A DNA stretch of 38,937 bases from Candidatus Poribacteria bacterium. GTDB lineage: Bacteria > Poribacteria > WGA-4E > UBA9662. The position numbers and the translations under genes were made by a program. Below, piece after piece: positions 1 through 38,937 of the stretch. The notes under the pieces were generated by a model that did not search any database, was not told the origin of the DNA, and saw only the letters and a program-made list of their open reading frames with translations. Position 1 is the first letter of the stretch; every line of letters starts with the position of its first letter. The stretch lies in contig PAQF01000044.1 of the NCBI GenBank assembly GCA_002709695.1, forward strand, positions 1 through 38,937. The letters are read 5' to 3'.

Positions 1-416
1 GCATTCTGGGAGGACGTTATTGGCCTTACATGTTATCGCTTCCTCTGATAGCCCTTCCGATTGCTGGTATCACGCTCAAAATAACTGATAACATACACTT
101 CTACACAGACCGATTCTTCCTGATTGTTCTGCCTTTAGGAACAATGATCTTGGCTGCCCTTTACTGTGAAAAAATGGGGCGTAGAGGCTTAAGTGGACGC
201 ATCTTCGCGCGCCACGGGTTAATTATTAGCGCTTTGGTTTACTATTCACTCAACTTTGTCTTTTTCAGTTTCCCATGGGCAACTTTACCCATGGGTGGAC
301 GTCACACAAATAATTGGATTTTTCTACGCTGCGCAGAACTTTTGATCTTTGGTGCACTTGTGCTTGGTCGACGAGATTCCCAACAAGAAGTTACCGAGCT
401 AGTAACAGACTCTTGA
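1..416 (+). CDS. C-terminal part of a hypothetical polytopic membrane protein (partial)
   Basis: The reading frame is open from base 3, so the gene begins upstream of the window and the ATG at 30 is probably internal. The visible residues form three or four hydrophobic segments: one near the first ATG, one around FFLIVLPLGTMILAALY, one around LIISALVYYSLNFVFF, and one around LLIFGALVLG. A short charged tail, RRDSQQEVTELVTDS, follows the last segment. This pattern indicates an integral inner-membrane protein ending on one side of the membrane. No family motif is recognisable in this fragment, so no function is assigned. The 265 bases that follow before the next gene contain no convincing coding sequence. 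Confidence 0.6.
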   Translation, partial: ILGGRYWPYMLSLPLIALPIAGITLKITDNIHFYTDRFFLIVLPLGTMILAALYCEKMGRRGLSGRIFARHGLIISALVYYSLNFVFFSFPWATLPMGGRHTNNWIFLRCAELLIFGALVLGRRDSQQEVTELVTDS

Positions 417-681
417 CAGGAACATCGAATTTCTCTAAACCTTTCTGTAGTCATAATTGGAAACATCATGAAGAATAAACAGAAAATCAAACAAAAGTAG
501 CTGAGAAGGGTCGATATCCCTAATTTTTATGCTATGGAAGTACCATATAAGTGTTTGATATAGTGGAAGTTATGGTCCAGTCTGTCAAAGTTACCATATG
601 ACCGATGTAGTTATCAATCCGTAGAGAATCCAACCTAAATGGAAACAACTCGGTCTAATAAACAAGCAATGTGGAGAAAAC

Positions 682-1929
682 ATGGAAATTCGTGCATCGA
701 AAGAGAGTGAGTTTGAAGAAATCATTAACCTAATATGTACGGTTTTTGTGGAAAAATGTAGGCCTCGATATGCCAGTCAAATTTATCATGATTCGAGCTT
801 TCAACCACATCAGTCACGTGTTTGCGTCGTCGATGGAAAGATTGTCAGCCACGTTCGTGTATCAGATAGAACTATCCACATTGGGCATTCCATTGTACGC
901 CTTGGAGGCATTGGAATGGTCGCGACTTTACCAGAGTATCGGCATCAAGGTTATGCCTCAGCCTTGATGCAGGATTCAATTGTATACATGGAGGGAATTG
1001 GCTACGAGCTTAGTTTACTTTTCACGACTATCCAGCCATTTTATACAAAGTTTGGATGGGCGACTTTTCCACAGATGAACTTTGAATTAGAACTTGGCGA
1101 AAAAAAACAGTTCGAACCTTCACCATGGAAAGTTCGAGCGTTTGACGCTGAAACGGATTTGGTACAGGTCAGCCAAATTTATGATGAACACAACAAGACT
1201 CGTTCAGGGACAGTTCTGCGTTCTAAGAGTTCTTGGAGAGATACATGTTCGCATCAAGTAGGCATTTTGCCTTCGCTTGTTGCTGAAAGGGATGGGACAA
1301 TTGGTGCATACGCAAATTTCGGATTCCCGACGGATTTGGATGGAATAGACCCATTTCTGGCGACGTATTATCCCAATCTTCGGGAAGTTGGCTATCATAG
1401 TCAACACCCTGATAGTCTCCTTGCACTTTGCCACGCCATGCTCACCTCTACTTATAAAAGAGACCTAACTAATCTTTCGGGACGTTTACATAGGTATCAT
1501 CCGTTAATAGCCTTGTTAAGCGAAGAAAGTGGTAGTCAACCATGTTTTAGCATCACTGAAAGGGCAATGTACCGCATAGTTTCTCTCCCTTCGCTCTTAC
1601 AAAAAATGATTCCTGAATTCGAAAAAAGATTGGCAAGGCAAAGAGAAAATTTCATGTTCACTTCATTTTGTTTCATTCTTGAAAGTCAAGTTTCTACACT
1701 AAAGATAAATCAAGGAAAAGTCACTGTTACGAATGATAATAGCGGAAGCACAAAGGTGCGGATCGATACGCATCGTTTCCTCAAGGTACTTTTTGGGGAT
1801 GCAACATTTGGTCAGTTAGAGGAATTGAACAACTTCAAAGGACTCAGGCTTGAACCTAATGACATCATAACTTTGGATACCCTTTTTCCAAAGGGTGAGT
1901 CAATGCACTGGATTTGTGATTATTTCTAG
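682..1929 (+). CDS. Eis-like GNAT N-acetyltransferase with C-terminal SCP2-like domain
   Basis: A predicted acetyl-CoA-dependent N-acetyltransferase of 415 residues. The N-terminal GNAT domain shows the acetyl-CoA loop VATLPEYRHQGYA at about residues 80-92 (R/Q-x-x-G-x-G/A type), followed by FYTKFGW with Tyr121. A second GNAT-like region follows, then a C-terminal SCP2-like domain from about residue 325. This three-part layout and the length of about 400 residues match the Eis family, in which a conserved Tyr is the general acid and the carboxylate of a C-terminal Phe acts as base. The protein ends in Asp-Tyr-Phe, so both elements are present. In known Eis proteins the substrates are amines such as aminoglycosides or lysines; here the substrate is unknown. 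A GGAG ribosome site precedes the ATG. The gene stands alone, with 138 bases before the next gene on the same strand. Confidence 0.85.
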   Translation: MEIRASKESEFEEIINLICTVFVEKCRPRYASQIYHDSSFQPHQSRVCVVDGKIVSHVRVSDRTIHIGHSIVRLGGIGMVATLPEYRHQGYASALMQDSIVYMEGIGYELSLLFTTIQPFYTKFGWATFPQMNFELELGEKKQFEPSPWKVRAFDAETDLVQVSQIYDEHNKTRSGTVLRSKSSWRDTCSHQVGILPSLVAERDGTIGAYANFGFPTDLDGIDPFLATYYPNLREVGYHSQHPDSLLALCHAMLTSTYKRDLTNLSGRLHRYHPLIALLSEESGSQPCFSITERAMYRIVSLPSLLQKMIPEFEKRLARQRENFMFTSFCFILESQVSTLKINQGKVTVTNDNSGSTKVRIDTHRFLKVLFGDATFGQLEELNNFKGLRLEPNDIITLDTLFPKGESMHWICDYF

Positions 1930-2067
1930 ACCACTTCTAGTAGTAACTTCCCTCACTTTACCTCAATGTGTTGATCGTGATAGAATGCCTAAGCTGATCT
2001 TCTAATTGATTAAATTTGACAAGTTGGAATATCCGTTTAAGCGACGCCATTAATAGGAGAAACAAAG

Positions 2068-3489
2068 ATGAGCCAAAATCAATGTCCGAATATCCTGTTT
2101 GTCTTTTCTGATCAGCAACGATATTCCGCTCTTGGAGCCAATGGTAACGATGTTATCAAAACGCCAGTTCTAGATGCTATGGCGAAAGAAGGGATGGTAT
2201 GCGATAACATGTTTTCGAACCATCCATTGTGTTCTCCTTATCGAGCAATGTTGCTGACCGGACGATATGGTTGGCAACACCTTGTCATTGACAATGAATA
2301 TCGTCCGCGCAAAGATATACCAACATTACCTGCCACCTTACAACAGCACGGATATGGTACAGCGCATGTGGGTACGTTTCACTTGGGTAAAGGCCCATAT
2401 CCTGAGGAAGATCGATACGGACTGGATTATCTGGCGGCTCTACGAAGTGGAGGATCATATTTTAATCAGAGTTATTATCAAAACGAAAAGGGGCCTACTC
2501 TTTTCGACGGTTGGGCCCCAAAAGTAGAAACAGATCTGGCAATCCAATTTATGGAACGGCACATGGATACACGACCGGATGATCCATTTGCTTTGTTTGT
2601 GTCGTGGAGACCTCCACACTGGCCATATGAGCAATATCCCGATGAGCATTCTATATACGACTTGGCTGATATAGATGTACCTGGTAATGTCCCCAAACAA
2701 ATGGAAGCGTTTGCACGGCAGGAAATTGCGGACTACTATGGTTGTTGTACAGGACTCGATGCGCAAATGGCACGGCTATTAGAGGCATTAGAGCGCCTCG
2801 GAGCTAAGAATAATACGATTGTATGTTATACATCAGATCATGGTGACCATTTGTCAAGCCATGGTTATGGCAAACCTTTTGATAATTGGATGCCTGAGTC
2901 AATGCGAGCATCTAAGGCAACACCTTATGAAGAATCGGTTCATGTTCCTTTTGTAGTTCGTTGGCCAAGTGTCATTGAGGCGGGGATCCGAAGCGATGCG
3001 TTTTTTGGTGCTATTGACATCATGCCAACATTGATTGGAGCATGTGGCATACCATTACCTGAAGGACTGCAAGGACGTGATATCTCAGGGGTTTGGCGAG
3101 GTGAGGGTGTTCCTGGAGATACCGAGCTTACTCCTGGAGGATCAGATTCGGTATATCTCCAAAACATGGCACATGGTTGGCCCAATCGACATGGATGGGT
3201 TGGACGTTGGCGAGGAGTACGTACCGAACGATGGACATATGCACGTTGGTATGCTAACGAGCGTGGTCCGTGGTTGTTCGACCGGTTGGAAGATCCTTTG
3301 GAGATGGTTAACCTGGCTAATTCGATAGAAGCAAGACCCGTCCTCGAAGAAATGGAAGAACGCCTTCATCGTTGGATGGAGGGAACGCATGATCCATTTG
3401 AATATGGTCAACGGGGACCTCGCGGGTTTCTTCAATTAGGACAGGAGTTTGCCAACCCTGATTTGTACAAAGGGTGGAGTGTTGCCTAA
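2068..3489 (+). CDS. sulfatase (type I, formylglycine-dependent, no signal peptide)
   Basis: A predicted arylsulfatase-family sulfate ester hydrolase of 473 residues, the usual length for compact bacterial sulfatases. The N-terminus reads PNILFVFSDQQR, giving the first metal-binding acid (Asp15). CSPYR follows at residues 55-59; Cys55 is the residue normally oxidised to formylglycine. The second metal site is in SDHGDH at about 256-261, and a C-terminal DRLEDPLEMVNLA segment matches the family's D-P-x-E-x-x-N-L signature. No signal peptide is visible, so it probably acts on imported substrates in the cytoplasm. An AGGAG site lies about 8 bases before the ATG. The gene is followed by a hairpin terminator facing the convergent methyltransferase gene. 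The substrate cannot be told from sequence; sulfated sugars are one plausible class. Confidence 0.93.
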   Translation: MSQNQCPNILFVFSDQQRYSALGANGNDVIKTPVLDAMAKEGMVCDNMFSNHPLCSPYRAMLLTGRYGWQHLVIDNEYRPRKDIPTLPATLQQHGYGTAHVGTFHLGKGPYPEEDRYGLDYLAALRSGGSYFNQSYYQNEKGPTLFDGWAPKVETDLAIQFMERHMDTRPDDPFALFVSWRPPHWPYEQYPDEHSIYDLADIDVPGNVPKQMEAFARQEIADYYGCCTGLDAQMARLLEALERLGAKNNTIVCYTSDHGDHLSSHGYGKPFDNWMPESMRASKATPYEESVHVPFVVRWPSVIEAGIRSDAFFGAIDIMPTLIGACGIPLPEGLQGRDISGVWRGEGVPGDTELTPGGSDSVYLQNMAHGWPNRHGWVGRWRGVRTERWTYARWYANERGPWLFDRLEDPLEMVNLANSIEARPVLEEMEERLHRWMEGTHDPFEYGQRGPRGFLQLGQEFANPDLYKGWSVA

Positions 3490-3494
3490 ATATT

Positions 3495-3527
3495 AATTAG
3501 AACTGTGTGGTTCACACTTCTAATTTT
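3495..3527. terminator. bidirectional hairpin terminator between convergent genes
   Basis: AATTAGAA (3495-3502) pairs with TTCTAATT (3518-3525). After a C-C mismatch, TGTG pairs with CACA around a 5-base loop. Short T runs follow on the + side, and an A/T-rich stretch lies on the - side. It sits between the convergent ends of the sulfatase (3489) and the methyltransferase (3546), so it could serve both. Confidence 0.65.
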
Positions 3528-3545
3528 CCTGCTTTCCTGTTAAAT

Positions 3546-4358
3546 CTATTTTCTTTCTGCTAATATTGAGAATGTATGTGGAAGTCGCGTAAGGATTTCT
3601 TTTGGTATGTTTGGAAATTGATCCCAATATGGAACAGGATATTCGTCAAAGTGGACAAGATTAAATCCAACGTTCAGTAAAACTTCAAATATTTGTCCAA
3701 AAGTCCATTGCCGTTCATGCATTCTAAGATTTGCCAATTCTAGGTCCTCTTGCCTGGCAAGAAAGGGAAAAGGCCAGCGTTCGCCACCTACTATCTTTTC
3801 GGTAAAGTAGTTGTTCCTCTCCACATGAAAACGGATATCTGAAGCATTTGTATCCCATATCCAATCCAAGGGGTGTCCTTCAAATACAAATAGTTTGCCT
3901 TTTGGTCTTAAGAGACGGTGCACAACCTCAGCCCATGTTTGTATATCCATTATCCATGGCAATGCACCTCGACCAGTATACAGTAGATCCCCTGTAGCAT
4001 CCAAAGACTTTGGAACATCTAAAACATCACAACAATACCATGAGGCATTTGCTTGTAATGAATCTGACCTCCTTTTTGCACTAGCAATCATGCGTTGACT
4101 GATATCAATGCCAATTACCTCTTTAGCTCCCTGTGTCAATAGAGACAATGTATCTTTTCCTCCCGCGCATTGAAGATGAATAGCACAATTACACCAAGTT
4201 TCAAGATCGGCAAGAATCCGCTGTTCAGGTTCCATGAGGTTGTTTCCACCATCCCGCAGGAATTCAATATCGCTTTTTTCTGAATCTTCATAGAGTTTGG
4301 CTGTTGCATCCCATGCAACACCTGTTTCTCGATGAAGTGTGGATATTTTGTTTCTCAT
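3546..4358 (-). CDS. class I SAM-dependent methyltransferase
   Basis: A predicted methyltransferase of 270 residues. Motif I appears as AIHLQCAGGKDTLSLL at about residues 59-74, a variant of the glycine-rich SAM loop. The acidic SAM-ribose residue is Asp85 in VIGIDIS. A later strand, GKLFVFEGHPLDW, resembles motif V/VI of Methyltransf_11/25 proteins. Part of the core after motif II (residues 105-140) matches the usual position of the adenine-binding Asp (CCDVLD). The substrate is unknown. AGGAAA precedes the ATG. It lies 219 bases downstream of an oxygenase gene on the same strand; whether the two are co-transcribed is uncertain because of the long gap. Confidence 0.85.
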   Translation of the reverse strand: MRNKISTLHRETGVAWDATAKLYEDSEKSDIEFLRDGGNNLMEPEQRILADLETWCNCAIHLQCAGGKDTLSLLTQGAKEVIGIDISQRMIASAKRRSDSLQANASWYCCDVLDVPKSLDATGDLLYTGRGALPWIMDIQTWAEVVHRLLRPKGKLFVFEGHPLDWIWDTNASDIRFHVERNNYFTEKIVGGERWPFPFLARQEDLELANLRMHERQWTFGQIFEVLLNVGFNLVHFDEYPVPYWDQFPNIPKEILTRLPHTFSILAERK

Positions 4359-4577
4359 TTTCCTAATTCATTTCTGTCTGAAAGAAAATGTCTATAAACT
4401 ATTTGTTATTAATTGGTTTTACCCAACCGAAATTTGTGTTGTGCTTCATCAGTTCCAAGTAGCAACTGGTTATAACGAATAAACCAAGCCATGCCTAATT
4501 ATGATAATGAGCGTGATTGTTTGGTTTCCGGATAAAGACTATTTTTACTCTTCCTTATTTGCTGTAGATATATGGTT

Positions 4578-5543
4578 TTATTGACTATTTTCTTCATTGA
4601 CCAGACCAATTTCTTGTAGTCTGCGATACAGATAATCACCAGCGGTCATTGATTCATATCGTAATTCATTCCCAGTTTTATCCAAGAACTCCTGTCTAGG
4701 ACTAAGATCAATTTCGTTGCGTGGATGAACGAACATCGGAATGGAGAAGCGACTGGAAGTAACATCTTGAGGATTGATGACTCGATGTGTGGTTGATTTA
4801 AACAAACCATTAGTCAAATTTTGTATCATGTCACCGGAATCGACAATAATATATTCGTGGTTTGCACTAATAGGAATCCAAGAACCATTCTGATCCATTA
4901 TTTCAAGTCCATCTGCAGTTGCACCACAAAGGAGAGTAATCAAATTAATGTCCTCGTGTGCTGCTGCCCGGATACTACCAGAAGGTTGATCCGTAACAAG
5001 TGGAGGATAATGGACGACACGAAGTATGGTGTTACTATCCTTTGACATCTTAGAAAGCCAATTCATAGGTTGTTCTAGATATAGTGAACAAGCCCTAAGC
5101 AATTGGACAGCACATCGCTCAAGTTGGGTATACAAGTTCTTAAAATCCCCTTCGAAACCGTCAACCTCTGTTGGCCAGATGTTGTGTAGAAACTTGGAGT
5201 GTAGGGGATGATCAGCAGTTAAGGTGCGTCCAATCTGATAAAATTCTTTTAGATCTGGTTGGGTACTATCTTTGGCATGCTCTCTGCCAAAATGAGTATA
5301 CCCACGCTGACCATTAATTTCTTGTTTTTCATAGTTATTCTTCACTTTGTCTGGCAGGTTAAAGAATGTTGCTGCGTGATTGTAACAACGAGAAATGAGG
5401 TGGAGGTCCACACCATGTCCAGCGAGGATAAGGAATCCCGTCTCAGTCAACGCATCTCCTATCGTTTGGACGAAGGCCTGCTGACGCTGAGATACATTTG
5501 ACGTAAAATCCTGTAGATTAACTTGAGGGATTACATCGAGCAT
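4578..5543 (-). CDS. isopenicillin N synthase-like 2-oxoglutarate/Fe(II) oxygenase
   Basis: A predicted non-haem iron dioxygenase of the isopenicillin N synthase/DIOX_N family. In residue numbers counted from the TTG at 5552, the iron ligands are His199 and Asp201 (HEDIN), and His256 (HRVINP). The RFS of RFSIPMF at about 268-270 is the R-x-S that binds 2-oxoglutarate. The N-terminal DIOX_N region (IPQVNLQDF, then GFLILAGHGVD) is also present. Family members oxidise small molecules; the substrate here is not known. I chose the ATG at 5543 because it begins MLDVIPQV, like other members. A TTG at 5552 would add three residues, and neither start has a clear ribosome site. It is divergent from the pirin gene across 222 bases. 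Confidence 0.88.
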   Translation of the reverse strand: MLDVIPQVNLQDFTSNVSQRQQAFVQTIGDALTETGFLILAGHGVDLHLISRCYNHAATFFNLPDKVKNNYEKQEINGQRGYTHFGREHAKDSTQPDLKEFYQIGRTLTADHPLHSKFLHNIWPTEVDGFEGDFKNLYTQLERCAVQLLRACSLYLEQPMNWLSKMSKDSNTILRVVHYPPLVTDQPSGSIRAAAHEDINLITLLCGATADGLEIMDQNGSWIPISANHEYIIVDSGDMIQNLTNGLFKSTTHRVINPQDVTSSRFSIPMFVHPRNEIDLSPRQEFLDKTGNELRYESMTAGDYLYRRLQEIGLVNEENSQ

Positions 5544-5765
5544 TAATTTCAACTATGTAGAATAATAAATTTAAGTTAGGGATTTAGGTCATTGACCATT
5601 TTGATAGGTGGCCTAAAAGATTTTGCAGGTTCTTTTTCATTCTAGCATACATTTAGAAGCATAGTTTATCCTAACCTCCGCTAGATTTTCAGGTCAAATA
5701 TATGGTATGTTTCTGTTTTTCCTTGTAATTCGTAGTATTCTTGACTACTATCAAAATATTAGGTT

Positions 5766-6662
5766 ATGAAAGAGATAATGCGATCAATGCACAATTCGAG
5801 ACGTAAGATTACCGAGATTTTCGATTGTCTGGAGACAACAGAAGGTGATAATGTGCCGGTTACACGTGCGTTCCCTGTGGCAGGACGAATGCAAATTGAT
5901 CCTTTTTTGCTTTTTGATCATTTCGGTCCAATATATTACCACCCGGAAGAAGCCACAGGTGTACCGGCACATCCTCATTGTGGTTTTGAAGCCATTACCT
6001 TCATGTTGAATGGGGAAATTGAGCACAGAGATTCTTTTGGAGGACAAGCCAATATCAGATCTGGTGATGTCCAGTGGATGACCACTGGTTCAGGATTAAT
6101 CCACTCTGAGTTGGCTACTAAAGCGTTCAGAAAATCAGGCGGGATATTAGAAGGGTTACAGATTTGGGTTAACTTGCCACAAATGCATAAAAACGTAGAT
6201 CCTGGTTACCAACATATCCCTGTAGAAATCATACCGACTATTGATCTACAGAATAACGCCGGTTATATTAAAGTGATCGCTGGCGAAATAATGGGAGTCT
6301 CCTCCCAAATAAAGACATTCTCACCTGTGTCCATTTTTCAGGTCCAACTTTCTTCTGAGGTTACCATTGATTTGGAAGTAAAATCGGAACAAACAGCGTT
6401 AATCTATGTTTTGGCTGGCACAATAGGGTTACAAAATTCAGAAGAAATGGCAAGGAAAGGACAGATGGTTCGGTTTGATGACGATGGGGATTTTTTATCC
6501 CTTTATACAACTTCCTCCCCAACGTCTGCTTCGTTAATAGTATTGGCTGGCCAACCTTTGAATCAATCAATAGCACGTTACGGACCTTTTGTTGCCAATA
6601 CGGAAACAGAAATCAGAAAAGCGGTATTGAGCTACCAATCAGGTAAAATGGGTCAACTTTAG
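5766..6662 (+). CDS. pirin family cupin protein
   Basis: A 298-residue bicupin. The pirin N-domain signature is complete: the metal ligands are expected at His69 and His71 (HPHCGFE), and at His113 and Glu115 (HSE), with the conserved core GEIEHRDSFG and GDVQWMTTGSGLIHSE between them. The C-terminal pirin domain contains the weaker second cupin. Bacterial pirins include quercetin 2,3-dioxygenase activity and regulators that bind metabolic enzymes; neither role can be chosen from sequence. Candidate ATG starts are at 5766, 5778 and 5787, and none has a strong ribosome site, so the N-terminus is uncertain by up to seven residues. A strong terminator follows the stop codon. Confidence 0.93.
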   Translation: MKEIMRSMHNSRRKITEIFDCLETTEGDNVPVTRAFPVAGRMQIDPFLLFDHFGPIYYHPEEATGVPAHPHCGFEAITFMLNGEIEHRDSFGGQANIRSGDVQWMTTGSGLIHSELATKAFRKSGGILEGLQIWVNLPQMHKNVDPGYQHIPVEIIPTIDLQNNAGYIKVIAGEIMGVSSQIKTFSPVSIFQVQLSSEVTIDLEVKSEQTALIYVLAGTIGLQNSEEMARKGQMVRFDDDGDFLSLYTTSSPTSASLIVLAGQPLNQSIARYGPFVANTETEIRKAVLSYQSGKMGQL

Positions 6663-6689
6663 ATTTGGCTTTTGGATAGATGATACTGC

Positions 6690-6730
6690 AAGGCTAGGCC
6701 AATTTGGGGGGAATTAGCCTAGCCTTTTTA
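6690..6730 (+). terminator. rho-independent terminator after the pirin gene
   Basis: AAGGCTAGGC (6690-6699) pairs perfectly with GCCTAGCCTT (6717-6726), and AATT/AATT can pair inside the loop around a G run. The stem is followed by TTTT-rich sequence on the + strand. It lies 28 bases after the pirin stop and faces the convergent dehydrogenase gene ending at 6753. The U tract fits the + strand; for the - strand it is weak. Confidence 0.85.
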
Positions 6731-6752
6731 GTACGACACAACCCTTTGATGA

Positions 6753-7811
6753 CTAAAACGTTGGTACTGAAACCTCAACTTCTCGTCCACCAGCTTCTGA
6801 TGAGTCAATAACACCTTGGATTATAACATTGGTTAACAAAACCCCATCTGGGTCAATTGGAGAAGGCTTACCTTCGCGAACAGCATCAATAAAGGCTTGA
6901 TCTTCACGCTGGAAAACATCAACAGATTCGAATTCAGTAAAGGTTTCATCTTTGATTTCTCCCTCTTCATCTCCATAGACGGTAACACCTTCTTGCGGTC
7001 CACGTACCTCCATAACACCTAGACGGAGACCAGCTTGTTTACCCAGAAAAATTGTTCCTCCAAGAGAATCCATATTCATACACCAACAAGTTTTGAAAAC
7101 CATTCGAGCACCATTATCAAAAAGCACCCAACCAACGGCAAAATCCTCGACTTCTGTTTCTTTCAGAGCGGGATTCCAAGTATTGTTGAGACTAAGCTCA
7201 TTGGATGCAATACCAGAAACAGCTACAGGTTTAGGATGTCCCATCAAATATAAGGCAGTATCTAAGGCGTAAATCCCTATGTCGGCAGCAGCTCCTAGAC
7301 CAGCTGTTGCTTTTCGAATAAAACTGCCTCCAGGATTGCCACGACGACGATCAGCAACTGTTTCTACATAGTAGATGTCTCCCAAGGTACCAGCATCAAC
7401 AATCTCCTTAGCTTTTATCACTTGAGGGCTGTAACGTAGTTTCAGCGCTACCATTAGGATTTTTCCATTTTCGTGAGCTGCACGCACCATTTCGGTTGCA
7501 GGACCAAGTTTGGCTTCCATCGGCTTCTCGCAAAGCACATGTTTACCTGCTTTTAGTGCCGCTACTGTCGGTGCTCCATGAACACCTGTTGGGGTACAAA
7601 CTAGTACAGCATCCAGTTCATCCATCTCCAACATTTCGTTATAATCATTAAAGGTTTTTGAGATACCCCAATTCTCTGTTGCCCGGTCGAGGTTCGCTTG
7701 AACCAAATCGCTTGCTGCAATAATTTCAGCTCCTTCAATGGATGCCATTGTTCGGCAATGTGCTTGTGAAATGCCCCCGGCACCAATGAGGCCTAATTTG
7801 ACTGTTTTCAA
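6753..7811 (-). CDS. Gfo/Idh/MocA family NAD(P)-dependent oxidoreductase
   Basis: A predicted sugar or polyol dehydrogenase of 352 residues. The Rossmann loop GAGGISQAH at about residues 10-18 fits GxGxxxxxH. The catalytic Lys is in the canonical EKP motif (Glu95-Lys96-Pro97), and the C-terminal domain carries ADIGIYALD, corresponding to the D-x-x-x-Y/H-x-x-D substrate-site motif. The start is a TTG at 7811, supported by AGGAG six bases upstream; no better start is near. It is the last gene in a same-strand run that begins with tldD, but 150 bases separate it from the previous gene, so it may have its own promoter. It is only distantly similar to the other two Gfo/Idh/MocA genes here, which lack the EKP glutamate. 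Confidence 0.93.
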   Translation of the reverse strand: MKTVKLGLIGAGGISQAHCRTMASIEGAEIIAASDLVQANLDRATENWGISKTFNDYNEMLEMDELDAVLVCTPTGVHGAPTVAALKAGKHVLCEKPMEAKLGPATEMVRAAHENGKILMVALKLRYSPQVIKAKEIVDAGTLGDIYYVETVADRRRGNPGGSFIRKATAGLGAAADIGIYALDTALYLMGHPKPVAVSGIASNELSLNNTWNPALKETEVEDFAVGWVLFDNGARMVFKTCWCMNMDSLGGTIFLGKQAGLRLGVMEVRGPQEGVTVYGDEEGEIKDETFTEFESVDVFQREDQAFIDAVREGKPSPIDPDGVLLTNVIIQGVIDSSEAGGREVEVSVPTF

Positions 7812-7961
7812 TGTTTTCTCCTAGGTTTTCCTATAATGCACTTATTATTCAATTTATTAAGCTCAATAATGATCGCTCATTCTACAGATTTATACCTTTT
7901 TCGTCAATGGAAATGTTAGGTTTCTGAGAACTGAGTTTTAGCTTGTTTGGCTAAAATTATT

Positions 7962-8345
7962 TCAATATGTAATCTTGTTTTTAGGCTTATCTTGTTTGTC
8001 TTTATAAACCAGTTTTACTTTAATCCAGTCCCATTCACGCAATTTGGCGCGTGTTAAAATACTCTTTGCATACTTGTCCCCAAGTGACTTCAGTTTTTGG
8101 TATGAATCACTGGAATCGTGAAGGAAAATTACTTGGACCTTTTCGGGATAATCAAGATCTTGGTGAAACGCAATATCAATATTATCAAAATTGCTGGGTA
8201 AAGCTATTCTAAGCTCCATTAAAAACCATTCCATTTGTGTTGGTGTATAAGGTTCGTTAGCAGGGTGTTTAACATTTTTTCCATTTACCCAAACAATACT
8301 TAAACCGACTAGAATTATCATTAAAACTAAGATTGCCCTTTTCAT
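7962..8345 (-). CDS. small exported hypothetical protein
   Basis: A 127-residue protein that I do not recognise. It begins with a classic signal peptide or single membrane anchor, MKRAILVLMIILVGLSIVWV, and then a soluble region of about 105 residues rich in Lys and Asp, ending in a very basic tail (YKDKQDKPKNK). It has no cysteine, so it is not a lipoprotein. AGGAG precedes the ATG at good spacing, which supports it as a real gene. It lies 82 bases downstream of a PhyH gene on the same strand, between that gene and the dehydrogenase. No function is assigned. Confidence 0.72.
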   Translation of the reverse strand: MKRAILVLMIILVGLSIVWVNGKNVKHPANEPYTPTQMEWFLMELRIALPSNFDNIDIAFHQDLDYPEKVQVIFLHDSSDSYQKLKSLGDKYAKSILTRAKLREWDWIKVKLVYKDKQDKPKNKITY

Positions 8346-8427
8346 GGTATCTCCTAAGTATAGTTTCTTTGACTTTCAAGCCTGTTACTTCCTCATTACA
8401 TTATTCTTTGAAGCTAAATATATGCAA

Positions 8428-9180
8428 TTAGTCTTTTGGTGTATCAGTTGGCATAGGCTGGGAATCGAAGCCATAGATCCGATACATTTCGGGTGTTGCG
8501 CGATCGACCACTTCTGGTTTAAGATAATGTACAAAATCAAACATCTGCTTAATAAACGAACGGCAACAGAAACAGATCAGTGCAATTCGCGGCTCAGTTG
8601 TTTTATTGCCACCTGCCGCGTGCCAGATAGCTCCATTGAAGAGGAAAACAGATCCTTTTTTGGCAGTAAGGCGCACTTCCTCCGGATCATATATTAAATT
8701 CGGAGAAGGTTTTTTCAACCGCCGATGGCTAGCTGGAACAAAACGAGTCCCCCCATTTTCCGGGGTGAAGTCATTTAGAAGCCACAAAGAATTGACAAAC
8801 ATAGGAAAACTTGGAAGAGGTTCCGGCATCTGTCCTAACGCGTTATCGATGTGGTAAGGACCATCTTTGGCTTCAGGGGAAATGATGTTTGAAGTTAAAG
8901 TGCTTAGGATGTAATCTGGTCCAAGCATATATTCGAAATAAGGAACAACTTTGGGATGGGCAACCAATTTTTCAAATAGTTCGCCTTTATTTACTAACCA
9001 TCGGACTAATTGGCCCTTGTTTTCTGTGTGCATATTAGCTGTTTTATCTTCTTGTTCCAGTTTGGCTAATTTCAATAACCGCTTCCGGTAAACCATTATT
9101 TCAGTTTCTGATAGCACATCAGGAATAACCGTATAACCTAGTTCATCCAATTGCTGTTGTTGCTCAGTAGAGATTCCCAC
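8428..9180 (-). CDS. phytanoyl-CoA dioxygenase (PhyH) family protein
   Basis: A predicted Fe(II)/2-oxoglutarate oxygenase of 250 residues. The iron triad is visible as His110 and Asp112 (YHID) and His187 (IWHAAG), with Arg198 in PRIAL as the likely 2-oxoglutarate anchor. Between them, NDFTPENGGTRFVPASH is the typical PhyH core loop. The start is a GTG at 9180 (MGISTEQ) and no upstream ATG fits. It follows the alpha/beta hydrolase by 40 bases and is probably part of the tldD operon. PhyH proteins hydroxylate or demethylate many small molecules; the substrate is unknown. The context next to a hydrolase and a peptide-processing pair is suggestive but not decisive. Confidence 0.93.
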   Translation of the reverse strand: MGISTEQQQQLDELGYTVIPDVLSETEIMVYRKRLLKLAKLEQEDKTANMHTENKGQLVRWLVNKGELFEKLVAHPKVVPYFEYMLGPDYILSTLTSNIISPEAKDGPYHIDNALGQMPEPLPSFPMFVNSLWLLNDFTPENGGTRFVPASHRRLKKPSPNLIYDPEEVRLTAKKGSVFLFNGAIWHAAGGNKTTEPRIALICFCCRSFIKQMFDFVHYLKPEVVDRATPEMYRIYGFDSQPMPTDTPKD

Positions 9181-9220
9181 CTTGCTTTTTCCTATTCGCT
9201 ATTTTTTAAATTGAGAGTGC

Positions 9221-11164
9221 TTAATGTTCATATTGGATTTCCACCTGACTGGACAAAGCCATCAGTTCAGAAACATTAAATTCTTCCAGTAACCCGAAGC
9301 AAAATAAAGCAGGATAATCTTCATAATCGAGATGTTGATTAATTAGTACTTTTAGGTCTAAAAGTGCTTCAGCTGCATTTATTTTCTTTATCCTGCCGGG
9401 ACTTAAACCGCTAGCAGCCAGCACAACAATTCCCGAATTCCACCCTTGGCTCTGTAGTGAAATTTGAGGAACTTGATATTTCTGGCAGGCCCATTCAACA
9501 AGAAGTTGAAGTTGACGAACCTGAATTCCCAGTGGTCTTTTCCCTACTGTAGCAATTAGCATAGCGTATTGCCACGGCGAAATTCCTGCTGGAACTGATT
9601 CGCCCATAAATAGAAGATCGACTGTAATTACTGTGTTACCAAGTGAAATTTCCTTATGAATCCAATCCTCCATCTGAGTTTGTCCTCCATCAGCGAGTGC
9701 AATCACAATGTTTTGATGTTGTAACTGATCCGGATAAAAAACCATTAGAGGCAAAGTCAATTGGTCTGCAGTCCTCAGTTGATATCGTTCAATTTTTACT
9801 GAATTTTTGGATTCTTGTTCCAAAAGTTGGTCTGTTGTAGTTCCATCATCGGCTAGAGATGAGAGGCGTAGAATCTTTTGAAGTCTTGATCGAGCAGATT
9901 TTTCCCACTGTTCTTGTTCCGCATCGTTGGTCATTGGTGCCGGATATTTTGGTAACGATTCCAGATAGGAACTGGCAAGTGTAAAGAAATTTGCGTTTCC
10001 GTCTGGCAAACCAACTGTAAGTTGTTCAGCAGTTAGCAATTCAGCCTCGGACGGGATTTCCGCCTCAGTTGAGTCAAGTAAGGTGTAGTGTTTTTTTATA
10101 AAACGATAGAATTGTTCTCGATTATCGAGATCATAGTTGTGGGTACCAGGATCTTTGTTCTCATAATAAACAAAATCGGTTGTCTTTTCAAAGAGTTGGA
10201 AAAACGGAATTACAGGGTGATATACAGCTGATTCCGCCCGTTCTGCTACAAAACAGCAGTCATCTTTTTGGTTATAGAGCAATAGGGTGGGGCGGGGAGC
10301 CAACATTCCTGTCAAATAGGTGTAATCAGCAATCGATACTAAATCAGTGGGGTTTTGTTCTAAGTCCCCAATATCAGAGCGGTAATCGATACGGTTTTTT
10401 AAATCAATATAACCTGCATTGGGAACAGAAAGTGATATTCTTTCGTCTAAGGCACTTAGTATAATGGTTTGCCATCCCCCCCCAGATAATCCTGTCATGC
10501 CCACGCGGTTCGGATCCGTCGACGCATAATCATACAAAACATCCAGCCCTCCTCGCATTGCCAAGTAAAAGGTTGAAAGTCCACTTATTCCACACAAATC
10601 CAGATAGGCCATACGGTTATGCTTGTAATCCTCACCGGCTAGCTCACCAAAATAGAACCATTCAGGATGTAAAGCTAAGACGCCTTTTTTCGCCAGGTTA
10701 ATACACCGCAGCTGTTCGTAATCAGTGGACTTCCCGGGTGGACCAACATGTCCATTGACATTGAGAATTGCCGGTATCTTTGATTGAGTTTGAATTGGTT
10801 CATACAATAACGCGGGGATCCACAAATCTGGGAGAGCGTGGTAACGTAATTTTCGGATCTGATATCCTGGACCAACTGTCAAAGTGTCTTCCCAAACGGT
10901 TTCAGCTTTCCAGTCAATCCATTCTTGTGGCACTCCACGAAAGACAACTTTATCCAGAATTTCCTGTCTTAAAGCTGAAGCTTGATGTTCCCAGGCTGTT
11001 CGATCCGGCACATTAAACGAAGGAATCAGTTGCTGAATATATTCACTGATTTCTGTCCTTATTTGGTCTGGGGGAGCAACCGATTTTTCGAGCCACTCAT
11101 TGATTTCCAGTGAGTTCGATTCAGATGTTCCTACAGCTGTAACCAATAATGAAAGGGGTAGCAT
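9221..11164 (-). CDS. two-domain alpha/beta hydrolase, acetyl xylan esterase-like
   Basis: A 647-residue hydrolase. The first alpha/beta hydrolase domain, about residues 100-355, has the nucleophile elbow GLSGGG with Ser227, an acid at Asp301 or Asp302 (NQKDDC), and His342 (GTHNYD). These form the expected Ser-Asp-His triad of the acetyl xylan esterase/dienelactone hydrolase group. The second half, about residues 440-645, has the same fold signature (HQNIVIALADGG, then VTVDLLFMGES) but its elbow reads GWNSG, with Asn where Ser is needed, so it is probably inactive. The first 18 residues are hydrophobic but uncharged, a weak signal peptide at best. AAGGA precedes the ATG. It sits 36 bases after tldE. 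The likely reaction is hydrolysis of an ester or amide; the substrate is unknown. Confidence 0.85.
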   Translation of the reverse strand: MLPLSLLVTAVGTSESNSLEINEWLEKSVAPPDQIRTEISEYIQQLIPSFNVPDRTAWEHQASALRQEILDKVVFRGVPQEWIDWKAETVWEDTLTVGPGYQIRKLRYHALPDLWIPALLYEPIQTQSKIPAILNVNGHVGPPGKSTDYEQLRCINLAKKGVLALHPEWFYFGELAGEDYKHNRMAYLDLCGISGLSTFYLAMRGGLDVLYDYASTDPNRVGMTGLSGGGWQTIILSALDERISLSVPNAGYIDLKNRIDYRSDIGDLEQNPTDLVSIADYTYLTGMLAPRPTLLLYNQKDDCCFVAERAESAVYHPVIPFFQLFEKTTDFVYYENKDPGTHNYDLDNREQFYRFIKKHYTLLDSTEAEIPSEAELLTAEQLTVGLPDGNANFFTLASSYLESLPKYPAPMTNDAEQEQWEKSARSRLQKILRLSSLADDGTTTDQLLEQESKNSVKIERYQLRTADQLTLPLMVFYPDQLQHQNIVIALADGGQTQMEDWIHKEISLGNTVITVDLLFMGESVPAGISPWQYAMLIATVGKRPLGIQVRQLQLLVEWACQKYQVPQISLQSQGWNSGIVVLAASGLSPGRIKKINAAEALLDLKVLINQHLDYEDYPALFCFGLLEEFNVSELMALSSQVEIQYEH

Positions 11165-11200
11165 TAGCTGTTCCTTCTCAAGATGAAAATGAATTTAAGA

Positions 11201-12487
11201 TTAAAAACTTGTTCCGCTGGTAAAGGTGAAATCCCTAATTTTGAGGGAAGGTACATGAGAAGAGCCGCCAACACGTTTGGGCTCTCCAAACATTTCTATA
11301 TTGTTTATCACATTAAGTGGACTCTCGTTGAATCGCAGATTTTTAGCACCATACTGGACGGTCCCATTTTCAATCCAGAATAATCCATCACGAGTCATAC
11401 CGGTAAGTAATAATTTCATTGGATCAACATATCGGATATACCAAAATCGAGTAATGAGTAACCCTTGATCCACAGATGCGATCAAAGTATCCAGAGAAGC
11501 ATTCGTACCATCCATAATGAAATTTGTTGGAGATCCTGTGTAAGCATGACCAGTATGTTGAGCCCAGTAACGGTTGTAAGCCAGGTTTTCTAAAGTACCT
11601 TCTCTGATCCAATAGACATTCGTAGTAGGAAGACCATTATTGAAAAAAGGAGAAGCTGGGCATGCAGGATGCTGAGGGTGACTGTAGATTTGCACTTCAT
11701 CATTAGCAATTTTCTTGCCTTCCAACCCAGAAAAAGCACTTCGGCCCTCATCAGCAGCTTTAGCATCCATGCTGTAAAACATATAATTTAATAATCCAGC
11801 AACAGCTGAGGGTGTCATCACAACCATATATTTTCCTGCTGGTATTTCCTTGGGCAATTGACCAGTTAACGCTTTCTGACAAGCGATTTCGACAGTTTCC
11901 TTGGGGGTAATCTGATCTAAAGTTTCACCTACTGATTCTGCCCAGCCTGAACTACTGGAGGTCATAATCGTATTAGTATAATTAGCAGTACTATGGCGAT
12001 GATACCCAACTATTCCCTCGGAATTTGCGATAGCATCGAATTCGTATCCGGTGGCAAAATGACCTGCAAGTTGTAATTTTTGTTGTTCGCAGAACTTAAT
12101 AGCATCTTTCACTACTTCGGCTCGGACTTGAGGAGACGTTTTGGCTGTTACATCGTCATATGCCGAAATTTCCATGTATTTGCTAGGAGTTACAGGAGAT
12201 AAATATTCGGTGTCTGGTTCAGAGTGTAAGGCGATCTGTTCTGCTCGATTAACAACTTCCCGAAGAGAATCCTGATCTAACCGGTTAGTGCTAGCATGAC
12301 CAACTTTTTGGCCAAAAGCGGCTGAGACATGGAGCGTTATGTTTTTTTGAACAGTGTTTTGCGTAATAGTGTTATTGGCAAATCTGGTGTTAGCTTCAAT
12401 TCCCCCATGAAGTGACAGTTCGAGATGATCCGATTGTTTGAAAGATAGTGTCTGAGATAAAATATGTTCGGCCTGTTGGCGTTCCAT
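11201..12487 (-). CDS. tldE: TldE/PmbA family metalloprotease subunit
   Basis: A 428-residue protein of the TldD/PmbA family. Family landmarks are the segment GKYMVVMTPSAVAGLLNYM near residue 220 and TGMTRDGLFWIENGTV near residue 365, followed by the conserved RFNESPLNVINNI. It lacks the HExxxH zinc motif, as is normal for the TldE partner, which pairs with the catalytic TldD subunit. In Escherichia coli and archaea the TldD-TldE complex cleaves unfolded or modified peptides, for example the microcin B17 leader. It begins 38 bases after tldD, with AAGGAAG before the ATG, so the two are surely co-transcribed. No truncation is visible. Confidence 0.92.
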   Translation of the reverse strand: MERQQAEHILSQTLSFKQSDHLELSLHGGIEANTRFANNTITQNTVQKNITLHVSAAFGQKVGHASTNRLDQDSLREVVNRAEQIALHSEPDTEYLSPVTPSKYMEISAYDDVTAKTSPQVRAEVVKDAIKFCEQQKLQLAGHFATGYEFDAIANSEGIVGYHRHSTANYTNTIMTSSSSGWAESVGETLDQITPKETVEIACQKALTGQLPKEIPAGKYMVVMTPSAVAGLLNYMFYSMDAKAADEGRSAFSGLEGKKIANDEVQIYSHPQHPACPASPFFNNGLPTTNVYWIREGTLENLAYNRYWAQHTGHAYTGSPTNFIMDGTNASLDTLIASVDQGLLITRFWYIRYVDPMKLLLTGMTRDGLFWIENGTVQYGAKNLRFNESPLNVINNIEMFGEPKRVGGSSHVPSLKIRDFTFTSGTSF

Positions 12488-12525
12488 TATGCTTCCTTGA
12501 TAATTTTAATTATTTGTGGGATAAT

Positions 12526-13965
12526 TCATTGCGTTGCTCCAACGCTTATTGCTTGGAAACGAGCGGGAGCAGCCCCATGAGTCATTTGAGATATTTGCAT
12601 TGGATCTCCTTTCCCGCAATTTAGAACACCGTTTGGGATCCAGAAACGTTGGTCACAAATAGCATCACAAGCATTCCAGAATTCTGTTGTCATGGATTGG
12701 TAAGTCACATTTTTCAGCATCCTAGTAATTCGACCGTTTTTAACTTCCCAAAAAGCGTCACCACCAAATTGGAAATTACAACGCATTTGATCAATACTAA
12801 AACTTCCCATTCCCTCAATATAAATTCCATCTTTAGTATCATTAATTAGTTGATCTAGCGATATTTGTTCCTGCCCGGCTTCTAAGCTTAAATTAGGAAT
12901 TCGTACAATAGGAATACCACTCCAATGAGAAGCACGGCATGTTCCATTGCTGCGATCCAGATTGATTTTACCTGCGACTTCTCGACTGGTACCGTAACCT
13001 ACAAACAGACCATCCTTGACGATGTTCCATCTTTGTCCGGGAACACCATCATCATCAAAACCATGAGTTGCTAAACCATGTGTAAGAGTGTTGTCAGCCA
13101 CAAAGTTCACAATAGGAGAACCATATTCTAATTGGTTCAATAGATTAGGGACAGCAAAACTGCGACCAGCCAGACTCTCTTCATATCCAAGAACCCGGTC
13201 CAGCTCTGTCGCATGACCAACTGATTCATGTATTGTCAGCGCCAAGTTAAGCGGATCCAAAATAAGGTCCTTTTTACCCACAGGACAATCAGTTGCCTGT
13301 AGGTGTTCTATAGCCTGCTGTGCAACTCTATCAGTATTTGCCAGCAAATCGTCAGCATCAATATTTTCGTAGCCCATCGTACGTGGTGGAGGTGCATAGG
13401 TCCGACTTTTGGCATCTCCTTTACCTACAGCAGTTGCTTGATATTTTGCGGAAGTAGTAAATACCAAACTCTGCAAAATGGAACCTTCAGTATTAGCAAA
13501 AAAACGATCTACTTTCCGCAAATCCATTAATGCTTCAGCTTTTTGGACCCCTTTATGTTTCAAAAGCGAACGGTTGATTTCCAATAGCAGACCGATTTTC
13601 TGATCAATTCCTACTGAGAAAGGATCAATTTGATATGGTGTGGTAAATGTTTCTTGATGCGCAGGTTCAGGTGTTAGACGTATTGGTTTTCGGAGAGTCG
13701 TTGCACTAGCGTTAGCGATATTTATGGCCAGTTTGGTAATTCGTTGGATTTCCTCACGGTTGATCTCACTACTTCCAGCGAATCCCCAAGCTCCTTTGGC
13801 CAGAACACGCACTCCAAACCCAATATTCTCATTGTCGGTGATGTTATTCACACGTTCATCTTCAGTATTAAGTAATTGACGTTTATATTCTGCAATACGA
13901 ATATCGGCGTATTCTGCTCCTAAGCGGCGAGCGGTATCTATGGCCACCTGAGCTAAATCGTTCAT
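12526..13965 (-). CDS. tldD: TldD family zinc metalloprotease, catalytic subunit
   Basis: A 479-residue catalytic subunit of the TldD/TldE protease. The zinc motif HESVGH is at about residues 246-251, in the family context LTIHESVGHATELDRVLG. The third zinc ligand of TldD is a Cys near the C-terminus, and here NCGKGDPMQISQMTHG at about 448-463 matches that block. It is therefore likely to be an active peptidase. It is the first gene of a - strand run with tldE, the hydrolase and PhyH, each gap being under 41 bases. GGGAG lies about ten bases before the ATG. A consensus-like promoter lies about 35 bases upstream of the ATG. Its substrate here is unknown. Confidence 0.94.
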   Translation of the reverse strand: MNDLAQVAIDTARRLGAEYADIRIAEYKRQLLNTEDERVNNITDNENIGFGVRVLAKGAWGFAGSSEINREEIQRITKLAINIANASATTLRKPIRLTPEPAHQETFTTPYQIDPFSVGIDQKIGLLLEINRSLLKHKGVQKAEALMDLRKVDRFFANTEGSILQSLVFTTSAKYQATAVGKGDAKSRTYAPPPRTMGYENIDADDLLANTDRVAQQAIEHLQATDCPVGKKDLILDPLNLALTIHESVGHATELDRVLGYEESLAGRSFAVPNLLNQLEYGSPIVNFVADNTLTHGLATHGFDDDGVPGQRWNIVKDGLFVGYGTSREVAGKINLDRSNGTCRASHWSGIPIVRIPNLSLEAGQEQISLDQLINDTKDGIYIEGMGSFSIDQMRCNFQFGGDAFWEVKNGRITRMLKNVTYQSMTTEFWNACDAICDQRFWIPNGVLNCGKGDPMQISQMTHGAAPARFQAISVGATQ

Positions 13966-13998
13966 AACTAAAAGCTCCCCTTTTTACTAAGAATATCA

Positions 13999-14028
13999 AT
14001 CATAGCATCGCAACATTTAGACTGTCAA
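13999..14028 (-). promoter_or_regulatory. sigma70-type promoter for the tldD operon
   Basis: Read on the - strand, there is a perfect -35 TTGACA (14028-14023), an 18-base spacer and a -10 TATGAT (14004-13999) preceded by TGC, an extended -10. The expected start of transcription is near 13992, giving a leader of about 27 bases before the tldD ATG at 13965. Confidence 0.75.
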
Positions 14029-14055
14029 GAGAAGGCTTGTAAGGAAACTCTACAC

Positions 14056-14084
14056 TTGTTTATCTCAACCTATTATGCTATTTT
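14056..14084 (+). promoter_or_regulatory. possible promoter for sixA
   Basis: TTGTTT (14056-14061), a 17-base spacer and TATTTT (14079-14084) with TGC just before it form a weak extended -10 promoter on the + strand. It is the best candidate in the 200-base divergent region, but the match is modest. Confidence 0.35.
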
Positions 14085-14165
14085 GTGGCAATCATCAAAA
14101 CTAGAATATCAAATATTCTGTGAGTTCCAAGCAACTCTAGTTGAAGAATTTAGGGTAAGTTAACA

Positions 14166-14657
14166 GTGAAAACGCTTCTGATTCTGCGCCATGCCAAGTC
14201 AAGTTGGGATAACTTGGATTTATCTGATTATGATCGGCCACTTAACAAACGTGGCAAACGGGATGCTCCCCGTATGGGGGATTTTTTACGCCAACAGGAG
14301 TTGGTTCCTGATCTTATTATCAGTTCAACTGCCAAACGTGCAAAAAAAACAGCTAAATTATTTGCCAAAGCTGTTGGGTATAAAGAGAAAATATCCCTAG
14401 AAAACGTCTTTTACCATGCCAGACCAGAAACATATATCACCGTCCTAAAGGAAATCAGTCAGGATTATGAAAGAATTATGGTAATCGGTCATAATCCTGG
14501 ACTGGAAGCCTTAGTTGCAGTTCTGACGGGAAGTATGGAACTTATGCCAACCGCAGCTATTGCTCACGTTTTGTTGCCTATTGACCAATGGAATCAATTG
14601 ACAGGTGAAGTGGAAGGTCAACTACAGAATTTGTGGCGTCCAAAAGAAATAACGTAA
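14166..14657 (+). CDS. sixA: SixA-type phosphohistidine phosphatase
   Basis: A 163-residue member of the histidine phosphatase superfamily. The catalytic RHA motif is at residues 8-10 (LRHAKSSW) with His9 as the nucleophile. DRPLNKRGKRDA follows, and GHNPGLE with His109 is the second catalytic histidine. Length and motif spacing match SixA proteins, which dephosphorylate histidine phosphotransfer domains or nitrogen-PTS proteins. No such partner is in the window. The start is GTG at 14166, preceded by AGGG at a long spacing. It is divergent from tldD and converges with the next gene, 29 bases apart. Confidence 0.9.
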   Translation: MKTLLILRHAKSSWDNLDLSDYDRPLNKRGKRDAPRMGDFLRQQELVPDLIISSTAKRAKKTAKLFAKAVGYKEKISLENVFYHARPETYITVLKEISQDYERIMVIGHNPGLEALVAVLTGSMELMPTAAIAHVLLPIDQWNQLTGEVEGQLQNLWRPKEIT

Positions 14658-14686
14658 CAGGAAAATCGTGGTGTTATATCAGGAAT

Positions 14687-15499
14687 TTAAAGATCTGAAA
14701 CGTAAGTCTGAAGACGGTTTTTCCAGCCCGGTAACCAGGACCTCTCTTGAGGTGCGTTTTCAACTCTTCGGGTCAATACGCGTGCAGCGCATGTGACAAA
14801 TTCGTGCATTGGTTCATTACTATTTGGTCCTTCTACCATCAGTTCCAGTACCTGTAACAATCCCCAGCCTTCTTCATTGTAACGTTCACTGTGTAAAATA
14901 CCTTCCCCTTTGAAATTGACGTAATCTGTTAATGCATACAATCCCATAGGAGATTTCGCTACACGGAGAAAATGCCGTTTAATAGGATGTGGATTTGATG
15001 TGCTTTCTAATATCTTGGGTAAAACGGTTTGTAACCTTTCAACCATAAACTGGGCTTGTAATGTGATCGTATCAGTCAATAGCTTTCGCATAGATTTCAT
15101 TTTTGGGCTTTGTAGATTTTGCATGAATTCTTTACGCGATTTCCATGGGCATTCTCTCTTTGCTGGGTCTTTTAACCACATTGGTAATTCCATCCCACGG
15201 TGTTCTAGGAAAAGCAAAAAATCAGGAAATTTTTCGTCAAAAGGTTTTTCCTTGCCCGATGGATACCATATGAAATGACCAATACCCAGTGAGGCAAAAT
15301 CCGTGCCTACATTCCAAGATGTCAGGTTTTCAATCTTTCCTGCACATTCATTGATGAATATTTTCTTGCCAATTAGATCTATTTCTTTTTCTGTGATTGA
15401 AAATGATTTTGCCTTCACATCAAAACTCCATAGACAGAAGCAAAAGAGAAACAAATAATACGTAACCTGTGAGATGTTCACTATAAATTTTCCTGACAT
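14687..15499 (-). CDS. exported hypothetical protein, possibly lysozyme-like
   Basis: A 270-residue protein with a hydrophobic N-terminal segment at about residues 12-28 that looks like a signal peptide. The mature part begins with INECAGKIENLTSWN (Glu51) and a Gly-rich GIGHFIWYP at residues 72-80. The spacing of an early Glu and a later G-x-G-H resembles phage-type lysozymes and related peptidoglycan hydrolases. This is a resemblance of motif only. I recall similar uncharacterised proteins in other bacteria but cannot name a defined family. It is convergent with sixA and divergent from the LamG genes. A role in the cell wall is a guess. Confidence 0.75.
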   Translation of the reverse strand: MSGKFIVNISQVTYYLFLFCFCLWSFDVKAKSFSITEKEIDLIGKKIFINECAGKIENLTSWNVGTDFASLGIGHFIWYPSGKEKPFDEKFPDFLLFLEHRGMELPMWLKDPAKRECPWKSRKEFMQNLQSPKMKSMRKLLTDTITLQAQFMVERLQTVLPKILESTSNPHPIKRHFLRVAKSPMGLYALTDYVNFKGEGILHSERYNEEGWGLLQVLELMVEGPNSNEPMHEFVTCAARVLTRRVENAPQERSWLPGWKNRLQTYVSDL

Positions 15500-15636
15500 A
15501 AACTGTTTTGATTTTCGGGATTTAAAAAACGAGAAATTTTTAAAGATTAGTCTTAAAATTATTGTATAATATATGTTTAAGCACTTTAAAGTCTAGAAGC
15601 ATTCAAATTAAAGAGAAATTTTGGAGGATACAGAGT

Positions 15637-16419
15637 ATGAAATACCAATTTATGTTAAGTTTAATATTGTTGATTCTGCTAACTAGCATTGCTCCATTAA
15701 CTCAAGCACTTAATGATCCAGCTTTGATGTTATATTTTACTTTCGATGAAGGTAAAGGCACAGAAGCTACAGGTGAAAGTGAAAATAAAATTAAAGGAAC
15801 ACTGAAAGGGAAAGCTAAATTCGTCAAGGATGGGAAATATGGTGGTGCGGTTCTGCTTGAAGACACAGACAGTCAGGTTATAGTTCCCGCGGTTTCTCAT
15901 TTGGATATTACTGAGGCGATTACAATGGAAGCTTGGATTTTTCCTATCGAAAAACAAAATGACTCCAGTATCTTAGGACGAAGAACGGCTGCAAACGCAG
16001 GTGGATATTGCATACAGTGGAGCGGTTTTGGTAAAAACTCCAAGGTAGAAACCTGGATTGGTCTACCAGGTTGGCAAGGCACACGGAATGCCCAGAAAAT
16101 TGAACCTAAATTGAACCAGTGGCATCATATAGCTGTTACTTACGACGGAAAGTTTATTCGGCAGTATGTAAATGGGGAACTGGATGCAACTAAGGAATTT
16201 GCAGCAAAAATTGCCAGCCAGAAAGTTGAATTTCATATTGGTAAAGCGCAGACAGGACTACCATCAATGATCGGTAAAATTGACGAAGTGGCGATTTATG
16301 AACGTGCACTAACCCAAGATGAAGTCAAAACTGACATGAAAAAAGTCTTAGTTGGCACAACTGCAGTTGATCCCACCAGTAAACTGGCAGCAACATGGGC
16401 CAATCTTAAAACCAAGTAG
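15637..16419 (+). CDS. exported LamG-domain (concanavalin A-like) protein, copy 1
   Basis: A 260-residue exported protein. The start is the ATG at 15637, chosen because GGAGG lies eight bases upstream and it begins a signal peptide (MKYQFMLSLILLILLTS, cleavage expected near LTQA). The mature part is one LamG/LamGL domain of about 190 residues: YFTFDEG opening strand, AWIFP, WHHIAVTYDG and the closing IGKIDEVAIYERAL. The tail VDPTSKLAATWANLK is not part of the LamG fold and is shared with the next gene. LamG domains bind glycans or proteins, so a surface or periplasmic binding role is likely. A TATAAT at 15565-15570 may be the -10 of its promoter; no -35 is clear. Confidence 0.88.
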   Translation: MKYQFMLSLILLILLTSIAPLTQALNDPALMLYFTFDEGKGTEATGESENKIKGTLKGKAKFVKDGKYGGAVLLEDTDSQVIVPAVSHLDITEAITMEAWIFPIEKQNDSSILGRRTAANAGGYCIQWSGFGKNSKVETWIGLPGWQGTRNAQKIEPKLNQWHHIAVTYDGKFIRQYVNGELDATKEFAAKIASQKVEFHIGKAQTGLPSMIGKIDEVAIYERALTQDEVKTDMKKVLVGTTAVDPTSKLAATWANLKTK

Positions 16420-16462
16420 ATGATTCAAACTCAAAAACACTAAGATAAAAAGAGAGGAAAAC

Positions 16463-17239
16463 ATGAAATACCAATTCATATTAAGTTTAATATTATTGGT
16501 TCTGCTAACCAGCATTGTGCCATTAGCACAAGCGCTGAATGACGATCCTGCACTAAAACTGTATTTCACCTTTGATGACGGTGCAGGAGATAAGGTGGAG
16601 GATCAGAGTCAAAGTGGGCTCAAAGGTCTATTAATGGGGAAAGCCAAACTTGTTAAAGATGGGAAATTCGGTGGTGCTGTTGAAATGTCAGATGCGAATT
16701 GTAAGATTGTCGTCGACGCTACTAAGGAACTTGATATTACCAAGGAAGTCACCATGGCAGCTTGGATTTTTCCTCTTGAGAATCAAAATGATTCTAATGT
16801 AATAGGCCTAAGAACAGCTGGTAACGCAGGTGGATACTGTATGCAATGGAGCGGTTTCGGTAACGCTGCAAAAATTGAAACCTGGATTGGTCTGCCTGGC
16901 TGGAAAGGAACACGAGACCAACAGAAAATTGAGCCTAAATTAGAAGAATGGCATCATGTGGTTGCTACCTATGATGGAAAGGATATAAAGCAATATATAG
17001 ACGGTAAACTTGATACGTCTGTGGCGGGTGGAGGGGAAATTGCCAGCCAAGACGTTGCGTTTCATGTCGGTCAAGCACAAACCGGATTGCCATCAATGTT
17101 CGGTAAAATTGACGAAGTGGCAGTTTACGATCGAGCGCTAGATTTGGATGAAATCAAGTCCGATATGGAAAATGGAGTCTATTTTGCCGTTGACCCCAAA
17201 GGTAAACTGGCAACTACATGGGCACACCTTAAGAAATAG
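16463..17239 (+). CDS. exported LamG-domain protein, copy 2
   Basis: A 258-residue paralogue of the gene just upstream. It has the same signal peptide (MKYQFILSLILLVLLTS), the same domain order and the same tail (VDPKGKLATTWAHLKK). Differences are concentrated in loops, for example DATKELDITKEV and TSVAGGGEIASQ, which might change the bound ligand. AGAGAGGAAAAC precedes the ATG, and only 43 bases separate it from copy 1, so the two are probably co-transcribed. A stem-loop lies 20 bases after its stop codon. Function is inferred only from the LamG fold: carbohydrate or protein binding outside the cell or in the periplasm. Confidence 0.88.
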   Translation: MKYQFILSLILLVLLTSIVPLAQALNDDPALKLYFTFDDGAGDKVEDQSQSGLKGLLMGKAKLVKDGKFGGAVEMSDANCKIVVDATKELDITKEVTMAAWIFPLENQNDSNVIGLRTAGNAGGYCMQWSGFGNAAKIETWIGLPGWKGTRDQQKIEPKLEEWHHVVATYDGKDIKQYIDGKLDTSVAGGGEIASQDVAFHVGQAQTGLPSMFGKIDEVAVYDRALDLDEIKSDMENGVYFAVDPKGKLATTWAHLKK

Positions 17240-17578
17240 GTCTTTTCTTAACTGGCTAGATTGTGGTGAAGATTTATACGATAAAGGATCTTCGCCACAA
17301 TTACTATCAGGACTACAGGTATTCTTACCAGAACAAATTAAATGCTCAAAACCAGCCAAGATCCTTACAACATACACAAATCCACTGAATATTGTTGAGT
17401 TCGATGGTGGATATCTGACTACAATTAAGGAAAACTTTCGTCACTTTGTGAGTGTTGTAACTTAACGGGAAGTTTTTTGTATTAGATCATACTCTCCTCA
17501 TTGTTTTTTGATTTAACATTGAAGAAATGGTAGAAATTCATCAATGTTAAGGAAGCAAATATCCAAGAAAGCTAAATT
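17240..17578. other. 339-base intergenic region with one stem-loop
   Basis: No gene is supported here. A + strand frame that overlaps the end of LamG copy 2 runs to 17465, but it lacks a ribosome site and family motifs. The main structure is the stem-loop at 17260-17301. The last 60 bases are A/T-rich and contain the leader of the HEAT-repeat gene. Confidence 0.6.
17260..17301 (+). terminator. 14-bp stem-loop after the LamG pair, without U tract
   Basis: ATTGTGGTGAAGAT (17260-17273) and ATCTTCGCCACAAT (17288-17301) can pair over 14 positions with one G-U pair, around a 14-base loop. The position suggests transcript end formation or 3' protection, but the stem is followed by TACTATC and not a run of T, so classical rho-independent termination is doubtful. 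Confidence 0.4.
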
Positions 17579-19306
17579 GTGAAAACGGCCAAACATACTG
17601 TGTGGTTGATGATGCTGGTTTTGGCCCTTCTACGGTTAAGTTTTCCCCTTGTCTCTCAAAGTCAGAATTCTGTCACCAACGTTGAAAATCCTTTAATTGG
17701 GAGATTGGTTCAACAACTTAAATCAAAAAGTATCCAAGCCCGCCTTGATGCTACTTATGCCCTTAGCCGCATTGATCCGCCTGTTGCTGTCGTTGCTGTT
17801 CCTACTCTAATTCAAGCATTAGAGGATAAAGATGGATTAGTTCGCGCGGCTAGTGCATACACCTTAAGTCAAGTAGGAACAGCACAAGCCAAATCCGCGG
17901 TATTGCGAATCCTGCCCCAATTTATCAATACTCTTGTCAATCACAGTTCGGATGACAGCTATCTTAGGGTTCGTGCAGCAACGATTGTTGCTGTTGGCGC
18001 AATGGGGGCAGTCGCTCAGAATGTAACACCAATCTTAATCCAAGCACTCAAAGATGACCGAGAGGAAATTAGAGCCAATTCCGCAGTAGCCTTAGGCAGA
18101 ATTGGTCAACCGGTTGAAATGGTTGTTCCTGCCCTAATTCAGTTTATGCAAGGAGATGATTTGGCACAAGCAACGGGAGCGTATGCCTTAAGTCAAATCA
18201 AGTCGCTTGAAGCTGAAGCTGCTGTTCTTGAAATACTTCCCAAATTAATCTACACACGTAACAGTAACGATCCAAAAGTTACGACGGCTACTCTCGTAGC
18301 ATTGAAAGGAATAGGACCTCCTGCATGCTTGGCGTTACTTGAAGAAATGTCGCAGACAGATCCTACTCTCAGGAAAAAAGCGGTACAGACACTGGAACAA
18401 ATTGGGGAGACGGCCATCTCTGTACTTGTTCAAACGTTGTCGAGCAAAGATCAGAAATTGAGGTTAAGTGCAACACTTGCATTAGGGCAAATTGGAGCTT
18501 CTGCGGAAGTTGCAGTGCCTAATCTGATAGAGTTGCTGGATGATCCAGACCAATTAATTTGCGGACTTTCCGCTTATGCTTTAGGTGGTATTGGTCAAGC
18601 AGCGAAAAATGCGGTACCCAGGCTAAATGAGCTGTTATTCCATTCTGATCAAGCAATTCGAACAAATGCTGCTTATGGGTTGGGTGGTATTGGCCAAGCC
18701 GCTAAAATGGCAATACCAAATCTTATTCGAACCTTAAATGATCCGAATACTGAGGTTCGTCTAAGTGCCGTCCACGCACTCGGACAAATTAAGGCTGAGG
18801 TTGGAGTGTCCAGTTTAATTCCGATGTTGTCAGATGAAGATGAGTGGATTCGTTTAGGAGCCGCCCACGCACTGGGACAAATTGGCCTGCCAGCTCAAGC
18901 TGCTATCCCAATGCTGATTCAGAGTTTACTGGATGATCATGAAGGAGTTCGTCATAATGCAGTTAAGTCATTGGTCTTGATTGGCTCCCCCTCAGTACCT
19001 CAGCTTATTGATACTCTTGAAAATAAAGATAGGATTATGCAACTTCGTGTGATAGATGTTCTAGGTCGATTTGGAAAAGTGGCCATACCTGAGTTACAGC
19101 AAGCATTGTATTATAACAACGCTGAAGTTTGTCGTGGCATTATTTCAGCATTAGGAAGTATTGGGGAGGATGCGGTGCCAATACTGCAAGAAATACTAAG
19201 TCATCAAGATAGCCAGATGCGTTGGTCCGCGGCTCACGCACTCAAGAAAATAGATAGTCCAATAGCGAAGAAAGTTTTGTCGGAATATCTCAATCGTGGT
19301 CGTTGA
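17579..19306 (+). CDS. exported HEAT-repeat (PBS lyase HEAT-like) protein
   Basis: A 575-residue protein made of a signal peptide (MKTAKHTVWLMMLVLALLRL, cleavage near residue 28) and, from about residue 40 to the end, back-to-back HEAT-like repeats of about 31-39 residues. Typical units read VPTLIQALEDKDGLVRAASA, AVPNLIELLDDPDQLICGLS and VRLSAVHALGQI. The repeats form an alpha solenoid used for protein-protein contacts. No catalytic motif is present. The start is GTG at 17579, giving a sensible signal peptide. It is downstream of the LamG pair and upstream of the PSD1-type gene, but both gaps exceed 230 bases. An extracytoplasmic scaffold is likely; the partner is unknown. Confidence 0.9.
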   Translation: MKTAKHTVWLMMLVLALLRLSFPLVSQSQNSVTNVENPLIGRLVQQLKSKSIQARLDATYALSRIDPPVAVVAVPTLIQALEDKDGLVRAASAYTLSQVGTAQAKSAVLRILPQFINTLVNHSSDDSYLRVRAATIVAVGAMGAVAQNVTPILIQALKDDREEIRANSAVALGRIGQPVEMVVPALIQFMQGDDLAQATGAYALSQIKSLEAEAAVLEILPKLIYTRNSNDPKVTTATLVALKGIGPPACLALLEEMSQTDPTLRKKAVQTLEQIGETAISVLVQTLSSKDQKLRLSATLALGQIGASAEVAVPNLIELLDDPDQLICGLSAYALGGIGQAAKNAVPRLNELLFHSDQAIRTNAAYGLGGIGQAAKMAIPNLIRTLNDPNTEVRLSAVHALGQIKAEVGVSSLIPMLSDEDEWIRLGAAHALGQIGLPAQAAIPMLIQSLLDDHEGVRHNAVKSLVLIGSPSVPQLIDTLENKDRIMQLRVIDVLGRFGKVAIPELQQALYYNNAEVCRGIISALGSIGEDAVPILQEILSHQDSQMRWSAAHALKKIDSPIAKKVLSEYLNRGR

Positions 19307-19390
19307 ATTGATAACTACTAAATTTATACTAATCATTAACTGGAGATCTATTGGTTAATTCTGTGTTTATATAAATTCAGGTATAAAACC

Positions 19391-19419
19391 TTGACAACTA
19401 ATTTTAAATGCATTAAATT
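19391..19419 (+). promoter_or_regulatory. possible promoter for the PSD1-type operon
   Basis: A perfect -35 TTGACA (19391-19396) is followed after 17 bases by TAAATT (19414-19419), a four-of-six -10. It lies about 125 bases before the TTG start at 19545, leaving a long leader. The -35 is strong and the -10 is weak. Confidence 0.4.
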
Positions 19420-19544
19420 GACCCTCCATTTAGGGATCTCAATTTATTTCCTTTTGACTGGAAAAATGTATCCTAATGTTCTTAAGATAGATTGATTTTC
19501 TTGCTATTAAGAAAGAACATACAAAAAAATAGAGAACGGAAAAA

Positions 19545-22500
19545 TTGAACAAATTATTATTCAAAAAAGCCTTGAATTGGTTAATGCTGTCTATTCTGTT
19601 TGCTGGATGGAGTGCTGCAAAGATTGACTTCGATCGTCAGATCCGTCCTATCTTCTCTGATCGTTGTTATGCGTGTCATGGACCAGATAAAAATGCGAGA
19701 AAAGCGAATCTTCGGTTGGACAAAATGGATAGTTTATTTGAGCAACGGAATGGTGTTTCTATCATCAATCCTAACCATCCGGAACAAAGCGAACTTTATC
19801 AGCGCATCATTTCGACTGATCCTGCTCATGTCATGCCACGTCCCGATTTCAAGCGACCTCTGGATCAGGAAGCGATAGCACTAATTAAACAATGGATTGA
19901 AGAAGGTGCTGAATACCAAAAACACTGGTCTTTAACTCCAATCAAAGATGTTCCTGTTCCGGAACTCAAGAATAATGCTTGGCCGAAAAACCAGCTCGAT
20001 CAGTTTGTGTTAGAACGTCTCAAAAAAGAAAGTCTTCAACCTTCTGCTGAAGCCAGTAAAGAACGGTTAATCCGAAGGTTAAATTTTGATATTACTGGTC
20101 TTCCGCCAACAGTAGAGGAAATCGATGCTTTTCTGGCTGATAAATCTACACTTGCTTACGAAAATTTGGTTGATCGTCTGTTAGCGTCACCTCATTTTGG
20201 GGAAAGAATGGCTTCAATTTGGCTAGACCTTTCGCGCTATGCTGATTCCTATGGATACCAGAGTGACGTTCATCGGGATATGTCGCCATGGAGAGATTGG
20301 GTGATTAAAGCCTTTAATACTAATCTCCCTTACGATCAATTTGTCACTTGGCAATTAGCCGGTGATTTGTTACCTGAACCGACCCGCGAGCAACAATTAG
20401 CCACAGCCTTTAATCGTCTTCATCGCCAAACAAACGAAGGTGGAAGTGTTGAAGAAGAATATCGCGTCGAATATGTTTCTGACCGGACACATACTTTTGG
20501 GACATCTTTTCTTGGGTTGACAGTTGAATGTGCTCAGTGTCATAACCATAAATATGATCCAATTTCTCAAAAGGATTATTATAGTCTCTCAGCTTTCTTT
20601 AATAATATTGATGAAAGCGGTCTCTATTCTCATTTCACAGATGCGGTTCCAACCCCAACGCTTTTACTGACTGATTCCGAAGCAGAAAGCAAATTAACCG
20701 AATTAGAGCAACAGGTAATCGAAGCAGAAAAAAGGCTTGAAAGCTTAGTTTCCCAAAGGAAAAGTGCATTTAGCGAATGGACACAGAATCTTCCAGAAAC
20801 AGCAGAAATCCAAGGACTCATAGGTGATTTTTCCTTTGATGATATTGTAGAAACTAATGTACCTAACCGTGCTGATTCAGAGAAATCAGGTACGATCCAT
20901 GATAATCCGAAGGTCGTTTCAGGTCGTCATGGAAAAGGGTTACAACTCAGTGGTGAGAATAGCGTTGTTTTCAAAGATGTTGGTGTTTTTGACCGTGCCA
21001 ATCCATTCTCCATTGCCCTATGGATGCAAACACCAGACTACAAGGATAGGTCAGTAGTTTTCCATCGGTCCCGTTCGTGGACAGATGCTGGCAGTCGTGG
21101 GTACCAATTGCTAATTGAAGACGGTAAACTAAGTGCATCTTTGATCCATTTTTGGCCAGGAAACGCCATTAGGGTTCGTACGAAGCAACAGATACCTACA
21201 AGCACTTGGATCCACGTAGTTGTTACTTATGATGGATCTAGTCGTGGCAATGGTCTCCGGCTCTATCTGGATGGTATGGTTGCTGATACTCAAATTGTAA
21301 GAGATAACCTGTACAAGACCATTATTGGTGGTGGAGAAAATCATTTAACCATTGGTCAGCGGTTTCGAGACCGAGGGTTTAAAAATGGCACGGTTGACGA
21401 ATTTCAGGTTTTTGATCGTTGTCTAACACCTATTGAAATTACTTGCCTTCCGAGCCAAAAGACATTGGACATGATTTTGAAAGATCGAATTCACAACCAA
21501 GAAAGGCCGGAGGATTATTATCAGTATTATCTGGCCAATCATGATGAAGTTTACCAGAACCAATTAGCTGAGTTGATGAAATCCAGAGATGAATATAACA
21601 AGGCTCTCGACCCTGTCTCAGAGATTATGACCATGATCGAATTATCAAAACGGCGTTCGACTTATGTACTGAAACGTGGTGCCTATGATGATCGTGGAGA
21701 ACAAGTTTTTCCGGACACTCCAGCCAGCATTCTTCCTTTTACACAGGAGGCTCCAAAGAACCGTTTAGGGCTTGCCAACTGGTTGACAAATCCTAAAAAC
21801 CCTCTGACTGCACGTGTGGCTGTCAATCGTTACTGGCAAATGTTCTTCAATAAAGGAATTGTTTCTACTCCTGAAGATTTTGGTAGTCAAGGTGAACGAC
21901 CATCACATCCACTGTTATTGGACTGGCTAGCAAAGAGATTCATCGATTCTGGTTGGAATCAAAAAGAAATGATAAAGTTGATTGTTATGTCAGCTACCTA
22001 TCGTCAATCGTCTGTTCCTTCACTAGAACTATTAGAAAAAGATCCGGCGAATCGCTTATTGGCACGTGGGCCTAAAGCCCGTCTAACTGCTGAAATGATC
22101 CGAGATAATGCGTTATATGTAAGTGGGCTGCTGGTCAATAAAGTTGGTGGATCCAGTGTAAAACCCTATCAACCTGCAGGATTATGGAAAGAAAAATCAG
22201 GTAGGACATACGAACATGATAAAGGAGAGGGACTTTATCGCAGAAGCTTGTATACTTTTTGGAAACGAACCTCACCTCCACCTTCAATGATGATTTTTGA
22301 TGCAGCGAAACGTGATGTCTGTGTTGTTAAACGAAGAGAAACCAACACACCTATGCAGGCACTCTTGCTTCTAAACGACACTCAATTCGTTGAGGCATCG
22401 CTCTTTTTAGGTCAACGGATGCTGAAAGAGGGTGGTGACACTGTACTAGAACAGATTCAGTTTGTTTTTCGTTTAACTACTGGGCGCCATCCAACTGAAA

Positions 22501-22694
22501 AAGAGATTGAGATACTACAAAAACTTTACCAGGAACAACAGAGGATTTTTGAGGCAGATCCGGATCAAGCCGAAAAGTTGTTAGCCATTGGTGAAAAAGA
22601 ACGTGATCCATCTCTTCCTTCCACTCAAGTTGCTACAGCAACAACTGTGGCTAGTACTATGTTGAACTTTGATGACACAATCACTAAACGTTAA
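19545..22694 (+). CDS. PSCyt1/DUF1549/DUF1553 (PSD1-type) cytochrome protein with internal LamG domain
   Basis: A 1049-residue exported protein. After a signal peptide (MNKLLFKKALNWLMLSILFAGW) comes a PSCyt1 domain with CYACH (Cys41, Cys44, His45). DUF1549 spans about residues 145-355 and contains a second CAQCH (Cys329, Cys332, His333). A charged helical stretch that may be coiled coil (about 380-405) leads into a LamG domain at about 421-632, and DUF1553 covers about 738-1005. The CxxCH motifs suggest c-type haem. Such proteins are abundant in Planctomycetes and marine relatives, usually next to DUF1501 proteins and sugar enzymes, and are linked to polysaccharide breakdown, although their chemistry is not settled. 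The start is TTG at 19545. It is the first gene of a + strand unit, with the next gene 34 bases on. Confidence 0.92.
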   Translation: MNKLLFKKALNWLMLSILFAGWSAAKIDFDRQIRPIFSDRCYACHGPDKNARKANLRLDKMDSLFEQRNGVSIINPNHPEQSELYQRIISTDPAHVMPRPDFKRPLDQEAIALIKQWIEEGAEYQKHWSLTPIKDVPVPELKNNAWPKNQLDQFVLERLKKESLQPSAEASKERLIRRLNFDITGLPPTVEEIDAFLADKSTLAYENLVDRLLASPHFGERMASIWLDLSRYADSYGYQSDVHRDMSPWRDWVIKAFNTNLPYDQFVTWQLAGDLLPEPTREQQLATAFNRLHRQTNEGGSVEEEYRVEYVSDRTHTFGTSFLGLTVECAQCHNHKYDPISQKDYYSLSAFFNNIDESGLYSHFTDAVPTPTLLLTDSEAESKLTELEQQVIEAEKRLESLVSQRKSAFSEWTQNLPETAEIQGLIGDFSFDDIVETNVPNRADSEKSGTIHDNPKVVSGRHGKGLQLSGENSVVFKDVGVFDRANPFSIALWMQTPDYKDRSVVFHRSRSWTDAGSRGYQLLIEDGKLSASLIHFWPGNAIRVRTKQQIPTSTWIHVVVTYDGSSRGNGLRLYLDGMVADTQIVRDNLYKTIIGGGENHLTIGQRFRDRGFKNGTVDEFQVFDRCLTPIEITCLPSQKTLDMILKDRIHNQERPEDYYQYYLANHDEVYQNQLAELMKSRDEYNKALDPVSEIMTMIELSKRRSTYVLKRGAYDDRGEQVFPDTPASILPFTQEAPKNRLGLANWLTNPKNPLTARVAVNRYWQMFFNKGIVSTPEDFGSQGERPSHPLLLDWLAKRFIDSGWNQKEMIKLIVMSATYRQSSVPSLELLEKDPANRLLARGPKARLTAEMIRDNALYVSGLLVNKVGGSSVKPYQPAGLWKEKSGRTYEHDKGEGLYRRSLYTFWKRTSPPPSMMIFDAAKRDVCVVKRRETNTPMQALLLLNDTQFVEASLFLGQRMLKEGGDTVLEQIQFVFRLTTGRHPTEKEIEILQKLYQEQQRIFEADPDQAEKLLAIGEKERDPSLPSTQVATATTVASTMLNFDDTITKR

Positions 22695-22728
22695 CTGATT
22701 CCTTAATCATTTCTGAAAGGAAGATGGA

Positions 22729-23553
22729 ATGCAAAATGAGATCGGGATTGCCGGTTGGCTTTATTCGCATCAAATTCTTCATGAAAAAACGCTTACACTT
22801 CTAGAGTTTCCTGCCACTTGTGCTTCTCATGGCATTAAAACGGTCGAACTCTGTTCAGCATTCTTCAATAGTCAAGAGGCACGATATATCAACGATTTGC
22901 GCCAAGCTTTGGAAGATCAAGATCTTTCCGTAAGAAATATTGCGGTAGATATGGGAAACTTGGCTGGTACTGACCCTTCAATTCGACGGACTGACATTGA
23001 AAGCTTGAAACAGTGGTTTTATGTTGCATCTGCCATCAATTCGCCCGCTATCCGAATCAACACAGGACATGCTGATGACTCTGACGCTCTTAGTCGTGTA
23101 GTTGATGGCTATCAAGAGCTAACTGATGTTGGGCAACAAGTTGGAGTTAAACTGCTGATGGAAAATCATGGTGGGCTGTCTGCTCATTCTAATGGATTGT
23201 CTTCAATCTTAGCATGTCTTGATTCGGATTGGTTTGGAACTTGTCCTGATACAGCGAATTTCTTACCCGACGATTCGGAGGAAGGAATGAGGGTTTTGGC
23301 ACCTCGTGCGTTTTCATGTCATGTAAAAGTATTTAACCATAGTTTGGATGGCCTGCAGTCATGGGATCGTCAAGCAAATGGAAACATGAAATCGTACAAT
23401 TTGAGGACAAGCCTCGAAATTCTCAAAGATTCAGGTTATGAAGGGCCATTGTGTATTGAAAGGTCTGTTCCTAAAGAACCTGACCTTGATCCAACAACTG
23501 GGATTCGTAACACTATACGATACGTCAAAGATCTACTCGCTAGCATTCCATGA
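22729..23553 (+). CDS. sugar phosphate isomerase/epimerase (xylose isomerase-like TIM barrel)
   Basis: A 274-residue AP-endonuclease-2/xylose-isomerase-like TIM barrel. The metal-ligand set is visible as Glu145 (LLMENHGG), Asp174 (CPDTANF), His198 (SCHVKVF) and Glu244 (LCIERS), in the order normal for this family. Members isomerise or epimerise keto sugars, inositols and related compounds. AAGGAAGA precedes the ATG. It lies 34 bases after the PSD1-type gene and 61 bases before a Gfo/Idh/MocA dehydrogenase, a pairing common in sugar and inositol catabolism. The exact substrate cannot be read from sequence. Confidence 0.9.
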   Translation: MQNEIGIAGWLYSHQILHEKTLTLLEFPATCASHGIKTVELCSAFFNSQEARYINDLRQALEDQDLSVRNIAVDMGNLAGTDPSIRRTDIESLKQWFYVASAINSPAIRINTGHADDSDALSRVVDGYQELTDVGQQVGVKLLMENHGGLSAHSNGLSSILACLDSDWFGTCPDTANFLPDDSEEGMRVLAPRAFSCHVKVFNHSLDGLQSWDRQANGNMKSYNLRTSLEILKDSGYEGPLCIERSVPKEPDLDPTTGIRNTIRYVKDLLASIP

Positions 23554-23614
23554 ACACTGTATCTGAAAATCATGCCTACATTATTCACTATCAAAAAAAC
23601 ACGGTCTGAATAAA

Positions 23615-24670
23615 ATGGACAGAGTCAGAGTTGCAATTGTCGGCATGGGAATCGGTAGACCTAATGGAAAAGCGTTGTCTGCTAATCCGCGTGGTGAAAT
23701 TGTTGCTCTCTGCGATTTGGATGAGGACAGAATGAAAGATTTTGCCTTAGACCTACCAAATCCAGTTAAGTATTACACTGATTACAAAATAATGTGTCAA
23801 GATTCTGACATAGATGCAGTCTTTGTAGGTACACCGAATCAATGGCATGTGCCGGTTGGTCTAGAGGTTGTCCGCAGTGGCAAACATGTGATGACAACAA
23901 AGCCACTAGCAGATTCTGAAGAAGCAGCCCAAAAATTGGTCGAAGAAGCAGAGTCCAGTGGTGTTGTCAACATGATGTCTTTGGGGCATCGATTTGGTGA
24001 TGCTTGTCAACATCTTGGTCAATTGGATCAAGATGGCTATTTTGGAGAGCTCTATTATGCTAAAGCGCGAAGTTTTCGCAGAAACGGTATACCAATTTGG
24101 CGTGGAAAAGATCAGCTGCGCATGAATTTTATTCAAGCCGGTGGTGGTGCATTTCGGGATATGGGGGTTCACGTTCTTGACGCTTCGTGGTGGCTTTTGG
24201 GTACTCCAAAACCAATTTATGCCTTAGGGACAGCCGGAGCTAAGTTTGGGCCTCGTGGGCTTGGATATAACGGTCGTTCTCCTGAAAAAGCTGTTTATGA
24301 ACAATTTGTAGCCGATGATTATGGTACTGGTTTTATTATGTGTGAAGATGGAGTTAGCATTCAAATCGAGAGTTTCTGGGCTGCACACCATCCTAATGAA
24401 CTCCAAATTGAACTCTTTGGAACAGAAGCAGGAGCAAAAACCAATCCACTTACCATCTACTGTATGGCAGATAATGAGCCTCAGGATCTAACACCTGAGG
24501 TTGAAAAACAATCGTTACCATTTGAACGGGTGGCATCACATTTTATTGAATGTATTTTGGATGGTGTTACCTGCAAAGCCCCACTCCAACATGGACTTGT
24601 TGTTCAACAAATGATGGAAGCCATCTTAAAAAGCGCTGAATTGGAAGCACCTGTCCAATTAAAAACTTAA
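23615..24670 (+). CDS. Gfo/Idh/MocA family oxidoreductase, TKP variant A
   Basis: A 351-residue dehydrogenase. The nucleotide loop reads GMGIGRPNG at about residues 10-18, not the usual GxGxxxxxH. The catalytic Lys96 sits in TTKP, with Thr replacing the Glu of EKP. The substrate-site block GGGAFRDMGVHVLDASWW (Asp182, His186, Asp189) is intact, so the enzyme is probably active. It is closely similar to the gene at 37575-38627, which shares these deviations, and it is distant from the one at 6753. It follows the isomerase by 61 bases in the PSD1-type unit. Oxidation or reduction of a sugar or sugar derivative is likely. Confidence 0.93.
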   Translation: MDRVRVAIVGMGIGRPNGKALSANPRGEIVALCDLDEDRMKDFALDLPNPVKYYTDYKIMCQDSDIDAVFVGTPNQWHVPVGLEVVRSGKHVMTTKPLADSEEAAQKLVEEAESSGVVNMMSLGHRFGDACQHLGQLDQDGYFGELYYAKARSFRRNGIPIWRGKDQLRMNFIQAGGGAFRDMGVHVLDASWWLLGTPKPIYALGTAGAKFGPRGLGYNGRSPEKAVYEQFVADDYGTGFIMCEDGVSIQIESFWAAHHPNELQIELFGTEAGAKTNPLTIYCMADNEPQDLTPEVEKQSLPFERVASHFIECILDGVTCKAPLQHGLVVQQMMEAILKSAELEAPVQLKT

Positions 24671-24716
24671 CATTATTCTTGAGCAAAAGAATTTAGTTTG
24701 CAATTGAATCCTTACT

Positions 24717-24743
24717 TTGATTTAGCTGGATTCATGCTATAAT
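24717..24743 (+). promoter_or_regulatory. extended -10 promoter for the DUF1501 gene
   Basis: TATAAT (24738-24743), preceded by TGC, gives a strong extended -10. TTGATT (24717-24722) is a fair -35 with a short 15-base spacer. It is about 75 bases before the ATG of the DUF1501 gene, in the gap after the dehydrogenase. Confidence 0.55.
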
Positions 24744-24816
24744 AGTAGCTGTTTAAATTTACCCTGAATTACTGCCTATATTTAAAACTAGGAAATTACC
24801 TAGAAAGGAAAAGGTT

Positions 24817-26256
24817 ATGCTAGACCCTATTAAAACGACCCGAAGAGCGTTTTTGTCCAAAACAGGGATTGGGCTAGGCAGCCTCGCTTTATCTCAACTC
24901 CTGCCTGGTGCTCAGACAAACGCTGCTACTAAAAAGATCACTGGTCAGGTTGCTAGTAGCATACAGCATTTCGTGCCCAAAGCTAAGCGTATCATTTATC
25001 TGTTTCAAAGCGGGGGACCGTCACAGATAGATCTATTTGATTACAAACCGTTATTGAATCAACAGCAGGCGGAAGAGTTGCCTGATTCGGTTCGAAAAGG
25101 TCAAAGATTAACGGGTATGTCAGCTAATCAAGCGACACTTCCACTGGCAGGTACAGCTTTTAAGTTTAAACAACATGGACAATCTGGTGCTTGGATCAGC
25201 GATTTGCTTCCTCATACAGCCGAAATTGCAGATGAACTTTGTTTTATCAAATCGATGCATACTGAAGCGATTAACCATGATCCTGCTATTACTTTCTTTC
25301 AAACTGGTTCACAGATTTCCGGCCGACCTTCAATGGGAGCGTGGATAAGTTATGGGCTGGGAAGCATGAACAAAAATTTGCCGGATTTCTGTGTGCTTGT
25401 TACCAAAGACAAAGGTGGGCAACCACTCTATTCCCGACTCTGGGGAAGTGGATTCCTGCCATCAAAATTCCAAGGAGTTCAGTTTAGGTCTGGTAATGAT
25501 CCTGTGCTTTATCTAACCAACCCTGATGGAGTATCACCAGCTTGTCGTCGTTTAATGCTGGATCGTCTCCATGATTTACATCAACTGCAGTATGACCGAG
25601 AAGTTGACCCAGAAATTCAAACTCGGATGGCCCAATACGAAATGGCTTATCGTATGCAAACCTCTGTCCCGGAAGTGATGGATCTCTCTGGAGAACCAGA
25701 TTATATTTTTGACATGTATGGCGCTGATTCACGAACACCAGGTACATTTGCCGCCAATTGTCTTCTTGCCCGAAGATTAGTCGAACGGGACGTGCGTTTT
25801 ATCCAACTTTATCACCAAGGCTGGGATCAACATGGTGGTCTACCTAATGGTATTCGTCAACAGTGTAAAGAAACAGACCAAGCTTCCGCCGCTTTGGTTG
25901 CTGACCTGAAACAGCGTGGGATGCTTGAAGACACACTGGTTATCTGGGGAGGGGAATTCGGGCGTACAAGCTATTGCCAAGGAAAGCTAACAAACACTGA
26001 CTATGGGCGCGATCACCATCCGCGGTGTTTTACAGTTTGGTTGGCTGGCGGCGGAATCAAGCCGGGGATAACCTACGGGGAAACCGATCCTTACGGGTAT
26101 AATATCGCCCAGAATCCGGTTCATGTGCATGATTTCCAAGCGACCCTGTTTCACTTGTTAGGAATTGATCACGAACAACTAACTTTTAAATATCAAGGTC
26201 GACATTTCCGTTTAACTGATGTACATGGGAACTTGGTAAAAGATATTGTAGCTTGA
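24817..26256 (+). CDS. DUF1501 protein, Tat-exported
   Basis: A 479-residue member of DUF1501, which belongs to the sulfatase/alkaline phosphatase-like superfamily. It begins with a twin-arginine signal, TTRRAFLSKTGIGLGSLALS, so export in folded form is expected. Family landmarks are FQSGGPSQIDLFDYK near residue 65, GWDQHGG near 340, GGEFGRT near 383, GRDHHP near 400 and VHVHDFQATLFHLLGI near the end, where His and Asp residues probably bind metal. Its activity is not established. Proteins of this family are usually neighbours of PSD1-type cytochrome proteins, as here. AAGGAAAAGG precedes the ATG. Its stop codon lies six bases from the convergent NHL gene's stop. Confidence 0.93.
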   Translation: MLDPIKTTRRAFLSKTGIGLGSLALSQLLPGAQTNAATKKITGQVASSIQHFVPKAKRIIYLFQSGGPSQIDLFDYKPLLNQQQAEELPDSVRKGQRLTGMSANQATLPLAGTAFKFKQHGQSGAWISDLLPHTAEIADELCFIKSMHTEAINHDPAITFFQTGSQISGRPSMGAWISYGLGSMNKNLPDFCVLVTKDKGGQPLYSRLWGSGFLPSKFQGVQFRSGNDPVLYLTNPDGVSPACRRLMLDRLHDLHQLQYDREVDPEIQTRMAQYEMAYRMQTSVPEVMDLSGEPDYIFDMYGADSRTPGTFAANCLLARRLVERDVRFIQLYHQGWDQHGGLPNGIRQQCKETDQASAALVADLKQRGMLEDTLVIWGGEFGRTSYCQGKLTNTDYGRDHHPRCFTVWLAGGGIKPGITYGETDPYGYNIAQNPVHVHDFQATLFHLLGIDHEQLTFKYQGRHFRLTDVHGNLVKDIVA

Positions 26257-26262
26257 CAGTAT

Positions 26263-27141
26263 CTAAGTCTGACGGACGAATTTTTGGATCCTGCTTCTTT
26301 CTCCTAATTCAACTTCACCAACGTAAATGTCCCCATGTGAATCGACCCAGAGTCCATGTGGACCACCAATAAATTCTCCTGGTTGGTCACTCGATTTTGC
26401 TCCACCCCATTGGGTAATCAATTCTTGTTCCAGGGAATAAATGCTCAATTGGTGGGTCAGTTCAGCAATATAGATGACATCATCTTCCTTGTCAAAATAG
26501 ACTGTGTTTGGACGTAACAGACCTGTCCATTCAGTCAAGAAATTCCCGTCTAAATCGAAAATCTGGATGCGGTTGTTTTCACGATCGCAAACCCAAACGC
26601 GATCATCCTTGTCAATTCGTACACAGTGCGAAATACTGAATTGACCTGGACCATTACCTCTTTCGCCCCATGATAATATCAGTTCGCCATCAGCTGAGTA
26701 ACGGTGAACGCGAGCATTACCATATCCATCGGAAACAAATATGTCACCATTAGAAGCTACATCGATGTCAGTTGCTAAATTGAAAGGATCTCCATCATTC
26801 ATACCGGTTTGTCCTGGTGTTCCCAGAGTCATCACCAGTTGACCTGTAGAATCGAACTTATGAACGCAATGTGTGCTGGCATCGGCACAATAAATATTGT
26901 CATTAAGGTCGATAAAAATACCATGCGCCGTTTTGGGTTCAAGAATACCTTCTCCCCATGCTCTCTGTATGTTTCCCTGTCGATCGTAAACAACAAGGGG
27001 TTGGTTACTGCGGGAATAAACATAAACATTATCTTTTGAGTCACATGCTACTGCTGGGATCCATCCCATTTCCTGATTATCAGATTGTGTCAACCATCCT
27101 TCTTCAACTTCATAAGAGTATTTACCTGTACCAAATGTCAT
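26263..27141 (-). CDS. NHL-repeat six-bladed beta-propeller protein
   Basis: A 292-residue propeller without a signal peptide. Blades are marked by repeated units of the kind GIFIDLNDNIYCADASTHCVHKF and VRIDKDDRVWVCDRENNRIQ, and about six can be counted. The closest general type is the NHL/peptidyl-alpha-hydroxyglycine lyase-like group found near dioxygenases in marine bacteria. No clear catalytic set can be named, so it may bind or isomerise a small molecule. AAGGAG lies six bases before the ATG. It follows the PhyH gene by 31 bases and is likely co-transcribed with it. The gene ends six bases from the DUF1501 stop. Confidence 0.88.
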   Translation of the reverse strand: MTFGTGKYSYEVEEGWLTQSDNQEMGWIPAVACDSKDNVYVYSRSNQPLVVYDRQGNIQRAWGEGILEPKTAHGIFIDLNDNIYCADASTHCVHKFDSTGQLVMTLGTPGQTGMNDGDPFNLATDIDVASNGDIFVSDGYGNARVHRYSADGELILSWGERGNGPGQFSISHCVRIDKDDRVWVCDRENNRIQIFDLDGNFLTEWTGLLRPNTVYFDKEDDVIYIAELTHQLSIYSLEQELITQWGGAKSSDQPGEFIGGPHGLWVDSHGDIYVGEVELGERSRIQKFVRQT

Positions 27142-27172
27142 GTGATCTCCTTACCCAATTTTATTCTGAGGA

Positions 27173-27979
27173 TTAGGCCTTCTGCTCTTTGATTTCGTTA
27201 AGCGGTTTAGCACTGATAAAAAGTTTAGCACCATGAGATACATCCTCTGGTGTTTCTATACCACAAAGCCAGTTCCATGTCAGTTGGCGTCTTCTACTGC
27301 TGCGGTAGGATTCAACTTCAGTTACATATGGATGCCGACCTCTAGCTCTATAAGGTGGTGTTTCTTTAGTATCACTTTCGTTCCAATCACGTTTTGGTTG
27401 TGTATTCCGAAAGTAAGAAAACTTGATCATACTACGACGTTTATCGTTCAATTTTGGACCAGCTTTGTGCCAAATACCGTAATGCGTTAAGACCACGGTT
27501 CCAGCGGGAACTGTCAGTAAAACTTGGCCCAAAATGTCACCGTAATGTGCAATTGCCTCTCGGTCAATCAGACGATGATGTGAACCAGGAAGAACCATGG
27601 TAGGCCCATCCTCAATTTCCACTTTTTGTGGGTAATAATAACACTGGAGATGATTGACACCGTAGCCGTATTCCGATAAACCATCAGAATGCCATGTTTG
27701 TCCTGTATGTGCTCGTTCATATAAATGGTGGTGCGCCGAAATTGGGATCAAAAAATTTTCGCCCAGTAAAGATCTTACGATACCCGTTACTTGCGGATTA
27801 AGGAGAACTTGTTGCCGGAAACTCTCTCCTTGGACAAAATCGTTCACCCCCCCACCGGTTAAGTCAATACATTTTTGGTTAAAAGGTTCAGCGATTACAT
27901 TTTCCAAAACGACATAACCATCAGCAATAAAGTCCATGACAGCATCATCGTTCATCGTTGGTTGGATATTTATCTGCAT
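27173..27979 (-). CDS. phytanoyl-CoA dioxygenase (PhyH) family protein, second copy
   Basis: A 268-residue Fe(II)/2-oxoglutarate oxygenase. The iron ligands are His97 and Asp99 (WHSDG) and His171 (GIWHKAG), with Arg181 or Arg182 (DKRRSMIKF) as the likely 2-oxoglutarate anchor. EDGPTMVLPGSHH is the family loop between them. It differs strongly from the PhyH at 8428-9180, so the two are not recent duplicates and probably act on different substrates. A GGAGAG site precedes the ATG. It lies 26 bases after a small hypothetical gene and 31 bases before the NHL propeller. Confidence 0.93.
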   Translation of the reverse strand: MQINIQPTMNDDAVMDFIADGYVVLENVIAEPFNQKCIDLTGGGVNDFVQGESFRQQVLLNPQVTGIVRSLLGENFLIPISAHHHLYERAHTGQTWHSDGLSEYGYGVNHLQCYYYPQKVEIEDGPTMVLPGSHHRLIDREAIAHYGDILGQVLLTVPAGTVVLTHYGIWHKAGPKLNDKRRSMIKFSYFRNTQPKRDWNESDTKETPPYRARGRHPYVTEVESYRSSRRRQLTWNWLCGIETPEDVSHGAKLFISAKPLNEIKEQKA

Positions 27980-28005
27980 GGTTTATAATTCTCTCCTTTA
28001 GGTAC

Positions 28006-28365
28006 TTAGAAAAGTTTTTCTAAAATAAATTCATAACCCAAATAATCGTTATCCGCATCTGAGAAATGGTGTAATTTCGTAATTGGGAATTGCACAATTC
28101 TCCAACCGTCTTTGACGGCATCGATCACGGACGTATATGGTAAATCCTGTGAGGCAAGTTTTGGGTCGTCTGGTTCCATAGGATTGTATAAAGCCCAGCT
28201 TGATATACCAGAACGCATGTTAGTTGATTTTGAGTAAAGATAAAGAACCATCTGTGTTGGGGGCGTAACAAGTGATTGCAGATGCTCTAAATCCTGATCC
28301 GTTAGGTTTCCGTCCCTAAGCTTTTGACGGCATGAATGTAACTGGCTTATTAATTCTCTTTCCAT
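28006..28365 (-). CDS. hypothetical protein, first gene of a PhyH-NHL unit
   Basis: A 119-residue cytosolic protein that I do not recognise. The first 35 residues are charged and probably helical (ISQLHSCRQKLRDGNLTDQDLEHLQSL is the start region). The rest looks like a small mixed alpha/beta fold, with YTSVIDAVKDGWRIVQFP as its most characteristic stretch. There is no signal peptide and no known catalytic motif. It precedes the PhyH gene by only 26 bases and shares its strand, so they are probably co-transcribed, and it could be a companion of the oxygenase. It is divergent from purC across 184 bases. Confidence 0.75.
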   Translation of the reverse strand: MERELISQLHSCRQKLRDGNLTDQDLEHLQSLVTPPTQMVLYLYSKSTNMRSGISSWALYNPMEPDDPKLASQDLPYTSVIDAVKDGWRIVQFPITKLHHFSDADNDYLGYEFILEKLF

Positions 28366-28482
28366 GTTATTCTGATCCAGAAAATATACTTAAATGTAGC
28401 CTCCATTTTGAAATGAAAAAAGTAAAAAGTCAATTAAAAAGGTATAGGCATCAATTCTGTCCGAATTAGTCTCACAGTGTCA

Positions 28483-28512
28483 TTGTCTAAAATGTAGCCG
28501 AAGTGTTATAAT
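28483..28512 (+). promoter_or_regulatory. extended -10 promoter for purC
   Basis: TTGTCT (28483-28488), an 18-base spacer and a perfect TATAAT (28507-28512) preceded by TGT form a good promoter. It would give a leader of about 30 bases before the purC ATG at 28550. Confidence 0.65.
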
Positions 28513-28549
28513 TTCTAAATAATTTTTACAATCAAACTAAATTTTTGGA

Positions 28550-29452
28550 ATGGCAATGACACAAAATACTATTACAGAAACTAGTCTTACTAACTTGGAC
28601 CCAACGCATCAAGGCAAGGTACGTGATTTATATGAGATCGAAGATAAACTCTTAATTGTCTCTACTGACCGTATTTCCGCTTATGATTTTGTTCTGCCGA
28701 ATGGTATACCTTACAAAGGTCAGGTGCTAACTGGAATATCCGAATTTTGGTTCGATTATACCGAACCAATTGTCAAGAACCACATGATTACTACCAATCC
28801 AGCGGAATATCCTGGAATCCAACAATCCGATATACCAATGCTGAACGGAAGATCGATGTTGGGGAAAAAAGCTAACCGTATTGATATTGAATGTGTGGTA
28901 CGGGGTTACATCGCTGGGTCAGCTTGGAAGGAATACCAGGCTGATGGAACAGTCTGTGGTGAAACGCTACCGGCAGGATTGATCGAATCAGAGAAACTTC
29001 CTGAGTTAATCTTTACGCCTGCAACCAAAGCTGAACAAGGTGATCATGATGAAAATATCTCTATCCAGCGGATGAAAGACGAAATTGGAGTTCAGTTGGC
29101 GGAACAACTAATTGAAACTAGTTTCAAGTTGTTTCAGTCCGCGAGTGCGCATGCGGATAGCGTTGGACTCATCTTATGTGATACCAAATTCGAGTTCGGT
29201 CTGGTCGACGGAGAACTGATTTTAATCGATGAGATATTCACACCAGATTCATCTCGTTTTTGGCCGAAGGATTTGTATAATCCTGGTGGACCACAACAAA
29301 GTTTTGATAAGCAGTTTGTACGTGATTACCTGATGGAAATTGGCTGGAATAAGCAACCACCAGTACCTCAGCTATCGGATGAAGTAGTTCACAAAACGAG
29401 CGAAAAATACTTGGAGGCATACCGATTGATCATCGGTTCGGAACTGAGCTAA
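28550..29452 (+). CDS. purC: phosphoribosylaminoimidazole-succinocarboxamide synthase (SAICAR synthetase)
   Basis: A 300-residue PurC of the longer, yeast Ade1-like form. It joins aspartate to CAIR with ATP in purine synthesis. Visible family blocks are QGKVRDLYEIEDKLLIVSTDRISAYDF near the start (ATP-binding region), ECVVRGYIAGSAWKEY, the acidic LCDTKFEFG, and LIDEIFTPDSSRFW near the C-terminus. Two ATG codons are close together (28550 and 28556); neither has a strong ribosome site, and the first is kept. It is alone among unrelated genes, with its own promoter and a short terminator, so it is not in a purine operon here. Confidence 0.96.
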   Translation: MAMTQNTITETSLTNLDPTHQGKVRDLYEIEDKLLIVSTDRISAYDFVLPNGIPYKGQVLTGISEFWFDYTEPIVKNHMITTNPAEYPGIQQSDIPMLNGRSMLGKKANRIDIECVVRGYIAGSAWKEYQADGTVCGETLPAGLIESEKLPELIFTPATKAEQGDHDENISIQRMKDEIGVQLAEQLIETSFKLFQSASAHADSVGLILCDTKFEFGLVDGELILIDEIFTPDSSRFWPKDLYNPGGPQQSFDKQFVRDYLMEIGWNKQPPVPQLSDEVVHKTSEKYLEAYRLIIGSELS

Positions 29453-29464
29453 GTTGTTTTTTTT

Positions 29465-29483
29465 GCTGATGAATCGGCTTTTT
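29465..29483 (+). terminator. short terminator after purC
   Basis: GCTGA (29465-29469) pairs with TCGGC (29474-29478) around a TGAA loop, one pair being T-G. TTTTT follows at 29479-29483. The stem is short but position and T tract fit. A TATAAT at 29483-29488 overlaps its end and might serve the next gene. Confidence 0.5.
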
Positions 29484-29618
29484 ATAATTCGCTATTCTTT
29501 GAATCACAACGCATCTCAACCAAACCAGTAGTTTTGCGTCTAACACAGTTCGAATGGAAAAATAGCAGGTAGAGTTGGCAGCTGCCTTGCTGATTTATTG
29601 GGACTTTAGGGGGACATC

Positions 29619-32600
29619 TTGTCTGTTTTTGGAATTTTAAAACCACAGGAACTACGAATACACAATGCCATATGTTTCTGTGTAATGATCTTTATACTTA
29701 TAATCTGCAATCAATTTGTTTGGGGACAACAAAAGGGTTTTCAAGTTAATCCTCAAGCCATTGACAACATGGATGGGGATTCGGTTTTTAGTCCAAATGG
29801 TGATGGCGTACAAGATAAATTGCTGATCGTACTTACTATGGATGGGACAACAGGTGAATATCGTATCATCATTGATGTACATAGCCCCGGTGGAGTTGGC
29901 CAACCAGATGGTAATTTTGAACCTGATGACGACTGGATGGTCATGGGAGATTTTGGCCCAGGACCACCAAATTCAGCTGAAAAACGCATTATAATCCATG
30001 AGTGGGATGGTAAGAACCACCATTCTAGCCAAGATGCTACGTTGCGCCAACTACAGGACGGCGCATACGAGATTCAGATAGAAATCGACTTTTTTCGCAA
30101 TGATGAATTCACTCCACCAACCCCTGAGCATACTGTTAAGCTTACTTCGGTGATTGACACTAAATCCCCACAAACTTCTGCTAACCTCAGCCGGGCACAA
30201 TTTTCACCAAATGGTGACGGTCGCCGAGATCTCAACACAATTTCGTATAGTATTGCTGAAGACCTTACAGTTCTTGAACTTGAATTCGCCAATCTGACAA
30301 ATCGACCTCCAATTTCCTTAACCGATCTTACTTCTGGCAATCACACTTTCTTATGGAATGGTAAAGACGGACTTAATCAAACGATTACGGACGGCACTCA
30401 CACACTTCAACTCAAGGCAACTGATCGAGGAGGGAATACTTTAACCTCTCCGGTTGGCCAAATTCAGCTTGATACAGAATCTCCTGTTATCGCTCAAATT
30501 TCTCCTGCCAATAGCTCTTATCAGAAGACAGCAATTGGTCAAATTGCTGTTAATTTTGAATCGGACAGCGGTAGCAGTATCAATTTCGATGAGACATTAT
30601 TAACTCTTAAAAACTCGAGTGACATAAATATTGCGGGATCGCTTGAATCGTCAGGAAACCAGTTAAGGTTCTTATTTGCAAATCAGCTGGATACCGTTGA
30701 CGAAAATGATGTCTACACAGCAACAATTACAGGTGTTGACTTAGCAGGGAACAAGACGCAGACTTCTTCGACTTTTACATTTGATACGGTTGTACCTGCT
30801 ATTACAAAAATCAAGGTAAATGATAGCGCTGCCACCTCCGGAGTAAAAGCTCAAGTTAACTATGTTGAAGCTATACTACAAGACAGTGTTGGATTGAACC
30901 TGTTAGATACCACAATCCGTTTGATCCGAAACGGTGGAGAAATCGCTGGTCAGCAAACTGCGATCAATGAAACCACGATTCGTTGGGTGTTGACTACCCC
31001 ACTGGCGATTGATGGTTCGGATGATGCAGTCTATGAGATTCCAGTTACGGCAGCGGATTTAGCCGGTAACACGATCCAGCGTCAAATTAGCTTCACTTAT
31101 GATACTCAGAAACCAAGACTGGTTTCAATTTCACCAGTTGATCACACAAATTTACCTGTGAAAACAATCACCGCAAATTTCAATGATCTCAACGGAAGCG
31201 GAATCGATTTCAACACAACCAGACTGATCCTCAAAAAAGATAACGTTTTGGTTAATGGAACAACTGTTACTAATGGTGACACGCTCGAATTTCAGTTGGA
31301 TGAACCTTTAGATATGTTAGATGGTACACAGGATGGGAAATACACCGTTGACCTTAAATATGTCGACATAGCGGGAAATTCACAGAATGACATCATTGAT
31401 TTGGTCTACGACACTCGCTTACCTGTACTGCAATCAACAACACCATCAGTAAATACAACCGTTTCTTCATTAACTCAAGTGATGGTTGTTCTCAATGACC
31501 AGTTGAGTGGGATAGACCTTTCCAATACACAAACAACACTGTCTCATAATGGCATACAAATAGGAGCAACTGTTCGTTACATCGGCAAGACAACGGTTGG
31601 TCTGATCATAGCTGAACCGATTAGTCAAGCTGGTGAATATGTCATTGAAGTTACGCCAGTTGATTTCGCTGGTAACGTTGGAGCTAATACAAAAATCCCA
31701 TTTTTCTTCACTGAAGCAACGTCCATCATCGGTTTGGAGCCGGATGTAACTGATCCCGTTAGTGAACTGACAAATATTACAGCTCAGATTACGAATTATG
31801 TTGGACCTAAAATAGATTTCTCAAAGTCGACAATCACCCTTAAAACTGCTGACGGTGAAACAGTCAGCGCTAATCCAATCGAAAATAACGGTTTGGAGCA
31901 GTTGCAGTGGAAGATCCTAAAACCATTGCCGGTCGATGGGTCGGTCGATGGCAGTTATGTCTTAAATGTGAGTTATGTTGATATCGCTGGCCGGGAATTC
32001 TCTCAGGATTTTCCCGTCATATTTGATACGCACGCACCGAAGATCACAGATGAATCTAGACCCGAAGACCGAAATGTGTTAGCAACTAATCAAGTTTCAG
32101 TAGAGTTTGAAGTTATCGATGTATCGAGTGAGATAGATTTCTCCTCTTCAACTGTTCAGCTTCTGAATCAAGATGGAACATCAATTCAAGGTGAAACTGA
32201 AAATAATGGCAAAGACAAGATTTCCTTTCGTTCTGCTTTGCTAACTAGTGCTGGAACGTATGTACTAAACGTTACACTGGCTGACATCGCTGGTAATGTT
32301 GGTGTGACGCAACAATTTAATTATCAACTTGAAATTGCTTCGCCGAGTGTTGCTTCAATTACACCTGCCAACCGCTCAAAGGTACAAGATTTAAAACAAA
32401 TTACCGTTGAGTTAATCGATGGCAATGGAGCAGGTCTTGATTTCTCCAGTGATGCGACATCAGCTGAACTTCGAAATTCTAGCGGTCAGTTAGTTGATAG
32501 CAAAATAACCAACAATGGAATTGACAAAATCACTATCAAGATTGCACCAGAACTTTTAAAAAATGGTAGCGATGATGGTGAGTACACAGTTAGCATTCAA

Positions 32601-35600
32601 CCAATCGACAAACGTGGGATGGTTGGCGATACCCGTCAATTCGCAATCAACTACGATTCACAAAATCCAATTATTTCTTCGATAACTTCTATTGATACAA
32701 CCAAAAACATTTCTTATTTTAATCAACCTGTAAATCGTTTCGAAGCTGGTGTCACCGATTTAGGTTCAGGCCTTGATTTCAGTCAGTCCTCAGTCCAAAT
32801 ATTAGACGCTAACAGCAAAGTCGTTGCAGGGACTCAAGGGCATGACAACAATAACAGCTTCTGGTTGCAATTGGATCAACCGTTTACACAGGTTGGAAAT
32901 CAAGACGGCCAGTACGTAGTTCGTGTTAAGGCAACTGATAACGCCGGAAATAGTGTTACTGAAAACTTTAAGCTTCATTATGACACACAACCTCCGTCAA
33001 CTAATCTCAACGCTTACCCGAAACAGATTAGCTCACCAATAGACAAAATTTCTATCGATTTCACTGATCCAAGTGGGGTAGATTTTTCTCAAACCTCCAT
33101 AGTTTTGTTTGGCCCTAATGGCAATTCGGTAACTGCAAACCAAACGACTGACGGCCAAAAGGCAGTCTCAATTCAATTTGATACGCTAGAAACTGATGGT
33201 TCGGACGATGGTACTTATCAAATACAAGTTAACGCTGTAGATGTAGCCGGTAATGCCTCAAGTTTTGTCCACCAGTTTTTGTATAGTACTCAGAAACCAG
33301 AAATCGCTTCAACGATCCCCGAAGATTTCGGTGTTGTCAACGAGTTGGGGACTGTGTTAGTGAACTTTATAGACCAAAGTGGTAAAGGGATCAACTTCGA
33401 TCAATCCAAGGTGAGTCTCTTGGATCCCAAGGGGGAATTGGTCACTGGTCGGCAAGAAATAGATAAGTCCCAAGCAGTTATCAATTGGGTGCTAAAACAG
33501 AAACTACCTCGAGATGGTTCTGCTGATGGGGAATATACAATTCAGATCTCAGCAGTTGATTTAGCTAAAAACAGTGTGGACAGCAAAATGACATTTACTG
33601 TTGATACCATTGTACCATCTCTGAAGCAGGTACAACTGGACACAAAAAAGCCTACCGAATTGACAGATCAGTTAGTTGTAGTTAAAGAAACGTTTTCCAG
33701 TATTACTGTTGTTCTGTCTGATGGAGGTACTGGGGTTGATCTGGATGGAACCACAGTGCAACTAGTTGATCCACAAGGAGAAGTAATTGGTGTTAACCTA
33801 ATCAGCAACAAGTCTGATAGTATCACAGCTAGTTTTTCCACCTTATATGAAGTTGGTACATACAAAATTGGGATTTCTCCTAAAGACAATGCTGAAAATG
33901 TTGGTCACATGGTTGAATACCAATTTCACCTTGACCTTCCACTACCAACAGTCTCTAAAATTGAGGTTGGGGAATTTCCCCGTCGAATTGTTGCTACCTT
34001 AGGTGGATCAAACCTCAATACTTCGTCAAATGGTTCGTCTATTTCTGTAACGCGGACACAAGGATCAGTTGGTGGGCAAATGACGAGATCATCTACACAA
34101 GTGGTATGGTCAACTCTTCAGCTTGAAACTGATGGATCTGATGATGATATCTATACTATTACAGTGACGCCGATTGATGTGTTTGGCAGGTCTGGTGTGC
34201 CTCGAATACAAAAACATATATTCGACACACAAGAACCGGAGATTGTTTCTATTACGGAGGTTGATCTAGATCAACCTGTCTCTTATCTCAGTTCCCCGAT
34301 TTCACAGATTGCCATGCAAATTCAGGATTTAGGGCCAGCAGAACTCGAAATTAGTAATCAGAAGATCAACTTGAAAAACGAATCTGGGGAACAAATTTCG
34401 GCTACTATCACCAATGATGGTAACGAATGGGTATTCTTAACACTTAATCAATCATTAGTAACTAATGGATCAGATGACGGCAGTTATACTGTTACTATTG
34501 ACCTGGTGGATAAAGCTGGTAATAAGAAACAAGTCTCACACCGAATTACTTACGATACACTAGCACCAACTTTGGTTAGTACCACTCCGGCGAACAATTC
34601 AGAAATCCGAGAAGCAATCACTGTTGTTATTGCAAATGTCCAAGATACAGGGAATAGCAAGATTGACTTTGCTCAAACCACGTTAACACTTCTGAATCAA
34701 GATGGTACTCCTGTTAATGGAGAATTTAGTCATGATGGTCAATCTAAGCTTACTCTGACAGCTGATAGTCTTAAGGAAAATGGAACTTATACAATTCGAG
34801 TTGAATTGATCGATCGCGCTGGTAACACAATGACGAGTGAAAACCACTTCTTGTACTTAATGCATTTACCGTCTGTCAGTTCAACAATTCCTAAGACATC
34901 CCCGGCTGAAGAAGCTTTTACAAATGAATCGTTTAGTCAAGTCGAATTAAAGCTTGATAGCAGCAAATCCAACCTTTCAACAATTTCACTGATTGGTCCT
35001 GATGGTAAAGTTATACCAGGGCAACAATCGAGATCCAGCGATCGATTGGTTTACGAACTTTTTCAAAAGCCAGAAGAAGATGGATCTGATGATGGACAAT
35101 ACACCATTGTCTTCAATCCGGTCAATAGTGATGGAGGTCAAGGCGATAGCCAAAACTTCACCTTCATTTATGACACGATCGTCCCTGAAATTGTAGAAGA
35201 TTCGATTAGTATGACTGTCGTTGAACCAGGTATCAACAACTCGCTTTTGGAACTTCAGGTAACAATGTCTGATGAGGAACCAAGTTCAAGTCTTGATTGG
35301 GAAGATGACAAGCTTGCATACATTCAATTATTCCGAATAGCTGCCGACGGATCCAAATCAAAGGTCGTCGGCGTTGAATCAATTGACGAAGCAGCTAACA
35401 CCGTTTCACTTATCCTAACTAAACCGCTTGCCAGTGATGGTAGTCAGGATGGCAACTATTTGGTTCAGTTTACTGCTAAAGATCAAGCGGGGAATTTGTC
35501 CAAAGTGTTCGAATATGATTTTATCTATGACACACGTCCACCTGTGATTGATATTGCCGCCATGACATTAAATGAGCAACCATTGATTTTAAATGCTAAT

Positions 35601-36557
35601 GATCCTGATTATCCTTCGGTAGCTGGACGTGGTGCATCAGTCTCAGTTACAGCAAAGATGTCTGATGCGGGCCAAGGTGTTGATCTAGCTAGATCGTCAA
35701 TTCGAGTTCGTTCTCCAAATGGAGATGAAGTTGCTGGAGATGTTGTGCATAATGGTTTAGATCAAGTTACTTTTAAATCTGCCGGTTTGCTGACAAATGA
35801 AGGAATGTATAAAATTACTATTACCAGTTCAGGCCTTGATCCTGAGAACCTCGGCTTTCAACCTACAACTACGCTTGCTACAGAATTTCTCTATGAGATA
35901 ACCCCACCAGTTGTTCAATTGACCGATCGAGGTGAAACAGAAGTTAAGGACGATCCACTCAGACTCGGTGGTACAGCCGTTGATTCACCACAAAATAGTA
36001 TTCCTGCTTCTGGAGTTGTCAGTGTGGAAATTGTAGGGAAAACTCCAGAAGGTGAAAACATCGACCCTGTTTTGGCAGAGGATGTCAGTCAAGGAAGCCA
36101 AGAGCCGTGGAGCCTTTGGGAAATTGATTATCTTCCTCCAACTTCTGGTGAATATGTTCTCAATATTCGTGTTACGGACCGGGCAGGAAACGCCGAGGTT
36201 TATGAAGAATTAACTGTTGATTTCACTGTTTCTCTTGGATTTAAAGGCGAAACTTATTGTTGGCCTAATCCACTCAAGAAATCTCAGGGGGACATAGCCC
36301 ATATCTCTTTCGATCCTAATGTCTCAAACAATGAGACTGTTGATATTATCCTGAGTGTCTATGATTTTTCCGGTTACTTGGTCTATCAAAAAGATTATCC
36401 TAGAATGCAAGCAGGACGTACTGATCAAGTTGTAACATGGAATCTCAAAAATGATTCAAATAGGAGTGTTGCTCGGGGAATATACATCTTCCGCTTGGAA
36501 GCAATTCGTGGAGACGATAATGCAAATGTTATTGGTAAGATTCTTGTGGTTGAATAG
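29619..36557 (+). CDS. giant exported Ig-like repeat surface protein with FlgD/T9SS-like C-terminal domain
   Basis: A 2312-residue protein. After a signal peptide (hydrophobic core about residues 19-35, cleavage near VWGQ) come two modules opening with FSPNGDG (residues 57-63 and 195-201), as in FlgD-like and gliding-motility-associated domains. From residue 290 to about 2097, some 17 Ig-like repeats of about 106 residues follow, most ending in the pattern DGSxDGxYxIxVxxxDxAGN and then YDTxxP. A different Ig-like module precedes a final domain from about residue 2208, with WPNPL and ending ARGIYIFRLEA...GKILVVE, the FlgD/type IX secretion C-terminal type. It has no catalytic motif; adhesion or surface-layer function is the likely role. 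The start is TTG at 29619, supported by AGGGGG six bases upstream. A PorV-like gene follows. Confidence 0.9.
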   Translation: MSVFGILKPQELRIHNAICFCVMIFILIICNQFVWGQQKGFQVNPQAIDNMDGDSVFSPNGDGVQDKLLIVLTMDGTTGEYRIIIDVHSPGGVGQPDGNFEPDDDWMVMGDFGPGPPNSAEKRIIIHEWDGKNHHSSQDATLRQLQDGAYEIQIEIDFFRNDEFTPPTPEHTVKLTSVIDTKSPQTSANLSRAQFSPNGDGRRDLNTISYSIAEDLTVLELEFANLTNRPPISLTDLTSGNHTFLWNGKDGLNQTITDGTHTLQLKATDRGGNTLTSPVGQIQLDTESPVIAQISPANSSYQKTAIGQIAVNFESDSGSSINFDETLLTLKNSSDINIAGSLESSGNQLRFLFANQLDTVDENDVYTATITGVDLAGNKTQTSSTFTFDTVVPAITKIKVNDSAATSGVKAQVNYVEAILQDSVGLNLLDTTIRLIRNGGEIAGQQTAINETTIRWVLTTPLAIDGSDDAVYEIPVTAADLAGNTIQRQISFTYDTQKPRLVSISPVDHTNLPVKTITANFNDLNGSGIDFNTTRLILKKDNVLVNGTTVTNGDTLEFQLDEPLDMLDGTQDGKYTVDLKYVDIAGNSQNDIIDLVYDTRLPVLQSTTPSVNTTVSSLTQVMVVLNDQLSGIDLSNTQTTLSHNGIQIGATVRYIGKTTVGLIIAEPISQAGEYVIEVTPVDFAGNVGANTKIPFFFTEATSIIGLEPDVTDPVSELTNITAQITNYVGPKIDFSKSTITLKTADGETVSANPIENNGLEQLQWKILKPLPVDGSVDGSYVLNVSYVDIAGREFSQDFPVIFDTHAPKITDESRPEDRNVLATNQVSVEFEVIDVSSEIDFSSSTVQLLNQDGTSIQGETENNGKDKISFRSALLTSAGTYVLNVTLADIAGNVGVTQQFNYQLEIASPSVASITPANRSKVQDLKQITVELIDGNGAGLDFSSDATSAELRNSSGQLVDSKITNNGIDKITIKIAPELLKNGSDDGEYTVSIQPIDKRGMVGDTRQFAINYDSQNPIISSITSIDTTKNISYFNQPVNRFEAGVTDLGSGLDFSQSSVQILDANSKVVAGTQGHDNNNSFWLQLDQPFTQVGNQDGQYVVRVKATDNAGNSVTENFKLHYDTQPPSTNLNAYPKQISSPIDKISIDFTDPSGVDFSQTSIVLFGPNGNSVTANQTTDGQKAVSIQFDTLETDGSDDGTYQIQVNAVDVAGNASSFVHQFLYSTQKPEIASTIPEDFGVVNELGTVLVNFIDQSGKGINFDQSKVSLLDPKGELVTGRQEIDKSQAVINWVLKQKLPRDGSADGEYTIQISAVDLAKNSVDSKMTFTVDTIVPSLKQVQLDTKKPTELTDQLVVVKETFSSITVVLSDGGTGVDLDGTTVQLVDPQGEVIGVNLISNKSDSITASFSTLYEVGTYKIGISPKDNAENVGHMVEYQFHLDLPLPTVSKIEVGEFPRRIVATLGGSNLNTSSNGSSISVTRTQGSVGGQMTRSSTQVVWSTLQLETDGSDDDIYTITVTPIDVFGRSGVPRIQKHIFDTQEPEIVSITEVDLDQPVSYLSSPISQIAMQIQDLGPAELEISNQKINLKNESGEQISATITNDGNEWVFLTLNQSLVTNGSDDGSYTVTIDLVDKAGNKKQVSHRITYDTLAPTLVSTTPANNSEIREAITVVIANVQDTGNSKIDFAQTTLTLLNQDGTPVNGEFSHDGQSKLTLTADSLKENGTYTIRVELIDRAGNTMTSENHFLYLMHLPSVSSTIPKTSPAEEAFTNESFSQVELKLDSSKSNLSTISLIGPDGKVIPGQQSRSSDRLVYELFQKPEEDGSDDGQYTIVFNPVNSDGGQGDSQNFTFIYDTIVPEIVEDSISMTVVEPGINNSLLELQVTMSDEEPSSSLDWEDDKLAYIQLFRIAADGSKSKVVGVESIDEAANTVSLILTKPLASDGSQDGNYLVQFTAKDQAGNLSKVFEYDFIYDTRPPVIDIAAMTLNEQPLILNANDPDYPSVAGRGASVSVTAKMSDAGQGVDLARSSIRVRSPNGDEVAGDVVHNGLDQVTFKSAGLLTNEGMYKITITSSGLDPENLGFQPTTTLATEFLYEITPPVVQLTDRGETEVKDDPLRLGGTAVDSPQNSIPASGVVSVEIVGKTPEGENIDPVLAEDVSQGSQEPWSLWEIDYLPPTSGEYVLNIRVTDRAGNAEVYEELTVDFTVSLGFKGETYCWPNPLKKSQGDIAHISFDPNVSNNETVDIILSVYDFSGYLVYQKDYPRMQAGRTDQVVTWNLKNDSNRSVARGIYIFRLEAIRGDDNANVIGKILVVE
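30486..35909 (+). repeat. array of about 17 Ig-like protein repeats inside the giant gene
   Basis: The repeats average 319 bases (about 106 residues). They are recognised in protein by a recurring Asp-rich DGSxDG loop, a D-x-A-G-N turn and a closing YDT-x-x-P. At the DNA level the codons for the same motif differ between copies, and some copies (for example numbers 4, 6, 11 and 14) lack the full DGSxDG loop. The array therefore looks old and diverged, not recently expanded. Confidence 0.85.
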
Positions 36558-36653
36558 AAAGTGCCAATTCATTTTTGAAGCAACAAATACCATGAAACTA
36601 GCAAACAAATTAATATTGATAATTGAATGTTCATCATGAGAAGGAAACTTGAA

Positions 36654-37574
36654 TTGAAAAAACGGCTTCTGATTATATGTCTGTTCATTATAGCAACTGC
36701 CGCTTGGTCTGTTGAGATTCATGAAGCAGCGGGAACAACTGCAGCAGCATTTTTAAAAGTTGATAGTGGTACTCGTCCTATGGCCATGGGAGGTGCTTTC
36801 ACAGGTTTAGCCAACGACATTAACACATTATTCTGGAATCCTGCTGGATTAACCTCAATTGAATTCCGTGAGTTTTCAGCCATGCAGAACTTTTCTGTTG
36901 CTGATATTAACTCACAAGCAATCGGCTATGCACAGCGGCTTAATCAAAAGACTGCGTTTGGTATCGGTTTTCAGGGGGCCTTCACACAAATCGAATATCG
37001 TGCTCAACCAACAGATAAACCTGATGACCTGGCAACAGTAGGTGGGTTTGCTACTGGTTTAACACTGGCTTACGAATTAATACCTGAAATATCAATAGGT
37101 GGAACAGCAAAGCTTATCCATCAAAGGCTAAGTGTAGAAAATTCGTTAGGTTTCGCTGGCGATTTTGGCATGGTCTTGCGTCCGATGGGAAATCTGCTGG
37201 GATTAGGTATGTCGCTACAACATGCTGGACTGATTGATACTGAAGAAGACTTACCTATGACAGCACGTGCGGGTATATCCTTTACTCCACTGAACGAGTT
37301 ATCTGTGGCTGGTGATGTTACTTATCCCTTGGTTGGTGATTTTCCCAGCGTACACGCAGGGCTTGAGTATTGGTTTTATGATCTCATCGCTTTTCGAGTT
37401 GGTTATAGCCTGAATCAGGGTGAAAGCCTAAAAAATGGTCCAACAACTGGTATAGGCCTGCGACGAGATGGTAGATCATCTTTAGTCAACACTAACTTCC
37501 AGTTTGATTATGCTCTGGTGCCAAGTGCCGATGTAGGTAACGCACACAGAATTGCTATCCTCGGTCGATTTTAG
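36654..37574 (+). CDS. PorV/PorQ-family outer-membrane beta-barrel protein
   Basis: An outer-membrane protein of about 306 residues related to PorV/PorQ. The mature N-terminus carries the family signature AAAFLKVDSGTRPMAMGGAF and DINTLFWNPAGLT; the rest alternates short amphipathic strands, and the chain ends in IAILGRF with an aromatic last residue, as in barrels. I chose TTG at 36654: AAGGA lies eight bases before it and it opens a standard signal peptide (MKKRLLIICLFIIATAAW). The ATG at 36627 would add nine charged residues to the front. In Bacteroidetes, PorV shuttles type IX cargo at the outer membrane. It follows the giant protein by about 96 bases and its stop directly abuts the next gene's stop. 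Confidence 0.87.
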   Translation: MKKRLLIICLFIIATAAWSVEIHEAAGTTAAAFLKVDSGTRPMAMGGAFTGLANDINTLFWNPAGLTSIEFREFSAMQNFSVADINSQAIGYAQRLNQKTAFGIGFQGAFTQIEYRAQPTDKPDDLATVGGFATGLTLAYELIPEISIGGTAKLIHQRLSVENSLGFAGDFGMVLRPMGNLLGLGMSLQHAGLIDTEEDLPMTARAGISFTPLNELSVAGDVTYPLVGDFPSVHAGLEYWFYDLIAFRVGYSLNQGESLKNGPTTGIGLRRDGRSSLVNTNFQFDYALVPSADVGNAHRIAILGRF

Positions 37575-38627
37575 TTAATCAATAGATACTGCCTCACCAA
37601 TTTCGCTGCTTTTTAGGATTGCTTCCATCATTTTTTGTACGCTCAGGCCGTGTCGGAGAGGGGCCTCACAAGGGATTCCATCTAGTATACATTCAATGAA
37701 ATGGTTGGCAATTCGGTCCCAAGATCCCATCTGTTCCTCTGGTTCCGGTGTCAAGTCATGTGTCTGCCCATCTTCTGTCCGATAGATTGTGAGTGGGCTA
37801 AGTTTTGCTCCCGCTTCTGTGCCGAAGAGTTCCATTTGGAACTCATCAGGTTGGTGTGAAGCCCAAAAACTTTCAACCTGAACACCTATTCCACCTTCAA
37901 AATTAATAAAACCTCCTGCATAGTCATCTGCCTCGAACTGTTGGAAAATCTCTTCTGAATACTCTCGACCGAAACCATACCCTCGACCAAATGGTCCAAA
38001 CTTAGCTCCAGCAGTACCAAGAGCACTTATTGGTTTAGGTGTACCAAGGACCCACCAAACTGCATCAAGAACATGAACTCCCATGTCGCGAAACGCTCCA
38101 CCACCTTTTTTAATGAACCCTAAGTTCCAAGCAGGAATACCATTTCGGCGAACACTGCGTGACCTCGCATAATACAGTTCACCAAAATATCCATTACGCG
38201 CTTGAAGCCCAAGATACCGACAATTATTGTCGAATCGTGTAGAAAGCGACATCATGTTTACAACATTGGCTGATTCGGCTTCTTCTACTATTTGTGCTGC
38301 AGCATCCTCAGAATCTGCCAGTGGTTTAGTGATCAGAACATGCTTCCCATTTCGTACTGCTTCCAAACCGATTGGAACATGCCACTGGTTTGGTGTACCA
38401 ACGAACACAGCATCGATTTCATCGTCGCGACACATTTCCTTATAATCAGTATAAAATTTAACTGGTTCGGGCAGGTCACTTGCGAAAGATTGCATCCGTT
38501 CTTCAACTAAATCACACAAAGCAACAACCTGGCCACGAGGATTATTCGCTAATGCATGGCCATTGGGTTGACCAATTCCCATGCCTACGACTGCAACTCT
38601 TACTGTATCATTTGGCTTTGATGCCAT
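37575..38627 (-). CDS. Gfo/Idh/MocA family oxidoreductase, TKP variant B
   Basis: A 350-residue dehydrogenase, clearly a paralogue of the gene at 23615-24670 (well over half identical by eye). It has the same loop GMGIGQPNG, the same TKP in place of EKP (ITKPLADSEDAA), and the same GGGAFRDMGVHVLDAVWW block. It is probably active on a sugar or polyol. AGGA lies nine bases before the ATG. It is not next to an isomerase or PSD1-type gene, unlike its paralogue, and it converges on the PorV-like gene with no base between the stop codons. It is divergent from a sulfatase gene at the window's right edge. Confidence 0.93.
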   Translation of the reverse strand: MASKPNDTVRVAVVGMGIGQPNGHALANNPRGQVVALCDLVEERMQSFASDLPEPVKFYTDYKEMCRDDEIDAVFVGTPNQWHVPIGLEAVRNGKHVLITKPLADSEDAAAQIVEEAESANVVNMMSLSTRFDNNCRYLGLQARNGYFGELYYARSRSVRRNGIPAWNLGFIKKGGGAFRDMGVHVLDAVWWVLGTPKPISALGTAGAKFGPFGRGYGFGREYSEEIFQQFEADDYAGGFINFEGGIGVQVESFWASHQPDEFQMELFGTEAGAKLSPLTIYRTEDGQTHDLTPEPEEQMGSWDRIANHFIECILDGIPCEAPLRHGLSVQKMMEAILKSSEIGEAVSID

Positions 38628-38784
38628 ATTCTTACATCCTCAAATTCTTTCTTTGTTGTATTTGTAAATTTGTATTCACACCTGAATACCTTGGAAAACG
38701 TTTAGGAATCTACAAGGGATGACGGTAGTTGACATTTCACTAATAGCACTCATCTGATCTGATTGAACTATTAACGGATTTCTG

Positions 38785-38814
38785 TTGGAGAATCTGTGTC
38801 TCTTATCGTATACT
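38785..38814 (+). promoter_or_regulatory. possible promoter for the right-edge sulfatase
   Basis: TTGGAG (38785-38790), an 18-base spacer and TATACT (38809-38814) form a fair sigma70-type promoter. It lies about 75 bases before the ATG at 38888. Confidence 0.45.
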
Positions 38815-38887
38815 TACATGGTTTAGGTGCTTGTGATTTGAAAGTAAATTTAACCTTTAGAAAATGTAATCAATCAGGGAAATAACT

Positions 38888-38937
38888 ATGGCAAAAAAAC
38901 CAAATGTCGTACTCTTCGGAGTCGACTCTTTATTAGC
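38888..38937 (+). CDS. N-terminal start of a second sulfatase (partial)
   Basis: Only the first 16 codons are inside the window. They read MAKKPNVVLFGVDSLL, the typical opening of a formylglycine sulfatase, where the Asp binds the metal. AGGGA precedes the ATG. There is no signal peptide, as in the sulfatase at 2068. The rest of the gene, including the Cys site, lies outside, so the assignment rests on this opening alone. Confidence 0.65.
   Translation, partial: MAKKPNVVLFGVDSLL

Follow-up and report, generated by a model that had tools for sequence, protein, structure and literature searches.

We propose that, in Poribacteria, a giant Ig-repeat protein and the outer-membrane barrel encoded downstream of it probably belong together as cargo and dedicated carrier/anchor within a type IX-like secretion system (T9SS). 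The window analysed here is contig C44 (38,937 nucleotides) of a Candidatus Poribacteria genome. An earlier note on this DNA had described a 2312-residue exported protein followed on the same strand by a barrel of the PorV/PorQ family, and had suggested that the two might constitute a dedicated pair for export or anchoring. Both open reading frames are confirmed, on one strand and with the barrel downstream (Table 1). The suggested pairing is supported by SprA-like and PorU-like genes in the genome, by a C-terminus of the PorU/PorZ type and by a conserved adjacency of the two genes.

Table 1. Coordinates of the giant gene, the barrel gene and their parts within the window.
Feature	Position	Strand	Remarks
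Giant Ig-repeat cargo protein (putative)	29619..36557	+	2312 aa, TTG start; orthologues in 81/85 Poribacteria via the C-terminal domain
Export (Sec-type) signal region	29619..29729	+	approximately residues 1–37; hydrophobic stretch AICFCVMIFILIICNQFVWG; predicted by eye from the sequence
N-terminal region, FlgD_ig/CHU_C-like	29766..30488	+	FSPNGDG motif twice (residues 57 and 195); predicted distal tip
Tandem bacterial Ig domains (Big_13 type)	30486..36236	+	repeated DGSDDGxY motifs; match to NF033510
C-terminal sorting-type domain, PorU/PorZ class	36240..36554	+	profile and fold matches; length in 21 orthologues
Gap between cargo and barrel genes	36558..36626	+	69 bp
PorV/PorQ-family outer-membrane barrel	36627..37574	+	315 aa, signal peptide of about 27 aa, C-terminal Phe; family profile match

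The TTG start of the giant appears plausible, given the sequence AGGGGGA upstream. The protein matches Big_13 with 189.5 bits and Ca_tandemer with 64.7 bits (cut-off 50), and scores above the cut-off of NF033510, an NCBIfam model of a Ca2+-stabilised adhesin repeat. Its length varies widely across orthologues, up to a maximum of 3639 aa. The giant is predicted to be a rope-like protein of the cell surface with a putative role as adhesin. Comparison of orthologues displays a median identity of 42–51% over approximately the last 800 residues and of 31–41% over the first 1500; the idea of a special conservation of the C-terminal domain alone is weakened by this, as the last 800 residues or so are all better conserved than the first 1500.

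The C-terminal domain of the giant comprises about 105 aa. It had been described as a domain of FlgD/T9SS type, of which the T9SS part holds, with PorU as the best match, while scores of the domain remain below the cut-offs of TIGR04183 (Por_Secre_tail; 17.8–18.4 bits, cut-off 23) and, when it is scanned alone, of FlgD_ig (PF13860; 24.3 bits, gathering score 27). The score for Pfam CHU_C is likewise below the cut-off (24.1 bits, cut-off 27), and TIGR04131 (type B) gives no match to this domain at E ≤ 1. Among the orthologous C-terminal domains, 17 of 21 are matched by TIGR04183 at E ≤ 1, and all 21 are matched by the NCBIfam models of PorU and PorZ. A profile built from these 21 sequences and searched against the PDB finds PorU first (6za2, E 8.8e-10) and PorZ next (5m11, E 0.0094); RemZ follows at E 1.5, and FlgD is not found up to E 10. 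A Foldseek search with a model of Ig plus C-terminal domain also ranks PorU first (E 2.9e-5, TM 0.38), which is taken as supporting evidence only, given the moderate quality of the model (pLDDT 63).

The length of the domain points in the same direction. Counted from the [W/Y/F]P[N/S]P motif, the 21 orthologues of the giant have 96–103 aa up to the C-terminus. The C-terminal domains of PorU and PorZ in P. gingivalis, which are not removed, comprise 108 and 96 residues, as compared to 67–88 in the other domains of this type (PMC11285876). A different, stereotyped kind is seen in the bulk sorting domains of this genome: all nine that were sampled (L001–L008, L052) measure 89 residues from their YPNPFNPETW start to the C-terminus, mostly ending with K(M/L)I(I/V)LK. 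By profile and length, the domain of the giant is thus closest to PorU and PorZ, the uncleaved kind that is kept on a PorV/PorQ barrel, with FlgD clearly lower, and the C-terminus is probably more than a generic FlgD fold.

The barrel is a member of the PorV/PorQ family by its match to the NCBIfam model PorV_fam (NF033709; 121.9 bits, curated cut-off 90), which also matches 20 of 20 barrel orthologues tested, with PorQ as the best specific model. Judged by the curated equivalog cut-offs, it is neither PorV proper (NF033710; 38.2 bits, cut-off 250) nor PorQ proper (NF033711; 56.8 bits, cut-off 220). Searched against the PDB, a profile of 20 orthologues finds PorV as the sole protein (6h3i_F, E 4.7e-14). 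Modelled together by AlphaFold2 from an alignment of five rows, and read in frame across the gap, the C-terminal domain and the barrel reached no more than pLDDT 35 and pTM 0.28.

Conservation of the pair was assessed by searching the barrel and the C-terminal domain of the giant independently in 85 Poribacteria genomes and comparing the matches by position. Both are present in 81 genomes, whereas the other four are without either; in these four, which lack a match to the domain, the best barrel hit is at the level of a paralogue only. Since the two genes are neighbours, the joint absence may reflect assembly gaps. Domain and barrel share a contig in 77 of the 81 genomes, on one strand in every case and at a median distance of 112 bp between the matches; in 74 of these 77 they lie within 500 bp, and in three approximately one gene lies between them. 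At locus L119 the barrel is present one gene downstream of the giant. In the remaining four genomes the two are on separate contigs, with at least two of these near a contig end. Outside the genus, the immediate neighbour genes of the window are kept in 0 of 35 loci, and the pair is kept in 35 of 35. Domain and barrel each display approximately 50% identity across orthologues. The adjacency is therefore conserved across the phylum and is not a local accident.

The genome holds further candidate parts of a type IX-like machine. It contains 40 matches to TIGR04183 and 21 match segments of PorV_fam. A SprA-like protein matches the SprA model in four collinear stretches (165.9 bits, below the curated cut-off of 200), and such a protein is present in 84 of 85 Poribacteria genomes; SprA itself was not found in the PDB by this protein alone, nor with a profile of nine rows. 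One copy (L085, on contig C30 of genome G006) differs from every other Poribacteria copy, with a score of 508 bits, above the cut-off. Two C25 proteases of this genome are PorU-like (404.1 and 370 bits, below the cut-off of 420), with matches in 85 of 85 genomes. A PDB search with such a PorU-like protease, a candidate sortase, returns PorU (6za2) at E 1.8e-33, ahead of the gingipains. Both proteases (L053:5839-11835 and L054:7709-13732) are of about 2000 aa and have T9SS-type ends, and neither adjoins a gene of the PorV family.

GldL, GldM and GldN are motor and ring parts of the Bacteroidota system. No match to GldL/PorL, GldM/PorM or GldN/PorN above cut-off was obtained in the 85 genomes, a result that reads as "not detected" and not as "absent", the models being derived from Bacteroidota and lacking a true positive control. 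The search for T9SS genes which the earlier note had called for is hence answered in part, with SprA-like and PorU-like genes found in the genome and the phylum, but not the three motor components. Tentatively, this may suggest a phylum-wide type IX-like system in Poribacteria without the known GldLMN motor, which would consist of an outer-membrane half (a SprA-like translocon, a PorU-like protease and many barrels of the PorV/PorQ family) and in which individual giants would have an anchor barrel of their own. If the motor is really absent, what powers the export becomes the question.

Cargo proteins of Bacteroidota bind with their C-terminal domain to loops of PorV inside the SprA pore, and the domain exits sideways together with PorV (PMC10994853). 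PorU-PorV and PorZ-PorQ form 1:1 complexes (PMC5562754), and SprB is both carried and anchored by SprF (PMC9143113, PMC12618676). By analogy with these pairs, transport and retention of the giant are the most likely roles of the barrel described here. According to this model, the signal peptide would take the giant across the inner membrane, and the protein would then exit via the SprA-like translocon, led by its C-terminal domain. The neighbouring barrel of the PorV/PorQ family would bind this domain, draw it from the translocon and keep hold of it, and the Ig stalk would subsequently project from the cell surface, its N-terminal tip being the part farthest from the cell. Retention by the barrel appears most likely over a covalent attachment, because the domain belongs with the longer ones of PorU and PorZ, which are not cut off in Porphyromonas.

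It is nevertheless conceivable, if unlikely, that the barrel serves as a shuttle only, and that a PorU-like protease then cuts off the domain, leaving the giant to be released or covalently attached like a type A cargo. The PorU-like proteases, two in this genome and matched in every genome of the set, would be at hand for such a step. The domain, however, resembles uncleaved PorU and PorZ in its length and not the sampled bulk domains (PMC11285876), and a dedicated barrel would be needless if a shared PorV sufficed.

The barrel could also be an ordinary transporter of small molecules of the FadL type, with the gene order kept for shared regulation only. PorV itself belongs to the FadL family of barrels (PMC9143113), and there is a weak match of the barrel to Toluene_X/FadL (28.9 bits, below the cut-off of 29.7); given that PorV is the sole PDB match of the barrel profile, that the pairing is kept over the phylum although the flanks change, and that this genome has a further PorV-family barrel next to a different giant with a sorting domain (see below), we regard this explanation as quite improbable. 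Very little probability is assigned to a C-terminal domain that is a generic Ig fold of FlgD type with no sorting role, in which case the giant would reach the surface by another route. PorU and PorZ outscore FlgD in both profile and fold searches, and the domain occurs in a genome with numerous TIGR04183 matches, a SprA-like gene and PorU-like proteases; on the other hand, FlgD_ig and FlgD matches do exist, with FlgD models weaker than PorU and PorZ on the orthologous domains and one of them weakly matching 21 of 21, and the motor parts are missing.

The proposed pair of giant and barrel has a counterpart in the same genome. On contig C17, a 2506-aa Ig/PKD protein with an end of TIGR04183 type is followed by another barrel of the PorV family; in all 30 loci that were read in relatives, this C-terminal domain immediately precedes the barrel. 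A third gene comes after the barrel and encodes a LysM domain, which usually binds peptidoglycan, in 6 of 6 copies tested. An Ig/PKD giant, a PorV-family barrel and a LysM-carrying gene thus make up a second conserved operon (L041:7376-16784 on C17; L143–L172 in relatives), an arrangement reminiscent of PorP with PorE, which binds peptidoglycan (PMC9143113). Two more PorV-family barrels of this genome are located beside genes with C-termini of FlgD/sorting type (L045:7172-10343 and L040:9086-11445). Barrels with a sorting-domain neighbour amount to 4 of 18 in this genome, compared to approximately 0.3 expected by chance (P ~3e-4), a rough estimate that assumes 4400 genes and hand-called pairs.

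A short C-terminal tail of the approximate form VdPkxKLaTTWGkLK recurs on exported proteins whose bodies differ, LamG being present in some. It is found in the window (15562-16419 and 16463-17239) and at loci L034, L045, L049, L050, L052, L100 and L106–L133. Tails of this type are displayed by 37 of 646 open reading frames, many of which are mutual orthologues, against 0.055 expected from shuffling of the tails, and none of the Pfam or NCBIfam families extends over the tail in the proteins scanned. It may serve Poribacteria as another sorting tail at the C-terminus.

TIGR04183 domains in Poribacteria were reported by Kamke et al. (2014), who detected none of the structural genes of the Por system and did not settle the route (PMC3909097). 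In reviews, T9SS is assigned to Bacteroidota and other FCB phyla (PMC11205867, PMC11285876). Our literature search, with most subscription journals outside its range, found no report on T9SS parts or on the giant–barrel pair in Poribacteria. The components described here provide a concrete candidate route for the sorting-domain proteins reported earlier, and the data suggest that cognate pairing of cargo and carrier, as described for PorP/SprF barrels and their type B domains, extends to barrels of the PorV/PorQ family.

With its long tandem Ig stalk and repeated acidic DGSDDG motifs, the giant is similar to the Ca2+-stabilised giant adhesins with NF033510 repeats. Many adhesins of this kind leave the cell by type I secretion; the Poribacteria giant, unlike these, ends in a T9SS-type domain. 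The pair as a whole resembles PorU-PorV and PorZ-PorQ of P. gingivalis, in which a surface protein with a long C-terminal domain is combined with a barrel of the PorV/PorQ family, the families being the same by profile (PMC5562754). The pairs of the P. gingivalis attachment complex have a sortase or propeller as passenger, whereas the passenger in Poribacteria is a giant Ig stalk; in addition, the phylum differs, and the Poribacteria barrel is below both equivalog cut-offs, of PorV and of PorQ. In its proposed arrangement, with a giant adhesin-like cargo beside its own barrel as both carrier and anchor, the pair is also like SprB-SprF of Flavobacterium johnsoniae and other pairs of type B cargo and PorP/SprF (PMC12618676, PMC9143113). 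One PorV is reported to be common to all type A domains in F. johnsoniae (PMC12618676, PMC9143113). The F. johnsoniae pairs combine type B domains with PorP/SprF barrels, whereas the pair in Poribacteria combines a domain of PorU/PorZ type with a barrel of the PorV/PorQ family.
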